64,000 nucleotides of DNA. Source: Chloroherpetonaceae bacterium (lineage in GTDB: Bacteria > Bacteroidota > Chlorobiia > Chlorobiales > Thermochlorobacteraceae). Numbering within the stretch: the first letter of the stretch is position 1; every line of letters begins with the position of its first letter. Below the pieces are notes generated by a model. The model had not been told where the DNA came from. It saw only the letters and a program-made list of their open reading frames with translations, and searched no databases. Shown here piece after piece: positions 1-64,000 of the stretch. The translations under genes were made by a program, and so were the position numbers. The stretch is from contig JANWWA010000001.1 in assembly GCA_025056565.1 (NCBI GenBank), forward strand, positions 221,966 through 285,965. The letters run 5' to 3'.

Positions 1-1
1 C

Positions 2-1540
2 TCGTTTGCGTTTAACCAAATCCAGTTCTTTCCCTTCCGTCCTCGCAAAAGCACTGGCAGAGGATTTTTGGAGCAAATTGGCTTAGCGCCTAACCTCAAT
101 GTGAGCGGCACGCTGAACAACACCGATACGACCTTTTCTGCTAACGTGAATGCAAGCACGCAGTTTGGTTTTAATGTGCAGCAGGAAATCGTGCCCGGCT
201 TACAATACACGCTGGCTGCGAACTTCACAGCAAATGGACAGTATCAAAATGCGCAGCGAATCGGTTTGTTTAATCCCGACCAAGAAAAGTCGGGCGCACA
301 GCTTCAATACCCTATTAGCTTTTCGCTGGTTTTGCCGCGTTACACCACCAGTTTCAACTTTGGCTTAAACCTCAGCACTTTTCTCATTGACCGCACGGTG
401 CAGAAATTTATCAGTCCAACCACACGGCGCGACACCACTGTTGAGCGACGCGGTCTTACAGGTTTTACCACCTACTCGCTTTCAGCTGGCGTCAGCTCAC
501 GCCTCTTTGGCACGCTCTTTACGCCATTTCTTGAGGACATCATCGGCTTGAAAGCTGTGCGTCATACCCTGCAGCCAAATATTTCGTTTGTCTACAACCC
601 CGACTTTCAGCGTCCTGAGTTCGGCAACTTTGCTACTTTTGTCGACACGCTTGGCAGAGTGCAGCGCTACAATCGCTACGAACGAGCGCTTTTTAGCGGC
701 GTGCCCAGCGCCAGCCAATCTATTAACCTCAATGTGCAGAACATCTTTGAAATGAAGGTGGCCGTTCTTGACACCACCAAGCCAATTGATGACCCTGCTC
801 GCAACGAAAAAGTTATTCAAGCTCTGAACTTGGGGCTTTCGACAGGCTACAACTTTGCGGCGACAGAATTCAATCTCGCTCCTTTGCAAGTTACGGCGCA
901 AAGCAACACACTCGCTCCTGCCCTTTCGCTTAACGCCAGCGCCACATTTGACTTTTATAGCTTCAATGATAGCACAGGGCAACGCCTTAACCGTTTTCTA
1001 TGGAACGATGGCAAAGGAGTCTTGCGGCTGACACAAGCCTCGCTCCAATTTTCCACCAACCTTTCTGGTGAGCGACAACCAAACCCACAACGACAAACCT
1101 TTGCGGATACCACCCAACCGCAACTACAAAATGCCAGCGCAACTATCTTACCTAACGACTTAGGTGGTTTAGCACTTGGACGCAATGTCGACTACGACAT
1201 TCCTTGGAACCTGTCGCTCAATGCGAACCTCAGTGCCACGCAAATCAATCCACTTGAACCGTTGCAACTGGATGCGATTCTTAGCGGGCAAATAGGCATT
1301 ACGCCGACGCCAAATTGGAAAGTCACTGCGACCGCGTCTTATTCGATTCGCGAGCGCCGTTTTGCCGCACCTCAAATTCAAATTAATCGGGATTTTCACT
1401 GCTGGGAGATGAGCGTTAATTGGGTGCCGATTGGCGCTTTTAGCAGCATCTTCCTGCAAATCAATGTCAAAGCGCCTCAACTGCGTGACATTCGCATTGA
1501 GCGACGCGATACGCCCCAAAATATCTTCTTCTCGCCATAG
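2..1540 (+). CDS. LptD-like LPS-assembly outer membrane protein, C-terminal part
   Basis: The frame is open from base 2, so the gene starts upstream of the window and only its last 512 or so codons are present. The visible protein alternates short polar and aromatic stretches typical of beta-barrel strands, and carries a segment near base 560 (VRHTLQPNISFVYNPDF) that resembles the 'HT..P.vsf.Y.PdF' region of Bacteroidetes/Chlorobi LptD proteins. By family knowledge it would insert lipopolysaccharide into the outer leaflet of the outer membrane. A TTG at 68 is an internal codon, not a start. The gene converges on psd with a 43-bp gap. The LptD assignment is by resemblance; another large outer-membrane barrel is the alternative. 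Confidence 0.6.
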   Translation, partial: SFAFNQIQFFPFRPRKSTGRGFLEQIGLAPNLNVSGTLNNTDTTFSANVNASTQFGFNVQQEIVPGLQYTLAANFTANGQYQNAQRIGLFNPDQEKSGAQLQYPISFSLVLPRYTTSFNFGLNLSTFLIDRTVQKFISPTTRRDTTVERRGLTGFTTYSLSAGVSSRLFGTLFTPFLEDIIGLKAVRHTLQPNISFVYNPDFQRPEFGNFATFVDTLGRVQRYNRYERALFSGVPSASQSINLNVQNIFEMKVAVLDTTKPIDDPARNEKVIQALNLGLSTGYNFAATEFNLAPLQVTAQSNTLAPALSLNASATFDFYSFNDSTGQRLNRFLWNDGKGVLRLTQASLQFSTNLSGERQPNPQRQTFADTTQPQLQNASATILPNDLGGLALGRNVDYDIPWNLSLNANLSATQINPLEPLQLDAILSGQIGITPTPNWKVTATASYSIRERRFAAPQIQINRDFHCWEMSVNWVPIGAFSSIFLQINVKAPQLRDIRIERRDTPQNIFFSP

Positions 1541-1583
1541 AAAATTGCCTGCAGCGCCACGCTTCACCTGAAGCGATTTCCAC

Positions 1584-2240
1584 TTATCCCTCTTCAGAAC
1601 CCCCATACTCGGCGAGAATAGTTTCCCCTGCTTTGACATGCTGCCCCTGCTGGACTCTTAGCTGCACAGACATCGGCAGTAAGACATCGACGCGGGAGCC
1701 AAACTTAATCATTCCGAAGCGCTCGCCGATCTTCACCGTGTCGCCAAGTTGCAGGTTACACACAATGCGGCGTGCTACATAGCCTGCAATTTGCTTAAAG
1801 AAGACCTTGATGTGTTCGTTTTCAATGCCAATTTCTGTTCGCTCATTGCGCTCGCTTGAATCGTGCTGAAATGCTACGAGATATTCACCAGAGATATAGC
1901 GCAGATGCGTAATTTTGCCCGAAATCGGGTTGCGATTGACATGCACATCTAAGGGCGACATAAAAATGCTGATTTGCTTTGCTGGTCCTGCAAAAAAATC
2001 GTGCGCAATCTCTTGGATAAGGACAACCGTGCCATCGGCGGGCGAGAGAATCACGCGGTCAGTTTTTGGTGGAATACGCTCAGGGTCTCGGAAAAATTGG
2101 AGCGTGAAAACCAGCAGAAAAATCCCTGTGCCAACCGAGAACAGCGCGATGGCTGCGGGCAACACCCATGCGCTTGCAAACAGCACCAAAGAGAGAATGC
2201 CCACTTTTGCAATAGTTGAGTAGCCGAATGGCGTAATCAT
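1584..2240 (-). CDS. psd: Phosphatidylserine decarboxylase proenzyme (short form)
   Basis: Decarboxylates phosphatidylserine to phosphatidylethanolamine at the inner membrane. The protein has an N-terminal hydrophobic pair of segments, then FFRDPER, SPADGTV, MSPLDVHVNR and, near the C-terminus, GMIKFGSRVD. The Gly-Ser of FGS is the self-cleavage point that makes the pyruvoyl cofactor in this family. About 218 residues, normal for the short bacterial class. I chose the ATG at 2240; the frame also runs back to a TTG at 2270, but a TACTTTTG promoter-like element (2268-2275) overlaps that codon, which favours the ATG. It is divergent from tilS. Confidence 0.9.
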   Translation of the reverse strand: MITPFGYSTIAKVGILSLVLFASAWVLPAAIALFSVGTGIFLLVFTLQFFRDPERIPPKTDRVILSPADGTVVLIQEIAHDFFAGPAKQISIFMSPLDVHVNRNPISGKITHLRYISGEYLVAFQHDSSERNERTEIGIENEHIKVFFKQIAGYVARRIVCNLQLGDTVKIGERFGMIKFGSRVDVLLPMSVQLRVQQGQHVKAGETILAEYGGSEEG

Positions 2241-2267
2241 TTTGACAATGCCGTAAAAAATCTGGCG

Positions 2268-2275
2268 CAAAAGTA
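2268..2275 (-). promoter_or_regulatory. Candidate -7 promoter element for psd
   Basis: On the minus strand the sequence reads TACTTTTG, a match to the TAnnTTTG -7 element of Bacteroidetes/Chlorobi promoters, 28 bases before the preferred psd ATG. I see no TTTG at the expected -33 spacing, so this is a weak call. Confidence 0.3.
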
Positions 2276-2296
2276 AGAGAAATCGCTCAAACCTGC

Positions 2297-3292
2297 ATGC
2301 TTGCCTTTGAGAAAAAATTTTTGGAGCATTGCCAGAAGCGCAAGTTTTTTGAAAAAGGTGAACGGGTGCTGGTTGCCTTTTCAGGCGGGGCAGACTCCAC
2401 AGCGCTTCTGCATCTCTTGCTTGCTGTGCGCCCCGTGTTGAAAGTGGAGCTGGGCGCTGCTCATTGCAATTTTCAATTGCGTGCCCGTGCTAGCTTGCTT
2501 GATGAGCGGTTCTGTCAAAAAACTTGCGCCAGTCACGGTATCCCTTTCTTTGTGGAACGCTTTGCCACTGCAGAAATTGCCAAAGCCCAGAAAACTTCAA
2601 TCGAAGAGACTGCCCGAAACCTGCGATACGACTTTTTTCAACGCGTCATGCAAGAGCACGGATACGATACGCTTGTTACAGCTCATCAAGCTAACGACAA
2701 TGCCGAAACGGTGCTTTTCAATCTCTTTCGTGGTGCGTCGCTGCTGGGACTGGGCGGCATTCCAGAGCGGCGCGCACATATCCTTCGCCCCCTGCTTCCC
2801 TTCGAGCGCTATGAGCTTCTCCAATACCTGCATGCACGCCACTTGCCTTATCGCATTGACCGCAGCAACTTTGACATAGACTACGACCGCAATTTCATTC
2901 GCCACAAAGTCATACCGCTCCTTGAACAGCGCTTCGAGCACAAACTTGTGCCCAGTCTTTTACGCCTGTCACAAAATGCCGCAGAGCTTTCGGAGTTTGT
3001 AGAACACCACATTGAGACTCTCCTCCGAAAAAAAGGTCTTTCACTCTCACACAATGCATTTGAGGTCAAAACCTTGCAGAAACTGACCCTATTTGAGCAA
3101 AAGGAGCTTTTTAAGCGCGCGCTGAAAAAGTTTGGCCTTTCTCCAACAGCGCAGCAATTGCAAAGCCTTACTAACTTACTTTGTCTCCAATCAGGCAGGA
3201 AGGTGGTAATTAACTCGAAGCTGGAAGTTATTCGGAAAGGCACACACATCTACTTTGTGGAAAAAGCAGCAGGAGAAGACCCTGCGCGCTAA
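2297..3292 (+). CDS. tilS: tRNA(Ile)-lysidine synthase
   Basis: Adds lysine to C34 of tRNA-Ile(CAU) so that it reads AUA codons; essential in most bacteria and cytoplasmic. The N-terminal PP-loop ATPase motif SGGADSTALLHLL is at about residues 29-41, followed by GAAHCNFQLR, the AHQANDNAET helix and the FLRP-like LRPLLPF segment seen in TilS. At 331 residues it is a medium-length member with a short C-terminal domain. The last 4 bases overlap the end of the convergent 1158-residue gene on the other strand. Confidence 0.93.
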   Translation: MLAFEKKFLEHCQKRKFFEKGERVLVAFSGGADSTALLHLLLAVRPVLKVELGAAHCNFQLRARASLLDERFCQKTCASHGIPFFVERFATAEIAKAQKTSIEETARNLRYDFFQRVMQEHGYDTLVTAHQANDNAETVLFNLFRGASLLGLGGIPERRAHILRPLLPFERYELLQYLHARHLPYRIDRSNFDIDYDRNFIRHKVIPLLEQRFEHKLVPSLLRLSQNAAELSEFVEHHIETLLRKKGLSLSHNAFEVKTLQKLTLFEQKELFKRALKKFGLSPTAQQLQSLTNLLCLQSGRKVVINSKLEVIRKGTHIYFVEKAAGEDPAR

Positions 3293-6200
3293 GGCATCGG
3301 ACATAGACGCGCAGGACTGCGGTCAGAGACAAAATCAAACTCGAAGAGCACCCCAAAGTGGAACATCCATTGCCCTCCATATGTGACAAAATTGCTGCCA
3401 TCGGCGGTAAAGAAACCTTGCCGCAACGGTTGTGAGAAGCGGTCCAAACCATATGTGGCACTGGCAAATAGCCGTGTTGGGAAAATGTAGAACGATGGTG
3501 CTTCTAAGCGCAGCTCAAAGCCAATGTCACGCCGCCATGCCGAGAGAGCAGGCACACCGCCTTGCGACCACGCTGTGCCAATATCAAAGAATGTGGAGAG
3601 ATAGAGCTTATCGAAATAGAACTGTGCCACCTGCCAGTTGATACGCTCCAGAAGCGGAAAGCGATACTCAATGTGGAGAAATGCCGCCTTGTCGCCCCCG
3701 ATTGCAAAGTATTCGTAACCTCGCATTCCCAAAAGCCCTGAGATAAAATTGTGGAAGAAAATGTTTGTTTCTCGCCCCGTGAAGTTCAGGGCGGCATAAG
3801 CACGCAAGGAGAGTGTGTGGCGAAAGTTTGGATTGAAAGCAGGAAGCGGTAAGTAAAAATTGAAGTCAGTCGTAAGCCGCAAAAAGGAAAATGTTTGATA
3901 CTGTGGAATCAAGCGACCTGCGCTTTCGCTGAACACCAGTGAATCTTGCAAGCTGCTATGCTCATAATCCAATCGAATGCGGGAGAAAAAGCCGATTGGG
4001 TTAATGGCGGCGTGGGTTGTCCGAGCACGCAAATCTGTGTTCCAGACAAATGTCAGCGTGCGACCGATAAAGTAGGTCTCAGAGCTGGCTGGCAAGGTTT
4101 GTCCAAGTGGTTGCCAGAAAAATGCGCTGACTTTTGAGCTATACGGACTGAACGAGAAAGTGAGCCGAAATTGACTTGCTTGAAACAGCCAGTGCTCAAT
4201 CGGTAGTCGGAAACGCAGCGAAAGATCGAACTGCGTTAGCGTGTAGAAGACATTTGCAGTGGCGCTATCAATCCCAATTTTGATTTGCGCGCCATCTTGC
4301 ACATTGCGCGTTTGATGGTAGATGTCTAGCGACAGACGTGGTAGAAAGGCAGGCGGCAGCACGTTCTGGTCCGTGTATTCAAACGAAAGCAGTGCGTCAC
4401 GCTCCAGCTCCAAGAGCCCAGCTAATCCTGATGCGCCCCCTGAGACGCCAGAGCCGGGCGCCATCGCCAGCGAACCGAAGAAACTCAGACGTCCTAACAG
4501 CTCCGATGAGCCAAATGCGACGCCAAGTTTCGTTGCACGCCACACATCACGCAGAAAGCTGCCTTGTGTTCGGGCATAGCCATCAAAGCGCAGAAGCGGC
4601 AAGATAGACAACGTGCTGAAAGTAGTGCTGTATTCGGTCGACTTAAAGTTAGGGACTTTGCGATCATCATAGTCCGATAGCTGCGCGGCTACAGCCCTTT
4701 GCGAAGACAATGCTTGCGACCCTTGCATGGTTGCCGAAACCAGTGATGCCAGTGCTTGCTCCACCGTTTCCGCTTCGCTGTGCTCTTGCAATGTGCTCGC
4801 TGCTGGAATTGGGGTTGGCACTCTGACATACTGCGCATTCGGATAAGCAATCGGTTCGGCTTGCTTAATCAAAGCAATTTTGTAGCCATCGGCGGTGAAA
4901 AGCGAATAGACAAGGTCGCCAAACTGGTTGACTGCTGGCATAAATGCACCGCCCACCACATTTGTCATCTGTTCCACTTTATGTGTCGAAAGGTGCATAC
5001 GATAAATGTTGAAAATGCCCGTGCGATTGCTTGCAAAGTAGAGGAATGTGCCATCGGGCGAAAGCGCCGCATCACGCTCGTCAAGGTCTTCGGGCACATC
5101 AAGAGAATCAGTGAGCGGCATCAGAGCACCTGTTGCAAGTTCAAGCAGCATCAATCGGCGTGAATTCTTAACGCCTAATGCGAAAACAAGGTGCTTACCA
5201 TCGGGCAAGTAAAGTGGCGATTGTACCTGCTCGCCATTCGAGAAGTGCGTGAGTGGGCGAATTGCCAGTTTTACGCTGTCGCCGTCCGCATCTGGAATGA
5301 AATTGCCTTCTACCAAATTCTGCGTGCCATCGCGCTGGTGCACGGCGACAAATCGCGTCTCATCTGGTGAGAGCGCAGGCATTTCCAGCCGTGCTTGGTA
5401 AGTCAAGCGACGCTCTTGGCGTGTGTGCAAATCATAGACGAAAAGGTCGTTATACTTTTGAATGCGAAAGTTTGTGCCTGTGTAGCGAGAGTAGAGGAGA
5501 AATCGCTCATCTTTGGTAAGCACCAAACGCGACGACACGCCGCTTTGCAGCACATCCAGACTGGTCGGGTGAAACGGTCGTGCACACACTTTGCACTGCG
5601 AAAAGCGTGGCTCACGCTCTCCTGCTGCGTAAAGTTGCGTCAATTTGCGGACGGTTGGCATGGCCTCTGAGCACAGTGAATCACCGTATAGGCGGCGCGT
5701 TAGCACGCTATGTCCGCCGAAATCTGCACCAAGATTGGAGATGTAGTAGAGGCGGCTGCCATCAGGTGAAAAGACCGGGTAGAGATTCGCATAGCCACGC
5801 GATTCAATGATTTTGCCTTCAACTTGATGCGCCAGCACAGGCGCAATGCGGGCTTGGTAGTCTCGCTCGAGATATGTGCGCCATTCCTGATAGATTTCAC
5901 TGGACGGCTTGCCAAAGGTTTGCTCCACTGCAGCATGCATATTGAGCGTGCCCAGCGAGGCAAAGTTTTTGCAGAGCGCAGCCAGTTTCTCCTCGCCATA
6001 CCGCATAGCCAGAAAGCGCGCCAGTGCAAAGCCAGAGTTGTAGGTAAATTCAAAATCAATGCTGCGCTTAGAGCTGAAGTTAGAAAGCTGGTCGAAGTCC
6101 AGAAGTTTGTGCTCGAGCGTTAGCGTGCGCAAAATCATATCGCGGTGTGTGTCCCAAGTGTCGTAACGCAGCTCAGGACGTTGGTATTGCGCCACACCTT

Positions 6201-6765
6201 CCGCCAGCCAAAATGGGACATTGATACCTGCAATTGGGTAGGATACCACAAGATTTGGAAAGCCATAGAGAATGTCTGGACGGCGAACCTGCTCATAGCC
6301 AAAGACTTGCAAGTATATGGCAGGCACTTGTTGCCCAAATTTCTGAGCTGCGGTCAGCGAGACAATATGCGTGTATTCATGCGTGATGACATTGCGTAGC
6401 CAATTATGCTGACCGCGCAAGTTGAATTCCAGTGCTGGCGCCCAGATTTCAATCTTGTTCTCAAAAAAGTATGCGCCACCGTTGGAGTAGTCATCTGTGT
6501 CCTTGATAATGATATGCACTTTGCCGGGGTCGTGCTGATACAGTGAGGTAATTGGCTTGTAAATTTCCTCTGCAATTTTCGCCGCGACCTTTGCGCTGCG
6601 CTCAGCGCCTTCGTGGTAGTGAATTGCAAAGTGTTCGGTCTCAATCGTCAGCCAGCGTAACTCGGGGTGGCTGTAGGCTTCAGGCTGCGCCCAGAGTGTT
6701 GGCGCGCCGCCAAGTAGACACCCTAGTAGAACGGCAAAAGCGGCAGTAGCTCGCAACGGCTGCAT
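3289..6765 (-). CDS. Secreted metalloprotease-like / TolB propeller / outer-membrane barrel protein
   Basis: A 1158-residue protein in three parts. Residues 1-26 form a signal peptide ending LWA. Residues about 40-300 look like a peptidase of the gluzincin type: HEYTH at 129-133 and a later FWLAEG with E189 as the likely third zinc ligand. Residues about 320-660 contain at least four TolB/WD40-like blades ending in SPDG or similar (VFSPDGSRLYY, ALSPDETRF, YLPDGKHLVF, ALSPDGTFLYF). Residues about 720-1158 are strand-rich, with the GLLGMRGYEYFAIGG and FFDIGTAW segments typical of Omp85/surface-antigen barrels. Inference: a cell-surface protein anchored by its own barrel, with the catalytic part in the periplasm or outside. 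Substrate unknown. The gene stands alone between tilS and the flavoprotein gene. Confidence 0.75.
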   Translation of the reverse strand: MQPLRATAAFAVLLGCLLGGAPTLWAQPEAYSHPELRWLTIETEHFAIHYHEGAERSAKVAAKIAEEIYKPITSLYQHDPGKVHIIIKDTDDYSNGGAYFFENKIEIWAPALEFNLRGQHNWLRNVITHEYTHIVSLTAAQKFGQQVPAIYLQVFGYEQVRRPDILYGFPNLVVSYPIAGINVPFWLAEGVAQYQRPELRYDTWDTHRDMILRTLTLEHKLLDFDQLSNFSSKRSIDFEFTYNSGFALARFLAMRYGEEKLAALCKNFASLGTLNMHAAVEQTFGKPSSEIYQEWRTYLERDYQARIAPVLAHQVEGKIIESRGYANLYPVFSPDGSRLYYISNLGADFGGHSVLTRRLYGDSLCSEAMPTVRKLTQLYAAGEREPRFSQCKVCARPFHPTSLDVLQSGVSSRLVLTKDERFLLYSRYTGTNFRIQKYNDLFVYDLHTRQERRLTYQARLEMPALSPDETRFVAVHQRDGTQNLVEGNFIPDADGDSVKLAIRPLTHFSNGEQVQSPLYLPDGKHLVFALGVKNSRRLMLLELATGALMPLTDSLDVPEDLDERDAALSPDGTFLYFASNRTGIFNIYRMHLSTHKVEQMTNVVGGAFMPAVNQFGDLVYSLFTADGYKIALIKQAEPIAYPNAQYVRVPTPIPAASTLQEHSEAETVEQALASLVSATMQGSQALSSQRAVAAQLSDYDDRKVPNFKSTEYSTTFSTLSILPLLRFDGYARTQGSFLRDVWRATKLGVAFGSSELLGRLSFFGSLAMAPGSGVSGGASGLAGLLELERDALLSFEYTDQNVLPPAFLPRLSLDIYHQTRNVQDGAQIKIGIDSATANVFYTLTQFDLSLRFRLPIEHWLFQASQFRLTFSFSPYSSKVSAFFWQPLGQTLPASSETYFIGRTLTFVWNTDLRARTTHAAINPIGFFSRIRLDYEHSSLQDSLVFSESAGRLIPQYQTFSFLRLTTDFNFYLPLPAFNPNFRHTLSLRAYAALNFTGRETNIFFHNFISGLLGMRGYEYFAIGGDKAAFLHIEYRFPLLERINWQVAQFYFDKLYLSTFFDIGTAWSQGGVPALSAWRRDIGFELRLEAPSFYIFPTRLFASATYGLDRFSQPLRQGFFTADGSNFVTYGGQWMFHFGVLFEFDFVSDRSPARLCPMP

Positions 6766-6899
6766 CTGAATCTATGGTTGCACAGCGTTTTAGTAGCGTC
6801 CATACAGCGTGAGTGCGCAAATATGCCGAACATTGTCTAATAAAACAATTCACAACAGTGTCGCTTGCACACTGCCACGGTTGGCAAGCTCTTTTGTCA

Positions 6900-8333
6900 C
6901 TATTGAGCCGGTAAGGACACACGACGCTCACACTTGGACTTGAAAAATGTGCTTGGGTCAAAGATTTTGCCGGGATTCAGCACGCTATGAGGGTCTAAGG
7001 CGGCTTTGAAGCGACGCATCACTTCCACTTGCGTGCTACCTGCAGCTTTTTCGAGAAACTTTTTCTTTGCCAGCCCTGTGCCGTGCTCACCCGTAATGGT
7101 ACCACCAAATTGCACGGCTGCATCAAAGATTTTTTCAAAGAAACACTCGCTGCGGTGCACTTCATCTTTATTTCGCTCGCTAATGAGGCATGTCGGGTGC
7201 AAGTTGCCATCGCCAAGATGACCAAAGTTTCCGACCAACACTTGATGGGCTTTGGCAGTGCGTTGCACCAGCTCCAACATATCGGGCAAGGCTGAGCGTG
7301 GCACGCTTGCATCTTCCAGAATGGTCGTAGGTCTTAGGCGCGCTAATGCCGAGAAAGCGGACTTGCGTGCCAGCTTGAGGCGCGAAGCTTCGGCTTCAGT
7401 TTCCGCTGCACGCACAAAGCGTGCCCCCAGCTTTTGCGCAAGTTGAAAAACGGTTTGTGCTTCTTCTTCCACCACCGCCTTGTGCCCATCTAACTCAATC
7501 AGCACCAGTGCCGCACTATCCGTTGGTAGCCCTATCTTCGCATAGCCCTCTACGGCTTGAATGGTGGTTTGGTCTAAAAATTCAAACATCGCTGGCACAA
7601 TGCGAGCGCGCGCCACTTCCACTACGAATTCGCCCACTTTAGCCAGCGAATCCAGATACGCCACAATGACTCTCGAAGCTTCAGGCTTCGGCAAAAGCCG
7701 CAAAGTAGCTTTGGTGAAAATGCCTAATGTGCCCTCAGAGCCGATAAAGACATCTTTGAGATTTAGGCCCTGCACATCTTTGATGGAACGCGAGCCCAGC
7801 GTAATTAGCTCACCTGATGGCAACACCACATCAAGCGTCAGCACATAGTTTTTGGTCACACCATACTTCAAGCCCCGCAAGCCCCCCGCATTCTCGGCAA
7901 TGTTGCCACCAATGGTAGAAATGGTCGCACTGCCCGGGTCAGGCGGATAAAACAAGCCTTTTTCTTCTACTGCCTTTTGCAGCACTGCAGTGATAACGCC
8001 GGGCTCTACAGTTGCGGTAAAATCTGCTTCGTTAATCTCCAAAATGCGGTTCATCGGTGGAAAAAGCAGCACGATGCTATCTGGCACAGGCACGCTTCCA
8101 CCTGAAAGCCCAGAACCCGAACCACGTGGCACCACCGCAAAGCGTGCTTCATTGGCTAATTGCATAATCTTACATACCATTTCGGGCGTGCGCGGGATGA
8201 CGACTGCCTCAGGCTTTTGGCGCAGCATCGGCGTGGCATCGTAGGAGTAAAGCAGCTTATCCAGCTCCGAATCCAAATAATTTTCTCTGCCGACGATTTC
8301 ACGAAGCGCATTTAGTACGCTTTTTGCAATCAT
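6900..8333 (-). CDS. FAD-linked oxidase, glycolate/lactate oxidase GlcD type
   Basis: A 477-residue flavoprotein of the vanillyl-alcohol oxidase fold. The FAD-binding half has PRGSGSGLSGGSVP near residue 70 and the PDPGSATISTIGGNIAENAGG segment near 135; the C-terminal half has GHLGDGNLHP and the late TGEHGTGLAKK, both typical of GlcD / D-lactate dehydrogenases. It would oxidise a 2-hydroxyacid such as glycolate or D-lactate and pass electrons to quinone or another carrier. No glcE or glcF (iron-sulfur partner) is nearby, so the electron acceptor is unclear. The start codon directly abuts the stop of the upstream lipoprotein gene's partner boundary (8333/8334), although the flavoprotein itself lies upstream in transcription only if the lipoprotein gene leads; the two are co-directional and probably co-transcribed. 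Confidence 0.88.
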   Translation of the reverse strand: MIAKSVLNALREIVGRENYLDSELDKLLYSYDATPMLRQKPEAVVIPRTPEMVCKIMQLANEARFAVVPRGSGSGLSGGSVPVPDSIVLLFPPMNRILEINEADFTATVEPGVITAVLQKAVEEKGLFYPPDPGSATISTIGGNIAENAGGLRGLKYGVTKNYVLTLDVVLPSGELITLGSRSIKDVQGLNLKDVFIGSEGTLGIFTKATLRLLPKPEASRVIVAYLDSLAKVGEFVVEVARARIVPAMFEFLDQTTIQAVEGYAKIGLPTDSAALVLIELDGHKAVVEEEAQTVFQLAQKLGARFVRAAETEAEASRLKLARKSAFSALARLRPTTILEDASVPRSALPDMLELVQRTAKAHQVLVGNFGHLGDGNLHPTCLISERNKDEVHRSECFFEKIFDAAVQFGGTITGEHGTGLAKKKFLEKAAGSTQVEVMRRFKAALDPHSVLNPGKIFDPSTFFKSKCERRVSLPAQ

Positions 8334-8780
8334 TTACTCAATGCGTAGAAAAAATTGATTCCGATCGACCGAGCGCAAGGTATCACGAAAATTGCTGGCA
8401 AAGACCGTGTAGAAGTATGGCGAATTGTTTTGAAATGAGGGCAGGGCACGCAGGAAATCACCAGAGACCAGCAAACTTTCCGCTGTCGTCTCTACACTGA
8501 GCACTCGACCATTGTCGAAATTTGTGTCCAAGTCCAGTACCGCAGTGTATTTAATCACGCCGCCTAGCTCGAAGCGAGCTGACTCCCACACCAGCCGCAG
8601 CGTATCGCGCTGGCTCATGACCACCAGTGAATCTTTGGCAGGCACCAGCAGGCGGAACGCACCAATCGTGCGACGCGGCACTTGAGGCGCTGATGGATTG
8701 CTCTCCGGCCCACAAGACTGCACTACAGCGAGGACTGTCAGCAGTGAAAGCGCAAGATATTTTTTCATTGCTTTGGTCAA
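8334..8780 (-). CDS. Hypothetical lipoprotein
   Basis: A 148-residue protein with a positively charged N-terminus, a hydrophobic stretch and a lipobox VVQSC, so it is probably lipidated at that cysteine and anchored to a membrane. The mature part has alternating hydrophobic residues and a 'PYFYTVFASN' strand that suggests an immunoglobulin or fibronectin-III-like beta domain; I do not recognise the family. It directly precedes the flavoprotein gene with no gap (stop at 8334, next start at 8333). The start could be the ATG at 8780 or the one at 8768 (MKKYLALSLL); the latter looks more like a usual signal-peptide start. Confidence 0.65.
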   Translation of the reverse strand: MTKAMKKYLALSLLTVLAVVQSCGPESNPSAPQVPRRTIGAFRLLVPAKDSLVVMSQRDTLRLVWESARFELGGVIKYTAVLDLDTNFDNGRVLSVETTAESLLVSGDFLRALPSFQNNSPYFYTVFASNFRDTLRSVDRNQFFLRIE

Positions 8781-8793
8781 AGGATTGAACCTG

Positions 8794-8801
8794 CAAATCT
8801 A
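8794..8801 (-). promoter_or_regulatory. Candidate -7 promoter element for the lipoprotein-flavoprotein pair
   Basis: Minus-strand TAGATTTG, matching TAnnTTTG, 13 bases before the ATG at 8780 and 25 before the ATG at 8768. The short distance to 8780 favours the downstream start. No clear -33 TTTG is seen. Confidence 0.35.
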
Positions 8802-8851
8802 ACAAACTGGATAAAGTTTTCGGTGTTGCCAGTGCCCCAAATCTGAGAATG

Positions 8852-8895
8852 ATGAAAAAAAGAAAGGCTGCTTCCCGCCGAAATAGGAAACAGCC
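8852..8895 (-). terminator. Rho-independent terminator after katG
   Basis: On the minus strand the arm GGCTGTTTCC (8886-8895) pairs with GGAAGCAGCC (8866-8875) with one G-U type mismatch, followed by a T-rich run (TTTCTTTTTTTC). It lies about 45 bases beyond the katG stop. Confidence 0.8.
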
Positions 8896-8941
8896 TTTGT
8901 TTGACAGCGCAAGTTGAAAAGAACGAGGAGCAGCACTCAAA

Positions 8942-11292
<2,351 letters not shown>

Positions 11293-11320
11293 TTTTTTTG
11301 ATACTAAACCTATACTCACA

Positions 11321-12265
11321 ATGAACCTTCAACAGTTAGAGTACATCGTTGCCGTAGAGCGATACAAGCACTTTGTAACAGCTGCTGAAAAGTGCTTCGT
11401 TACGCAAGCCACGCTTAGTATGATGATTAAAAAGCTTGAAGATGAGCTCGGTGTCAAGATTTTCGACCGTGCTAAGCAACCCGTTGTGCCGACTGTCATT
11501 GGTGAAAAAATCATTGAGCAAGCCAAAGTTGTGCTTCGTGAAGTCGCACGAATCAAAGAGATTGTTAAGGAAGAAACTGCACAGGTCAAAGGCGAACTCA
11601 AAATCGGTATTATTCCCACTCTTGCACCTTACCTTTTGCCGCTCTTTCTAAAAAACTTTTTAGCGAAGTATCCAGAGGTTAAACTGCAACTAAGTGAGCT
11701 GACCACGAGCGAAATCATTGAGCGTATCAAGCATAGCTCCTTAGATGCGGGCATTTTAGCTATTCCTCTCTCCGATCCTGACCTTATTGAACAGCCGCTC
11801 TTTAGCGAAGAATTTGTCATCTACTTTTCTGAGAAACATGCACAGTCCCCCAAAATGCATTTCTCCCCAGCCGACTTAGACGTCAGCCAGCTCTGGCTAC
11901 TGGACGAAGGACACTGTATGCGCAATCAAGTCATCAATCTCTGTGGCTTGAAGCTCGAAGAACGCAGTCGACATCGCTTAGATCTCTCTGCTTCGAGCAT
12001 CGAGACGCTCAAAAAAGTGGTCGACATCAATGAAGGCGTAACGGTGTTGCCTTACCTTGCGCTTCGTGATTTAACGAAAGCTCAGCTTCGTCGTGTGCGT
12101 TACTTCAAACCCCCTGTGCCTGTGCGAAAAATTGGGCTGGTTAGCTTTCGCTACTTTGTGAAAGAAAAAATGTTAGATGCATTGAAGGCTGAAATCCTCA
12201 GTGCTCTACCCCCTGAGATGCTAAGCGAGAAAAACAAAAAAGTGATTGAAATTAGCTTAGAGTAG
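11321..12265 (+). CDS. oxyR: Hydrogen-peroxide-sensing LysR-type regulator OxyR
   Basis: A 314-residue LysR-family activator. Residues 1-60 hold the winged helix-turn-helix (MNLQQLEYIVAVERY, AAEKCFVTQATLSMMIKKLE); the rest is the substrate-binding-like sensor domain. The segment LLDEGHCMRNQVINLC places cysteines at residues 199 and 208, the same numbering and spacing as the redox pair of E. coli OxyR, so it should sense peroxide by disulfide formation. It is divergently transcribed from katG across a 141-bp control region. The conserved cysteines separate it from other LysR proteins. Confidence 0.93.
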   Translation: MNLQQLEYIVAVERYKHFVTAAEKCFVTQATLSMMIKKLEDELGVKIFDRAKQPVVPTVIGEKIIEQAKVVLREVARIKEIVKEETAQVKGELKIGIIPTLAPYLLPLFLKNFLAKYPEVKLQLSELTTSEIIERIKHSSLDAGILAIPLSDPDLIEQPLFSEEFVIYFSEKHAQSPKMHFSPADLDVSQLWLLDEGHCMRNQVINLCGLKLEERSRHRLDLSASSIETLKKVVDINEGVTVLPYLALRDLTKAQLRRVRYFKPPVPVRKIGLVSFRYFVKEKMLDALKAEILSALPPEMLSEKNKKVIEISLE

Positions 12266-12317
12266 ATAACGCACTTTGCCTAATGCTGTCAAGCGAAATT
12301 CAGGGGAGAGCACACGC

Positions 12318-12334
12318 TACATTTGCTACGTTTG
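12318..12334 (+). promoter_or_regulatory. Two overlapping-phase -7 elements upstream of DUF3109
   Basis: TACATTTG (12318-12325) and TACGTTTG (12327-12334) both match TAnnTTTG and lie 57-67 bases before the DUF3109 start. No good -33 box is visible, so they are suggestive only. Confidence 0.3.
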
Positions 12335-12391
12335 TTGCTTACGTGCTAAGGTCTTCCCGAATTTTTGTAGATTCCGAAAAGGCTCATCGTT

Positions 12392-13000
12392 TTGGGTATG
12401 AAGTCGTCTCCAAATCAAGATGTTGCGCTCGTTGCGATTGGCGAAGTGCTTATTGAGCCAGATGTGCTTACGGCGCAGTTTTGTTGTGATGTGCGCATCT
12501 GCAAGGGTGCTTGTTGCGTGTCAGGTGAAAAGGGTGCACCCGTTCTCTCCAAAGAAATTGAGCAGATTGAAGCCAACTTAGAGGCCGTCAAGCCTTTTTT
12601 GCCTGAGAAAAATTTGGAGGTTTTGTCGAAGAAAGGCATCTACGAGGTCTACCGTGGTGAGCTATATCTGCAGACAGTTGATGGGCAAGAGTGTGTATTT
12701 GCAAAGCTGGAAGCAGACGGCACGGCACGCTGTATGTTGGAGTATGCCTTCGAGCAAGGTGTCTCGAACTTTCAAAAGCCGATTTCGTGTCATCTTTATC
12801 CGATTCGCGTGCGTGCCCGCTTAGGCACCGATTACCTCATTTACTCACAGATTCCAGAATGCGAAGGCGGTCGAGTGCATGGCGCCGCACTCCATAAGCC
12901 CCTCATTGAGTTTGTTCGGCCTGCACTTGAACGCCTTTACGGCAAAAACTGGGCAGAGAAGCTCCTTCGGTTTGCTCAGTCAAAACATTTCAATCGATAA
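12392..13000 (+). CDS. DUF3109 family cysteine-rich protein
   Basis: A 202-residue protein with the cysteine pattern of DUF3109 (YkgJ-like, probable zinc or iron-sulfur binder): FCCDVRICKGACCVSGE near residues 30-46, then single or paired cysteines at ECVF, ARCMLE, SCHLYP and ECEGG. The conserved 'KPISCHLYPIR' is typical. The function is unknown; metal binding is the only supported guess. The start is a TTG at 12392 with AAAAGG 9 bases before it, or an ATG two codons later at 12398. rpoN follows after 12 bases, so the two may be co-transcribed. Confidence 0.8.
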   Translation: MGMKSSPNQDVALVAIGEVLIEPDVLTAQFCCDVRICKGACCVSGEKGAPVLSKEIEQIEANLEAVKPFLPEKNLEVLSKKGIYEVYRGELYLQTVDGQECVFAKLEADGTARCMLEYAFEQGVSNFQKPISCHLYPIRVRARLGTDYLIYSQIPECEGGRVHGAALHKPLIEFVRPALERLYGKNWAEKLLRFAQSKHFNR

Positions 13001-13012
13001 ATCAGCGGCACG

Positions 13013-14554
13013 ATGATGGGAACACAAGGGTTATCGCAGCGCCAAGTTCAAACGCTTCGTCTAAGTCCTCAGCAAATCCTTTACACCAAGCTGCTACAAC
13101 TCCCTGTGCTGCAGCTGGAGCATCGCATCAAACAAGAGCTGGAGGAAAATCCTGCCCTTGAAGAAGGCACAGAGTCGGAAGAGATGACGGTGCTGTCCGC
13201 AGCCGATGAGGATATCCCTCCTGCGGATCCACCCACGGAGGTCGATCCTGTAGAGCTGGTGATGAACGGCACTGACTCATCTGAATCGTCTGATGCTGTG
13301 CTTGACCCCAAAGCTAAAGATGAAACCGCTTTTGAGAGTGAAATCGAGGAATATCTGCGTGAGCAAGATGATGAGGGCTTCAAGACCGCTCCGCTGGGTA
13401 CACCAGACGATGAGTCCGATTCCCTTCAGCCTGTTGCCGAACAAAACTGGCGAGAAGACCTTATCAGTCAGCTTCACCTCTTGGAACTCAGCGAGCGCGA
13501 GATGCTGATTGCCGAAGAGATTATTGGTAATCTTGACAACGATGGATATTTGCGCTGTCCCCTGCAAGTCATTCGCGAGGGAGTCTTGATGCTGGGCGTG
13601 GAAGTGTCTGAACACGAAATTGAAGAGGTCTTAGCAAAAATTTGGGAGTTGGAGCCTGCAGGGGTCGGTGCGCGTAACTTGCAGGAGTGCTTGCTCATTC
13701 AGTTGCACGCTCTTGCTGGCGAGTTTGATGATGAACGCGAAGATGACCGCTTGCTGGCGCAAAAAATTCTCACACACCACTATGCAGACTTTACGATGAT
13801 GCACTACCAGAAGCTGATGCAAAACTTAGGCATCACGCAAGCGCAGTTGCGTCGCGCTGTGCAGTTCATTCAAAAGCTGAATCCTAAGCCGATTCGCGGC
13901 TCCAGCGAGGCGCCCCGCTACATCATTCCTGATTTCATTGTAACTATCAAAGGTAACGAGGTGATGGTTACGCCAAATGAGCGGCAATTGCCACCTTTGC
14001 GTATCTCCCGCCGCTACAGAGACCTTCTGGAAAGCAAATCACAGAGTCGAGAAACCAAAGAGTTCATCAAGCAGAAGATTGAAGCGGCAAAAGGTTTCAT
14101 CAGCGCCATTGAGATGCGCCGCCATACGATGCAAAAGATTATGACGGCTATCGTGCAGCGACAGTATGAGTTCTTTACAGTAGGTCCTGAAAAGCTCAAG
14201 CCAATGATTTTGAAAGACATTGCCGAAGATACTGGACTAGACATCTCAACCGTGAGTCGTGTCGTTAACGGCAAGTATGTGCAGACTGACAAAGGCATTT
14301 GGGAGTTAAAGTACTTTTTCAGCGCGGCGGTTGAAACAGAGTCAGGCGATGAGATTTCCAACCGCGTCATCAAGCAGTTCATTAAGGACTTTATTGAAAA
14401 AGAAGAATCTGGCAAACCTCTCTCCGACGATAAGCTAGCGGAGTTGCTGGCGCAACATGGTTACAAGGTTGCCCGACGCACCGTTACCAAATACCGCGAG
14501 CAGCTCAATATCCCTGTCGCACGGTTACGCAAAAAACTGGAAGCCAGCGAATAA
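13013..14554 (+). CDS. rpoN: RNA polymerase sigma-54 factor
   Basis: A 513-residue sigma-54. It has the N-terminal Gln/Leu-rich activator region (LSQRQVQTLRLSPQQ, LLQLPVLQLEHRIKQEL), an acidic middle (about residues 50-130), the core-binding region, the helix-turn-helix DISTVSRVVNGKY, and near the C-terminus the RpoN box ARRTVTKYRE that reads the -24 promoter element. It directs transcription that depends on AAA+ activators; none of those activators is in this window. It lies 12 bases after the DUF3109 gene and about 100 bases before hslV. Confidence 0.95.
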   Translation: MMGTQGLSQRQVQTLRLSPQQILYTKLLQLPVLQLEHRIKQELEENPALEEGTESEEMTVLSAADEDIPPADPPTEVDPVELVMNGTDSSESSDAVLDPKAKDETAFESEIEEYLREQDDEGFKTAPLGTPDDESDSLQPVAEQNWREDLISQLHLLELSEREMLIAEEIIGNLDNDGYLRCPLQVIREGVLMLGVEVSEHEIEEVLAKIWELEPAGVGARNLQECLLIQLHALAGEFDDEREDDRLLAQKILTHHYADFTMMHYQKLMQNLGITQAQLRRAVQFIQKLNPKPIRGSSEAPRYIIPDFIVTIKGNEVMVTPNERQLPPLRISRRYRDLLESKSQSRETKEFIKQKIEAAKGFISAIEMRRHTMQKIMTAIVQRQYEFFTVGPEKLKPMILKDIAEDTGLDISTVSRVVNGKYVQTDKGIWELKYFFSAAVETESGDEISNRVIKQFIKDFIEKEESGKPLSDDKLAELLAQHGYKVARRTVTKYREQLNIPVARLRKKLEASE

Positions 14555-14655
14555 AAATATCCCACTCAATCTCAGAGAATTTGCGTAACTTTTAGGCTCT
14601 TTAACGCAACAAAAATTTAACTTCACAATTAACGACGAAGGCATAACTTCCAACG

Positions 14656-15198
14656 GTGAAAAGACGTTTAGATTTACACGCAACGACCGTTATCGGTGTC
14701 TTGCGAGACGGCAAAGCTGCCTTAGGCAGCGATGGTCAGATGACACTCGGTAGCACCATTTTGAAGCAATCGACTTCGAAGGTGCGCCGAATGCTTGGCG
14801 GCAAAATTCTGGCTGGGTTTGCAGGGGCTACCGCCGATGCGCTGACGCTCTTGGAGCGCTTCGATGAAAAGCTGCAAGCACATAGTGGCAAAGTCGAGCG
14901 TGCGGCGGTCGAGCTTGCCAAAGATTGGCGTACCGATAAGTATTTGCGCCGCTTGGAAGCGATGTTAGCCGTGCTGAGCGCTGACCGCGCACTTATCATT
15001 TCCGGCACAGGCGATGTCATTGAGCCAGAAGACAACATCGTCGCTATCGGCAGTGGTGGAATGTATGCGTTGGCTGCTGCGCGCGCTTTGCTTCGTTCAA
15101 CTAACAAAGATGCCCGAACAATTGTGGAAGAATCACTCAAGATTGCGTCAGAAATTTGCATTTACACAAATTTTAACATCAAAATTGAGGAACTCTAA
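14656..15198 (+). CDS. hslV: ATP-dependent protease subunit HslV (ClpQ)
   Basis: Proteasome-like threonine peptidase of the HslUV complex; 180 residues. The start is a GTG (MKRRLDLHA as a short propeptide), after which [20 protein letters not shown] places the catalytic threonine at residue 10 once the propeptide is removed. The later [14 protein letters not shown] and [16 protein letters not shown] segments are family signatures. It is followed after 72 bases by hslU, its ATPase partner, in the usual order. Confidence 0.96.
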
Positions 15199-15270
15199 GA
15201 CAAAGCCCAGTAAGCATCTCTGAAACTGAAGCAACGACTCAATTTAACTGCAAAACGAACACCTTTAACA

Positions 15271-16755
15271 ATGGCAAGAAAGTCAACAAGCGAGACCTTC
15301 ACTGAAGAAAAGTCTGCAAAAGCCCTCCAGAACGGTAAGCATAGTGAATCACCCAAACAGGACTTGATGAGTCAGATGCAGCAACTTACGCCGCATCAAA
15401 TTGTGCGGGAGTTAGATAAGTATATCATCGGTCAGCATGAAGCCAAGCGTTCTGTTGCGATTGCTTTGCGGAATCGATATAGGCGACAGAAAGTCGAAGG
15501 CCCGCTGCGTGATGAAATTATGCCAAACAACATCATTATGATAGGCCCAACTGGCGTGGGCAAAACAGAAATCTCCCGTCGCTTAGCAAAGCTGGCTGGT
15601 GCACCTTTCATAAAGGTTGAAGCTTCTAAGTTCACTGAAGTGGGTTACGTTGGGCGCGATGTGGAGTCTATGATTCGTGACCTTGTTGACCTTGCTGTCA
15701 ATATGGTGCGCCAAGAAAAATCTGCGGAGGTCAAAGAAAAAGCTGCCCAATTGGTCGAAGAGCGCATTTTAGACATTTTGCTACCCAACACCAGCAAGTC
15801 CGCCAACGGAGAAGAGAGTGAAGAAACGCCACAAGACAGTAACACGGAAGGTGTGCCTCACGCCACCAGTCGAAGTCGCGAAAAAATGCGCGAGCGCCTG
15901 CGCTCTGGCAAACTTGAAGACCGCATTATTGAAATTGAACTGGCGTCCGAGAACTTCCCTGCTATGCAAATCTTTGGGCCTTTCGGCGCAATGGAAGATA
16001 TTGGCGGAATGGTGCAAGACCTTATTGGCGGTCTGCCCAAGAAGCGCAAAAAACGCCGTGTCACGATTGCTGAAGCCCGCGTGCTTCTGGAGCAAGAGGA
16101 AATTCAGAAGCTGATTGATATGGACGCGGTCATCAAGGAAGCCATCCACCGTGTAGAGGAAACGGGTATCGTTTTCATTGACGAGATTGACAAAGTCGCT
16201 ACTGCAGGGGGCGCAAGCGGTCGTGGTCCTGATGTCAGTCGTGAAGGCGTCCAGCGCGATCTTCTGCCTATCGTTGAAGGCTCAAATGTGATGACCAAAT
16301 ACGGTATGGTCAAAACTGACCATATTCTTTTCATTGCCTCTGGTGCTTTCCATGTCTCCAAGCCTTCCGATTTAATTCCGGAATTGCAAGGCCGCTTCCC
16401 GATTCGTGTAGAGCTAAAAAGCCTCACGGAGGATGATTTTGTCGCTATCCTTACGCAGCCAGAAAATGCACTTATCAAGCAATATGCAGCCCTGCTCAAA
16501 ACCGAAGGCGTCGAGCTTGAATTTTCCGAAGATGGTATTCGTGCCATCGCCCGCACTGCAGCTGAGGTCAATGAAACGGTCGAGAACATCGGCGCCCGAC
16601 GTTTGCACACAATTATGACCACTTTGCTTGAAGACTTAATGTTCGATGTGCCTGAGCATATACCTAGCAAAAAAGTGGTTGTAACGAAAGAAATGGTTGA
16701 AAGCAAACTGAGCAAAATTGCTAAAGATCGCGACCTTAGTCGATACATTCTCTAA
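15271..16755 (+). CDS. hslU: ATP-dependent protease ATPase subunit HslU (ClpY)
   Basis: AAA+ unfoldase that feeds proteins to HslV; 494 residues, slightly longer than the ~440-460 usual. Begins with a ~35-residue basic/acidic tail, then [17 protein letters not shown], Walker [10 protein letters not shown] (about residues 92-100), the long inserted I-domain (about 150-290, rich in charged residues), Walker B VFIDEIDK, and the C-terminal sensor-2 [15 protein letters not shown]. The C-terminus ends RYIL, consistent with docking into HslV. Operon with hslV. Confidence 0.96.
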
Positions 16756-16852
16756 TGCATTAGGCTGGAACGCCCTGATGAACAATTTTTGTTGCAAGGC
16801 GTAAAAGAGGCTGGAAAACTGAAATTTGTTTAACCAAACTTTTCGTATCGCT

Positions 16853-17566
16853 ATGCAGAATGTCCTTTTCTCTTCTCGCGCTGGAGTTGCGCAGGCTCTT
16901 GCCGCTGTCGAAAAGCGCGTGCTCAACCAAGTCTATACTTGGATGATGCTCGGTCTCGCCCTGACAGCCGCTGTTGCGTGGTATTGCGCCGATACGGCAG
17001 ACATTCGCTCCTTTCTTCTGCAAAACCGCTGGGTGATGTGGGTACTAATTTTGGGTGAGCTTGGTTTAGTATTTGCCATCAGTGGGCTTATTAATCGTAT
17101 CTCAGCGGTTGCAGCCACTTCGCTCTTCTTCATTTACTCTGCCCTTAACGGCATTACGCTCTCAACCATTTTTATGGTGTTTAATTTAGGCTCTATTGCG
17201 GGTGTTTTCCTTATCACTGCTGGCACCTTTGGCATTATGAGCCTTTATGGACTCACCACGCAGCGCGACCTTTCCAGCTTGGGCAATTTGCTCCTTATGG
17301 CGCTTATTGGTCTTGTGATTGCAGGCGTTGTTAATCTTTTCATTACCAGCTCTGTAATGAATATGATTATTAGCGCAATTGGTGTGCTGGTCTTCACAGG
17401 GCTTACGGCTTATGATGCACAGCGCATTAAGGAAATGGCTGCGTCTGCCTTAGACGGTGAAAGCGAAGGGAAACTTGCGGTTATCGGCGCACTCTCACTT
17501 TACTTAAACTTTATTAATCTCTTCCTAAGTCTCTTAAATCTGTTTGGCGGACGTAACGAAGAGTAA
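16853..17566 (+). CDS. Bax inhibitor-1 / YccA family membrane protein
   Basis: About 237 residues with seven hydrophobic segments and the family motifs: VYTWMMLGLALTAAVAW at the start, FIYSALNGITLSTIF in the middle, AGTFGIMSLYG, and the C-terminal LTAYDAQRIKEM plus LSLYLNFINLFLSLL. By family knowledge it is an inner-membrane protein of the BI-1 type, some of which leak calcium ions or interact with FtsH; the role here is not known. I chose the ATG at 16853; an in-frame TTG at 16826 is less likely. A clear terminator follows. Confidence 0.9.
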   Translation: MQNVLFSSRAGVAQALAAVEKRVLNQVYTWMMLGLALTAAVAWYCADTADIRSFLLQNRWVMWVLILGELGLVFAISGLINRISAVAATSLFFIYSALNGITLSTIFMVFNLGSIAGVFLITAGTFGIMSLYGLTTQRDLSSLGNLLLMALIGLVIAGVVNLFITSSVMNMIISAIGVLVFTGLTAYDAQRIKEMAASALDGESEGKLAVIGALSLYLNFINLFLSLLNLFGGRNEE

Positions 17567-17584
17567 AGTGAAAATTTCTACGCT

Positions 17585-17618
17585 GGGCGGCAAATTTTGA
17601 GCCGCCCTTTTTATTTTT
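17585..17618 (+). terminator. Rho-independent terminator after the BI-1 family gene
   Basis: GGGCGGC (17585-17591) pairs with GCCGCCC (17601-17607) across a 9-nt loop and is followed directly by TTTTTATTTTT. It lies 19 bases after the stop codon and ends that transcript before aroQ. Confidence 0.92.
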
Positions 17619-17645
17619 CAAAGTTTTGACTCAAACACTGCACCG

Positions 17646-18113
17646 ATGGATTCGCTCAGAATTCTTGTTCTTAATGGAGTCAACCTCTCTCGCTTAGGTC
17701 GACGTGAACCTGAGCACTACGGCAAGCGTTCTTTGCAAGAAATTAACGATTCTTTGGTTCAGCGATTTCCTGACACAGAGCTTCAATTTTTCCAAACTGA
17801 ACATGAGGGCGAGCTAATTGAAAAGCTCTATGAAGCGGAGGATAGCGGGGCAGTCAATGGGATTGTGCTTAATGCTGGCGCATATACGCATTACTCTATT
17901 GCTCTGCGCGATGCGATTGCTGCAATTAAGTTGCCTGTTGTAGAAGTGCACCTTTCAAACATTTATGCACGCGAGCCTTTTCGCCGCATATCAGTTTTGT
18001 CAGAAGTTTGCTTAGGTGTGATTTCTGGTTTTGGAGAAGAAAGTTACGCCTTAGGGATTTTAGCATTAAAAAGTTACTTCAAGCAAACTCGTCTCGAATA
18101 CAAGCAGAAATGA
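17646..18113 (+). CDS. aroQ: 3-dehydroquinate dehydratase, type II
   Basis: Third step of the shikimate pathway: converts 3-dehydroquinate to 3-dehydroshikimate. The 155-residue size and motifs fit type II: LNGVNLSRLGRREPEHYG (Arg and Tyr of the mobile loop), NAGAYTHYSIALRDAI, and VEVHLSNIYAREPFR with the catalytic His. The usual GPNLN is GVNLS here, a mild change. Its stop overlaps the ATG of mlaD (ATGA), so the two genes are translationally linked. Confidence 0.94.
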   Translation: MDSLRILVLNGVNLSRLGRREPEHYGKRSLQEINDSLVQRFPDTELQFFQTEHEGELIEKLYEAEDSGAVNGIVLNAGAYTHYSIALRDAIAAIKLPVVEVHLSNIYAREPFRRISVLSEVCLGVISGFGEESYALGILALKSYFKQTRLEYKQK

Positions 18114-18997
18114 AAGCGGAATTAAAAGTTGGTCTTACTGTCTCTGTGGCACTGTTGCTCTTAGGTTTTTCGCTTTGGTGGGCAAAAGATGTAAAGGTCG
18201 GCAGTAAGCACATCTATGCCCGATTTAGCAATGTCAGCGGTTTGCAAACTGGCGATCCTGTGATGGTAAATGGCTTACGCATTGGCAAGGTTGACGATAT
18301 TAGGTTAGTAGAGAATGGAATTGATGTAAGGCTGTCTATTGCACCTGATGTGCCGCTCTACCGCAATGCTGTTGCGCATATCGCTATGCTGGAGCTTATG
18401 ACGGGCAAGAAAATTGAGCTTACGCAAGGCAGTAAAGACGCGGGCGAATTGCAAGACGGGGAGCGCATTCGTGGCGTTTTTTTAGCTGACATTCCTGAGC
18501 TAATTGGCAGTGCAGGTGGCACGGTCGATACCTTACGCCACCTTATTGCAGATGTGCAGCGCACCCTCTACAATGCTAATATAATTTTGGGCGATGAAGA
18601 AGTGCAGGAGAACCTCAAAGCCTCTGTGCGAAACTTACGGATTGCTACTGCAGATTTAGCTGTTTTAAGCCGCGATTTGCGCTCTGCTGACATCAAGCAG
18701 TTGCTTGCTAATATCGACCGCACTGTCAATTCCGTAGAGACACTGCTCAGTGACCTGCAGCCAGAAGTAAAAGGTGCGATTGGTGAAGCTCGCCACACGC
18801 TACGAAACGCTGACTCGCTACTTATCTCCCTACGCGAGCTAACCGACCGCTTAAAAAATGACCGTGCTTCGCTTGCTGGAAAAGTGCTAAATGATGAAAA
18901 ATTCGTAATGAAGCTCGATAGCGTGGTCAACAATCTAGACTCTATTTTGAAGTTAGGGCAAAAAGAGGGTATTAAAGTGCAGCTGAGAATCTTTTAG
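18110..18997 (+). CDS. MlaD/MCE family lipid-transport substrate-binding protein
   Basis: A 295-residue protein with an N-terminal membrane anchor (about residues 8-25), one MCE domain (about 38-115: YARFSNVSGLQTGDPVMVNGLRIGKV) and a long C-terminal helical region (about 150-290) of the kind that forms a tube or needle in MCE proteins. By family knowledge it would carry phospholipids between the membranes as part of an Mla-type ABC transporter. The ATPase and permease genes that usually accompany it are not here. The start is the ATG overlapping the aroQ stop; the open frame upstream of it is the shadow of aroQ. Confidence 0.88.
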   Translation: MKAELKVGLTVSVALLLLGFSLWWAKDVKVGSKHIYARFSNVSGLQTGDPVMVNGLRIGKVDDIRLVENGIDVRLSIAPDVPLYRNAVAHIAMLELMTGKKIELTQGSKDAGELQDGERIRGVFLADIPELIGSAGGTVDTLRHLIADVQRTLYNANIILGDEEVQENLKASVRNLRIATADLAVLSRDLRSADIKQLLANIDRTVNSVETLLSDLQPEVKGAIGEARHTLRNADSLLISLRELTDRLKNDRASLAGKVLNDEKFVMKLDSVVNNLDSILKLGQKEGIKVQLRIF

Positions 18998-19144
18998 GCT
19001 GCTCGGATTGGCTTTCTAAGATTCCTTCCACCGCTTTCCCTAACTCCCTTACCCCAATTACTTTTGTCTCTTCTTTCCCAGTAGGCAGTTGATGAGGTTA
19101 CTTCACACCTGATAATTTTTCACATGCTTGGCAGTATGTGCGGC

Positions 19145-19789
19145 TTAATGCACATCGGTAGATTTAAGGGATTTTGTGCGTTGAAGCTCAATTTTAGCCC
19201 GCACGAGTTTGATAACAATGCTGAGAACAATTCCTAAAACCGTAATGCTAATAATCAAGTTAATATAAGTGTCTAGCTCGGGGAATTGTGAGCCGAGAAA
19301 ATAACCCAGTGAAGTGAGGCTCGCAATCCAAGTGATGGCCCCAGAGATACTGAATGCAATAAACCGTAGGTAAGGCATCCCTGCAATGCCTGCAACTGTG
19401 GTTGCAAAGCTACGGATAATTGGCACAAACCGGGCAAAAAAGATGGTTTTCCCTCCGTGTCGGTCATAGAAGGTCTGAGTGCGTAGGAGATACTCTCGGC
19501 GAAAAAAAAGAGAATCTTCTTTTCTAAATAGCGCTTTGCCCAACGACTTGCCAATAAAGTAACCAGTGCTATCTCCTAAAATTGCAGCAGTTATCATTGT
19601 GGCGTTCACTTCCCAATAGCCTAACTTGCCACTTGCTGCAACTAAACCTGCTGTAATTAGAAGCGAATCGCCAGGAAGAAGAAATCCAAAGAAAAGACCT
19701 GTTTCTGAAAAGACAATAAAGAAAAGAAGGGTGTAGCCGCCCCACCGAATCATCTCATCTAACGATGAGAAATGTTGAAACACATCCAT
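19145..19789 (-). CDS. DedA family membrane protein
   Basis: A 214-residue inner-membrane protein of the DedA / VTT-domain family. Motifs: FSETGLFFGFLLPGDSLLITAGLVA, GDSTGYFIGKSLGKALF, and FARFVPIIRSFATTVAGIAGMPYLRF, the last with the conserved FxRFxPxxRxxxxxxAG. Family members act in undecaprenyl-phosphate or phospholipid flipping and affect membrane energetics. It lies 9 bases after nadA on the same strand and is probably the last gene of that operon. Confidence 0.9.
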   Translation of the reverse strand: MDVFQHFSSLDEMIRWGGYTLLFFIVFSETGLFFGFLLPGDSLLITAGLVAASGKLGYWEVNATMITAAILGDSTGYFIGKSLGKALFRKEDSLFFRREYLLRTQTFYDRHGGKTIFFARFVPIIRSFATTVAGIAGMPYLRFIAFSISGAITWIASLTSLGYFLGSQFPELDTYINLIISITVLGIVLSIVIKLVRAKIELQRTKSLKSTDVH

Positions 19790-19798
19790 AGCCTAATT

Positions 19799-20785
19799 TT
19801 AAGCAGAAATCTCCAACATTCGTTCCAATGGCTTCAAGGCACGCAAGCGTAGCTCTTCTGGCATCGTAATTTCTGGGGAGCGATTTTTCATACAAAGGTA
19901 TAGCTTTTCCAGTGTATTTAGCTTCATATACGGGCATTCATTGCAGGCACAGCCTTTCTTTTCTTCGTAAAGTGCCGCAATGAAATTTTTATGTGGGGAA
20001 CGCTTTTTCATTTCGTGAATAATACCCGTTTCAGTTACAACCAAATAAGTGTCATCAGGGCTTTTGATGGTGTAATCTAGGAGCGCACGTGTCGAGCCAA
20101 TAAAGTCTGCATGGCGCAAGATGGATTCCTCGCACTCAGGGTGCGCAATCACTTTGGCGTTCGGATATGCTGTTTTGAGCCGAATTAGCTGGCGCTCGGA
20201 AAAGGATTCGTGCACAAAACATGTACCCTGCCAGAGAATCATTGGGCGATTGAGCTTTTTTACTAGGTATGCTCCCAGATTTTTGTCGGGTGCGAAAATA
20301 ATTTTCTTATGTTCTGGAATGCTACGAATAATTTTCTCAGCGTTTGAAGATGTGCAAATAATATCTGACATCGCCTTGATTTCCGCCGAGCAATTAATGT
20401 AACTCACTACTACTGCATCTGTGTGCTGTTCCTTGAATTTAGCAAATAGTGCAGGCGGACAGCTATCTGCTAGCGAACAGCCTGCATTCAAGTCAGGTAA
20501 TAATACTTGCTTATCAGGGTTAAGAATTTTTGCCGTTTCCGCCATAAAGTGAACGCCTGCAAACACAATCACATCAGCATTGGTTTTCTGTGCCGCTTGT
20601 GCGAGCTGCAGGCTATCTCCTAACAAGTCAGCCACGTCTTGAATATCTGGCTCTTGGTAGTAATGCGCCAGAATAACGGCATTCATTTCTTTTTTGAGTC
20701 GCTCGATTTCTGCAAATAGATCAAGCTTTGCAAGACTCCTTAGGCTGCTTAGCGTATCGTGCCTTGACGGTGCAGTTTCAGTCAT
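19799..20785 (-). CDS. nadA: Quinolinate synthase
   Basis: Condenses iminoaspartate with dihydroxyacetone phosphate to quinolinate in de novo NAD synthesis; oxygen-sensitive [4Fe-4S] enzyme. The 328 residues include [15 protein letters not shown], the three cluster cysteine regions ([20 protein letters not shown], and [13 protein letters not shown]) and [10 protein letters not shown] chose the ATG at 20785 because AAAGGAG stands 7 bases upstream; the frame extends another 19 codons without support. nadB and nadC are not in the window. Confidence 0.95.
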
Positions 20786-20857
20786 ACAACGACTCCTTTC
20801 AAAGGTTTTCCTTGAACCACATCGCTCTGAGAAACGTTGCAATACGCAGCAATACGC

Positions 20858-21571
20858 CTATTGTTGCTTGCCCGTATCAGGGAAGGCGGGCGCAGGTGAT
20901 TGCTGAGCTTGCCGAATCTCCTCGAGTGCTTGCTGACGACCTTCTTCACGTGCGCGCTCCAGCTCTCGACGGCGAATCAGACGGCTCAGCTTGTATGGGC
21001 TAATTTTAGCCTCACCCTGCGTTACAAAGGTGCCAAAGACGCCATCATTGTAGTAAAGCCACACATTATAGCCCACTTCCATCGCATCCACGAGTGCTAC
21101 CCTATCAACCAGTTCTTTTGCTTTCTTTTCGTCTAACTTATGCACATTCATCAAGTATTCCATTGCAATTTGGCGATGTGTTTCACCTTTTTTGACCACA
21201 TGTGGCGCAGGCAGTTTATCCGTGATTTCTTTAATTTTCTGCTGCAACTCTTCAATTTGCTTTTCTGAATCCAAGATTTTTTGAAGCAAGCCCTTGGTCG
21301 ACACATCCTTTTCTTGCTGAATCATACTTAGCAAGAGCGCTTCTTGCTCTTTGGTGAAACCTAACGCAGTGTCCAGTGAAATTTTTTTATCCGGGAAGCG
21401 TCGATTGACCTCGCGAATCAGTTGATTTAATTCTTCAGATTGCTTTAAAATCTCTTGCTGGCGCTCGTTAATTTGCTGCTCAGCACGCACAAAATCCTCA
21501 AAGTTGCTTTTTTGCTGACACCCCAAAATTAAAGTAAGCACCCCGAAGAGAAGCCAGAGCTGTTTTTTCAT
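20858..21571 (-). CDS. Coiled-coil lipoprotein with a LysM-like segment
   Basis: A 237-residue protein with a lipobox LILGC near residue 18, then a long Glu/Gln/Lys-rich coiled coil (about residues 25-120), then a segment beginning HVVKKGETHRQIAMEYL that resembles the start of a LysM or similar peptidoglycan-binding repeat and ends with a strand-rich VWLYYNDGVFGTFVTQGEAKI. The C-terminus is Arg/Glu/Gln-rich. Probably membrane-anchored and facing the periplasm. I do not recognise a named family. It lies 13 bases after the groES-like gene and 72 before nadA. Confidence 0.65.
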   Translation of the reverse strand: MKKQLWLLFGVLTLILGCQQKSNFEDFVRAEQQINERQQEILKQSEELNQLIREVNRRFPDKKISLDTALGFTKEQEALLLSMIQQEKDVSTKGLLQKILDSEKQIEELQQKIKEITDKLPAPHVVKKGETHRQIAMEYLMNVHKLDEKKAKELVDRVALVDAMEVGYNVWLYYNDGVFGTFVTQGEAKISPYKLSRLIRRRELERAREEGRQQALEEIRQAQQSPAPAFPDTGKQQ

Positions 21572-21584
21572 TGTTATGATGGTT

Positions 21585-21953
21585 TTAGTCGTTGCTGGTT
21601 AGGTCTTCCCGAATCAGGAGCAAGATGGCCGAATGCGGCACAATCACATATTTTTCTCCTTCGAACTCAATTTCGTGCGAGAGATTCTGGAGGTAGATAG
21701 CTAAGTCGCCTTCCATAGCTTGCAGCGGGATATACTGAGGCCGCCGCGTAGCCTCTTTCCATGGCTCATCAGCGTCTTGGGGTGGTGCTACAGCGTAGCC
21801 CGGACCTGTTTTGAGCACATATCCGCTCTGAATTTTCTCCTTTTCATGCACACTCGGTGGCAGATATAACCCTCCACGCGTGCGCTCATCGTTCTTTGGC
21901 TTGATTAGCACACGGTCGCCAATGACGATAAACTTGTCCGTAACAGTTTGCAT
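21585..21953 (-). CDS. GroES-like co-chaperonin, divergent and without groEL
   Basis: A 122-residue protein with the Cpn10 pattern: FIVIGDRVLIKPKNDERTRGGLYLPPS at the N-terminus, GYVLKTGPGY in the middle and FEGEKYVIVPHSAILLLI at the end. Ordinary GroES is about 95 residues; the extra length comes from an insert around residues 55-75 (AVAPPQDADEPWKEATRRPQ) and a short tail. No groEL adjoins it, so it is probably a second co-chaperonin-like protein rather than the main GroES. The mobile-loop region is shortened to TRGGLYLPP, so interaction with GroEL is not certain. Confidence 0.8.
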   Translation of the reverse strand: MQTVTDKFIVIGDRVLIKPKNDERTRGGLYLPPSVHEKEKIQSGYVLKTGPGYAVAPPQDADEPWKEATRRPQYIPLQAMEGDLAIYLQNLSHEIEFEGEKYVIVPHSAILLLIREDLTSND

Positions 21954-22175
21954 AGCAGTGTTTCAAGTTATACCTAAATGTAAGAAAAAAGCAGGGCATT
22001 TAGGCAACTGACACAGGCAAGCTCAGCTCTCAATGCAACGGTGCCATCTATTGTCAAGGCTCGCAGATGCAGAGAGATACCCCCCACTAAACTGAACAAT
22101 CTTTCCCACACTCTTGAACAAACGCTCAAAACTGCTATCTTCTGCTATTTCACTTTGCTAACGAACAGATTTGGT

Positions 22176-22547
22176 ATGACGTTCGAGTTTGAGATTTGCG
22201 AGCATAAAGGGCTAGTGTCTGTCTTCGTCTCTGGCACTGGCAACTTCCAAAACGGCGTAGAAGGTCTTTTGCGCATTGCCAACGATACCCGCTTTCGCGA
22301 AGGTTTCAATGTCTTGGTTGATATCTGCCAGCTTAACTACTCGCCCTCGCTTTCGGAACTGCGCGCATTCGCAGATGTGCTCATCTCTCTCAAAGACCGA
22401 TGTTCTGGAAGAACTGCACTGGTTGTGAGCAACTTTCTGCACTTTGGTCTTGGCAATCTGCTTAGTCGATTTTTAGAGCTATCTGGTATTCAGATGCGGG
22501 TGTTTTTCTCAATGCAAGACGCAACCCATTGGCTCTCCCCTGCTTAA
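22176..22547 (+). CDS. Small STAS/SpoIIAA-like domain protein
   Basis: About 123 residues from the ATG at 22176 (MTFEFEICEHKG). The alternation of short strands and helices (LVSVFVSGTGNFQNGVEGLLRIAND, NVLVDICQLNYSPSLSELRAFADVL, RTALVVSNFLHFGLGNLLSRFLEL, QMRVFFSMQDATHWL) fits the SpoIIAA-like / STAS fold seen in many small bacterial proteins. I see no Ser phosphorylation motif that would fix a partner. The frame extends 45 codons further upstream, but those codons look non-coding. Function unknown; it converges on the P-type ATPase gene. Confidence 0.6.
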   Translation: MTFEFEICEHKGLVSVFVSGTGNFQNGVEGLLRIANDTRFREGFNVLVDICQLNYSPSLSELRAFADVLISLKDRCSGRTALVVSNFLHFGLGNLLSRFLELSGIQMRVFFSMQDATHWLSPA

Positions 22548-22641
22548 GGTTTGCTCTTTGCCTTACAGGATAGCTCATCAGAGTTGCATACCCCGTTTTG
22601 TGTTTCTCTATCAGCTTGTTCTGTGCAAGCTAATCTCCATT

Positions 22642-25095
22642 CTACGCCCTCTTCTGCTCTGCTCGCCACAGCAGCCAGCGTTCCACAAGCCCGTGAAGTA
22701 ACCACAGTAGCAGCAATCCTCCTGCACTGCTCAGCGCAATTGCAAGCCAGAGTTCAGGTCGGAAGTTTTCAATTTCATAGAATGTTTTGATTGCGTTGAT
22801 TGGAAAAAATGTCCAAGTCGTGTGGGCTAAGAAGGCATAGAGTAGCAGAATCCCAATGCTCACCTGCACATAGCATGCGGCTCTTTGCGCGTTAGCACGA
22901 ATGGAAAGATAGACAAAATTGCCCAAGCACATTATCACCAGTGCGGAGGTCATGACCATTTTCTCTTCTATCAAGTTCGGCATAGACAGCAGCGTAGCAA
23001 GGCTTTGTGCGGCATAACTAGCCGTGGAAAACGCAAGCAGCGACACAGCGATAAAGGCAAATAGCTCTGTAAAAAATGCGCGTGGCGGAGTGGTGCGTCG
23101 ATTGAATGCTGTAATCACATACACAGGCAAAGCAACCCCCAAGAGACTTAGCAACGCGGAGCGGCGAGGCGTTAGCGGAAAAAGTGCTCCAAGTGAGATA
23201 GTAAGGATTTCCAGTAGCAGCACAATGAGATTCTTGGTTAGGTAGAGCTTTGCAATTGCCAGCACAGTGTTCAAAATCAAGCGACCTTGCTCAAAGATTT
23301 TAGGAAGAAGCGAAAATTTATTTTTGAGCAGCACAATGTCAGCAATTTCTTTGGTGATGCTGCTGCCCTCCTCCATTGCAATACCCAGCGTGGCTTCTTT
23401 GACTGCGGGCACGTCATTGACACCATCGCCAATCATTGCCGTGCGGTGATGTTTGTTTAGCTCGCGAATGATGCGCTGCTTATGTTCGGGCGAAAGGCGT
23501 GCAAACACTGTTTTGGTTCTCACTTTTTCGGAAAATGTTTGTGCATCGGTTCGGTCAATCTCCGCACCTGTCATCACATCTGCCTCTGTAGTGTGCCAGC
23601 CAATATCACGCAAAGTTGCCTGAACGGAGTCGGCTGTATCGCCTGAGAGAATTTTGAGCTGGATATGATTTTCGCGAAACAGTTTGAGTGCCTCTGAAAT
23701 GTCTTGTCGTGGTGCGCCGCTCAGTGAAATCAGTGCAAGCGGCTTGAGCTTTAGCTTGTTGTCGGGATTAGGGTTTGTCAGCGCAGCAAGTGCCGCTCCA
23801 TCTTGCAGTTCAGCAAAGAGCAAATTGCGGTAGCCGCGCAGGTTACGCGTGTCGAGAATTGCGTCCAGTGCTCGCTGATTCGGCTCGTCTAAGAATTTAG
23901 CCAGCACTTCGTAACCGCCCAGTGCAAGCGCAAAAGTGCCAAACTCTGTTTCCAGATGCAGTGCTGAAAACTTTCTTGCGGAACTAAAAGGCAGCTCAGA
24001 TAACACGCGACTTGGCTTGCTGGGCAGTTGTCGCAGGGCTTGAATGGTTGCATTCGAGTCAGATGAGGCAAATGCATATGCACTGAGCAAGCCTTTGATA
24101 TTCGGTTCGGAAATCCCATTCTCAAATGCATAGAGGTCATGCAGCGAAAGATGATTTTCGGTCAGCGTGCCCGTTTTATCCAAGCAAACTACTTCAACCG
24201 TGGAGAACGATTCAATAGCGTTCAGCTTTTGCACCACTGCACCCAGTTTCATTACACGATAGACGCCTGTCGCAAAGACAATCGTCGTAAAGAAAACCAA
24301 GCCTTCTGGCAAGAGCGTTACCACAACGGTTACGATGCGGCGGATAAACTCTAAGTCAGATAGCGCTCCAGCTTGTGCACGTGCTGCAATCTCCAGTAGC
24401 GCCAGTATCAAGACAATTACAAATGACCAGACGAAAATTCGGTCAATTTTACGCTGCAAAGGGGTGCTGACGAACTTATACTCCCTAGCCAGAGCAGTAA
24501 TGCGCGCCGCATAGGAGCTACTGCCTACCCGCTCAGCAAGGTAGTAGCCGCTTCCCGCCACGCAGTAACTGCCTGAGAAGAGCTGCGTTCCAACTGGCTT
24601 TTCAATCGTCAGTGACTCACCTGTGAGCAAGGACTCATCCATTTCTAAGGCAGATGACGCAACCACTTTGCCATCCACCACAGCATACTCTCCACGCGTG
24701 ATTTTCAGCACATCGCCCTCGACTACCTCTGATGGATCAATCACCATTTCTTTGCCATCTCGCACGACGGTTACCTCTCGCGAGAGCAACAGGCGCGTGT
24801 TTTCCAGAATCGCACGTGTGCGAAATTCTTGCACGATGGCAATTGCTGTGTTGGAGACCACCACCAAGATAATCCCCACGCTATCGAGCAACAGACGCGT
24901 ATCATTTGACCAAAAGAACACGCCAAAGAGAAAAGCAATGATGCCGAAGTTGATAAGGTTGAAGATAGTGAGGGTGTTTTCAAGGAAAATCTCGCGTGAG
25001 CTTTTGGTGTGCGGTGAGCGTGCGATGTTGATACGCCCTTGACGGCGGCGCGCTGCGACTTCTTCTTCTGACAGGCCTTGAAGCGGTGGTGGCAT
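22642..25095 (-). CDS. CtpE-like cation-transporting P-type ATPase
   Basis: About 817 residues. Conserved P-type motifs in order: MDESLLTGES in the actuator domain, VVTLLPEGL in membrane helix 4, the phosphorylation site CLDKTGTLTE, and MIGDGVNDVPAVKEA in the hinge. Four N-terminal and about six C-terminal membrane segments flank them. No N-terminal heavy-metal domain is present. The helix-4 PEGL and overall layout resemble the mycobacterial CtpE group, where calcium uptake has been proposed; the ion here is inference. Start chosen at the ATG 25095; a GTG at 25143 with AAGG upstream is also possible. No partner genes adjoin it. Confidence 0.88.
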   Translation of the reverse strand: MPPPLQGLSEEEVAARRRQGRINIARSPHTKSSREIFLENTLTIFNLINFGIIAFLFGVFFWSNDTRLLLDSVGIILVVVSNTAIAIVQEFRTRAILENTRLLLSREVTVVRDGKEMVIDPSEVVEGDVLKITRGEYAVVDGKVVASSALEMDESLLTGESLTIEKPVGTQLFSGSYCVAGSGYYLAERVGSSSYAARITALAREYKFVSTPLQRKIDRIFVWSFVIVLILALLEIAARAQAGALSDLEFIRRIVTVVVTLLPEGLVFFTTIVFATGVYRVMKLGAVVQKLNAIESFSTVEVVCLDKTGTLTENHLSLHDLYAFENGISEPNIKGLLSAYAFASSDSNATIQALRQLPSKPSRVLSELPFSSARKFSALHLETEFGTFALALGGYEVLAKFLDEPNQRALDAILDTRNLRGYRNLLFAELQDGAALAALTNPNPDNKLKLKPLALISLSGAPRQDISEALKLFRENHIQLKILSGDTADSVQATLRDIGWHTTEADVMTGAEIDRTDAQTFSEKVRTKTVFARLSPEHKQRIIRELNKHHRTAMIGDGVNDVPAVKEATLGIAMEEGSSITKEIADIVLLKNKFSLLPKIFEQGRLILNTVLAIAKLYLTKNLIVLLLEILTISLGALFPLTPRRSALLSLLGVALPVYVITAFNRRTTPPRAFFTELFAFIAVSLLAFSTASYAAQSLATLLSMPNLIEEKMVMTSALVIMCLGNFVYLSIRANAQRAACYVQVSIGILLLYAFLAHTTWTFFPINAIKTFYEIENFRPELWLAIALSSAGGLLLLWLLHGLVERWLLWRAEQKRA

Positions 25096-25259
25096 ACTGG
25101 TTTGGTAAGTTTCAGGCTGGAAATCATGGCAACCCTTTGGCACACAATACCTTGTACCTGTTCATCTTCCTTGCGCCAAAATGCAAATTTTTTTGCAATC
25201 GGTGAATCGCCCTCTTAGCCCCTCTTTTAAGGCATCGTCCAGAAAAGTCGATTTCACCA

Positions 25260-25267
25260 TACCTTTG
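25260..25267 (+). promoter_or_regulatory. Candidate -7 promoter element
   Basis: TACCTTTG matches TAnnTTTG and stands 72 bases before the ATG of the next rightward gene. No clear -33 box. Confidence 0.33.
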
Positions 25268-25331
25268 CAGATTTTACAATTTGGAAACAGAAATTTCCGT
25301 AGATTTTAAGCAACCATATGGAACACTGCGC

Positions 25332-25958
25332 ATGAAATTCATCTTCACCTCGTTTGCTTGGCTTTTCCTCTTTATCGTCATCTATCGTTTTTTGCGCTTC
25401 ATTACAACGCCGCTTTTCGTCAAATTAGGCATCTATACCTACCATTCTGAAATGCTTTTTACCGTGCCGATTTGGAGAAATAAGCGTGAGCTTCACTTAG
25501 GTACGGCTTACGACTTTTTCCGCACCAGTGCCAGTGGCTCGCGTCAGATGCTTATTTTACTCTCCAAAGGTTTGCTTGCGTTTTGCGAAGATGTCGAGCG
25601 TGGCAAATATCCCAGAGACCTTGTGTTGCGGGGCACAACACACTACTTTAGCGATGCGACGCTCCGGAAGTTTGGCTTCAAGACCCGCCCACTTCGTTTC
25701 TATGAAGCCGTTTTTTTCAGCCTCAACTACCTTGAGCTCTGCTTACTGCTTAGCATTAGCAAGCGACGTCTGACGGTTGTCAACACTGATTTGGTACGCA
25801 TTGCATACTGTCGTGCCGAAGATCTTTTGCTACACAAGGAAATGTGCCGTCGCTATCTTCATATTCTCTCCAAAGCGCCCGAGCAGCCAAGCACAAGTCA
25901 TTCACCTGTGCCTGTTGCTCTGCTTTCGTCTGGCACATCTGACTCACTGGCAGCGTAG
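25332..25958 (+). CDS. Hypothetical protein with N-terminal membrane anchor
   Basis: About 208 residues from the ATG at 25332 (an in-frame TTG at 25281 would add 17). One hydrophobic segment (residues about 5-22, FTSFAWLFLFIVIYRFL), then a mixed basic region with several Arg/Tyr-rich helices and a Ser/Pro-rich tail after residue 185. I recognise no motif or family. It ends 4 bases before the stop of the convergent FKBP gene. Confidence 0.55.
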   Translation: MKFIFTSFAWLFLFIVIYRFLRFITTPLFVKLGIYTYHSEMLFTVPIWRNKRELHLGTAYDFFRTSASGSRQMLILLSKGLLAFCEDVERGKYPRDLVLRGTTHYFSDATLRKFGFKTRPLRFYEAVFFSLNYLELCLLLSISKRRLTVVNTDLVRIAYCRAEDLLLHKEMCRRYLHILSKAPEQPSTSHSPVPVALLSSGTSDSLAA

Positions 25959-25962
25959 CACT

Positions 25963-26351
25963 CTACTCGACGCTTAGCAACTCTATCTCGAAAATCAAAG
26001 GGCTATTTGGTGGAATTTCTCCTACTTGTGCATTGCCATAGCCTAAGTGCGGTGGGATTTCCAACCTGCGCTTGCCACCTACTCGCATTCCTTTAGTCCC
26101 TCGTCCCAGCCTGCAATCACTTGCCCAGCTCCCAGCACAAACTCAAACGGTGTGCGCCCGGGCAAGCGAGAGGAATCGAACACCTTGCCGTCTGTGAGCA
26201 TACCCGTGTAGTGCACCGTGAGTTTTTTGCCGGGTTCTGCGACTGCTCCTGTGCCCACCACTTCATCAATGACCTGCAGCGTCTCAATTTTTCTATTCTG
26301 ACACGCCACAGACAGCACGAGCAGCATACACAATACAGCGGTTCTGCACAT
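25963..26351 (-). pseudogene. FKBP-type peptidyl-prolyl isomerase lipoprotein, one-base frameshift
   Basis: The first frame (26351 to 26079) encodes a lipoprotein signal (lipobox LSVAC, Cys17) and the FKBP core [33 protein letters not shown], then runs into CE and a stop. From 26088 the next frame reads [37 protein letters not shown], the exact expected remainder, to a stop at 25963-25965. Inserting a single G at about 26090 (AAGGAATG to AAGGGAATG) restores the gene in full. It is therefore either a recent one-base deletion or a sequencing/assembly error in a G run. It follows rimO by 17 bases. Confidence 0.9.
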
Positions 26352-26368
26352 TTTTTATGCTCGTCGTG

Positions 26369-27700
26369 TTAAAGTTTTTTTGTAATCGTGCCGAAAATAT
26401 CGAAGGCTTCTGCCTCTGTTATTTCTACTTCATAAAACTCGCCGACGGCTAACTTAGCTGGTAAAAAGCCATCTTGAGCTGATGTAATAATCACTTCGTT
26501 ATCTACTTCTGGTGCATCAAACTCTGTGCGTCCCACTGCCACCCCTTTTTCAATGCGGTCAATGAGCACACGCAGTCTTGTGCCAATGAGCTGCTGATTT
26601 TTGGCGGCTGAAATCTCTGCTTGCAAGGTCATTGCGGTCTCCACACGCCGGAGCTTTTCGTTAGGCGGCACGGCATCTTGCAGCGCAAAAGCAGCTGTAT
26701 TTTCCTCGTGGGAATAAGCAAAGCAGCCTAAGCGGTCAAACTTTGCTTCCTCAATGAAGTCTAAGGCTTCTTGGAAAATTTCTTCTGTCTCAATTGGATA
26801 GCCGAAAATGAAGGTTGTTCGCAAGCGAATGTTGGGCACTTCGGTGCGAATCTCACTGAGGAGTTCAATCAACTTGCGCTTTGTAATGCCGCGTCGCATT
26901 GACCTTAGCACCTCATCGTTGATGTGCTGGATTGGTATGTCGAGATACTTGCAGAGGTTTTCTCGCTCTCGGATAACAGGCAAGATTTCCTTTGGGAACT
27001 TAGCTGGGTATGCATAGAGTAAGCGTATCCACTCAAAGCCAATATCAGAGAGGCGTCTTAGCAGCTCATCTAACTTGCGCTTGCCGTATAAGTCCAATCC
27101 ATAGTAGGTGAGGTCTTGTGCAATTAGAATCAGCTCCTTTACGCCACGCTGACGCAGAGCTGTCGCTTCGGCAAGGAGCACCTCCATTGGCTTAGAGCGA
27201 TGCTTGCCCCGCATTAAAGGAATGGCGCAAAAGGAACACGGATGGTCACACCCTTCTGAAATTTTGAGGTAGGCAAAGTGCTGCGGCGTGCTCAGCCAGC
27301 GCTCGCCCAGTAGTTCATTTTTCAGATGCCCACCCATTTCCTCCAAAATCTGAGATAGCACTTTGCCCTCGAAATCTAGCACGCCAAAATACCTGTCTAC
27401 TTCTGGAATCTCAGCCGCCAACTCCTTGTGATAGCGCTCGGAGAGACAGCCCATTACCAGAAGTTTTTTCAGCCGTCCTTTCTTTCTCAGCTCAACTCCG
27501 TCCAAGATATGGTCAATAGATTCTTGCTTTGCCTCTTCAATGAAGCCGCATGTGTTAATTACAAGCACATCTGCCTTGCGCGGGTCGTCAGTTAGCAGGA
27601 ACTGATTTGCCCGCGCTTGTGCAAGCAACATTTCTGAATCCACCACATTCTTAGAACAGCCAAGCGTTAAGACGTGCAGTTTCGGCAGTTTTGTTTTCAT
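26369..27700 (-). CDS. rimO: Ribosomal protein uS12 methylthiotransferase RimO
   Basis: Radical-SAM enzyme that adds a methylthio group to an aspartate of ribosomal protein S12. 443 residues in the usual order: N-terminal methylthiotransferase domain with cluster cysteines in LGCSKNVVDSE, NTCGFIEEAKQES and MGCLSERY; radical-SAM motif CDHPCSFCAIP with MRGKHRS after it; and a C-terminal TRAM domain (about residues 375-440). The start LHVLTLGCSKNVVDSEML and IEEAKQESID separate RimO from MiaB. Confidence 0.95.
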   Translation of the reverse strand: MKTKLPKLHVLTLGCSKNVVDSEMLLAQARANQFLLTDDPRKADVLVINTCGFIEEAKQESIDHILDGVELRKKGRLKKLLVMGCLSERYHKELAAEIPEVDRYFGVLDFEGKVLSQILEEMGGHLKNELLGERWLSTPQHFAYLKISEGCDHPCSFCAIPLMRGKHRSKPMEVLLAEATALRQRGVKELILIAQDLTYYGLDLYGKRKLDELLRRLSDIGFEWIRLLYAYPAKFPKEILPVIRERENLCKYLDIPIQHINDEVLRSMRRGITKRKLIELLSEIRTEVPNIRLRTTFIFGYPIETEEIFQEALDFIEEAKFDRLGCFAYSHEENTAAFALQDAVPPNEKLRRVETAMTLQAEISAAKNQQLIGTRLRVLIDRIEKGVAVGRTEFDAPEVDNEVIITSAQDGFLPAKLAVGEFYEVEITEAEAFDIFGTITKKL

Positions 27701-27716
27701 TCTTGTTTTTCTTGCT

Positions 27717-27724
27717 CAAAGTTA
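27717..27724 (-). promoter_or_regulatory. Candidate -7 promoter element for rimO
   Basis: Minus-strand TAACTTTG matches TAnnTTTG and stands 16 bases before the rimO ATG. The nearest TTTG upstream is 26 bases away, longer than the usual 19. Confidence 0.35.
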
Positions 27725-27799
27725 GAGCGGCGAAGATAGGAAAGATTGGGCAAACTGCCGAAAAGTGATAGACGCGCCGTTGGCAGAGTGAGGGTAAAT

Positions 27800-27829
27800 A
27801 AAAAAGCCTCTTCTGCCGAAGCAGAAGAG
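27800..27829 (-). terminator. Rho-independent terminator with a UUCG loop
   Basis: On the minus strand CTCTTCTGC (27821-27829 complement) closes a TTCG tetraloop against GCAGAAGAG (27808-27816), followed by GCTTTTTTATTT. A C(UUCG)G loop, 9-bp stem and T run make this a clear terminator for the 133-residue gene. Confidence 0.92.
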
Positions 27830-27888
27830 ACCCTCAACCTTCAACCAACAAACGCATAAAGACAGGAGAAAGAACAAAGAAGCACTCC

Positions 27889-28290
27889 TTAGGCAGCCGC
27901 TTGATTTTTCGTCGGGGTGTCTGCTGCGGTTACTGCTTGACTTGCTTGCGCTGCAGCGCGTCGTGCTTCTTCTTCGCGACGGCGCGCTAATTCCGCTTCT
28001 AACTCTTCACCCGTCATCGGCACAAACTTGCCATCGACTAACTTCATCGGAATCTTGCGCAACGCTTCACCTAATGCTTTGAGTTTTTCTTCTTCTTGCT
28101 TTTTGCGTTCCGCCAATTCTTCCTTCGAAAGCCCCACGATATTGTCGCTATACATCGCACTGAGCGGCTCAATCTGGATATTGTCTTTTTGGAACTTGTA
28201 TGAGGCAAACTTGTAGAAAATGAATACCAAGATGAAGAAAATCGGCAGCGCAAAGGCGTAGATGTAAAGCCAAGAGAGCGACGCAGGCAT
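27889..28290 (-). CDS. Small single-span membrane protein with charged helix
   Basis: A 133-residue protein: a hydrophobic segment at residues about 7-28, then a Lys/Glu-rich helical region (KEELAERKKQEEEKLKALGEALR; MTGEELEAELARRREEEARRAA) likely to form a coiled coil, and an Ala/Thr-rich tail. AAAGGAG stands 8 bases before the ATG, so the gene is well supported. I do not recognise the family. It has its own terminator. Confidence 0.65.
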   Translation of the reverse strand: MPASLSWLYIYAFALPIFFILVFIFYKFASYKFQKDNIQIEPLSAMYSDNIVGLSKEELAERKKQEEEKLKALGEALRKIPMKLVDGKFVPMTGEELEAELARRREEEARRAAAQASQAVTAADTPTKNQAAA

Positions 28291-28484
28291 AACTGGTTCT
28301 CCTTTTCGTCTAAGGTTAATTCAAGTTGCATCTTCCACTTAGGAAGCTCAAAGCGAATATGCACGCTTCACGCCAGAACTAATAGCGACTTTTTGTATCA
28401 TTCTCTCTTTTAGAAAGCCGATTTGGACGCTTTAAGGCATTAGTTCTCCACCGAGCGGAGATATTCACCAAAAAACTTTGAATA

Positions 28485-29513
28485 ATGAGCGCATCTCGTA
28501 AGACCCAAAAACCCTCTGCACCTTCGGTGCAGCCAGCCGCCGTGCCAGAGCATCGTGCATTGCAAGCATTAGCCAAAGAGACCCTGCGCCTAGAAGCACA
28601 CGCGCTTTTGCAGATTGCTGACCGCATTGATGCGAGCTTTGCAAAAGCCGTTCAGTGCATTGCAAGTTTGAAAGGCAAACTGATTGTCTCTGGCATGGGC
28701 AAGTCAGGCTTGATTGCTCAGAAAATTGCAGCTACGCTTGCTTCAACAGGCACGCCTGCTGTGTTTATGCATCCTTCTGAGGCTGCACACGGTGATTTGG
28801 GAATGGTGCAACAAGGTGACGGGGCACTGTTTCTTTCCAAAAGCGGTATCACAGAAGAACTGATTGTGATTCTCCCTGTCTTCAAGAAGCTGTCCGTGCC
28901 GATTGTGGCAATGGTGGGGAATTTGCGTTCCACACTGGCTATGCGCGCCGATGTGGTCTTAGATGTCAGTGTCAGTAAAGAAGCCGATCCCTTCGACCTT
29001 GCACCCACAACCTCCACAACGGCTATGCTGGCAATGGGCGATGCTTTGGCAGTTGCCCTTATGCGGCTTAAAAATTTTTCTCCTGAGCGCTTTGCACAAT
29101 TTCACCCCAGTGGTGCACTGGGACGACGGCTCACGATGCGCGTCGAAGAGGTCATGGCTACAGGCGACCGTCTGCCACTGGTTGCGGAAAATGCCTCGCT
29201 TAGGGAAGTGATTTTAGAAATGACGGCTAAGCGGTTTGGTGCGGCGTTAGTCGTCAATAGCAAGCAAAAACTTTCTGGCATTTTTACAGATGGCGACTTG
29301 CGACGCCTGATGCTCTCTGGCGTCCCGCTTGACGCCCTGAAAGCCTGTGATGTTATGAGTCGCAACCCCAAATTCACGACCCCCGATACGATGGCAAAAG
29401 CTTGCTTGGAGACAATGGAACAGCATCGCATTACACAACTGCCTGTCTGCGATGCTTCTGGCAAACCGATAGGTATCGTGCACTTACACGACCTTGTCTC
29501 ACTAGGGCTGTAG
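28485..29513 (+). CDS. kdsD: D-arabinose 5-phosphate isomerase (KdsD/KpsF/GutQ family)
   Basis: Converts ribulose 5-phosphate to arabinose 5-phosphate, the first step of KDO synthesis for lipopolysaccharide. 342 residues: an SIS domain (about residues 45-185, with SGMGKSGLIAQKIAATLASTG, HPSEAAHGDLGMV and SKSGITEEL) followed by two CBS domains (about 215-340, with VEEVMATGDRLP and SRNPKFTTPDTMAKA). The full-length SIS-CBS-CBS layout fits KdsD. It starts with ATG at 28485. It converges on the histidine-kinase gene. Confidence 0.93.
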   Translation: MSASRKTQKPSAPSVQPAAVPEHRALQALAKETLRLEAHALLQIADRIDASFAKAVQCIASLKGKLIVSGMGKSGLIAQKIAATLASTGTPAVFMHPSEAAHGDLGMVQQGDGALFLSKSGITEELIVILPVFKKLSVPIVAMVGNLRSTLAMRADVVLDVSVSKEADPFDLAPTTSTTAMLAMGDALAVALMRLKNFSPERFAQFHPSGALGRRLTMRVEEVMATGDRLPLVAENASLREVILEMTAKRFGAALVVNSKQKLSGIFTDGDLRRLMLSGVPLDALKACDVMSRNPKFTTPDTMAKACLETMEQHRITQLPVCDASGKPIGIVHLHDLVSLGL

Positions 29514-29560
29514 CAAAGATTTGAACATCTCCAGCTTTTTCACTTTTAGCGCCCTGCACG

Positions 29561-31984
29561 CTAATAGCGCACGGTGGTTTGCTTCAAGGCACGATAGACA
29601 GTCTGCAGCAACGCTTCTGCGCGGAATGGCTTTGTAATAGAGCCTTGCACACCTAATGAGCTAAGTTTTGCCACCTTTTCGCCTTCCATCAAGCCACTCA
29701 TTACTACCACAGGAAGGTCAGGTCGAAGGGAGCGGATTGCATGCACGCATGCAATGCCGTCCATTACGGGCATCATGATGTCGGTCAGCAACAGATTAAT
29801 TTCACTGCTATGCTGCGCAAAGATGGCAACCGCTTCTGCCCCGTTGTTTGCTGTAAGCACCGTGTAGCCCATACTGAGCAAGATGGCGTGTGCCACTTCC
29901 CGCACTGCCACATCATCTTCTACCAGCAAAATCACTTCACCGCTGCCTTGCATTGCCTCCATTGATTCTTCGCCAAATTCTTTCTGTTCGGTCTTGGTCG
30001 CTGGCAGATAGATGAAAAACGACGTGCCTGAACCGACCTTCGTTTTCACATCAATAAAGCCATTATGACTGCGTACAACGGAAAAGACCACCGAGAGCCC
30101 CAATCCTGTGCCTTTGCCAACCTCTTTGGTTGTAAAGAAAGGTTCGAAAATTTTGTCCAGAATATCGGGTGCAATGCCAGTGCCTGTATCGCTTACGGTT
30201 AGGCAGACATACTCCCCTTCTTCTGCATCAACGAAGGCTGCGGCTTTGGCTGCATCTAATACCACATTTTCAGCCCGTATCGTAAGCCGTCCGCCATTTG
30301 GCATTGCATCGCGGGCATTCACGCAGAGATTGAGCAGGACCTGATGCAATTGCGTCGGTTCGCCGAAGATACTCCATATCGTCGCAGGAGCTTCATACTC
30401 AATTTCAATCTCTTTTGGAAAAGTCTGTGAGATAAAGCGCGCCACGTCTTTGACGATATGGCTCGGATTGAAGACGGTTTTCTCACCACTATTGCCACGC
30501 GCAAAGCTTAGGATTTGTTTTATCAACTCCTTACCGCGAATAGCGCTTTCCTCAAGCAAGGCAATCCATCTTCGAGACTGCTCATCGGGATTTTGTTTGC
30601 GTAGCAAAAGTAATCCTGTCAGAATTGGTGCAAGCACATTGTTCATATCGTGCGCAATGCCAGACGCCAAAAGACCGATGCTATCCATTCGCTGGTTGCG
30701 GAGCATTTGGCTTTCTAAGTCTTTCTTTTCAGTAATATCTGTATTGACCACCAGCACTTTATCAGGCTCCCCCTTTTCGTTCAGCACCAGCGTGCGACGG
30801 CTCTCAACAATGACTTTCTTGCCGCTCTTTGTGCGCTGACGCAACTCTCCAATCCACTGCCCTGTTTGCAGCACTTTCTGATGCACAGCCTCAATTTGCG
30901 CCAAGTCAGCTTCATCATAGAGTTCGGCTCGGATAGAACGACCCAGCACTTCCTCCTCTGTCCAGCCGTAGAGGCGCACTGCGCCGGGATTCCAGTAAAG
31001 CACTTTCCCTTGCAAATCTTGCAAGATGACCGCGTCGCGTGTAACTTCCAGCAGCTTTGCCTGCTCACGCAGCCGTTCTTCCATCATCTTTCGGTCTGTA
31101 ATATCAATGCCTACGCACACAGCTGCCTGTCCCTGATGATACTTTTGCGCAAACACAAGGTGCTGCATCTGTCTCCCTGCAATCGTGATGGTGTCTTCCA
31201 TCACACTGGCTTGATACGGCGACTCAAACAGACCTTTGAGAAAGTTGTAGAACTTAGAGTTGAGAAAACCTACCTTTTTGCCGACAAAGTCTTCTGGCTT
31301 GCCTCCTAACGCTGCGGCCAGATGGCGGTTCAATCCGAGATAGGTCATATCGGCACTGACCCACGACACAAACCCCGGCACCGCATCTAATACCGCCTGA
31401 AATTGCTCTTTGGCTTCCATCAATTCTTGCTCAATATACTTGCGCTCCAAAGCGATTGAGACCGAAGAGGCAGCTGCTTTGAGCAAGTTGAGGCTGTCAG
31501 ACTCCCATAGCAACGGCGAGCCATGCCGCTCGCAACCCAGCAATCCATAAAATTTGCCTTTCACGATAATCGGCAAGAGAAGCAGCGCTTGCGCACCAGA
31601 TTGCCCAAATAGTGCCTGCTCTGCACCAGATAAATCTGCCACGCGGCTCATCATCACTTCACCTGATTCCAGCAAGCATTGGATTCTTTCCAGAGCTTGA
31701 CTGTCCTCAATATGCTGCGACAGTAAGCGACTGGGTTGCACCGTCTCTCGATGCCACTCTGCAATGAAGGTCGCAGCGGCTTGACTGTTCTGGGCAGGTT
31801 CTTTTTCAAGAATGAACACACGGTCGGCTTCTGCAAGCTCAGCTACCAGCTGCAGTAGTGGCTGACAGGTCTGGCGATTGAGGTTGCGCGTGGTGAGCAG
31901 GAAGCGATCGATCTCAACAATCAGGCTCAGTTGGCGCTCGCGTTTGGTCGCTTGCTCAAGCAGTGAAGTGGATATGACATTCAT
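29561..31984 (-). CDS. Hybrid sensor histidine kinase (GAF-PAS-PAS-HisKA-HATPase-REC)
   Basis: About 807 residues without membrane segments, so cytoplasmic. Order, roughly: GAF-like domain 30-195 ([19 protein letters not shown]), PAS 200-320, PAS 325-440 ([21 protein letters not shown]), H-box [13 protein letters not shown] near 450, ATP-binding N box [15 protein letters not shown] and G boxes DTGTGI and [11 protein letters not shown], then a receiver domain near 690-805 with phospho-acceptor [12 protein letters not shown]. The signal is unknown. No response regulator with a DNA-binding output adjoins it. I prefer the ATG at 31984; a GTG at 31999 is in frame. Confidence 0.92.
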
Positions 31985-32250
31985 CTTGCACTCAGGCACT
32001 TTGTTGATGTGCTACTAGCTCAACGCTGAACTTAGCTCTCCTTGTTTCACACACTGTGCGCTCCGTCACAACCGAAGCGCAATTGCTTTACGCCTTGAAG
32101 TGTTCGGCTTACTTCCTCTCAGCGGGAGAACAATCAGGCTTGCCAAACATACAAAAGCGACCTCTGCACTTGCAAGCGTCAGCGATTCTGTGGCAATTTT
32201 GGGAGTGATTGTATCGTTTAACTTCCTTTTGCAACCAGTCAGTATTCTGA

Positions 32251-32751
32251 ATGAAAGCATCACATCGAGCACTTGACCTGCTGCGACACGCTGCTCAAGA
32301 CGCCATGCACAAAGCGATTGCGCCTTACTCGCACTTTCAAGTTGGAGCCGCCATAAAAACCAAGCGCGGGAAAATCATTACAGGGCACAACATTGAATGT
32401 TCGTCCTACAGCCTCACAATTTGTGCGGAGCGCGTGGCGCTCTTCAAGGCTCTCAGCGAGGGAGAACGCAACTTCACTGCTATTGCGGTTGTTGCCAGTT
32501 CTGGCGATTTTTGTCCGCCGTGCGGGGCTTGCCGGCAAGTCTTGATGGATTTCGCCCCTGAAATGACGGTGTATCTTTTTAATCATCGAGGTGAGACGAA
32601 AACCCTCAGGCTATCTGACTTGTTACCTCTGTCGTTTTCTTCAGCCAATCTTAGAGAGAGTTCGAACCTGACACACTCTAACCATGCGGCAACTTTATTA
32701 CAAACCCAAAGCAAAGCCCACTCGTCCAAAGGCGCTTACAGGAAGAGTTGA
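32251..32751 (+). CDS. cdd: Cytidine deaminase with C-terminal extension over tdk
   Basis: Deaminates cytidine and deoxycytidine to uridine forms in pyrimidine salvage. The zinc site is complete: TICAERVALFKAL and PPCGACRQVLMDF, and YSHFQVGAAIKT, GHNIECSSYSLT are present. Homologous sequence ends near residue 131 (LLPLSFSSANL), the usual length; about 35 further Ser/His-rich residues follow because the stop codon lies 68 bases inside tdk in another frame. The tail probably has no function of its own, or the stop has been lost. Paired with tdk, it forms a nucleoside-salvage unit. Confidence 0.92.
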   Translation: MKASHRALDLLRHAAQDAMHKAIAPYSHFQVGAAIKTKRGKIITGHNIECSSYSLTICAERVALFKALSEGERNFTAIAVVASSGDFCPPCGACRQVLMDFAPEMTVYLFNHRGETKTLRLSDLLPLSFSSANLRESSNLTHSNHAATLLQTQSKAHSSKGAYRKS

Positions 32752-33289
32752 AGTTATCGCCGGCTGTATGTTCAGCGGCAAGTCTGAAGAGCTAATTCGT
32801 CGGTTGCGTCGTGCACAGATTGCTAAACTCAATGTTGCGATCTTCAAACCTGTGATTGACACGCGCTACAGCGCTGATGAAATTGTCTCGCATAGCGCGC
32901 TGAAACTCGCCTCCATCTCTGTCTCGCATTCTCAAGAAATCCTTTTGCGCTCTGCAGAAGCAGATGTGGTTGGCATTGATGAAGCACAGTTCTTTGATAT
33001 GGGCATCGTCGACGTCTGCGAGGCTTTGGCTAACGATGGCAAACGCGTTATTGTAGCAGGCTTGGATTTGGACTACCGCGGTAAGCCATTTGGCCCAATG
33101 CCTTTTCTGATGGCGATTGCGGAAGAGGTTACCAAAACTTTGGCAGTTTGCATGAAATCTGGTTTGCCTGCCTCGCGAACGCAGCGGCTTGCGAACAGTA
33201 ACCAACTTATTCTAATCGGGCATAGCAATCTTTACGAAGCTCGCCACCGTGCTTACTTTGAGCCGCCGCCCGAAGCAAATACACTTTGA
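32684..33289 (+). CDS. tdk: Thymidine kinase, type II, lacking most zinc ligands
   Basis: Phosphorylates thymidine with ATP. 201 residues: Walker A GCMFSGKSEEL (about residues 27-37), catalytic IDEAQFF with E100, GLDLDYRGKPFGPMP, and the lasso SRTQRL and YEAR motifs. Type II kinases of this family hold a structural zinc with two Cys pairs. Here the first pair is C156/S159 (AVCMKSG) and the second H188/Y191 (YEARHRAYF), so only one of four cysteines remains; the loop between TQRL and the YEAR strand is also short. The active-site residues look intact. The start overlaps cdd by 68 bases. Confidence 0.92.
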   Translation: MRQLYYKPKAKPTRPKALTGRVEVIAGCMFSGKSEELIRRLRRAQIAKLNVAIFKPVIDTRYSADEIVSHSALKLASISVSHSQEILLRSAEADVVGIDEAQFFDMGIVDVCEALANDGKRVIVAGLDLDYRGKPFGPMPFLMAIAEEVTKTLAVCMKSGLPASRTQRLANSNQLILIGHSNLYEARHRAYFEPPPEANTL

Positions 33290-33385
33290 TGCCAGTGGGT
33301 AGCTTCGCTCTGGGCGGCACACAGCGAAGTTTCTCTTCAGTAAAAGTGCCTGCCACGACCTTTTACGCCTCACAATTAGAACATA

Positions 33386-33405
33386 GGGGTAGGCGAACCT
33401 ACCCC
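33386..33405. terminator. Hairpin between convergent tdk and ahcY
   Basis: GGGGTAGG (33386-33393) pairs perfectly with CCTACCCC (33398-33405) across a CGAA loop (UUCG on the minus-strand transcript). There is no T run on either side. It sits 24 bases beyond the ahcY stop and 97 beyond tdk, so it probably ends or protects one or both transcripts. Confidence 0.5.
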
Positions 33406-33428
33406 CTACGCTCTTTGTGCAGTGTGCC

Positions 33429-34748
33429 TTAGTATCGGTAGTAGTCTGGCTTGAACGGTCCTTGGGGATTAACTCCGATATAAGCCGCTTGCTTGGGCGT
33501 CAGTTCGTCTAACTCGGCGCCGAGCTTAGCCAGATGTAAGCGTGCCACTTGCTCATCTAAGTGCTTTGGCAGCGTATAGACTTTGTTTTCATACTTGCCG
33601 TAGTTTTGCCACAGCTCAATTTGTGCCAGCACTTGATTGGTAAAGGAGCATGACATCACAAACGATGGATGTCCCGTCGCCACGCCGAGATTCACCAGCC
33701 GACCTTCTGCCAAGATGATAATTTCCTTGCCATCAATGTTGTAGAGGTCCACTTGCGGCTTGATTTGCACTTTGGTATGACCGTAGTGCTTATTGAGCCA
33801 TGCCATATCAATTTCTGTGTCAAAGTGTCCGATGTTGCAGACCACCGCTTTATCTTTCATCAAGCGGAAGTGCTTTTCAGTGATGATGTCTATGTTGCCT
33901 GTTGCCGTGACGATGACATCGGCTTCTCTCACCGCATTTTCCATTTTCTTGACCTCATAGCCTTCCATTGCGGCTTGCAAGGCGCAGATGGGGTCAACCT
34001 CCGTTACAATTACACGCATTTTGGCGTTACGGAGCGACTCTGCTGAACCCTTGCCCACATCGCCATAACCTGCCACCACTGCCACCTTGCCTGCTAGCAT
34101 TAAATCCGTGCCACGACGCAGGGCATCGACCAGCGATTCACGGCAGCCGTATTTGTTATCGAACTTTGACTTGGTTACGCTGTCATTGACATTGATAGCA
34201 GGCAGCGGCAGCTTACCATTCTTCTGACGCTCGTAGAGTCGGTGCACGCCTGTAGTGGTCTCCTCTGAAATGCCGCGAATGCCGGGCACAAGCTCGGGAT
34301 ACTTATCTAGCACCATATTGGTAAGGTCGCCTCCATCGTCTAAAATCATATTAAGTGGCTGACCATCTTTGAAGGCAAAGAGCGTTTGTTCAATGCACCA
34401 GTCAAATTCCTCGAGCGTCATTCCTTTCCAAGCATAGACAGGAATGCCAGCTGCGGCGATAGCTGCGGCTGCATGGTCTTGTGTTGAGAAAATGTTGCAT
34501 GACGACCATGCCACTTCAGCACCTAATTCCACCAGCGTTTCAATCAGCACAGCCGTTTGAATCGTCATATGGAGGCAGCCTGCAATGCGCGCACCTTTAA
34601 GCGGCTTTTTAGGACCGTATTCCTTGCGCAGTTGCATCAGCCCCGGCATTTCAGCTTCAGCCAGACGGATTTCCTTGCGTCCCCAGTCTGCCAGCGTAAT
34701 ATCTTTCACCTTGTAAGGCAGTCTCTTGGTTTCAGTTGCAGTTGCCAT
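33429..34748 (-). CDS. ahcY: S-adenosylhomocysteine hydrolase
   Basis: Hydrolyses S-adenosylhomocysteine to adenosine and homocysteine, keeping methyltransferases free of product inhibition. 439 residues with [67 protein letters not shown], the NAD-binding [14 protein letters not shown] (about residues 224-237), and the C-terminal [13 protein letters not shown]...KPDYYRY. It follows metK by 64 bases on the same strand and shares its promoter and leader RNA. Confidence 0.97.
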
Positions 34749-34812
34749 AATTTTCTTTTGAGTTTGGTTTATGAAAGACAGCTAAGTGATTTAAGAACCG
34801 TTTATCCACATC

Positions 34813-36021
34813 TTATTTGAAGGCACGCTGTAGGTCTTTGACCATGTCCAATTTTTCCCACGGGAAAATGTCGCGCCCGAAGTGTCCATATGCGGCACTA
34901 TCTTGATAGCGCCAGCCTTTCGGCTTGTTGAGGCTGAAGCGCTCAATGATAGCAAGCGGTCGCAAGTCGAAGAGCTTTTCGACTTTCTCTTGCAGCTCTG
35001 CATCGCTGATGTGAGGCAAACCTGTGCCATGCGTGTTGACATAAATCGACACAGGGCGTGCAATGCCAATTGCATACGAGACTTGCACGGTGCACTTTTC
35101 AGCTAAACCTGCTGCCACCACATTTTTGGCAATATGTCGAGCTGCGTAGGCGGCACTGCGGTCGACTTTCGAGGGGTCTTTGCCGCTGAATGCTCCGCCG
35201 CCGTGTGGCGCTGCACCACCGTAGGTGTCCACGATGATTTTGCGTCCAGTTAGACCTGTATCCCCATGCGGACCGCCGATTTCAAATCGGCCTGTCGGAT
35301 TCACATAAAACTTTGTTTTCTTGTCAATTAGCTCTCTGGGAATGACCTTATTGATTACGCATGCGATGACGTCTTCTTTGATTTTTTGCTGCCACTGCTT
35401 ACTGGTCATTCCATCTGGTTCTGGGTCATGCTGCGTTGAGATGACAATCGTGTCGACGCGCACGACTGTGTTGCCATCATACTCCAGCGTAACTTGGCTC
35501 TTCGCATCAGGTCGTAGATAAGTCATTTCCTTGCCTTCTTTGCGAATGTCAGCAAGGCGCTTCACCAAGCGATGCGCAAACATAATTGGTGCAGGCATCA
35601 GTTCAGGTGTTTCTTTGCACGCGTAGCCGAACATCATTCCTTGGTCACCTGCTCCAATGCTATCGTAACGGTCTTTTAGCTTTTCATACTTGTGTCGGTC
35701 TACGCCACGGTGGATGTCAGGCGACTGAGCGTGAATAGCGGAGAGAATTCCGCAAGAGCGGGCTTCAAACATATATTCTCCCTTGGTATAGCCAATTTGC
35801 TCAATGACACGACGCACCACATCAGGCACTTCCACATATGCTTTCGTGGTTACCTCGCCCCCAACTACGACCTGTCCAGTTGTTACGAACGTCTCACATG
35901 CCACACGTGAGTCTTTGTCCTGTTCTAAAAAGGCGTCCAAGAGTGCATCGGAAATCTGGTCTGCAATTTTATCGGGGTGTCCCTCTGAGACCGACTCCGA
36001 AGTAAAAAGGTATCTTGCCAT
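34813..36021 (-). CDS. metK: S-adenosylmethionine synthetase
   Basis: Makes S-adenosylmethionine from methionine and ATP. 402 residues, with the signatures [19 protein letters not shown] near the N-terminus, [15 protein letters not shown] (about residue 120), and [28 protein letters not shown] (about 270). The ATG at 36021 is the only sensible start. First gene of the metK-ahcY operon, about 107 bases after a structured leader and roughly 195 after its promoter's presumed start site. Confidence 0.97.
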
Positions 36022-36127
36022 AGATGTTTAGTGTTGTTTAGAGTTTGCGTGAAAAAAACCTCTGTGTGCAATTTTTTCGGGCGACTTTCTCAGTTTGCTT
36101 TGCTTTACGCCAGTGCAATGCAGGTTT

Positions 36128-36204
36128 CTATGGAGAGAGACACGGCTAAGACCCAGAAGCCTGCAAGGCACTTTGGCTTTGCAGCTTCGACACCGTGTCC
36201 ATAG
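36128..36204 (-). ncRNA. Structured 5' leader of metK-ahcY, SAM-Chlorobi-like candidate
   Basis: Read on the minus strand, the arm CTATGGACACGG (36193-36204) pairs with CCGTGTCTCTCTCCATAG (36128-36145), leaving a 6-nt bulge, and inside it GAAGCTGCAA (36179-36188) pairs with TTGCAGGCTTC (36156-36166) with a bulged G and a 12-nt loop. The element lies between a strong-looking promoter and metK. The SAM-Chlorobi RNA motif is known upstream of metK-ahcY operons in Chlorobi and is preceded by such promoters. I infer this is a member or a counterpart of it; I cannot compare it to the family model. A small ORF on the same strand covers the region but looks like chance. Confidence 0.7.
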
Positions 36205-36228
36205 ATAATGGGGATGCCGAAAGCGCTG

Positions 36229-36260
36229 CAAATATACATCTGCGCTTCTCTTCTACAAAA
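36229..36260 (-). promoter_or_regulatory. Promoter of the metK-ahcY operon
   Basis: On the minus strand: TTTTG (36256-36260), 19 bases, then TATATTTG (36229-36236). This matches the TTTG -33 / TAnnTTTG -7 promoter of Bacteroidetes and Chlorobi in both boxes and spacing. Transcription would begin near 36221 and make a leader of about 200 nt. It lies just after the stop codon of the EamA-family gene. Confidence 0.78.
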
Positions 36261-36261
36261 G

Positions 36262-37203
36262 CTATCGCCCAAGCTGTGCACGCTGCATCGTGTAAATCCC
36301 CGCAATCGTCAATGCGCCGCCTATCACTACATTCCATGTAAGACTTTCTCCGAAAAACAGCACTCCGAACAGCGCTGCTCCAACCGGTTGCGCATTCATA
36401 AAAATTGAGACCTGAGACGACTCAATTTTGCTCAGCGCAAATGTCAGCAGCACATACATCACAACCGACATAAAGAGCGTTACATATGCAAATGCTATCC
36501 ACGCTTTGAGTGAAATGCGACTGGGGTCGAAGTCTCCAATTCGCCACAGTCCGACTGGGGCATACATCACGGTGCCCAGCATCATAATAAGCGCAGTGGC
36601 TTGAATGGGGTCGTAGCCCTGCAGCCATTTTTTACTTAGTGCAATGTAAAGCGACCAGCTACACACCCCACACAGCATAATCAAATTGCCACGCATCAGC
36701 GCATCGTCGGTGGAGACGCCACGCGCAAAGAGTACAAGGCTTACTCCTACCAGTGCAATCGCAATGCCTGCTACTTTACCCACTGAAAACTGCTCTATGC
36801 GCAAAAACCAGACGGAAAAAAGCAGCACGATAAGCGGCGTCATCGCATACAGTACTGCACCATTGGCAGAGGTTGTGTATTTCAAGCCAATCATATACGC
36901 AGCTTGGTTGATGCTAATGCCCAGCAAGCCGAGTAGTGAGAATTTAAGCCAGTCTCTCAGAGTGTGTGCGCGCCCTTGCAAGCCACCACGCCAGAAAAAA
37001 ATCAGCGCAAAGATGAGACCTGCACCGCACATTCTTAGAAACGGTAGCACAAATGGGTCAAATTCTGCTGCGGCTGTGCGCGTAAAGCCGTAGGCTAAAC
37101 TGGCAATTGTGGTTTGCCCAACCATTGCAAGGATGCCTAAGCGCTGATTACGCACATGCACAGCGCTAGGAGAAAGCGAGGTCTCTGCGGTTGCGATGGA
37201 CAT
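36262..37203 (-). CDS. EamA/DMT-family transporter
   Basis: A 313-residue inner-membrane protein with ten hydrophobic segments in two EamA repeats (first about residues 25-150, second about 165-305; [27 protein letters not shown] and [24 protein letters not shown] are typical). Members export amino acids, metabolites or other small molecules; the substrate cannot be told. The first codons overlap the end of rodA by 38 bases, so the start may be slightly internal, for instance at [13 protein letters not shown]. Confidence 0.88.
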
Positions 37204-38407
37204 TTAAGATGAAGCCAATAGCAATTAAGTTTGCCAAAAGTGATGAACCGCCGTAGGAAAGAAACGGCAAGGGAATCCCAATCACGGGCAACAGCCCAAT
37301 CGTCATACCGACATTGATGACAATATGCCCCAAGAGTAGTGACGCAATACCTGCCAGTGCCAGCACCGAAAATTTATTGATGATGCTCGTTGCAAGGCTT
37401 ACAATGCGTAGCATCAAGATAAAGAATAGCACCAGCACGGTCGCAGCACCAATAAAGCCAAATTCTTCACCAATTACGCAAAAGATAAAATCCGTCCACT
37501 GTGCAGGAATGAATCGTAGCTGTGTTTGTGTCCCTTGCAGGAATCCTTTGCCAAATAAGCCACCTGAGCCAATTGCAACCTTCGCCTGTAAGGCGTTGTA
37601 GCCAGCGCCTTGTGGGTCAAGCATAGGGTCCAAGAAAGTCTGAATGCGCTTCAGTTGATGCGGTCTGAGCACTTTTGCCGCATAGAGATTGGTCATAATG
37701 CCGGCGGCAATGCCAACGCCCAGTGCTGCAATTGAAAGCCAAAGGGTGCGCCGCATCAATAGAAACATCAGTAGCAAAATGCCTGCTGCCACAGCTAGTG
37801 CATAGAGATTCAGGAACCCAATCAATGCAAAACCTATTGGCACTGCTGCTACGAGCACATAGTAAAACTCAAAGCCCGCTATCACAATCATCGGCACGAT
37901 GAAAGTCAGGTATGTCAGTGCAGTGCCTGTGTCGGGCTGCAGCAAAATGAGTATAACGGGCAAGAGCACAAGGCTCAGTGCAACTAAAATGCCTTTGAGC
38001 GAACGAATATCGGTCTCACGAGCAGAAAGGTATCGTGCCAGCGCCAGAATGGTTGTGAGTTTTGCAAGCTCCGATGGCTGAATGTTCGCCCCCGCTACTT
38101 GAATCCAACTCAGTGACCCTGCTACCTTTCGCCCCAATATCAATACTGCCACCAAAGCCAGAATAGAGAGTGCGTAGAGCGGATATGCCCAATCTTGAAA
38201 AAAACGATATGGCAACAGCATGACCACTAGCATTGCGACGGCGCCAATACCTAGCCACACCAGTTGCTTATGAAAATTGGTCATCACGCCTACGCCGTGG
38301 CTGGCACTGTAGATTGCCATCAAGCCAAACCCAATTAGTGCTGCTACGGTTAGCAGCGTTAGCCAGTCAACTAGCTTTGGCTTCGATGTTCTTAGTTCAT
38401 ATTCCAT
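37166..38407 (-). CDS. rodA: Rod-shape-determining protein RodA (SEDS family)
   Basis: Peptidoglycan glycosyltransferase of the SEDS family that builds the cylindrical wall with PBP2. 413 residues with about ten membrane segments; the conserved [17 protein letters not shown] (catalytic Asp region nearby), [55 protein letters not shown] and the C-terminal [23 protein letters not shown] are all present. The [11 protein letters not shown] segment and 413-residue length favour RodA over FtsW. No mreB or mrdA gene adjoins it here. Confidence 0.94.
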
Positions 38408-38417
38408 CTTGGAGCTT

Positions 38418-38425
38418 TATCTTTG
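38418..38425 (+). promoter_or_regulatory. Candidate -7 promoter element for era
   Basis: TATCTTTG matches TAnnTTTG and stands 65 bases before the era ATG. I see no TTTG at the -33 distance. Confidence 0.35.
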
Positions 38426-38489
38426 TGTTTTTGAACGTTTTGGTGTTTTTGAAGCCAAAGCACGAAGATAGCTATCTTTTTCAAACGAC

Positions 38490-39431
38490 ATGCAAACGGA
38501 GCCAAGCAAGTCGCCTGCAGAGGATAAAAACTTCCGCGCTGGATTTGTCTCCATTATCGGTGAGCCAAATGTGGGTAAGTCCACGCTGCTTAATGCTATT
38601 TTGGGCGAAAAGCTCTCGATTGTGACGCCAAAGCCACAAACCACGCGACGGCAAATTCTTGGCATTTACTCAAGTTCTACGTGCCAGATTGTTTTCATTG
38701 ATACGCCGGGCATTATGCGTCCGAAGTATAAGTTGCATCAAGCGATGCTGGATGCAGCTCGCAACGCTCGAAATGACGCTGATGCAATTGTTTTTATGAT
38801 TGATGCGGCGCAGTATAGCAAGCAACATCGTGCCCTGAAAGATGACCTTGCCTTTGAAGCGATTGCGACGGCAAAGCAGCCTGTCTTGCTTGTGCCAAAT
38901 AAAATTGACCTGCTAAAGAAAGATGAACTGATTGTGCTCTTAGACCGTCTTGCCAAAGAGTTTGACTTTAAGGAAATCGTTCCACTTTCTGCGCTGCAAA
39001 ATATCAATGTGTCGGAGCTGGTGCGTGCCTTGCAGCCCTACTTGCCTTATCCTGCACCGCTCTACCCCACAGATATTTTAAGCACAGCACCAGAGCGGTT
39101 CTTTGTTGCAGAGCTGATTCGTGAGAAAATCTTTGAGCAATTTTCACAAGAAGTTCCATATGCGACCGAAGTGGAAGTTGAAGAGTTCAAGGAGCAGTTT
39201 GAGAAGGAAGGCAAAAAAGATGTCATCCGCTGCGCCATTGTCGTTGAGCGCGAATCCCAAAAGGCCATTTTGATTGGCAAAGGTGGCGCAGCAATTAAAA
39301 AACTTGGCGAAAGTGCTCGGCGCGAAATTGAAGCCTTTCTGCAGCGCCCTGTCTATCTCGAGCTCTTCGTGAAAGTGCGTCCCGACTGGCGCGAAAAAGA
39401 CAGCCATCTGAGGCACTTTGGGTATCGGTAA
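38490..39431 (+). CDS. era: GTPase Era
   Basis: GTP-binding protein that matures 16S rRNA and the small ribosomal subunit. 313 residues: G1 GEPNVGKSTLLN (about residues 29-40), G2 PQTTRRQILG, G3 DTPGIM, G4 NKIDLL, and the C-terminal KH domain (about 220-300) with VIRCAIVVERESQKAILIGKGGAAIKKLG and LELFVKVRPDWR. Start ATG at 38490. It is divergent from rodA. Confidence 0.96.
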   Translation: MQTEPSKSPAEDKNFRAGFVSIIGEPNVGKSTLLNAILGEKLSIVTPKPQTTRRQILGIYSSSTCQIVFIDTPGIMRPKYKLHQAMLDAARNARNDADAIVFMIDAAQYSKQHRALKDDLAFEAIATAKQPVLLVPNKIDLLKKDELIVLLDRLAKEFDFKEIVPLSALQNINVSELVRALQPYLPYPAPLYPTDILSTAPERFFVAELIREKIFEQFSQEVPYATEVEVEEFKEQFEKEGKKDVIRCAIVVERESQKAILIGKGGAAIKKLGESARREIEAFLQRPVYLELFVKVRPDWREKDSHLRHFGYR

Positions 39432-39485
39432 CATCTATCTGCGCATCGCTCGCTTTGGTGCAAGTTTTGTGGCGCGGCGTGCCCC

Positions 39486-40178
39486 TTAGAATCTCAACTT
39501 GATGGTGAAAATCGGCACGGTCGGCATCGCCACTGGAACACGCTGCGATAAATCATCGCTGATGTCAAAGCCGTAGAGATGCGCATCGACATATGCGTCA
39601 ACGATAGACGCTAAATAGACCAACAGGATATAGACCCCAAATTCATCGCGCTGCTCACGATAAAACTCTCGGAAGCGGCGATTGGCTTCCGCACTTGGCG
39701 GTATGGGGCGTTGCTCGAGGTCGCTATTGTATCGGTCACGAAATTCCAAGTAAAGCTGGTGCTGTGTAAAGAAGTTGTAGCCAAACCAGCCTAAGAGTCC
39801 ATAGAGAATCGGTAGTTTCCAGTATGCTTGATTGTAGATTTGCCCAAAGCCCGGCAGCAGTGCTGCTCCTAATGCCACCAGCTCTGGGCGAAGCCGACTA
39901 GAAAGCGAATCTTTCTTGGCGAGCGTATCACTTTGCGCTTGCTGGGCAAGTGTATCACGCTGCACCGTTTGTTTTGGCTTTTCTAATGTCGTTTCGGCAG
40001 TGTGCTGCTCAAGCGTGTCCTTAGGAGATGCAGCTTTGCGCACTGTATCAATTTGCCCCCTTAGCAACCACGCTTCATTTAATGCAGTAGAGGTAGGTCT
40101 ACTCAAATCGGACTGCGCAGGCAAGCTTTTTGCAAAGAGCAATAAAATTGCACCAACCAGCCAGACCCGTGCACTCAT
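39486..40178 (-). CDS. DUF5683 family membrane protein
   Basis: A 230-residue protein with an N-terminal signal sequence, a Thr/Gln/Lys-rich linker (about residues 25-100), and a hydrophobic C-terminal domain with LGAALLPGFGQIYNQAYWKLPILYGLLGWFGYN, the signature of DUF5683. The family is common in Bacteroidetes and Chlorobi and often lies after parAB. Function unknown. It lies 9 bases after parB and is probably co-transcribed with parA and parB. Confidence 0.85.
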   Translation of the reverse strand: MSARVWLVGAILLLFAKSLPAQSDLSRPTSTALNEAWLLRGQIDTVRKAASPKDTLEQHTAETTLEKPKQTVQRDTLAQQAQSDTLAKKDSLSSRLRPELVALGAALLPGFGQIYNQAYWKLPILYGLLGWFGYNFFTQHQLYLEFRDRYNSDLEQRPIPPSAEANRRFREFYREQRDEFGVYILLVYLASIVDAYVDAHLYGFDISDDLSQRVPVAMPTVPIFTIKLRF

Positions 40179-40187
40179 AGAGATGCA

Positions 40188-41126
40188 TTACACTTCAGAA
40201 TTGCCGATGGCGTCGACAATGCGCTCCAAATCATCGGGCGAGTAATACTCAATGATAATTTCTCCTGACCCTTTGCTGGTGTGGACAATTTTTACCCGAG
40301 TGGCTAATCGATTTCGAAGCGTGGCTTCTACTTCAGCCACATTCACATCGTGTGTTTCCTTACTGCTTTTTTCCTTCTGCTTGGCTTTCTTTTTCGCACG
40401 TGTTGCTCGGCTGACTAAAGCTTCAACCTTGCGCACTGACAAGCCCTTGCTCAGCGTAAGTTCCCAGATTTCCATTTGGGTTTCGGGGTCTTCGAGCGAA
40501 ATTAAGGCTCGTGCATGCCCCATCGTGATTTCTCCGTCGCGCAGGCTCTTCTGAATTGGTTTGGGGAGCTTAAGTAGGCGTAGAAAGTTGGTAATCGTTG
40601 TGCGGTCCTTGCTGACTTTCTGTGCAACTTGCTCTTGCGTGAGGTTGCATTCTTCAATGAGCCGCCGATAACCGTGCGCAATTTCGATAGGGTTGAGCTT
40701 TTCGCGCTGAATGTTCTCAATCAGCGCTAGCTCGAGCATTTCTTGGTCGCTCTTGACATCAATCACATATGCGGGAATCTCTGTAATCCCTGCTTCAATA
40801 GAGGCACGCAGCCGTCGCTCACCGCTAATGAGTTCATAGCCATCACCTTTAAGACGCACCGTGATAGGCTGAATGACGCCTTTTTCCTTGATAGAGGCTT
40901 TCAGTTCTTCCAGTGCGTCGCGGTCAAAATCCATACGCGGTTGGAAGGGGTTAGGCGAAATTTTGCTGACAGGAATCATTCCAATCATTCCTACTTCGCC
41001 TGTGCGCGTATCGCGAAATTGGTAACCGCGTCCGCCCGGCAAACGGTGCTCTTTTTTGGAGATGACCTCAATTGTCTCGTCTGGAATCAGTGCTTTCAAG
41101 CCTTTACCAAGTGCTAACTTTGCCAT
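40188..41126 (-). CDS. parB: Chromosome-partitioning protein ParB
   Basis: CTP-dependent DNA-clamp protein that loads on parS sites and links the origin region to ParA. 312 residues: LGKGLKALIPDE at the N-terminus, the CTPase/ParB domain with NPFQPRMDFDRDALEEL and LISGERRLRASIEAG (about residues 58-115), NIQREKLNPIEIAHGYRRLIEE, the helix-turn-helix TQEQVAQKVSKDRTTITNFLRLLKLP, and a basic linker leading to the dimerisation tail. I saw no perfect parS site (TGTTTCACGTGAAACA type) in the window. Confidence 0.94.
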   Translation of the reverse strand: MAKLALGKGLKALIPDETIEVISKKEHRLPGGRGYQFRDTRTGEVGMIGMIPVSKISPNPFQPRMDFDRDALEELKASIKEKGVIQPITVRLKGDGYELISGERRLRASIEAGITEIPAYVIDVKSDQEMLELALIENIQREKLNPIEIAHGYRRLIEECNLTQEQVAQKVSKDRTTITNFLRLLKLPKPIQKSLRDGEITMGHARALISLEDPETQMEIWELTLSKGLSVRKVEALVSRATRAKKKAKQKEKSSKETHDVNVAEVEATLRNRLATRVKIVHTSKGSGEIIIEYYSPDDLERIVDAIGNSEV

Positions 41127-41202
41127 ATTGCCATCTGGATTTCGTTCCTATTAAGGCATAACAGCATTTTGAACTGCCTTTGCACACCCCCTCTTTGATG
41201 AC

Positions 41203-42096
41203 TCAGGGAGTGCGATTATCTGGCGCTTCTTCTGAAATTGGCATCGGTGATGGGGTATCGGGCATCGTTGATGAACCTGCGCTTGACTCTCGTTTGCCAC
41301 TTATCTCTGACTTTTTCTTGCTAAACTTTTCAATACCGTCTCGCTCGAACATCTCATATGCAAGATCCATATAATCCTTCGTGCCCAAGCTCTGAGCATC
41401 GTAAAGGATAATCGGCTTTCCGTGGCTGGGCGCTTCAGAGATTTTGACATTTCGGCGAATGAGAGTGTTAAAGACCTTGTCTTTGAAATACTTGCGCACC
41501 TCTTCAGCCACTTGATTCGAAAGCCGCAGGCGACTATCATACATCGTCAGCAACACCCCTTCAATTTCCAGATTTGGATTCAGATGCTTGCGCACAATGT
41601 TGATGGTGTTCAGCAGTTGCCCCAACCCTTCCAAAGCATAGTATTCGCACTGAACAGGAATGAGCACTGAATCTGCTGCAGTCAGCGAGTTAAGCGTAAT
41701 CAGACCAAGTGACGGTGGGCAGTCAATCAAGATATAGTCATACTTCTTACGCACTTTCTGCAAAGCCTTGCGCATCACCTTCTCTCGCTCAGGCACATCA
41801 ATGAGCTCAATTTCTGTGCCTACCAAATTGATGTGCGACGGCACAATGTCCATATAAGGCATCACGGAAGGCTGAATGACTTCTTCAATATCCACTTGCT
41901 CGATGAGCACTTCGTAGATTGTCTTTGTGTTCTCATTTACTTGCGTGCCAGAGCCAGAGGTTGCATTCGCTTGTGGGTCAATGTCAATCAGCAGCGTGGT
42001 CATCTCTGCTGCCGCAATCGATGACGCCAAATTAATTGCTGTAGTAGTTTTCCCTACTCCGCCTTTCTGATTTGCAATCGCAATAACTTTTCCCAT
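41203..42096 (-). CDS. parA: Chromosome-partitioning ATPase ParA/Soj
   Basis: Deviant Walker-A ATPase that drives chromosome segregation with ParB. 297 residues: [16 protein letters not shown] (about residues 11-26), [33 protein letters not shown], and the [32 protein letters not shown] segments. Ordinary ParA ends near residue 255; here a further ~40 residues rich in Ser, Pro and Glu form an apparently disordered tail. First gene of the parA-parB-DUF5683 group; 76 bases before parB. Confidence 0.95.
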
Positions 42097-42281
42097 TGAT
42101 TCACTCGGGTTTAGAGCGCCCTGTCAAGGCGTCATTCGGTCAGATATGCTTGAAACCGAATATAGCGAAAAAAAATAAGTGCCGCCAAAGTGTCCGTAGA
42201 GCATTGCACAGTGCAGGACGCTCCACCAGCGCTTCTTTTTGAGCCAGTTGTGCTTTCAGCAAAACTTCAAGCGGGCTACAT

Positions 42282-42312
42282 AAACAAAACGGCTCTCGCT
42301 TTTGGAGAGCCG
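42282..42312 (-). terminator. Rho-independent terminator after the RND efflux operon
   Basis: CGGCTCTC (42290-42297) pairs perfectly with GAGAGCCG (42305-42312) across a 7-nt loop; on the minus strand it is followed by TTTTGTTTAT. It lies 23 bases beyond the stop of the RND pump gene. Confidence 0.88.
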
Positions 42313-42334
42313 TGTAAAACGATACCGAACAGGT

Positions 42335-45300
42335 TTATTTTGTTGCTTGAAAATTTACGGCTTCAGGCACAGGCTCAATGACCTTTTCTTCGACTGGCTT
42401 GCGTGCAAAGACTTTCACTTTTGCTAGCGCATTGCCAACGTTATCGAACCAGTAATAGACAATCGGCACGATGACGAGTGTTAAGAACATTGAGCTAGTA
42501 AGGCCGCCAATAAGCGCCCAAGCTAGTCCTGTTTTCCACTCTGCGCCTGCTGCACCTGAGAGCGCAATTGGCATCATACCGAAAATCATTGTCAGCGTGG
42601 TCATTAGAATTGGGCGAAGTCGCTCGCGACCAGCTTCAACGAGCGCTTCAATCGTGTTGAGTCCTTCCGACTTTGCACGGTTTGCAAAATCCACCAGCAG
42701 AATCGCATTCTTGCTGACCAAACCCAAGAGCATAATCATTCCCAGCATCGTAAAGATGCTCATATTCTTGCCAGCCAGCGCAATAGCCAGCAGTGCCCCA
42801 ATGACTGCCAGCGGAATAGAAAAGAGTACTACCAGCGGATACTTGTAAGAGTTGTAGAGCGCCACCATAATGAGATAGACAAAAATTAGTCCTGCAACCA
42901 GCGCCAGCACAAGACTACCGAAACCTTCTTGTTGGTTTTTGAGGTCGCCCAGTGGCGCAATCGTTACGCCAACCGGCATCGGATTTTGTGCCAGTGCTTT
43001 TTGCGCATCTTGCCACACGGAGGTCAGTGAGCGACCTGCTAGCTGTGCATAGACGACAATTGCATAGTTACGGTCACGGCGTTGCAGCTTGGTAGGACCT
43101 GTGGTTTGATAAATGTTCGCAAATTGCTTTAGCTCGATAACCTGTCCTTTTTGATTGACAAATGTGAGATGGCCAATGTTTTCGGTGTTGGAGCGGTCAA
43201 ATTCATCAAGCTGAATGCGAATGTCGTATTCGGTATCACCTTCACGAAACTTTGCATCATTATCACCTGCTAAGGCAATGCGCAAAGCCGCTCCTACTTC
43301 TGCAATAGATAGTCCGAAGAACGCCAGCTTGTCACGGTCAATTTCAATGCGCGTTTCGGGATTGCCGTCTTCAGCCGAGAGCCGCACATCGGTTGCACCT
43401 TTTGTGGCTTTTAGAATCTCTTTCAGATGCACTGCGCCTTTCTTTACGCTATCGAGGTCAGGACCGCTCACGACAAGTTGAATCGGTGTTTGGTTTGCCG
43501 TGCCGAAAATGCTAATGTCATTGACGCGCACTTTTGCACCTGGAATGTTTTGCGTCATCTGCTTTACATAGAGCTTGACATCGGTTGTTGAGCGCATTCC
43601 GCGCGCTTCTCGCTCCTCTTTTGGCAACAGTTTGACGCTAATGTCAACAAGGTTGCTCGATGACGCCGTAACAAATCCATCAGTAGAAGCCCCTACATTG
43701 GCTGTTACTTTCTCTACCTCAGGAATATCCATCAGCATTCGCTCCACCTTCTGCGACAGTGCGTTGGTTTCCTCCAGCTTTGTGCCCGGAGCCAGTTCCA
43801 GTGCAACAGAAAATTCACCACGGTCAGCTTGTGCAATAAACTCTCCTCCAATAAAGCCCAGCGGGAAAAGTGAGCATGAAGCAATCAGCATCAAGAAAGC
43901 CGAGCCAAAGACCTTCCAGCGATTTTGCAGCGACCACTTCAAAATCTCAATGTATTTATCAGTAAAGCGCTTGAACAGCCCTTCAAACCATATTCCGAAG
44001 CGTCCCATCAGCGTATCTTTCGTTAGATGCTCGAGCCGTGAAATGCGCGAGGCTAAGACGGGCGTCACCGTAAAAGACACCAGCAAGCTAAAGAGTGTGG
44101 AGACTGCCATTACGATAGAGAACTGGCGCATAATGTTGCCAATAATACCACCTGTTAGCGCCAGTGGCACGAACACTACGACATCTACGAGCGTAATTGC
44201 CAGTGCCGTAAAGCCAATTTCATCGCGCCCACGCACCGCTGCTGTAATTTTGTCGTCTCCCAGCTCCAAACGGCGGTAAATGTTTTCCAGCACCACAATT
44301 GAGTCATCAACCCAGATGCCTACTGCCAGCGACAATGCAAGGAGTGACATTAGGTTAAAGGTGTAGTCCAAGAAATACATTACGCCAACGGTGGAAATAA
44401 GCGAGCAAGGAATCGCAATCATCACAATGAAAGAGTTGCGGATGCTGTGCAGAAAGACCAGCATCACTAAGGCAACCAGCAAAACAGCCAGCGCTAAGTC
44501 TTCTTGCACAGCGTGAGCGGCATCCAGCGTAAAGGTTGACCCGTCTTGCGCAATGTCGAACCGCACCCCTTTGTCAGCATATTCCTTTTCAATTTTTTCT
44601 ACTTCGGCACGCACCAGCTTGCTGACTTCAACCGCATTGGCATCAGCCTGCTTGTTGACCAGCATACCAATAGAGGATTTGCCATTGATGCGGTTAATGT
44701 TGGTAGGTTCTTTGCGTCCGTCTTCGACTTCGGCAATGTCAGCGAGGCGAATTTCGCCACCCTGCTTAGAGCGCCCCACGACCAGATTGCGAATCTCGTC
44801 CAGTGAGGAAAACTTGCCTGCTAAGCGCACGACAAACTGCCCATCGGTGTCTTTGACCCGCCCTGTTGGGAAGTCAAGGTTTGCATTCTTGATGGCATTG
44901 GCAACTTGCAGTAGCGATAACCCGTAGGCTTTCAGTTTTTCCGCATTCAGATTGATTTTGATTTCGCGTTGCTCGCCGCCGATGAGCACAATTTGCGCTA
45001 CGCCCGCAATGCGCGCTAAGCGCGGTTGCAATTTTTCTGTTACAAACGTGTAAAACTCCGTTTCTGGCATTCTGCTTGTGAGCCCCATTCGCAGCACTGG
45101 AATTTCATCTAAGGCAATTTTGGAGAGCACGGGCTTTTTGGCATCAGCTGGTAACTGTGGAATAATTGCATCAACTTTGCGCTGCGCATCCTGCAGGGCA
45201 ACATTTACATCAGTGTTTTGCTTGAACTCTACTGCAATAAACGACGCTCCTTCAGTTGATGTCGCTGTAATCGCATCAACTTTATCTAAGCCAGAGACCG

Positions 45301-45508
45301 CATCTTCTATGAGTTTGGTAACCGAGTTTTCAACTTCATTTGGCGAAGCGCCCGGATAAGCCGTCGTGATGGTAATGACTGGTGCACTGAACTTTGGCAA
45401 AAGCTCGTAGCGCATCTGCGTGTAGCCGTAAATGCCAAACACTGCCAAGACTGCAAACAACACCACAACCAGCGTAGAGCGCTGAATCAGTAACCTCGTA
45501 ATTGACAT
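42335..45508 (-). CDS. RND efflux pump, inner-membrane transporter (HAE1/AcrB family)
   Basis: A 1057-residue proton-driven pump. Twelve membrane segments, two large periplasmic loops, and the proton-relay residues expected of the family: GIWVDDSIVVLENIYRR in helix 4 (the Asp-Asp pair) and GLVSKNAILLVDFANRAK in helix 10 (the Lys). The RND-typical PGASPNEVENSVTKLIEDAVSGLD is near residue 52. Together with the membrane-fusion protein it would export drugs, detergents or metabolites. No outer-membrane TolC partner is in the cluster. Order in the transcript: TetR, fusion protein, this gene. Confidence 0.95.
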   Translation of the reverse strand: MSITRLLIQRSTLVVVLFAVLAVFGIYGYTQMRYELLPKFSAPVITITTAYPGASPNEVENSVTKLIEDAVSGLDKVDAITATSTEGASFIAVEFKQNTDVNVALQDAQRKVDAIIPQLPADAKKPVLSKIALDEIPVLRMGLTSRMPETEFYTFVTEKLQPRLARIAGVAQIVLIGGEQREIKINLNAEKLKAYGLSLLQVANAIKNANLDFPTGRVKDTDGQFVVRLAGKFSSLDEIRNLVVGRSKQGGEIRLADIAEVEDGRKEPTNINRINGKSSIGMLVNKQADANAVEVSKLVRAEVEKIEKEYADKGVRFDIAQDGSTFTLDAAHAVQEDLALAVLLVALVMLVFLHSIRNSFIVMIAIPCSLISTVGVMYFLDYTFNLMSLLALSLAVGIWVDDSIVVLENIYRRLELGDDKITAAVRGRDEIGFTALAITLVDVVVFVPLALTGGIIGNIMRQFSIVMAVSTLFSLLVSFTVTPVLASRISRLEHLTKDTLMGRFGIWFEGLFKRFTDKYIEILKWSLQNRWKVFGSAFLMLIASCSLFPLGFIGGEFIAQADRGEFSVALELAPGTKLEETNALSQKVERMLMDIPEVEKVTANVGASTDGFVTASSSNLVDISVKLLPKEEREARGMRSTTDVKLYVKQMTQNIPGAKVRVNDISIFGTANQTPIQLVVSGPDLDSVKKGAVHLKEILKATKGATDVRLSAEDGNPETRIEIDRDKLAFFGLSIAEVGAALRIALAGDNDAKFREGDTEYDIRIQLDEFDRSNTENIGHLTFVNQKGQVIELKQFANIYQTTGPTKLQRRDRNYAIVVYAQLAGRSLTSVWQDAQKALAQNPMPVGVTIAPLGDLKNQQEGFGSLVLALVAGLIFVYLIMVALYNSYKYPLVVLFSIPLAVIGALLAIALAGKNMSIFTMLGMIMLLGLVSKNAILLVDFANRAKSEGLNTIEALVEAGRERLRPILMTTLTMIFGMMPIALSGAAGAEWKTGLAWALIGGLTSSMFLTLVIVPIVYYWFDNVGNALAKVKVFARKPVEEKVIEPVPEAVNFQATK

Positions 45509-45549
45509 ACTCTCTTTTGCTCGTTTAGGGTTTGTGCAAAATTAGACCG

Positions 45550-46605
45550 CTATTTGATGACGTTAATAGCGTAGCCATCTCGCAGGTTATTTTGTCCGCT
45601 CACAATTAGCTCTTCACCTTCACGCAAACCATCTATCACTTCCAGATACTTGCCCGCTTCTCTACCAACCGTAATGCGCCGCAGTTTTGCCACTCCATTT
45701 TCTGCCACGAACACTTGTGCAGCCTTCACACTTCCCAACAGCGCCTCGCGTGGAATTACGAGTGCTTCACGTTGGCTTAGCGATGTGAAAGTGACGCGCC
45801 CAAACATCCCTGCTTTTAAGGGGTATTCTTTGCTATTGTTAAGTGTAATTTCAACGGGGTAGGTGTGAGCTTCATCGCCTTTTGCGCTAATTGTGGAAAT
45901 CTCACCCTTGAACTTAACGCCCGGATACACATCGGTTGTCACTTCCACTTCCTCACCAACCTTCAGCCTGAAGACATCTTTTTCCGCCACATTCACCTTG
46001 AGCTTCAGCTTAGAAATATCGACCACATTTGCCACGACCATTCCGTTACTCACCATTGCACCGACATCGACTTTGCGGTCAGTTACAATGCCCGAGATAG
46101 GTGTTGTGATACGTGTGTCTCGTAGTTGGCGACGCGCTACGATATACTGTGCTTCTGCCGATTTGAAGTTTAGGCGAGCCGATTCAACTTGTGCTTCTGT
46201 TACCCCCCCTTCTTTGAACAAAGCTTCGTAGCGCTCGAGATCTTTTTTGGCTTTTTCGTAAGCCACCTCTGTAGACTTCAAGTTTGCCAGCCGCAACTCA
46301 TCGTCGACTTGCATTAGCACCGAGCCAGCTGGCTTGTAGTCGCCTACTTTTGCATACACCGCAACCACACGTCCAGCGGTCTCGGAGACAATTGCGACAT
46401 CGTTGTTTGCTACTATCGTGCCAATGAGCGAGAGTGTCTCACTTAGTACTGACCGCCCGACAGTTATGGTCGCCACCGATACGGCTTTCTCCGTTTCTTG
46501 ACTTTTTGCCGCTTTTGCATCGGATTTTGCTTTGTTGTTGAGCAGAATGGCAATAATGCCAGCAAACAGCGCCACCACAATTACAATATTTCGTAGCGTT
46601 TTCAT
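45550..46605 (-). CDS. RND efflux pump, periplasmic membrane-fusion protein
   Basis: A 351-residue adaptor with an N-terminal membrane anchor (residues about 5-22), a lipoyl-like half (VSETAGRVVAVYAKVGDYKPAGSVLMQVDD, with the partner half ITTPISGIVTDRKVDVGAMV), a coiled-coil hairpin between them, and the beta-barrel domain (VTTDVYPGVKFKGEISTIS). It bridges the inner-membrane pump to an outer-membrane channel. It lies 41 bases before the pump gene and 36 after the TetR gene; these are one operon. Confidence 0.93.
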   Translation of the reverse strand: MKTLRNIVIVVALFAGIIAILLNNKAKSDAKAAKSQETEKAVSVATITVGRSVLSETLSLIGTIVANNDVAIVSETAGRVVAVYAKVGDYKPAGSVLMQVDDELRLANLKSTEVAYEKAKKDLERYEALFKEGGVTEAQVESARLNFKSAEAQYIVARRQLRDTRITTPISGIVTDRKVDVGAMVSNGMVVANVVDISKLKLKVNVAEKDVFRLKVGEEVEVTTDVYPGVKFKGEISTISAKGDEAHTYPVEITLNNSKEYPLKAGMFGRVTFTSLSQREALVIPREALLGSVKAAQVFVAENGVAKLRRITVGREAGKYLEVIDGLREGEELIVSGQNNLRDGYAINVIK

Positions 46606-46641
46606 AGCAGTTTAGGTTGATTGAGCGTTTGAAACGGACTC

Positions 46642-47349
46642 TTATGCCTCGTCGTGAGCCACCGCTGCACGGCGCTTGGGTGACTTTTCTGCGCTCACGA
46701 TTGTTACATCAGATTTCACCTTTACAAAGTGCAAAAACACCTTTGCGATATTCATCACAAATTGCTTGCGGTCAATGTTTTCAAAAAGTGCAGTGTGATT
46801 GCATCGTTCAGAAGACATCATCATAGCGCCTGAAATAGCAGACCAGACCATCAGTACCATTTCTCTGGGATTGATGTTGCGTCGGAAAATGCCTTGCTTG
46901 ATACCTTCTCTAAGCAGGTTTTCCACCTGTGTAAAGCGCTTCCACTTTTCGTTTTGAAGTTGCGCCAAGCGCCCAGGCTCCACTTTGTCGTTCAAAATGC
47001 CAGTGTGGATTGCCATAAAGATTTGCATATAAGCAGGGTGCGCTTGCGCAAAATCGTAGTAGGCTTCGGTATGCGCCAGCAACTTCTCCTCCACCGTTTT
47101 TGCAGAGGCTAGCGCAGCCTGAGTCATGGCATCGAGCGTCTCTAAGCCTTCTTCGGCCAGCGATACATACAGCTCTTCTTTGCTTTTGAAATAGAGGTAG
47201 AGCGTGCCTTTCGCTAACTCGGACTCAGCCGCAATCATATCCATTGACGTGTGCTCAAAGCCATGCTTGAAGAAGACTTCCTTGGCTGCTTTGAGAATAG
47301 CGTGACGGCGCTCTGCCTTTTCACGCTCCTTTCGTTCTGTAATGCTCAT
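46642..47349 (-). CDS. TetR family repressor of the RND efflux operon
   Basis: A 235-residue regulator with an N-terminal helix-turn-helix (about residues 15-60: ILKAAKEVFFKHGFEHTSMDMIAAESELAKGTLYLYFKSKEELY) and a helical ligand-binding domain. As the first gene of the efflux operon it probably represses its own transcript and the pump until a ligand binds. A 17-bp perfect palindrome 52 bases upstream is the likely operator. The ligand is unknown. The C-terminal ~25 residues are basic and extend past the usual TetR length. Confidence 0.9.
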   Translation of the reverse strand: MSITERKEREKAERRHAILKAAKEVFFKHGFEHTSMDMIAAESELAKGTLYLYFKSKEELYVSLAEEGLETLDAMTQAALASAKTVEEKLLAHTEAYYDFAQAHPAYMQIFMAIHTGILNDKVEPGRLAQLQNEKWKRFTQVENLLREGIKQGIFRRNINPREMVLMVWSAISGAMMMSSERCNHTALFENIDRKQFVMNIAKVFLHFVKVKSDVTIVSAEKSPKRRAAVAHDEA

Positions 47350-47400
47350 GGCAAATGTCGGATACTGCGCGCTACACTCACGCAGGCATTTTTTGACGAT

Positions 47401-47417
47401 TGGTCATTAAATGACCA
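47401..47417. promoter_or_regulatory. Candidate operator for the TetR regulator
   Basis: TGGTCATTAAATGACCA: two 8-bp arms that are perfect inverted repeats around one central base, 52 bases upstream of the TetR gene. The size, symmetry and place are what a TetR dimer site looks like. Confidence 0.65.
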
Positions 47418-47612
47418 GAAGTCAGTTTACGCCCACTTTAAGCGAAGTTTTGGCTCTAAAGTTTCATTTGCCAAAAATTTTCTGCCGTGCGCTAAGTGCC
47501 CCCCGCTATTTCACTCAATCTCCCATCAGCGTGGCACACTCTTCGCTTGGTTTCTCTTAATTTGCTGCAAGTTTTGCATCTTTGTGCTATACACTATGTA
47601 ATCCTCTCGGGT

Positions 47613-48152
47613 ATGCTTGAACAAAGCCAAACGGCACTCATCGTGATTGACGTGCAGGGAAAACTCGCAACTCTCATGCACGACAGGGAAACACTCTTTG
47701 CAAACCTCAGACGCCTTATTCAGGGAGCGAAACTTCTGGGCATTCCTATTGTGCTTACTGAGCAATACCCGCAAGGTTTAGGCGAGACTGCGCCAGAACT
47801 GAAAGCCCTGATGCCCGATGTGTCACCTATTACAAAAATGAGCTTTAGTTGCTGCGGAGAAGTGCGTTTTCTTGATGCGCTGCGTGCTCTTCAGCGCAGA
47901 CAGATGCTGGTTGCTGGCATTGAATCACATATCTGCGTCTATCAAACGGTTCGCGATTTGCTTCGAGAGGGCTACGAGGTTGAGGTGGTGGCTGATGCGG
48001 TTTCATCGCGCTCGGCAGAAAATCGCGCACTTGGTCTTTCTCGAATGAAGGATATGGGCGCCACCCTGACCAGCACGGAAATGTCACTTTTTGAGCTTTT
48101 GCGTGAAGCTGGCACGCCCGTCTTCAAAGAAATTTCAAAACTGGTTAAGTAA
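47613..48152 (+). CDS. Isochorismatase-family cysteine hydrolase
   Basis: A 179-residue hydrolase of the isochorismatase-like fold. The catalytic triad is visible: Asp in LIVIDVQGKL, Lys in SPITKMSFSC, and Cys in VAGIESHICVYQTV. The YcaC/MAR1-like GIESHICVYQT motif favours a small-molecule hydrolase of unknown substrate rather than isochorismatase itself. I chose the ATG at 47613 because MLEQSQTALIVIDVQ is where homology begins; the frame runs 39 codons further upstream without support. Its TAATG overlap with the next gene indicates coupled translation. Confidence 0.88.
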   Translation: MLEQSQTALIVIDVQGKLATLMHDRETLFANLRRLIQGAKLLGIPIVLTEQYPQGLGETAPELKALMPDVSPITKMSFSCCGEVRFLDALRALQRRQMLVAGIESHICVYQTVRDLLREGYEVEVVADAVSSRSAENRALGLSRMKDMGATLTSTEMSLFELLREAGTPVFKEISKLVK

Positions 48153-48664
48153 TGTCCACTACACCACTGCCGAATCCCCTACGTATCCTTTTTGTTTGCT
48201 TAGGCAATATTTGCCGCTCTCCATCGGCGGAGGGCGTTTTTCGCAAACAGCTCGAGCAGGCTCAGTTACTCCATCTTGTTGAAGTTGACTCTGCGGGCAC
48301 GGCAAGTTACCACATTGGTGAGCCTGCTGACCGTCGTGCCGAGGATGCAGCAGCTCGCCGGGGCATTGATATTTCAGCGCACCGTGCAAGGCAAATTCAC
48401 CGTAAGGACTTTGACACCTACCACTTGATTGTGGCAATGGACAAAAGTAATCTTGCGACCTTGAAGCGTCTTTGCCCTGCTGAGCATCAACATAAACTTC
48501 GGCTGATGATGAGCTTTGCGCCTGAGACGGGCATTGAGGAAGTGCCCGACCCTTACTACGGTGATGACCGTGATTTTGAGTATGTGCTGGATCTTTTAGA
48601 AAAAGCCTGTCAGGGACTTTTAGAGTGGCTTCGTCAGCACTACTTGATTCAGCAACCAAACTAA
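48152..48664 (+). CDS. Low-molecular-weight protein-tyrosine phosphatase
   Basis: A 170-residue phosphatase (or arsenate-reductase-like) with the P-loop VCLGNICRSPSAEG (C-x5-R-S) at residues about 13-26 and the general-acid loop VPDPYYGDDRDFEYVLDLLE at about 135-154; the DPYYG signature is typical of tyrosine phosphatases of this type. Substrate unknown; relatives act on tyrosine kinases of polysaccharide export or on arginine phosphate. Start overlaps the previous gene's stop by one base. Confidence 0.92.
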   Translation: MSTTPLPNPLRILFVCLGNICRSPSAEGVFRKQLEQAQLLHLVEVDSAGTASYHIGEPADRRAEDAAARRGIDISAHRARQIHRKDFDTYHLIVAMDKSNLATLKRLCPAEHQHKLRLMMSFAPETGIEEVPDPYYGDDRDFEYVLDLLEKACQGLLEWLRQHYLIQQPN

Positions 48665-48709
48665 CGCAAGTGTTGCAAAAGAGCATCTTGAGCGAATTAG
48701 ATGGGCAAG

Positions 48710-48735
48710 CTGCTGCTTGCCCATCGTCGCATCCA
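48710..48735. terminator. Long perfect hairpin between convergent genes
   Basis: GATGGGCAAGC (48710-48720) pairs perfectly with GCTTGCCCATC (48725-48735) across a 4-nt loop, an 11-bp stem, with no T run on either strand. It lies 25 bases beyond coxA and 45 beyond the phosphatase gene and would stop or stabilise both transcripts. Confidence 0.5.
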
Positions 48736-48760
48736 ATAAAAGCAACGCTTTGCTGAATGC

Positions 48761-50542
48761 TTAGTTGAAAGAACGAGTGGTTTCGTAGCGTGCCTTGCCG
48801 TCTTCTTTTGGCTTCTTTTTGTCGTGTTCGTGTTCGTCCTTGAAGTTCGGATTAAAGGTCACCAGTCCATCTTGATCCATCATCACGCGGTCGTAGTCAT
48901 AGCAACCCCAGAGTAAACGCGGGTTACCCACAAAGTTTTCCGTTGGCGGTGGTGAAGTAGTCGTCCACTCTAAACCCAAAGCATACCATGGGTTTCGTGG
49001 GGCAGGCTTGCCCTTGAAGAGCGAGTGAATGAGGTAAATCGCCATCACAATAAAGCCGAGTGCCAGAATCCAAGTGCCGAACGTAGAGAGCATATGCATG
49101 GTCTGATACTGGTCAAGGTAGGCATAGTAACGGCGTGGCATACCTTGCAGGCCCATAATGAATTGTGGGAAGAATGTTACGTTGAAGCCGATGAAAATCA
49201 GTGCGGCGGAAATCGCTGCCCAGAATTCGTCATACATTTTGCCCCACATCTTCGGCCACCAGTAGTGTAAGCCACCCAGAAATGCCATCACGGCACCGCC
49301 CATCATTGTGTAATGGAAGTGTGCAACTACAAAGTAGGTGTCGTGCAAGTGCACATCAACTGAGAGTGCGCCCAAGAAAATCCCTGTGAGACCGCCAATT
49401 GAGAAGAGAGAAAGAAACGCATGCGCATACAGCATCGGTGCATTGAACGACAGCGAACCACGATACATCGTTGCGACCCAGTTAAAAATCTTAATTCCAG
49501 ACGGGATTCCCACAAGAAATGTCAGGAAGGAAAAGAGCGTTGCGGCTAGTTCAGACTGACCGCTGGTGAACATATGGTGTCCCCATAGAAGGAAGCTCAC
49601 CATTGCGATAGCTATACTGGAAAAGGCAACGAGCTTATAGCCGAAAATTTTCTTATGCGAAAAAGTCGTAATCAGCTCTGAGATAACTGCCATTGCTGGC
49701 AGAATCATTACATACACGACAGGGTGCGAGTAAAACCAGAAGAAGTGTTGATAGAGCACAGGGTCGCCACCGAGTGCGGGATCGAAGATGCCAATACCGA
49801 AAGCGCGCTCAAGGATGAGGAGCAGCAGTGTAATACCCAAGACAGGTGTTGCCATTACCTGAATAATTGACGATGCATAGATGCCCCACACAAACAGCGG
49901 CATATTAAACCAAGTCATGCCGGGCGCTCGCATTTTATGGATTGTTACGATGAAATTGATGCCCGTAAAAATTGAGGAAAAGCCCATAATGAAGACACCC
50001 AGCGTCATTGCAATGACTGAACCTTTTGTCTCGACGCTATATGGCGTGTAGAACGTCCAGCCTGTATCAATACCGCCAGAGGCGATGGAGTAGATGCAAA
50101 ACAGCGCACCGAAGAGATAGACGTAGTAGCTTGCTAAGTTCATCCTTGGGAATGCCAAGTCTTTTGCACCTATCATCAGCGGCAGGACGAAGTTGCCAAT
50201 GACACCTGGAATTGCTGGCACAATGAAGAGAAAAACCATAATTGCGCCGTGCATCGTAAAGAGCTGGTTGTAGGTGTCAGGTCCAACCAGTCCTCGCTTC
50301 ATTACTTCGGTTTGCAGTCCTGCGCCGTGAAACCATAGCTCAAAGCGCAGCAGTAATGCATAGATGCCACCTGCAAGGAAGAACGCCATTACTGTAAAGA
50401 GATACAGTAGAGCGATGCGCTTATGGTCGAGCGTGTAAATCCACGACCAGATGCCCTTCGGCGAGTTCAGATAATTTCTGGTCGTCTCGCTCTCTTTTGT
50501 CTTGACTGCACTTATCGCACCGGTCTCTTGCAGTGCTGCCAT
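48761..50542 (-). CDS. coxA: caa3-type cytochrome c oxidase, subunit I (A2 type)
   Basis: Heme-copper oxygen-reducing subunit; 593 residues with twelve membrane helices and the six heme/copper-binding His (for example [48 protein letters not shown]). In helix VI the segment is YSHPVVY instead of the GHPEVY of type A1, so the D-channel glutamate is replaced; family knowledge assigns that pattern to type A2, as in Rhodothermus caa3. The cross-linked Tyr is kept. AAAGGAG lies 7 bases before the ATG. It is the last gene of the respiratory supercluster, followed by a hairpin. Confidence 0.96.
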
Positions 50543-50593
50543 AGTTCACTCCTTTTCTTGGTTTGTTTGAGGTTATTTCTTCTGGCGTTATTG

Positions 50594-51565
50594 TTACTTC
50601 AAGCTCTTGATATACTCAATTAGCGCCTCAATTTGCTTTTCCTTCAGCAAACCTTGATAGGTTGGCATTACAGGCTGGTAGCCTGCAACCACCTTCGCAT
50701 TCGGTTCCAAAATGGACTGGCGAATGTAGTTTTCATCAACTAAGACTTCTGAGCCATCTGCCATTTTGTGCTTCGTGCCGAAAATGCCTTTCCAAGTCGG
50801 ACCTGTATTCGCACTCCCATCAATGCTATGGCAAGTGGCGCAGGCTTTGGAGACATAGAGTTTTGCTCCAAACTCCACAGGCGACATCTTGCCTCCGCTC
50901 TCGGCTTCTTCAAGCCACTTTTTGTATTCTGCTTCAGTCTTGACATGCACTTTACCAATCATTCCAGAGTGGCTGGTGCCGCAATATTCAGCACAGAAAA
51001 TATCATATGTGCCCACCTCAGTTGGCGTAAAAGACACCGTCGTGTATCGGTTGGGCACTGCGTCCATCTTGATGCGAAATGCGGGCACATAGAAGCTGTG
51101 AATCACATCGGTTGAGGAAATGAGCGCTTTAATCGGCTTGCCAACGGGCACCACCAGTTCATTGACGCTATTATTCCCATTCGGATAGTCAAATGCCCAG
51201 AACCACTTTTTGCCTGTGATTTTGATTTCCATTGAGTTGGCTGGAATGACACGCATATCCATATAGGACGTAAAGCCCCAAAAGAAGACAACGAAGACCA
51301 GTATGGTTGGGATAATTGTCCAGATGAGTTCCAGCCGATTGTTATGCGCAATTGAGGAGGTAAAGGTCGGCTTTTCGCCTCTGCGCCGATACTTCCAGAG
51401 GTAGTAGAGCGAAACCAGAGAAACAGCAACGAAAAGAATTGCACTGGCATTTGCAATGAAGATAATTAGCCCATCGGTTTGGTGTGCGATGCTTGATGCT
51501 TCGGGTGGCACCCAGCTGCTTGCAGGTTTTGGATTCATAATTGCACTCCAGAATTGGTTGAACAA
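50594..51565 (-). CDS. coxB: caa3-type cytochrome c oxidase, subunit II with fused cytochrome c
   Basis: A 323-residue subunit that carries CuA and accepts electrons. Two N-terminal membrane helices (about residues 28-55 and 82-105), the cupredoxin domain with CAEYCGTSHSGMIGKV (CuA ligands, about residues 200-213), then a C-terminal c-type cytochrome with KACATCHSIDG (about 247) and a likely axial Met in PVMPTYQG. The fusion makes it caa3-type, so electrons come from a cytochrome c or directly from Alternative Complex III. It lies 51 bases before coxA. Confidence 0.95.
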   Translation of the reverse strand: MFNQFWSAIMNPKPASSWVPPEASSIAHQTDGLIIFIANASAILFVAVSLVSLYYLWKYRRRGEKPTFTSSIAHNNRLELIWTIIPTILVFVVFFWGFTSYMDMRVIPANSMEIKITGKKWFWAFDYPNGNNSVNELVVPVGKPIKALISSTDVIHSFYVPAFRIKMDAVPNRYTTVSFTPTEVGTYDIFCAEYCGTSHSGMIGKVHVKTEAEYKKWLEEAESGGKMSPVEFGAKLYVSKACATCHSIDGSANTGPTWKGIFGTKHKMADGSEVLVDENYIRQSILEPNAKVVAGYQPVMPTYQGLLKEKQIEALIEYIKSLK

Positions 51566-51567
51566 GC

Positions 51568-52410
51568 TTAGTTTTGCGGAATATCAACGCTCAAGTTTCC
51601 CTTTTGCTTGTGGCGTCGACTCTCACGTGCCCAGAACATTCCCAGCATCACTGTCAGAACAACGAGCGTAATGACGCCACCGATGCGCATAATGTTCATT
51701 GCCACAGGTACATAGCTACCTGCTTGCGGGTCGTAGTGAAAGCATGCGAGAATGAGCCGATCAATGGTTGTGCCCACCTTGCCTTGTGAAGCCTCAATCA
51801 GCCCAAGTTTTAAGTCAAAGTTTTTGTAGCTAATGCCATAGACATAGCGCGTGATTTTTCCTTCAGGTGAAAGCAGCATAATCACCGCAGGGTGTGCAAA
51901 CTCATCACGCTTTTTGTCATAGAAATACTTGAATCCGACAGCGTCAGCTAATGCCTTTGAATGCTCTGCTGCACCTGTAAGAAAAAACCAACCTTCCTCG
52001 ACGCCTGGCTTACCAAAGGCTTCCTTGTAGCGTGTCTTTTTTGCCGCTGCAAGCTCCCACGTCTCTCGGCTGTCGATACTGACAGTCAGAATTGTGTAAT
52101 CTTTGCCCAAGGTCAGACTGAGGGTCTTTGCAGCCTCACAGACGCCATTCAAGACCATATTGCAGAGCATTGGGCAGCGATAATATGCCAGCACCAAAAT
52201 AATTGGCTTGCCTTTGTGCAGGTAATCGCCCAGTCTTACCGTCTTGCCTGTTTCATCTTGAAAAGTCAAGGTCTCTGGAATCGTCTCGCCCAAACGCTCT
52301 ACAACATCAATGCCTTGCAACGCTCTTGGCTTTTCCTCAATGAGTTGTGCTCTTGCAATGCTCGCATAGCATAGCACAAGCAGCACGATGTAAGCTATCT
52401 GTCTTATCAT
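51568..52410 (-). CDS. SCO1/SenC family copper chaperone
   Basis: A 280-residue thioredoxin-like protein that delivers copper to the CuA site. Signal peptide (residues 1-21, ends ARAQ), copper-binding YYRCPMLCNMV (CxxxC) near residue 78, the conserved His in EFAHPAVIMLLSP near 170, and a C-terminal membrane helix (RIGGVITLVVLTVMLGMFWA), so it is held at the outer face of the inner membrane. It is separated from coxB by only 2 bases and is clearly dedicated to this oxidase. Confidence 0.93.
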   Translation of the reverse strand: MIRQIAYIVLLVLCYASIARAQLIEEKPRALQGIDVVERLGETIPETLTFQDETGKTVRLGDYLHKGKPIILVLAYYRCPMLCNMVLNGVCEAAKTLSLTLGKDYTILTVSIDSRETWELAAAKKTRYKEAFGKPGVEEGWFFLTGAAEHSKALADAVGFKYFYDKKRDEFAHPAVIMLLSPEGKITRYVYGISYKNFDLKLGLIEASQGKVGTTIDRLILACFHYDPQAGSYVPVAMNIMRIGGVITLVVLTVMLGMFWARESRRHKQKGNLSVDIPQN

Positions 52411-52543
52411 TTTCGTCTTTTCTCTTTCTTACTCACTACACAGGTTTGCTCACCTACTAATACACATAGCACTCCCTATTCAGGTTGCTACCACTGCTTT
52501 GCCTTCACCCTCCACTCTCACTCCTCGCTTCTCACTTCTTTCC

Positions 52544-52660
52544 TTAGTCTCCCTCTTCATTTTCAGGCTTGATCAACTTTCTTGCAATTGTGATGCCCAC
52601 TAGTCCCACTCCTAATACCACAGCGGTCAGCACTATCATAAAGAATAATGTTGAGAGCAT
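52544..52660 (-). CDS. Possible 38-residue single-span membrane protein
   Basis: An ORF of 38 codons: a hydrophobic stretch of about 20 residues (FFMIVLTAVVLGVGLVGITI) followed by the charged tail ARKLIKPENEEGD. It sits between the 165-residue gene and sco on the same strand, and its composition is that of a small oxidase-associated subunit. A GTG at 52687 would add 9 residues. Unlike its neighbours it has no strong ribosome-binding site, so it could be chance. No family is recognised. Confidence 0.45.
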   Translation of the reverse strand: MLSTLFFMIVLTAVVLGVGLVGITIARKLIKPENEEGD

Positions 52661-52727
52661 TGCGCTATTTCTCAGTCTCTTCTGCACTAGCGCCCACCCA
52701 ATTGAAGCGGGACACGGAAACTTGCCA

Positions 52728-53225
52728 CTACTTTCTGCCGCCTATCTCCTTTGTCGAAAGGTCTGTTTTGGCGTCCTCTTTCTTTGGAGGAGTTGCCTCC
52801 TGCATCTCCAGTGCTGCTTTCTTTCGCTGATATGCTTCATCAGCGATAATTTTCATCGCTTCGCTAATCGGGATTTGGTAGATGCCCTTCTTTTCATCAA
52901 TCACTCTGTAGCTTTTGAGCATGCCTTCTTCTCGCTGGCGCACATCGCGCAAAAGATTGGATTCGGGCTTCAAGGCATGCTCCAGCATCTCTCGCTCTCG
53001 GCTAATTGTGAAGTATTGCGTGATAAAAAACATTACAATAGCTACCAAGATGGTGCCGATGATAAACGAGCCAATGATGCGACTGCCACTGACGTCCTGT
53101 CGCTCGTAATCAATCTCTGCATCTTTGAAGACCTCATCAGGTGAGAGGACCACAGGCTGTATCGGCTTTTCTTCCGACTTTTCCAGATCCTGTTGGACTT
53201 GCTTTTTTTCCTGCATTTCAAGCAT
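52728..53225 (-). CDS. Small membrane protein of the ACIII-caa3 cluster
   Basis: A 165-residue protein with an acidic N-terminal tail, one membrane segment (about residues 50-72, IIGSFIIGTILVAIVMFFITQYF), and a C-terminal domain with GMLKSYRVIDEKKGIYQIPISEAMKIIADE. The 'Y.viD...g...iPI..AM..ia' pattern is one I associate with small proteins next to cytochrome oxidase genes; its role is not known. AAAGGAG 7 bases before the ATG supports the start. It follows actF by 42 bases. Confidence 0.75.
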   Translation of the reverse strand: MLEMQEKKQVQQDLEKSEEKPIQPVVLSPDEVFKDAEIDYERQDVSGSRIIGSFIIGTILVAIVMFFITQYFTISREREMLEHALKPESNLLRDVRQREEGMLKSYRVIDEKKGIYQIPISEAMKIIADEAYQRKKAALEMQEATPPKKEDAKTDLSTKEIGGRK

Positions 53226-53267
53226 ATCGTTTCTCCTTTCGGGAACTTGTTTGAACTAACTGTGCAC

Positions 53268-54464
53268 TCACTGATGAAATTCTAGCGAGAGCTTCAGGCG
53301 TGCATCGCCAATCGGCAAAAGTGGCGCTGAAGTTAGGCGTTGCCAGAAGAACCACAGGAAGATGCCACCGATGCCCACAAAGGTTGCAAGGTGTATCCAC
53401 GAAAGATGTACGCCATGCACAGCGTGCTCGCCACCGTGTGCCCCATAGTTCGGCATTATCAGCCAGAACAAGTCGACATACTGCATCAGAAGCATCCATA
53501 CTGAGATAATGCGCATTACCGTCAGGTTTCGCTTTGCTGCGCGTGGCATCAGTGTAAAGAAAGGAATTGCAAAGTGCCCTATTGCCAAGAAAATGGAAAC
53601 ATACTGCCAGCCGTGTTCCCAGCGATGCTTGTAGAAAATGGTTTCTTCCTCAATGTTGCCATACCAGATGAGCAGAAATTGCGAAAAGGCGATGTAAGTC
53701 CAGAAGACGGTAAAGCCGAACATCAATTTGCCCATATCGTGGTAGTGGTCAACTTTGATTTCATTTGCCAAGACGCCTTGTGAGCGTAGGTAGAGCGAAA
53801 AGAAGACAATGAACGCCAGTGTCGACCACCACGCTCCGGCGAAGATATAGACGCCGAAAATGGTAGAATACCAATGTGGGTCTAAAGACATCACCCAATC
53901 CCATGCTGCAAATGTGAGCGAGAGCGCAAACAGCACGATGCCGGGGGCACTAATTGCCTTGAAGGTTGGTCGGTGGCGTTCATCGTAGCGCCGGTCTTGC
54001 TCGAGCGAGGTTTTGTAGAGTGAGTATGCCAGCGCTGTCCAGATGCCAAAGTAGATTAGCGCGCGCACTAGGAAAAACCCTGTATTGAGCCATCCTGCTT
54101 TGTGCTGCAGCACCTTGTCAGCTGCCACGGCTTCGGGGTGCGACCAATGATAAAGGTCGTGAATGCCTAGCCCGACTGGAATAAAGAGCACCGCCATCAC
54201 GGGCATTGTAATCATCAAGGATTCAGAGATGCGGCGAAAGACCGTGCTCCAGTCGGCACTGACAACATGGTGCAGCATTGTAAAAAAGAGACTGCCCAGC
54301 GAAATGCCCAGCCAGAAGCAATAGGCGACAAGATAGGCATGGAAAAATTCTGTGCGGTTCATTGCGAAGCCAGCCACTGACGCCATCAGCCCCGCAATTC
54401 CCACAGCAAGGACGATTTTTCCAAAGTGATTGTCTTTGGTGATTCTCAGTTCTTGAACGCTCAT
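53268..54464 (-). CDS. actF: Alternative Complex III, subunit ActF
   Basis: A 398-residue polytopic protein with about ten membrane helices, related in layout to ActC/NrfD. Segments such as FAAWDWVMSLDPHWYSTIFGVYIFAGAWW and YIAFSQFLLIWYGNIEEETIFYKHRW are characteristic of the ActF family (quinol:cytochrome c oxidoreductase). It forms part of the membrane arm. It follows actE by 9 bases. Confidence 0.93.
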   Translation of the reverse strand: MSVQELRITKDNHFGKIVLAVGIAGLMASVAGFAMNRTEFFHAYLVAYCFWLGISLGSLFFTMLHHVVSADWSTVFRRISESLMITMPVMAVLFIPVGLGIHDLYHWSHPEAVAADKVLQHKAGWLNTGFFLVRALIYFGIWTALAYSLYKTSLEQDRRYDERHRPTFKAISAPGIVLFALSLTFAAWDWVMSLDPHWYSTIFGVYIFAGAWWSTLAFIVFFSLYLRSQGVLANEIKVDHYHDMGKLMFGFTVFWTYIAFSQFLLIWYGNIEEETIFYKHRWEHGWQYVSIFLAIGHFAIPFFTLMPRAAKRNLTVMRIISVWMLLMQYVDLFWLIMPNYGAHGGEHAVHGVHLSWIHLATFVGIGGIFLWFFWQRLTSAPLLPIGDARLKLSLEFHQ

Positions 54465-54473
54465 AGTTTCTCC

Positions 54474-55127
54474 TTACTGCTTGATAAGTTCCTTGCGAAC
54501 ATTTTCAGGCACATCGGCAATAGAGGCGTGTTGAGCGCGCTGCAAGGCTCGAATGTAAGCTACAATCGCCCAGCGGTCTTGCACAGAAATTTGATGCTTG
54601 TAGCCTGCCATATTGCGAATGCCATTTGAGGCGACGGCAAACAGATGTCCGTCTGGTGCAGCCAGCAATCGTGGCTCATGTAAGTTTGTCGCAGGCACAA
54701 GATAGCCGCCTTGCACCGCTCGCTCTACGATGATGCCTTTGCCATCCCCGACGCGACTGTGGCACGGCGCGCAATAGATGTTGTATCGCTCCTGACCACG
54801 CTGCAGAAGCTCCATTGTAACATCAATCGGGATTACCTTTACCGTGTCGCCAGTCTTGCTAATGCCCGTGTAATAGACGCTATTTTCACGCAAGCCACCG
54901 CGCGGAACTGTGCCTGCAACAGGAATACGCATTGCCAAGCCGTCCTCAAAGAATTCACTCTTGCGAAAGGGCTTCATCTTTTCTTGCGTGTCCATATTCG
55001 GATTGGGGTGAATGGGTGGATTTTCACTTGGCAAACCGCGCACGCCGCAACCTGCCAGCACCATCACAGCCGTCCATACCCCAATGATTGCAAGCCCCTG
55101 ACTTTTGCTACTTACTTTCAAATTCAT
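54474..55127 (-). CDS. actE: Alternative Complex III, mono-heme cytochrome c ActE
   Basis: A 217-residue lipoprotein: lipobox VLAGC with Cys27, then one heme motif YCAPCHSRVGDG near residue 118 and a likely axial-Met region GIRNMAGYKHQI near 174. The N-terminal DTQEKMKPFRKSEFFEDGLAMRIPVAGTV segment is typical of ActE. It is the exposed cytochrome of the complex and hands electrons to the oxidase. It overlaps actD by 4 bases. Confidence 0.93.
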   Translation of the reverse strand: MNLKVSSKSQGLAIIGVWTAVMVLAGCGVRGLPSENPPIHPNPNMDTQEKMKPFRKSEFFEDGLAMRIPVAGTVPRGGLRENSVYYTGISKTGDTVKVIPIDVTMELLQRGQERYNIYCAPCHSRVGDGKGIIVERAVQGGYLVPATNLHEPRLLAAPDGHLFAVASNGIRNMAGYKHQISVQDRWAIVAYIRALQRAQHASIADVPENVRKELIKQ

Positions 55128-55822
55128 TTTACTGCCTCCATTTTTTGTTGAGCGATGTGCTCAATTTCAATCTCTTCAATCGGGCGATGCACCACCTCAA
55201 TATTTTTGCCACCAATTTTCTCAAAGAAGGCTTTGATTTCTCGGACATTAAATTTCTTGTCCCACATAAAAATCGCAATGAAAAAGCCATCGTCCGTAGC
55301 CTTTGAGCAGAAGCGCTCAGAGTAGAACATTGGGTGGAAAAAGCGTGGCATTTTGTTGAGGTAGAACATTCCAATAATTGCGGCAAAGGCTGAAGTCAGC
55401 ACCATAAGCTCAAACATCACGGGCACAAAAGTCGGCAAGCTGAAATACGGTTTGCCTGAAAACACCAGCGGGTAGTCCACTACATTTGTCCACCATTGCA
55501 GCCAGACCGCAAAGAGAAAACCGCAGAATCCGACGCCAAAGACGATATAGCCAAGTATGGAGGGACGTAACCCCATTGCTTCATCCATTCCGTGAATGGG
55601 GAACGGCGAGTAGCATTCATATCGGTCGTAGCCTGCTTCGCGCACTTTTTTGGCGGCGCGTAGGAGTTCTGCTGGATTGTCAAATTCTGCAATGACGGCT
55701 TCCGCTTCAGCTTCAATCAGAATTTGGCGTGCTTCATCTTTTACCGCCTCAGCATTGCGTTTAAGCTCCTCCAGCGTTTGTGTGCCACCGTTTTGCAAAG
55801 GCTGATTTTGAATCTCGTTCAT
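55124..55822 (-). CDS. actD: Alternative Complex III, subunit ActD (DUF3341)
   Basis: A 232-residue protein with an acidic helical N-terminus, the DUF3341 signature AAKKVREAGYDRYECYSPFPIHGMDEAMGL (about residues 56-85), and two membrane helices (about 92-113 and 130-152). By family knowledge it is a structural subunit. Start and stop overlap both neighbours (1 base with actC, 4 with actE), indicating translational coupling. Confidence 0.93.
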   Translation of the reverse strand: MNEIQNQPLQNGGTQTLEELKRNAEAVKDEARQILIEAEAEAVIAEFDNPAELLRAAKKVREAGYDRYECYSPFPIHGMDEAMGLRPSILGYIVFGVGFCGFLFAVWLQWWTNVVDYPLVFSGKPYFSLPTFVPVMFELMVLTSAFAAIIGMFYLNKMPRFFHPMFYSERFCSKATDDGFFIAIFMWDKKFNVREIKAFFEKIGGKNIEVVHRPIEEIEIEHIAQQKMEAVK

Positions 55823-57306
55823 TAGTGTCCTCCTTTCACGCTAAGTTCAGCTTCGGCTTTTGCGCCACTCTGGTGTGAAGATGCCTCGTGATGTCCATTG
55901 TCGTGATGCCCATAGCCTTCCCAGTGCGGGTTAGCTTGGGGCAAGACGCCTTTGACTTCAAACATTGCGACCATCGGTATGAAGCGCAAAAAGAGCAGAA
56001 AGAGTGTCATAAAGACCCCCAATGATCCCACGAAGGTCATGACATCAAAAATCGTGGGCGTAAAGTATTTCCAGCTTGACGGCAGGAAGTCGGTCGAAAG
56101 CGAGGTAACGGTAATTACAAATCGCTCAAACCACATTCCCACGTTGATGAGAATGGACGCAATAAACATTACGGGGATATTCTGGCGCAATTTCTTGAAC
56201 CAGAAGACCTGTGGCACGACCACATTGCAGAAAATCATTGACCAGTATGCCCAAGCATATGGACCTGTGGCGCGCTTGATGAAAATTGACGCTTCGTATT
56301 CATTGCCGCTATACCAAGCGATGAAAAACTCGCAGCCGTAGGCATAACCGACCATCATGCCTGTCACTAGCATAATGATGTTCATCTTCTCGAGGTGCTG
56401 CATGTTGATGATGGCTTGCATTTTGGGATAGACGATGCGTGCCAGCACAGCCAGCGTCATCACCATCGCAAAACCTGAGAAGATGGCACCGGCGACGAAG
56501 TAGGGTGGGAAAATTGTGGTGTGCCACCCGGGCAAAATACTGGTGGCAAAGTCAAACGAGACAATGCTATGCACCGAAAGCACCAGTGGCGTGGACAGTC
56601 CTGCCAAAATCAGGTAGGCTTTTTCATAGTGTTTCCACTGGCGATTGCCGCCGCGCCAGCCCATTGCGAAAAATCCAAGAATGTATTTGCGTAGTCCGGG
56701 CTTTGCGCGGTCGCGTAGCGCGGCAAGGTCAGGAATTAAGCCCACATACCAGAATAGCACCGAAACGGTAAAGTAGGTGGAAACTGCAAAGACATCCCAC
56801 ATCAAGGGAGAGCGGAAGTTTGTCCACATCTGCATCTGGTTAGGCACGGGGAACAGCCAGTAATCCAGCCACTGCCGACCTGTGTGAAGCGACACAAAAC
56901 TGGCGGCGCAAATAACCGCAAAAATCGTCATGGCTTCGGAGAAGCGGTTGATAGAGGTGCGCCACTTTTGGCGAAAGAGAAAAAGGACGGCTGAAATGAG
57001 TGTGCCAGCGTGTCCAATACCAACCCACCAGACGAAGTTGGTGATGTCCCACGCCCAACCGACGGTTGTTTGATTACCCCAGATACCAATGCCTTTGAAG
57101 ACAAGGTAAGTTACCGTGCCGAGCCACATTAAGGCAGCAGCAAAGGAAATACCGAAAGCAATCCACCATGCTTTGGGCGCAGGATTCTCTGTTACTTCAC
57201 TGACATCTTGCGTAATTGTGTGAAAGGTTGGATTTCCCTCAATGAGCGGTCGGTCTACAGCTTCCAGCCGCTTTTTTTCTTCCACAGTTTCAAGTGTTGC
57301 TTGCAT
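55822..57306 (-). CDS. actC: Alternative Complex III, NrfD-like subunit ActC
   Basis: A 494-residue integral membrane protein with about ten helices of the NrfD/PsrC type that holds the quinol site. Conserved segments include [78 protein letters not shown] and a His/Asp-rich C-terminal tail ([13 protein letters not shown]) after residue 468. It is the central membrane subunit beside ActB. Confidence 0.95.
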
Positions 57307-57417
57307 ACGCTTTCTCGTTTGAACGGTTCAGAGAAACTTTCTTTTGCCGTCACAATGCCTTATAGCGATGTGTAGCACTGAGCAGTGCGAGCGACTTGCC
57401 ACTCTGCTTTGTTTGCA

Positions 57418-57606
57418 TCAGTATTCATCTTTGGCAACTCGGGTGTTTTGCTTTGACTTGGTATTGGTTGGCGGCACACGGTCAGTAATGTTTTCTGGTC
57501 GAGGGTTATCGTGCATTCGCTTAAACTCCAACAGTGAAAAAAGAATCCCACCGATTAGCATCACAGTAATCAGTGAGCCGAATATCAGTAACATCGTGTC
57601 GCTCAT
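57418..57606 (-). CDS. 62-residue single-span membrane protein between actB and actC
   Basis: One N-terminal membrane segment (about residues 4-26, MLLIFGSLITVMLIGGILFSL) and a hydrophilic, basic tail rich in Asn, Pro, Lys. AAGGAGG lies 7 bases before the ATG, so it is very probably translated. It is inserted where the published core Act order has actC directly after actB, so it is a likely accessory subunit of the complex or of the oxidase. I do not recognise it. Confidence 0.65.
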   Translation of the reverse strand: MSDTMLLIFGSLITVMLIGGILFSLLEFKRMHDNPRPENITDRVPPTNTKSKQNTRVAKDEY

Positions 57607-57625
57607 CGCACTGCCCTCCTTCGGT

Positions 57626-57907
57626 TCAATCTTGGTTAATCGGTGTTCGAGTTACAATGCTGCGGAAGTACAGCCCCAGCGAGATACTTCCGACGACCCA
57701 AATCGCTACAATTTGCCCAGCATCTTGATTCTTCTCAATAAACCAGAGATAGTTGCCAAAGGCATAAGCCACAATGACCGCACCCAGAAAGAAGTAATCG
57801 AAGGTGCGAATGCTCTTTGGATTCATCTCTTGAAGCGCAAAGACGATGCCTATACACGCCAGCAGCGTTACGACGATACCCGCAATTAAAATCACTTGAT
57901 TATCCAT
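57626..57907 (-). CDS. 93-residue three-span membrane protein between actB and actC
   Basis: Three hydrophobic segments (about residues 5-25, 38-57 and 65-83). The end, AIWVVGSISLGLYFRSIVTRTP, resembles the end of the 59-residue protein encoded just upstream (SLWVPTNLVMGIYFRNIATTAP), so the two look like tandem relatives. The ribosome-binding site GGAG lies in the end of the preceding ORF and the gap is 3 bases. Unknown family; a small subunit or assembly factor of the quinol-oxidising or oxygen-reducing complex is the likely job. Confidence 0.68.
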   Translation of the reverse strand: MDNQVILIAGIVVTLLACIGIVFALQEMNPKSIRTFDYFFLGAVIVAYAFGNYLWFIEKNQDAGQIVAIWVVGSISLGLYFRSIVTRTPINQD

Positions 57908-57910
57908 AGC

Positions 57911-58090
57911 TTACTCCTTTGGCGCAGTGGTTGCAATGTTTCGGAAGTAAATGCCCATTACCAAGTTGGTTGGCACCCAGAGGCTTACAAAGAGTGCTTC
58001 GTTTAGCTTGCCCTGAATGAGCAGCATGTTTGCAAGGACAAACGCCACGAATGCCGAGAGCATAAAAAAGATGTCAGAACGGCGTAGCAT
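57911..58090 (-). CDS. 59-residue two-span membrane protein after actB
   Basis: MLRRSDIFFMLSAFVAF at the start, a second hydrophobic segment LFVSLWVPTNLVMGIYF, and the tail NIATTAPKE. The ATG follows the actB stop by 11 bases and AAAGGAG stands 6 bases ahead of it, so translation is well supported. The C-terminal half aligns by eye with the 93-residue product downstream (WV......G.YFR.I.T..P). I know no family for it. Confidence 0.68.
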   Translation of the reverse strand: MLRRSDIFFMLSAFVAFVLANMLLIQGKLNEALFVSLWVPTNLVMGIYFRNIATTAPKE

Positions 58091-58101
58091 ACTTCTCTCC
58101 T

Positions 58102-61100
58102 TTATGCTTTTTGTTGTTCAAGTTCAGGGTTTGGATTGCGCAACTTTGCTAAGTAAGTGGTTCTCGGCTTGACATTGAGTTCACCCAAGAGCGCATAGTT
58201 GCGGTTTTGCGCTTTGATTTGCGACACCTTGCTATTAGGGTCTCTGATGTCACCAAACACAATTGCTTGCGTCGGGCAAACTTGCTGGCAAGCAGTCATA
58301 ATCTCGCCATCTACCACATCTCGGCCTTCGTTCTTTGCCAGAATTTTCGTGGTCTGAATGCGATGCACGCAGTAGGTGCACTTTTCCATCACGCCGCGTG
58401 AGCGCACGGTTACTTCAGGATTCATCGCCATCTTGGTGATTTCAGGAATCTCCCGATTCCAGACCACATTGTCGTTCTGGTAGTTGAAGTAATTGAAGCG
58501 GCGCACTTTGTAGGGGCAGTTATTGGCACAGTAGCGCGTGCCAATGCAGCGGTTGTAGACCATTGTGTTGAGACCTTCTTGGTCGTGTACCGTTGCGACC
58601 ACAGGGCAAACTTGCTCACACGGTGCATTTTCACAATGCTGGCAAGCAACAGGTTGATAGACCATTTCAGGCATATCGCCTTCACCTACAAAGTATCGGT
58701 CAATGCGAATCCAGTGCATATGCCGACCTTTTGCAGTCTGCTCTTTGCCCACGACAGGCACATTGTTTTCGCTCTGGCACGCCACCACGCATGCATTGCA
58801 CCCAATGCACGCATTTAAGTCAATGGTCATTCCCCATTGATGTCCTTGGTCATACTTGTAAGGCGAGTCGTAGAGCTTGGACGGTGGATACTTTGTGAGG
58901 TGCGATTCCACAAAGTCTGGCTTTTCTCGGTATTCTGCCAGTGTGCCTTCAATGACGATAGCGCGTCCATCCATATAGCCATAGTATTGCGTTGAGGCCA
59001 CTAGCATTGTCTTGCCAGTCTTTATGACTTCTACCCCAGAGCAAACGTCCATGGCATCGCTGGTGCGAATCGCATAGGTGTTTGCGCCCACGCTATTGCC
59101 CACACGTCCCACACGTGTTCGACCGTAACCCAGTGCAACAGTGATGGAACCATCGGCATGTCCGGGCACAACCCAAACAGGCAGTTCTACCTGCCTATTG
59201 CCCAATCGCAGGGCAATCACTTCACGATGCGTTTCACTCAAGGCAAACTTGTGCTTCAGCCCAAGCTGCTTGGCGGTGCCCTGACTCATTAGTGCTGCAT
59301 TATCCCAGCAGATTTTGGTAATAGCTTCAGGCGTCTCTTGCAGCCAAGCATTGTTGGCGTATCGCCCGTCGAAGGTTGCCGTAGAGGGCTGGAAGCACAG
59401 TTCCAGCGTGTTCTCTCGGGCTGCCACTTCAAATGGCTTTTGCGCAAAGAGCTGCGCAAGGCTTTGAGCTTTGAGCGAAGGCACCAGCTTCTGTGAGGCG
59501 GAGTTTTCAATCACGCCGTCGTGTAGGCTTTTGCGCCAGAAATCCTCGAAGGCGATGCCTGAGAGACCGGTTTGCTGCTTCCAAGTCTCTTGCACCAGTG
59601 CATAGCCTTTGCCATCAATGCCTGTGGTTAGCAGGTTTAATACCTCTATCACAGAGCGTGTGTCAAAGAGCGGTGCAATGAGCGGCTGAATCAGACTGGC
59701 GGTGCCGTCTGCAGCGCGCGCATCGCCCCATGACTCCAAGAAGTGCGACTTCGGCAAATGCCAAGTCGACAGTGCCGATGTTTCATCGTCGTGATAGCTC
59801 AGGTGAATGGAGGTTTTCACTTTTTTCAAGGCACTGGCAAAATCCAAGTCTGCTGGTGCATTATAGACAGGGTTGCCACCCAGCATCACCAGCGTCTCAA
59901 TTTTGCCCTCGTGCATCGCTTTTACCAGCTCTACCAGTTCGCTTCGGCTCGGCAGCGCTGCATCTTTGAACGGCACGAAAGAAAGCGTATTGCCCAGATT
60001 TCCCAGTGCGGCGTTGATAGCAATCGCTAAGGCGTGCACGGCTGCAGGTTGCTCTCGTCCTGCCACAACCAGCGATTCGCCCTTGTGCTGAATGAGGTCT
60101 CTGGCAAGTGCTTCAATCCACTTTTTGTCGAAGTCTTCACTTGGCGCTTGCAGGGTTTCTGTGCCTGGAATTGCCACTCCTTGTCGTTGCAATTCTTCAG
60201 CTAAGGCTGCAGCAAATGCGCCGATTTTTCGGGCTTGCAGTCGCAAGCGATGGTCTGCCATCGCCCCCGTTACGCTGTATGCCGCCTCCACCACATAGAG
60301 CCGATTCATTGAGTCTTTTTCGGACGCTACACGTCGCCCCTCTGCAAACGCTCGGGCGTTTGCTACGCTTTCGCTTTCTTTTAGGAGAAAATCGGCATTG
60401 AGCGACAAGATGACCTTTGCTGCGCGAAAGTCGTAGAGCGGACGCAATACTTCGCCAGTGGCAAGGCGCACGCCCTCATAGATATTTTCATCGCTTACTG
60501 GTTCATAAGCGACGACCTTCGCTTCGGGGAAGGTTTTCAGACACTCATTCATTAGGCGCGCCAGCGAAGGCGACGCAAACGATTCAGTGAGAATTGCTAA
60601 GCCTCTACCATTCTGCGATTTTTGGCGCAAGAGTTCATTTCGCCAAAATTCTGTAAAGGCTTGCCACGACGATTTTTCTCCCAGATGCTTTACCACTTGC
60701 GAGCGGTCAGGGTCATAGAGATTCAGGATTTCCGCTTGTGCAAAAGCATTCGTTGCGCCTAAGCTCGAGGGGTGCCTTTCATTGCCTTCAATTTTGTTCG
60801 GTCTGCCTTCGTGGCTACGCACCAATATGCCCAATGCTGAAAGACCAAATGGCATCGTCGTGGCGTAATACTGCGGAATGCCGGGCGTGATGTCCTCAGG
60901 CGCTTTGACATAGGGGACAATTTTCTCTACAGGGCGACGGCAGCTAGCCAGCCCAGCTAATAGGAACGATGCGCCCATAATCGTTAAGAATTTGCGCCGT
61001 GAAATGGGGTCGCTCATCTCAATAGCGCCTTCGGGGAACTCTCGCTCAACCCACTCTTGAAATTCAGGCGTGTTGACTTCTTCCTCTAAACTGCGCCAAT

Positions 61101-61152
61101 ACCTCTTGCCTGTAAGGGGTTGGTCAATTTTCGGTCGCGGTGTGCGTTTCAT
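58102..61152 (-). CDS. actB: Alternative Complex III, molybdopterin-oxidoreductase-like/iron-sulfur subunit ActB
   Basis: A 1016-residue periplasm-facing subunit: a ~50-residue leader with the family segment YWRSLEEEVNTPEFQEW, a twin-arginine signal SRRKFLTIMG with lipobox LASC (Cys71), a catalytic-domain-like half without cofactor motif (about 90-740), then an iron-sulfur half with four cysteine groups (ACIGCNACVVACQ, ACQHCENAPCEQVCP, CIGTRYCANNCPYK, CTYCVHRI...ACQQVCP; about residues 790-960), sites for [4Fe-4S]/[3Fe-4S] clusters. By family knowledge it does not bind molybdopterin and moves electrons from the quinol site to the hemes. It follows actA by 19 bases. Confidence 0.95.
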   Translation of the reverse strand: MKRTPRPKIDQPLTGKRYWRSLEEEVNTPEFQEWVEREFPEGAIEMSDPISRRKFLTIMGASFLLAGLASCRRPVEKIVPYVKAPEDITPGIPQYYATTMPFGLSALGILVRSHEGRPNKIEGNERHPSSLGATNAFAQAEILNLYDPDRSQVVKHLGEKSSWQAFTEFWRNELLRQKSQNGRGLAILTESFASPSLARLMNECLKTFPEAKVVAYEPVSDENIYEGVRLATGEVLRPLYDFRAAKVILSLNADFLLKESESVANARAFAEGRRVASEKDSMNRLYVVEAAYSVTGAMADHRLRLQARKIGAFAAALAEELQRQGVAIPGTETLQAPSEDFDKKWIEALARDLIQHKGESLVVAGREQPAAVHALAIAINAALGNLGNTLSFVPFKDAALPSRSELVELVKAMHEGKIETLVMLGGNPVYNAPADLDFASALKKVKTSIHLSYHDDETSALSTWHLPKSHFLESWGDARAADGTASLIQPLIAPLFDTRSVIEVLNLLTTGIDGKGYALVQETWKQQTGLSGIAFEDFWRKSLHDGVIENSASQKLVPSLKAQSLAQLFAQKPFEVAARENTLELCFQPSTATFDGRYANNAWLQETPEAITKICWDNAALMSQGTAKQLGLKHKFALSETHREVIALRLGNRQVELPVWVVPGHADGSITVALGYGRTRVGRVGNSVGANTYAIRTSDAMDVCSGVEVIKTGKTMLVASTQYYGYMDGRAIVIEGTLAEYREKPDFVESHLTKYPPSKLYDSPYKYDQGHQWGMTIDLNACIGCNACVVACQSENNVPVVGKEQTAKGRHMHWIRIDRYFVGEGDMPEMVYQPVACQHCENAPCEQVCPVVATVHDQEGLNTMVYNRCIGTRYCANNCPYKVRRFNYFNYQNDNVVWNREIPEITKMAMNPEVTVRSRGVMEKCTYCVHRIQTTKILAKNEGRDVVDGEIMTACQQVCPTQAIVFGDIRDPNSKVSQIKAQNRNYALLGELNVKPRTTYLAKLRNPNPELEQQKA

Positions 61153-61171
61153 ACTTCTACACTTTTTTGGT

Positions 61172-61828
61172 TTATCGGTGGCAAGCCGAGCATTCCGTCG
61201 GCGGATTGAGTTTCTTTTTGGCTTTGATTTCTGCCGCTAATTCGGCTTGGTTGGCAGGCACGACCCAGTTCATATTGGTCACTTCGCTAACGGGTCGCAG
61301 GTGCGGGTCTGGATTGCGATGACAATCCAAACACCAACCCATGGAGAGCGGCTCAACCTGCATCACGCCTCGCTCGTCCATTTGCGCTACATTGCCATGG
61401 CAGCTCTGGCAGCCTACGCCCGCATTGACATGAACACTATGATTGAAGTAGGCGTAGTCGGGCACCTTATGCACTTTAATCCACTCAATGGGTTTGCCCG
61501 TCGTCCAGCTTTCTCGAACCAGTAGCAGCTTTTCGCTTTTAGGCAAGACATGCTTTTCGTGGCAATTCATACAGGTTTGCGTAGGTGGCACGCTGGCATT
61601 AGCCGCTTTTTCTACAGTTGTGTGGCAGTAGCGGCAATCCAGCCCTAAGTCGCCTGCATGCAACTTGTGGCTGTATGGGACAGGCTGCTTGGGTCTGTAG
61701 CCCACATCGAGCGCTTTGGGGGACCAGTAATACCAAATCAGCAACACTACCAGCGCTAGCCCTCCAACAAAACTAATCGCAAAGACTGTTGGAAATTTGT
61801 TTGTCCATCTTGGGAATAGCTGTGCCAT
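61172..61828 (-). CDS. actA: Alternative Complex III, pentaheme cytochrome c ActA
   Basis: A 218-residue membrane-anchored cytochrome: one membrane helix (about residues 13-34), then five CxxCH heme motifs (CRYCH, CMNCH, CQSCH, CLDCH, CSACH) spread from about residue 60 to the C-terminus, the expected count for ActA. It accepts electrons from ActB and passes them to ActE. It lies between ctaB and actB. Confidence 0.95.
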   Translation of the reverse strand: MAQLFPRWTNKFPTVFAISFVGGLALVVLLIWYYWSPKALDVGYRPKQPVPYSHKLHAGDLGLDCRYCHTTVEKAANASVPPTQTCMNCHEKHVLPKSEKLLLVRESWTTGKPIEWIKVHKVPDYAYFNHSVHVNAGVGCQSCHGNVAQMDERGVMQVEPLSMGWCLDCHRNPDPHLRPVSEVTNMNWVVPANQAELAAEIKAKKKLNPPTECSACHR

Positions 61829-61852
61829 ACTTCCAACTACCAGTTTGTTTGT

Positions 61853-62776
61853 TTATGCAAAAACTCGTTGCACCACGCTCTCTATCACCAGCGCAGTAAA
61901 GAGTCCGAAGAGATAAAGAATCGAGTAGCTAAATAGCGCACGCATCTTTTCTCGCCCCCGATTTTTCTGTGCATCAAAGGTTTTCTTGATATACAGTCCG
62001 CCTAAGACCGACGCCACAATCCAATAGACATAGCCGCCAATGAGCACGGCAAGCCCAAGCGAGACTGCAACGGTCATAGTGGTATAGATGACCATTTGCC
62101 GCAGTGTCACCTCATCACCTTTTGCGATAGGCATCATTGGATAGTTCACTTTTTGGTAGTCTTCCTTGCATAGCATTGCCAGTGCCCAGAAGTGTGGTGG
62201 TGTCCAGAAAAAGACAAGGAGGAAGAGCAGATAGGCTTCCAGTGCTACATTGCCTGTTACGGCGGCCCAAACGCCAATCGGTGCCATCGCGCCTGCCGCA
62301 CCGCCGATGACGATATTCTGTGGCGTAGTGGGCTTGAGCCAAAGCGTGTAGAAAAAGCCGTAGAACAGAATCGTTGCAAGCGTAATAGTGGCGCTCAGCC
62401 AATTAAATGCAGCGGCAAAAATCCCAACCCCTATTGCTGCAATTGCAACACTAAACCCTAAGGCTTGATTGGGCGTCAGTTTGCCCTGCGGGAGTGGTCG
62501 ACGCAACCGAGTGCGCGCCATTTGGGCATCGATCTCACGCTCAAAGTATTGATTGAGCGCATTTGCTGCACCGCCTGTCAGATAGACTGCTAAGAGAATC
62601 AATCCGAAGCGAAGCGGGTCTGTGAGCAGACTGCCTTCTAAGCACAATGCCACCGCCGCTGAAAACACGACCAGCAGCATAATCGTGGGTTTGGTCAGCA
62701 GCAAGAGGTTCTTGACCACTTCTGCAACCGTATGCTTTCCAGCGTGCTCACTGGATATTGCTTGCTTCACTTCCAT
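61853..62776 (-). CDS. ctaB: Protoheme IX farnesyltransferase (heme O synthase)
   Basis: Attaches a farnesyl group to heme B to make heme O, the precursor of the heme A of the oxidase. 307 residues with nine membrane segments; the prenyl-binding NQYFEREIDAQMARTRLRRPLPQG is at residues about 78-101, with the FWTPPHFWALAMLCKEDYQKVNYPM segment typical of CtaB in the middle. It is the first gene of the respiratory run; ctaA (heme O to heme A) is not in the window. A 6-bp inverted repeat lies 40 bases before the ATG. Confidence 0.95.
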   Translation of the reverse strand: MEVKQAISSEHAGKHTVAEVVKNLLLLTKPTIMLLVVFSAAVALCLEGSLLTDPLRFGLILLAVYLTGGAANALNQYFEREIDAQMARTRLRRPLPQGKLTPNQALGFSVAIAAIGVGIFAAAFNWLSATITLATILFYGFFYTLWLKPTTPQNIVIGGAAGAMAPIGVWAAVTGNVALEAYLLFLLVFFWTPPHFWALAMLCKEDYQKVNYPMMPIAKGDEVTLRQMVIYTTMTVAVSLGLAVLIGGYVYWIVASVLGGLYIKKTFDAQKNRGREKMRALFSYSILYLFGLFTALVIESVVQRVFA

Positions 62777-63270
62777 ACTTCTATCAATGTCGCCTTATGG
62801 CATTACAGACACTTTCATACCGAAAGGGTATGGCTTGAAATGTTCGCTCGAAAGGTTCTTTGAGGCAGCGGTGTTTGCAGCTTTTCTTGTCAGCCTGTGC
62901 TGGCGCACTGTATTACTGTCTGACGTTTTTGGAATATGCACCTTGAAAAAATTTTCATCTTTGCAGTGCCAACAAAGTCAGCAGCTGAGGCATCACATTG
63001 CAGCAGCGAAAGCCAAGAATGAACGGTCAGGATGGCGGGCATCTCAGGTGCAATGCCAGTCAAGTTCTGCTTGACCGCATCGCCGATGTTGGAGAAGGAT
63101 TGCATACTACAATCGTTCATTTTTGTTTTGCCTCTCTGCGTGAAGCGATACTGCTGCTTCAAACCTGCACAGAGAAAGCTAGTGCGTTCATTTTTGGCGC
63201 TGGACAATGATAAGAAAAAATTTTAGGCTATGCAAGAAGTTGCAAAAAAATGCAGGGAAATTTTTCCGTG
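62777..63270. other. Intergenic region with no convincing gene
   Basis: About 494 bases between ctaB and the next leftward gene. It holds an inverted repeat CATACC-5 nt-GGTATG (62816-62832) near the ctaB start, AT-rich runs near 62950 and 63235, and a 105-codon leftward ORF (62890-63207) with an internal start near 63120. That ORF has no ribosome-binding site and no recognised motif. I see no tRNA, riboswitch consensus or TAnnTTTG element reading into ctaB. Confidence 0.4.
62816..62832. promoter_or_regulatory. Small palindrome upstream of the ctaB-act-cox operon
   Basis: CATACC, 5 bases, GGTATG: a perfect 6-bp inverted repeat 40-56 bases ahead of the ctaB ATG. It may be an operator for the long respiratory transcript. 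It is short enough to occur by chance. Confidence 0.25.
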
Positions 63271-63678
63271 CTATTCTTCCTCGTCGTTCCAATTGTCCAA
63301 GCGCAGGCGCTCACGATGTTTGCGCAGTTCCGCACGGCGTAGCCTTGCGCGCGTCCAGTTTTGCGTGCGCACGAAGCGATAAATGCCGTAGAGCACCAGC
63401 ACTGCAGAAAGCGTCACGCCGTATTGCTCAGTGATAGGATTGCGTCCCAGCTGAAAATACACTCCTACAGAAAGCGTAAAGAACAGCAAGGAAAACCCAT
63501 AGCCCGTAATTTCTGTGAAAGTCAGTCCTCCAAGCAGCGAGCGATTCTGGTTGCGTGCTCGTAGTTTCTCACCGATGCTACCTTTCTGTGGCAGAATGAT
63601 TTTTTCTTCGTCTTGCTCAGGCGCTCCGTCCTCGTGAGCACTGCCATTTTGCCAAAGGTCGTCCTTTTGCCAGCTCAT
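63271..63678 (-). CDS. Hypothetical two-span membrane protein
   Basis: A 135-residue protein: an acidic, hydrophilic N-terminal 40 residues, then two hydrophobic segments (about residues 55-75, ITGYGFSLLFFTLSVGVYFQL, and 82-100), and a very basic Arg-rich tail (TRARLRRAELRKHRERLRLDNWN). No family is recognised. It is divergent from gcvT. Confidence 0.6.
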   Translation of the reverse strand: MSWQKDDLWQNGSAHEDGAPEQDEEKIILPQKGSIGEKLRARNQNRSLLGGLTFTEITGYGFSLLFFTLSVGVYFQLGRNPITEQYGVTLSAVLVLYGIYRFVRTQNWTRARLRRAELRKHRERLRLDNWNDEEE

Positions 63679-63839
63679 TTTTCGCCCCCTTCCTTTGCTT
63701 GCTCTAAGTTAGACATTTAATCGGATTTGCGGCAACCTTTCTCTCCGAGCTATGCACAAACTTTTCAGAGATGTATGCGGTTGCAAGAAACTTGGCTATA
63801 CTTCCTCTCACACTAATTTAAAACGCCCTAGTTTTTTCG

Positions 63840-63847
63840 TATCTTTG
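63840..63847 (+). promoter_or_regulatory. Candidate -7 promoter element for gcvT
   Basis: TATCTTTG matches TAnnTTTG and stands 36 bases before the gcvT GTG. The -33 region reads ATTTA instead of TTTG. Confidence 0.4.
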
Positions 63848-63883
63848 TGCTTTCATTAACCATTGAAGGAAATTCTCCGCTCC

Positions 63884-64000
63884 GTGAAGCGCACGCCGTT
63901 ATACCGTGTTCATCAATCGCTGGGCGCAAAGTTTGTCGAGTTTGGCGGCTACGAAATGCCAGTTCAATACCGTAGCGTTCTTGAGGAGCACCACGCTGTG
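63884..64000 (+). CDS. gcvT: Aminomethyltransferase of the glycine cleavage system, 5' end only
   Basis: The first 39 codons are present and the gene leaves the window: [21 protein letters not shown] then [17 protein letters not shown]. This matches the start of GcvT (TPLY..H...GA...F.G..MP..Y.....EHHAV). It takes the aminomethyl group from the H protein and makes methylene-tetrahydrofolate. The GTG at 63884 is the likely start; a TTG at 63863 is in frame and would add seven residues. Confidence 0.88.

What the first reader, a model, noticed from the sequence alone, without database searches (positions are those of the whole stretch)
3289..6765. Protease-propeller-barrel protein in one chain
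One gene appears to join a HEYTH...E gluzincin-like domain, a TolB-like beta-propeller and an Omp85/surface-antigen-like barrel. If right, the protein anchors its own peptidase at the outer membrane. I know peptidase-propeller proteins in Bacteroidetes, but the C-terminal barrel makes a self-anchored machine of unknown job.
Basis: partly seen in the sequence, partly recalled or inferred. Interest (0 to 1): 0.5.

Follow-up and report, generated by a model that had tools for sequence, protein, structure and literature searches.

The report
Outer-membrane barrel carrying its own protease
This gene encodes one protein that joins a zinc-protease domain, a propeller and an outer-membrane barrel, and in a broad sample of relatives it is always found together with a dead protease that carries an export tag for a protein-secretion machine (type IX), so the two probably work as a pair.

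Summary
ORF 6765→3289 (minus strand, 1158 aa) has a signal peptide, a gluzincin peptidase, a TolB-type propeller and a C-terminal Omp85 barrel (16 long strands and an L6-type loop in a confident AlphaFold model). H129, E130, H133 and E189 are unchanged in 93 of 93 aligned relatives. A propeller+Omp85 class ("WD40-Omp85") has been in print since 2014; the text I saw mentions neither a peptidase in it nor a type IX link. Beyond the finding I found a partner. In 75 of 80 related loci the gene follows M6i, NCBI's "T9SS-dependent M6-like inactivated metalloprotease", with porV in 58 and porU in 50. In 247 Bacteroidota genomes both occur in the same 94, none with only one; all 94 also have the type IX translocon SprA, and the 58 genomes without SprA have neither. 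In 82 of 94, M6i lies just upstream. Three genomes keep the porV locus but lack both genes. M6i has no HExxH in 75 of 75 sequences, whereas this protein keeps its own. Best reading: a periplasm-facing, barrel-anchored protease that works with a type IX-exported pseudoprotease. The pairing is well supported; its mechanism is inferred.

The parts
3289..6765 (-). Whole coding sequence, 1158 aa peptidase-propeller-Omp85 barrel protein (called PPB here)
   Evidence: full-length relatives
6688..6765 (-). Signal peptide, residues 1-26; mature protein begins at Q27 (inferred)
   Evidence: helix 4-19 in model; Q27 kept in 92 of 93 after A/S/G/P at position 26; no signal-peptide program was run
5818..6672 (-). 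Gluzincin peptidase domain, residues 32-316
   Evidence: Peptidase_MA_2 in 36 of 36 ortholog domains scanned, at E<=1; own model pLDDT 83.8 and match to M30/M1/M9 peptidases; mean pairwise identity 0.588, highest of the domains
6367..6381 (-). HEYTH zinc-binding/catalytic motif, residues 129-133
   Evidence: H129, E130, H133 in 93 of 93
6199..6201 (-). E189, third zinc ligand by the gluzincin pattern (within WLAEG; pattern recalled)
   Evidence: E in 93 of 93
6049..6051 (-). E239, invariant residue of unassigned role
   Evidence: E in 93 of 93
4846..5817 (-). TolB-type beta-propeller, residues 317-640
   Evidence: PD40 56.3 bits; TolB Z 25.0 over 335-640
4645..4845 (-). Helical linker, residues 641-707
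   Evidence: helices 656-697 with lower confidence; least conserved, mean identity 0.267
3343..4644 (-). Omp85-type 16-stranded barrel, residues 708-1141
3655..3738 (-). L6-type loop, residues 1010-1037 (GLLGMRGYEYFAIGGDKAAFLHIEYRFP), between barrel strands 11 and 12
   Evidence: position in model; R/K at 1015 in 88 of 93, Y/F at 1017 in 92 of 93, G1024 in 92 of 93

Best explanation
The protein is an outer-membrane Omp85-type barrel that carries, on its periplasmic side, a TolB-like propeller and an intact gluzincin zinc-protease domain. It is one half of a two-protein module; the other half is M6i, a catalytically dead M6 metalloprotease that carries a type IX (T9SS) C-terminal export signal. 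Shown by computation: domain architecture, intact active-site residues, and a genetic pairing that is exclusive in the genomes examined (same 94 of 247, usually adjacent, missing together) and confined to T9SS-bearing genomes. Inferred: T9SS places M6i on the outer face of the membrane, where it docks on the extracellular loops of this barrel; M6i acts as the recognition or lid subunit, and the barrel-anchored active protease trims or quality-controls an exported or outer-membrane protein from the periplasmic side. The module is an accessory of T9SS, not part of its core, because T9SS persists in genomes without it.
For: Architecture. Active site intact in 93 of 93. Locus: among 80 related loci, clusters by BLAST put the M6i gene in 75, a DUF5683-like gene in 70, porV in 58 and porU in 50, all on the strand of PPB; identities by NCBIfam were tested on representatives only (L012: PorU 985.8 bits, PorV 260.7, M6i 964.7; L008: SprA 1059.7). 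M6i end to PPB start (starts inferred): 63 of 75 within -8..+100 bp, median 16, longest 857. Co-occurrence in 247 Bacteroidota genomes at least 90% complete: PPB in 94, M6i (E<=1e-60) in 94, identical sets; SprA in 189 including all 94; the 58 without SprA have neither. The score gap is wide: full-length orthologs 867-1625 bits (G134 in two pieces on two contigs), next best other match 177 bits. Co-retention where unlinked: the 12 genomes of the window's own order that hold PPB all hold M6i over its cut-off, on another contig or, in G009, 860 kb away. Joint absence at an otherwise kept locus in G211 and G268 (G159 of the same genus has both) and in G277 (G162 of the same genus has both); all three have SprA. 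M6i lacks HExxH in 75 of 75. Periplasmic side: the N-terminal enzyme domain of PlpD, another Omp85 protein, was found in the periplasm (PMC11116518, passages read).
Against: No physical interaction was tested; no complex was modelled. Co-occurrence is in part shared inheritance: by eye in the listings most families are all-or-none, so the independent events are few (three joint absences in two genera, two of them possibly one event, plus absence from family f4, which also lacks T9SS). Five of the 94 M6i matches (G098, G102, G106, G110, G259; 358-408 bits) are under the curated cut-off of 600 bits. 95 of 189 SprA-bearing genomes lack the module, so the T9SS link is one-way. In the window's own order, including its own genome, the gene has left the locus. 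Paralog-like proteins with the same N-terminal parts occur in genomes without SprA (G099, G018), so the build as such is not T9SS-specific. Which side of the membrane and which substrate are not shown.
Confidence: 0.45

Rival explanations
1. PPB is a general outer-membrane quality-control protease, like a fusion of BamA/BamB-like parts with a BepA-like metalloprotease, and sits beside T9SS genes only because that locus encodes several outer-membrane proteins.
For: Omp85 barrel, TolB-like propeller and protease are all plausible parts of outer-membrane protein assembly; Heinz & Lithgow proposed a BamA-BamB-like role for propeller-Omp85 proteins; paralog-like proteins occur outside T9SS genomes.
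Against: Does not explain the identical distribution with M6i (94 and 94, none alone), the paired absences or the absence from all 58 SprA-less genomes.
Confidence: 0.22
2. PPB is the outer-membrane assembly or anchoring partner of M6i (an Omp85 insertase/tether), and the protease only processes M6i itself, for example removing a propeptide or misfolded copies.
For: Same pairing evidence as the best explanation; M6i is about 1000 aa and carries the T9SS tail in L012.
Against: T9SS with PorV/PorU already delivers and anchors type A cargo (recalled; abstracts), so a dedicated barrel for one cargo would be unusual; the peptidase is the most conserved domain, which points to a conserved substrate or reaction.
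Confidence: 0.2
3. The peptidase and propeller are moved to the cell surface through or beside the barrel and degrade external protein (type Vd-like).
Against: For PlpD itself the enzyme domain was found in the periplasm; both ends of an even-stranded barrel face the periplasm (recalled; 16 strands).
Confidence: 0.08
4. The pairing with M6i is inherited linkage with no functional meaning.
For: Most families are all-or-none by eye, so linkage plus common descent explains much of the table.
Against: 12 of 12 PPB-bearing genomes of the window's order keep both genes although unlinked; the absences take both genes and leave porV, in G211 also the DUF5683-like gene.
Confidence: 0.05

Closest known systems
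WD40-Omp85 subfamily (Heinz & Lithgow 2014, PMC4104836; section 10 read)
   Same: TolB-like propeller joined N-terminally to an Omp85 barrel, described among the non-POTRA architectures
   Different: The word 'peptidase' occurs 0 times in the main text and 'type IX' 0 times; its 'metalloprotease' subfamily ('Metallo') is a separate one with PF00149, by recall a phosphoesterase family, not a gluzincin. The supplementary tables were not available, so whether this very family lies inside their cluster is not known.
PlpD / patatin-like Omp85 (PMC11116518, passages read)
   Same: Enzyme domain N-terminal to an Omp85 barrel; enzyme found in the periplasm
   Different: Lipase plus POTRA, not protease plus propeller. 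The window genome also has a patatin-Omp85 candidate (L115; label by reading)
BepA (E. coli M48 outer-membrane quality-control protease; recalled)
   Same: HExxH metalloprotease working at the outer membrane
   Different: Peripheral, TPR-containing, no barrel; different peptidase family (recalled)
Lugdulysin (M30 gluzincin, 7bb8)
   Same: Top-ranked solved fold for the peptidase domain, Z 16.0
   Different: 13% identity over the alignment
T9SS attachment components PorU, PorV, PorZ
   Same: Shares the locus with porV in 58 and porU in 50 of 80 related loci
   Different: None is an Omp85 barrel with a metalloprotease (recalled); PPB is missing from 95 of 189 SprA genomes

Membership tests
Omp85 superfamily | 16-stranded C-terminal barrel | tested here: met
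   16 strands of >=8 residues between 720 and 1140; BamA barrels Z about 20-21.6
Omp85 superfamily | Sequence relationship to known members | tested here: met
   profile-profile 97.3%, E 2.4e-11 with own-genome Omp85s; PF01103 in 10 of 51 orthologous barrels at E<=1, not in the window protein itself
Omp85 superfamily | L6 loop with (V/I)RG(F/Y)-type motif (motif recalled) | tested here: met
   MRGY at 1014-1017 here; relaxed in relatives: K 54, R 34, Q 2, M 2 at 1015; G 52, S 32, A 7, C 1 at 1016; of 93 with one gap
Omp85 superfamily | POTRA domain(s) | tested here: inconclusive
   no POTRA family in the Pfam scan and residues 32-640 are filled by peptidase and propeller in the model; POTRA-less subfamilies are described
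WD40-Omp85 subfamily | Propeller N-terminal to Omp85 barrel in one chain | tested here: met
WD40-Omp85 subfamily | Falls in the published sequence cluster | not testable with these tools
Gluzincin peptidases (Peptidase_MA_2) | HExxH plus downstream Glu, conserved | tested here: met
   93 of 93; Pfam hit in 36 of 36 domains at E<=1, 45.2 bits in the window domain over cut-off 32.4; fold match M30/M1/M9
Gluzincin peptidases (Peptidase_MA_2) | Zinc binding and proteolytic activity | not testable with these tools
   needs purified protein
T9SS core component | Present wherever the translocon SprA is present | tested here: not met
   94 of 189 SprA-bearing genomes have it
T9SS-dependent accessory module | Never present without T9SS | tested here: met
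   94 of 94 have SprA; 0 of 58 SprA-less genomes have it; among 101 relatives the 13 with an ortholog are all among the 14 with SprA, and none of these is of family f4

The most novel reading that the evidence does not exclude
A two-sided protease machine of the outer membrane: a type IX-exported pseudoprotease on the outer face senses or holds polypeptide and, through an Omp85 barrel, controls an active zinc protease on the periplasmic face, a trans-outer-membrane form of regulated proteolysis that half of the sampled T9SS genomes carry.
Probability: 0.2. Interest if true: 0.85.

Novelty: new variant of a known kind. Interest (0 to 1): 0.6.

Why it matters
The Omp85 proteins studied so far build or move outer-membrane proteins, while subfamilies with other N-terminal domains, the WD40-like one among them, are called not well characterised (PMC11116518, passage read). 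This gives one such protein a probable partner and pathway, both testable, and adds a likely accessory pair (barrel-anchored protease plus exported dead protease) to T9SS. It also gives a precise genetic test: two genes that come and go together.

Tried and rejected
Pfam on the window protein alone did not show the barrel; resolved with orthologs, profile comparison and structure. PDB sequence search with the barrel profile gave only weak TamA hits (E 0.22-0.67) and an unrelated hit; with the peptidase profile only one unrelated hit (E 1.5). Plasmids: one record, Salinibacter, 28% of the query at 24.5% identity. Literature: searches for Omp85+patatin+WD40+POTRA, Omp85+peptidase+propeller, WD40-like/Omp85/Ignavibacter/metalloprotease, T9SS+Ignavibacteria/PorU/Chlorobi (14 papers, 12 listed), PorU2/PorV2, T9SS+M6 metalloprotease+PorU/PorV (51 papers, 10 listed), T9SS+Omp85+propeller (0 papers), WD40-Omp85 (1 paper), T9SS+pseudoprotease and genus names (44 papers, 10 listed): among the listed titles and starts of abstracts I saw none describing this protein or its link to T9SS. 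Only three papers were opened: PMC4104836 (section 10, outline, passages), PMC11116518 (passages) and PMC5837995 (passages).

Considered and rejected: that PPB is a core T9SS part (95 of 189 SprA genomes lack it); that the DUF5683-like neighbour belongs to the unit (kept in G211 without the pair); that the conserved Q27 is special to this protein (PMC5837995 passages, report high frequency of Gln after the signal-cleavage site in Bacteroidetes, Chloroherpeton thalassium 55% and Ignavibacterium album 77%). VIA-align of the full model left the peptidase barely tested, so it was folded and searched alone. The M6i threshold in the 247-genome search was E<=1e-60, so weaker M6i relatives there were not seen; in the 101-relative search at E<=0.001 the genomes without PPB had M6i-model hits no better than 5e-10, over short stretches. 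In the 101-relative search 31 genomes had any match to PPB; 18 of these are weak (about 43 bits or less) and were not counted as orthologs. In the 247-genome search 131 had a match at E<=1e-20; 37 of them (177 bits or less) were not counted. Families and genera behind the joint absences are the unnamed f/g labels of the tool; I did not tabulate presence by family. Dropped before counts: M6i cluster members of 850 aa or less, and L130 (M6i of G006, with an internal stop), were left out of the 75-sequence M6i alignment; the structure alignment A1 holds 69 of the 93 relatives. Adjacency in 82 of 94 leaves G278 and G124 (same strand, 4.1 and 2.9 kb between matched stretches) and 10 on another contig or unlinked; for G176 both genes may lie at contig ends, which I did not check further. 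Loci that lack porU, porV or the DUF5683-like gene may end at a contig edge; this was checked only for the five without M6i.

Full report
What is there. Window 3289-6765, minus strand, encodes an intact 1158-aa protein. The genome is a 2.92 Mb draft in 75 contigs. The nearest named relatives are Candidatus Thermochlorobacter aerophilum (75% identity) and another Thermochlorobacteraceae bacterium (67%), so the organism is probably of that family. The gene overlaps the convergent ORF at 2297-3292 by 4 bases and lies 134 bases after a same-strand ORF at 6900-8333.

Domains. Pfam finds PD40 and Peptidase_MA_2 in this protein. The barrel escapes Pfam here, but PF01103 (Omp85) matches 10 of 51 orthologous barrel segments at E<=1, best 4.6e-9, and the barrel profile aligns with five Omp85 proteins of the same genome at 97.3% probability over 150 columns that end at both C-termini. 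AlphaFold on 69 aligned relatives gives pLDDT 85.5 and pTM 0.86: peptidase about 32-316, propeller 317-640, a poorly conserved helical linker, then 16 strands of eight or more residues from 720 to 1140 with the MRGY-bearing loop between strands 11 and 12. Against the PDB the propeller matches TolB (Z 25.0), the barrel BamA and TamA (Z about 20-21.6), and the peptidase folded alone lugdulysin M30 (Z 16.0), then M1 and M9 enzymes; of the five models of that domain only the best is confident (83.8 against 65-70), though the same region is also confident in the full-length model.

Active site. In 93 aligned relatives (90 after removing near-identical ones), H129, E130, H133, E189 and E239 are invariant. 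The peptidase is the most conserved domain: mean pairwise identity 0.588 against 0.436 for the propeller and 0.431 for the barrel, over the 69 rows of A1. This argues for a working enzyme rather than a relic.

Neighbourhood. In 80 related loci from named records (the best 80 of 181 confirmed stretches), a BLAST cluster of ~1016-aa genes is found in 75, one of ~300-aa genes in 70, one of ~396-aa genes in 58 and one of ~1328-aa genes in 50, all on the strand of PPB. Of the five loci without the first, two are Thermochlorobacteraceae and three are contigs that begin within 1 kb upstream. In locus L012 these genes are the T9SS sortase PorU (985.8 bits), PorV (260.7, over its equivalog cut-off of 250), the 'T9SS-dependent M6-like inactivated metalloprotease' NF052323 (964.7; here M6i) and a DUF5683 match below cut-off; in L008 the T9SS translocon SprA lies downstream. 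M6i lies upstream of PPB in all 75, with 63 within -8 to +100 bases, median 16 and longest 857 (starts inferred). Named carriers include Ignavibacteria, Kryptonia, Balneola/Balneolaceae and KSB1; in the KSB1 loci that I laid out (L051, L064, L069) M6i is present, porV in two of three, and no porU was seen.

Pairing. In 101 relatives of the window genome the protein (13 genomes) and M6i (12 over its cut-off plus G098 at 361 bits) have the same distribution; SprA and PorU occur in these 13 plus G100; none of the genomes with SprA, PorU or an ortholog is of the large family f4. In a phylum-wide draw of 247 genomes at least 90% complete, this protein occurs in 94 and M6i in 94 (89 over its curated cut-off), and the sets are identical; SprA occurs in 189 including all 94; 95 SprA genomes and all 58 SprA-less genomes have neither. 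M6i is upstream within 2.5 kb on the same strand in 82 of 94, on the same contig and strand in 84. In the 12 genomes of the window's own order that have both, the two genes are on different contigs or, in G009, 860 kb apart, yet both are kept; in the window genome M6i follows porV on contig C14.

A natural deletion. G211 and G268 have no ortholog and no M6i although a genome of the same genus, G159, has porV-M6i-PPB-DUF5683 in a row. In G211 porV is followed after about 0.5 kb by the DUF5683-like gene; in G268 both genes and the DUF5683-like gene are absent; both sites lie well inside long contigs, and by reading the flanking genes are the same as in G159. In G277 porU-porV is likewise kept without the pair, while G162 of the same genus has porU-porV-M6i and PPB. 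All three keep SprA. The pair thus appears to be lost as a unit; G211 and G268 may share one event.

The partner. M6i carries a T9SS sorting domain over cut-off in L012; in the window genome the Pfam match to that domain is just under cut-off (26.3 against 27 bits). It has no HExxH in 75 of 75 aligned sequences; where an active M6 enzyme has HEFGH (recalled) it reads, for example, ASFAS in the window genome. So a dead, presumably exported protease is coupled to a membrane-anchored one with an intact site.

How it most likely works. Both ends of a 16-stranded barrel face the periplasm (recalled), and for PlpD, an enzyme-Omp85 whose topology was tested, the enzyme was found in the periplasm (PMC11116518, passages read). 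I therefore place the peptidase and propeller in the periplasm (inferred). M6i should be outside after T9SS export (inferred from its tail). The economical model is a complex across the outer membrane in which M6i recognises or caps and this protein cuts. That the two work together I hold at about 0.85; the stated arrangement at about 0.45, counting its variants.

What is known and what is new. Propeller-Omp85 fusions were named in 2014 (PMC4104836, section 10 read), with a BamA-BamB-like role suggested; word counts in its main text show no 'peptidase' and no 'type IX'. A 2024 paper still calls that subfamily not well characterised. My literature searches showed, among listed titles and starts of abstracts, no description of this protein or of its link to T9SS; subscription papers and preprints were not searchable. 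So: a known kind of barrel, in a variant with an intact protease and a new, testable partner.

Noticed in passing
L158:662-4222 (G000 contig C14, minus strand): Own-genome paralog, 1187 aa, with Peptidase_MA_2 (HELIH read in its sequence) and PD40 repeats; no barrel family was found in it and its C-terminal part was not tested further. Proteins with similar N-terminal parts also match weakly in genomes without SprA (G099, G018).
   Followed up: partly
L112-L116 (own genome): Five further Omp85 proteins over Pfam's cut-off, among them a BamA-like one (L112) and one whose N-terminal part reads as patatin-like (L115), so this genome has several Omp85 subfamilies (labels by reading).
   Followed up: partly
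window 6685-6687 (Q27): Gln at the inferred mature N-terminus in 92 of 93 relatives, with A, S, G or P before it; fits the Bacteroidetes Q-rule, which PMC5837995 (passages) reports as high also in Chloroherpeton thalassium and Ignavibacterium album.
   Followed up: partly
L161 around 9622-9773 (G268) and L160:9221-10120 (G211): The DUF5683-like gene is absent together with the pair in G268 but kept in G211, so it is not strictly part of the unit.
   Followed up: yes
L006:9231-9995 and the same cluster in L005, L029, L057, L059, L068: An extra gene of about 230 aa (FlgD_ig match; lipoprotein model below cut-off, in L006) lies near M6i and this gene in six of 80 loci.
   Followed up: no
window 8942-11266 and 11321-12265: By reading, a catalase-peroxidase gene divergent from a LysR-type (OxyR-like) regulator; an ordinary-looking oxidative-stress pair, not tested.
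   Followed up: no
PMC4104836, section 10: The paper calls its PF00149 'Metallo' subfamily metalloproteases; by recall PF00149 is the calcineurin-like phosphoesterase family, so that subfamily may be mislabelled.
   Followed up: no

Follow-up and report, generated by a model that had tools for sequence, protein, structure and literature searches.

CcoQ, CcoS and CydX are tiny one-helix membrane proteins that serve as accessory subunits of oxidases and are encoded in respiratory operons. The Alternative Complex III (ACIII) of R. marinus comprises a seventh subunit, ActG, and an eighth, ActH, as well as unassigned density (PMC5928083). As that complex has proteins beyond ActA–F, ACIII accessories of the kind considered below, S59 and S62, are not implausible (PMC5928083). 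The stretch of DNA analysed here (64,000 nt, referred to as the window; its genome is G000) carries three small genes, S59, S93 and S62, between actB and actC of an ACIII–caa3 operon. By genome labels, G000 falls in the genus of Candidatus Thermochlorobacter together with G001.

Three small genes within the act operon

On the minus strand of the window, the order of genes was ctaB, actA, actB, S59, S93, S62, actC, actD, actE, actF, a gene for a 165-aa protein, a 47-aa ORF, SCO, coxB and coxA. The features are as follows:

61853-62776, minus strand: ctaB, an operon member by the ORF list and synteny
61172-61828, minus strand: actA, multiheme cytochrome c (QrcA-like match, E 9e-26; name from operon position)
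58102-61152, minus strand: actB, flanking upstream (Fe-S and molybdopterin-type domains, QrcB/QrcC-like matches)
57911-58090, minus strand: S59, 59-aa two-helix membrane microprotein (ORF, AGGAG upstream, dN/dS, AlphaFold2 hairpin, wide-family homologs)
57626-57907, minus strand: S93, 93-aa three-helix protein (residues 1-29 S62-like, 36-90 S59-like)
57418-57606, minus strand: S62, 62-aa single-helix protein with a hydrophilic C-terminal tail, the S62-type partner gene
55822-57306, minus strand: actC, NrfD family, flanking downstream (PF03916, E 7.8e-24)
53268-55822, minus strand: actD, actE and actF (ORFs; order kept in relatives, names from position)
52544-53225, minus strand: 165-aa one-helix protein at the actG position and 47-aa one-helix ORF
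48761-52410, minus strand: SCO-like gene, coxB and coxA of a caa3-type oxidase (ORFs named by eye; synteny of relatives)

The name of actE was backed by cytochrome c matches, and among the C subunits of solved ACIII structures ActC matched best that of R. marinus (6f0k_C, E 9e-212, phmmer). In the coxA region, a PF00115 match was located at G000:C1:271032-272384. A family search with the 165-aa protein and the 47-aa ORF gave nothing above the cut-off; by its position 3' of actF, the 165-aa gene is a candidate for actG. The 47-aa ORF (52544-52687), which separates this gene from SCO, was kept within the genus and was tblastn-negative in other genera. The window also encodes a 135-aa membrane protein without a family match (x135, 63271-63678), whose homologs occurred in 12 of the 15 Chlorobiales genomes tested.

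The initial annotation had described ORFs of 59, 93 and 62 codons with strong ribosome-binding sites and tight spacing, and the coordinates, motifs and gaps all agreed with this description. Stretches of 11 nt, 3 nt, 19 nt and 111 nt separate actB from S59, S59 from S93, S93 from S62 and S62 from actC, respectively, and the motifs upstream of S59, S93 and S62 (aaAGGAGagaagtATG, caaAGGAGtaagctATG and gAAGGAGGgcagtgcgATG, in that order) are of the good AGGAG type.

Conservation and selection

A comparison of the actB–actC gap in other operons had been proposed as a check, with the lack of the ORFs, or of protein similarity, in close relatives named as evidence against the genes. The comparison revealed the triplet in the gap of six of the seven family members in which the gap could be read (G000, G001, G002, G004, G005 and G006); the gap was empty in the seventh, G007, which keeps ACIII. 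G003, both contigs of which end at the actB–actC junction, and G008, which gave no ActC match, were not counted. The frames of S59, ActB and ActC were broken in G002, as a draft MAG may show. At 40 loci of other Bacteroidota the gap did not exceed 147 nt and contained a comparable gene in none (0/40), which bears out the claim that the actABCDEF order is interrupted here. In the act operon of G010, a member of another family, the actB–actC gap was occupied by an unduplicated S59–S62 pair without S93.

Within the genus, dN/dS values amounted to 0.07–0.08 for S59 and 0.02–0.04 for S93, and the changes in both fell mostly at third codon positions, as in ActA and ActD. By this measure, purifying selection on S59 and S93 is strong. 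S62, found in G001, G002, G004, G005, G006 and G010, evolves faster, with 61–63% identity within the genus, and is still kept in another family (E 4e-21). Judged from sequence comparison, the S59, S93 and S62 ORFs are real genes.

Predicted structure and database searches

S59 was modelled by AlphaFold2 as a two-helix hairpin (pLDDT 84) and S93 as three helices (pLDDT 80), and hydropathy indicated one TM helix in S62, in line with the view that all three are membrane proteins. Their proposed status as undescribed proteins was likewise upheld. In Pfam and NCBIfam, S59, S93, S62 and the wide-family members described below all remained under the curated cut-offs, with sub-threshold matches only, and profile searches of the PDB (profiles A8 and A3), covering chains with assigned residues, gave no credible match. 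Foldseek with the S93 model returned nothing at E ≤ 0.001, and no homolog of S59, S93 or S62 was found in any of the four sequence sets of solved ACIII (6F0K, 6BTM, 6LOD and 8K9E).

S59-type and S62-type genes as a widespread pair

When about 85,000 species genomes were scanned, at least 277 places encoding S59-type proteins were detected. The 80 loci kept of these, with taxa assigned by record title, represented Bacteroidota, Acidobacteriota, Planctomycetota, Gemmatimonadota, Trueperaceae, Bdellovibrionales and others, some of the phylum labels being possibly mis-binned because most of the kept genomes are MAGs; strains of Flavobacterium, Rhodohalobacter and Flavipsychrobacter were included. 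An ORF of 28–90 aa with a predicted TM helix began −7 to +3 nt from the S59 stop codon at each of the 63 wide-family loci (63/63), which are not 63 independent observations because close relatives are among them. In the control, a comparable small TM ORF was found at 4 of the 607 stops of ORFs of at least 200 aa in the same loci. The first length limit for the partner, 33 aa, gave 40/63 and was lowered once the remaining loci showed ORFs of 30–32 aa with the same motif. Forty aligned partners matched the S62 profile (hhalign probability 97, E 1.3e-10), and a phylum-wide S62 profile search showed that the S59-type and S62-type genes adjoin in genomes of the Bacteroidota family f18. By these homologies, S59 is a member of a large unnamed family of two-helix microproteins with a one-helix S62-type partner, the two genes being adjacent and often overlapping.

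Searched at E 1e-8, the flanks of loci outside Chlorobiales were free of ACIII and cox genes, and a comparison of neighbours there revealed none in common, the cassette usually standing alone. A membrane protein of about 300 aa, without a family match, was considered as a further partner and rejected as too rare: it adjoined the cassette in five loci (L114, L131, L139, L140 and L151) and lay about 2 kb upstream in a sixth (L192 5832-6749). In two f18 genomes, a gene judged rhodopsin-like by eye adjoins the S59–S62 cassette (L192 7873-8667 and L194 8275-8985).

Searching with a profile built from S59 and the C-terminal part of S93 added copies from G009 and from another contig of G010; it also picked up a weaker paralog across Chlorobiales. 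Nearly all of the Chlorobiales genomes that were searched had this S59 paralog, which in G000 measures 77 aa and has no coupled small partner (L069 6958-7191, G000:C3).

Probable duplication and fusion

The initial annotation had attributed S59 and S93 to a tandem duplication. Their homology was confirmed, as S59 and the C-terminal part of S93 gave a Smith–Waterman score of 88, against a maximum of 54 in 5000 segment shuffles, and an hhalign probability of 98.5; the duplicated unit, however, appears to be two genes including S62, with S93 as an S62–S59 fusion. Residues 1–29 of S93 matched S62 (hhalign probability 96, E 4.7e-9, 0/200 shuffles), and the N-terminal part of S93 was independently recovered by the S62 profile from three whole genomes (E 1.6e-4 to 1.5e-3). 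An array S59a–S62a–S59b–S62b in which S62a and S59b were fused would give S59, S93 and S62, hence the observed gene order. In a tree based on a short alignment (60 columns), all S93 sequences clustered with S59 of family f1, G009 and G010:C60 (96/93), and the act-operon S59 of G010 clustered with the wide family (96/93).

It is unlikely that S93 is no fusion but an S59-type gene with an unrelated N-terminal helix, which would resemble S62 only as one TM helix resembles another. Such a reading draws on the shortness of the match (29 columns) and on the detection of the S93 N-terminus by the S62 profile in genomes of genus g1 only; it has to contend with an hhalign score of 36.4, where 200 column shuffles preserving the hydrophobic composition reached 24.3 at most, and with a gene order that agrees with the fusion prediction. 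The locus very probably represents a tandem-duplicated two-gene cassette with the middle units fused as S93, presumably by duplication and then fusion, and S59 reads as the first S59-type unit of this cassette.

Relation to ACIII and the caa3 oxidase

Within Chlorobiales, S62 was found only alongside ACIII. The act operon encoded the small genes in 6/7 readable family members and, as S59–S62, in G010, and did not do so in G007 or at the 40 other Bacteroidota loci. The triplet, coxA, SCO, ctaB and ctaA were all absent from G007, in which ACIII was kept and a different oxidase, of the cbb3 type (typed by eye), was present, a correlation that comes from a single genome, 84% complete. A short CoxB-like gene follows the actG-position gene in G007 (L057, G007:C48, 6095-6655), with no coxA beside it and with a CuA ligand pattern that looks incomplete by eye.

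A subunit of ACIII would be expected to be absent where ACIII is absent, and G009 departed from this rule. This Chloroherpeton-type genome has an S59–S93 pair, yet ActC had no match in it, ActB domains matched only remotely, and a COX1 search gave no match, indicating no heme-copper oxidase. The pair is flanked by an adjoining x135 homolog on one side and by a coiled-coil gene on the other, and a CtaA-type gene is located nearby (L067, G009:C1, 9560-10036 and 7459-8409). The idea that the locus is a remnant of a lost ACIII–caa3 cluster was weakened by G012, which has the order x135, coiled-coil gene and CtaA without the pair. In G010, a second S59–S93 pair opens another contig, the visible 12 kb of which contained no ACIII gene.

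A link to phototrophy was considered and found non-discriminating, PscA-type genes being present in 12 of 13 Chlorobiales genomes with or without the triplet. The window genome also has a PscA-type gene.

The three products had been put forward as candidate subunits or assembly factors of ACIII or of an ACIII–caa3 supercomplex. Their placement in the ACIII–caa3 operon and strong conservation in the family speak for this, but the protein family is not ACIII-specific, as it occurs apart from ACIII genes in many phyla, and in G009 without ACIII; therefore, the status of subunit or assembly factor is one possibility among others.

Discussion

The results suggest a scheme that starts from the widespread cassette of a two-helix S59-type and a one-helix S62-type gene. 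Tandem duplication of the cassette, followed by fusion of the middle S62 and S59 units into S93 (S59a – S62a::S59b – S62b), would have produced the present set, which in the Thermochlorobacter family would have been recruited into the ACIII–caa3 operon. The S59, S93 and S62 products may come together as a small assembly that is embedded in the membrane and produced along with ACIII and caa3, and this assembly may help to assemble or stabilise the ACIII–caa3 respiratory unit. We favour, with a probability of roughly 0.45, the reading that the duplicated and fused cassette was recruited to this operon and that its products aid the assembly or stability of that unit.

Nearly as likely, the products have some general function in the membrane, independent of ACIII and caa3, and the same duplicated and fused genes would owe their place in the operon only to co-expression with respiration. 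The cassette is widespread and solitary in many phyla, a pair exists in G009 without ACIII or COX1, and the second G010 pair has no ACIII gene in its visible 12 kb, all of which agree with a general role. The retention of the actB–actC position across genera and, as S59–S62, in a second family, as well as the joint absence of the triplet and caa3 from G007, fit it poorly. The same absence in G007, the operon position and a selection comparable to that on the Act subunits would also suit stoichiometric, family-specific supernumerary subunits of ACIII or of an ACIII–caa3 supercomplex, and R. marinus ACIII demonstrates that the complex can bear extra parts (PMC5928083). Such a role is nevertheless quite improbable, in view of the G009 pair without ACIII, the solved ACIII structures without a homolog and the ACIII of G007 without the triplet. 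Our working view, the most likely one, is that a generic membrane microprotein pair was recruited as an accessory of the ACIII–caa3 unit. On a broader scale, it is possible, and we put it forward tentatively, that a two-protein membrane microprotein system, absent from the family databases, performs a single conserved biochemical function across many phyla and, in Thermochlorobacteraceae, underwent duplication and fusion and became linked to the ACIII–caa3 respiratory chain.

The conserved gene pair, in which some partners have about 30 codons, is easily overlooked, and the libraries searched contain no family entry for it; the remark that the 59-codon gene could be missed by gene finders plausibly holds even more for the 30-aa partners elsewhere. 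Naming the cassette opens tests in cultured hosts, e.g., Flavobacterium and Rhodohalobacter. The Chlorobiales case adds a functional hint through the respiratory operon, and it is a clear case from nature of microprotein genes being duplicated and fused.

Among known systems, CcoQ, CcoS and CydX resemble S59, S93 and S62 in size and type of operon, and no Pfam or NCBIfam match links the three to those families. The core proteins ActA–F (R. marinus 6F0K, F. johnsoniae 6BTM, R. castenholzii 6LOD and 8K9E) share with them the operon and the membrane location; unlike ActA–F, the small proteins have no homolog among PDB chains. ActH of R. marinus differs from them in being a periplasmic three-helix bundle (PMC5928083). 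As extra, non-core ACIII proteins, ActG and ActH nonetheless offer a parallel, and ActG, predicted to have one TM helix, is alike by description (PMC5928083).
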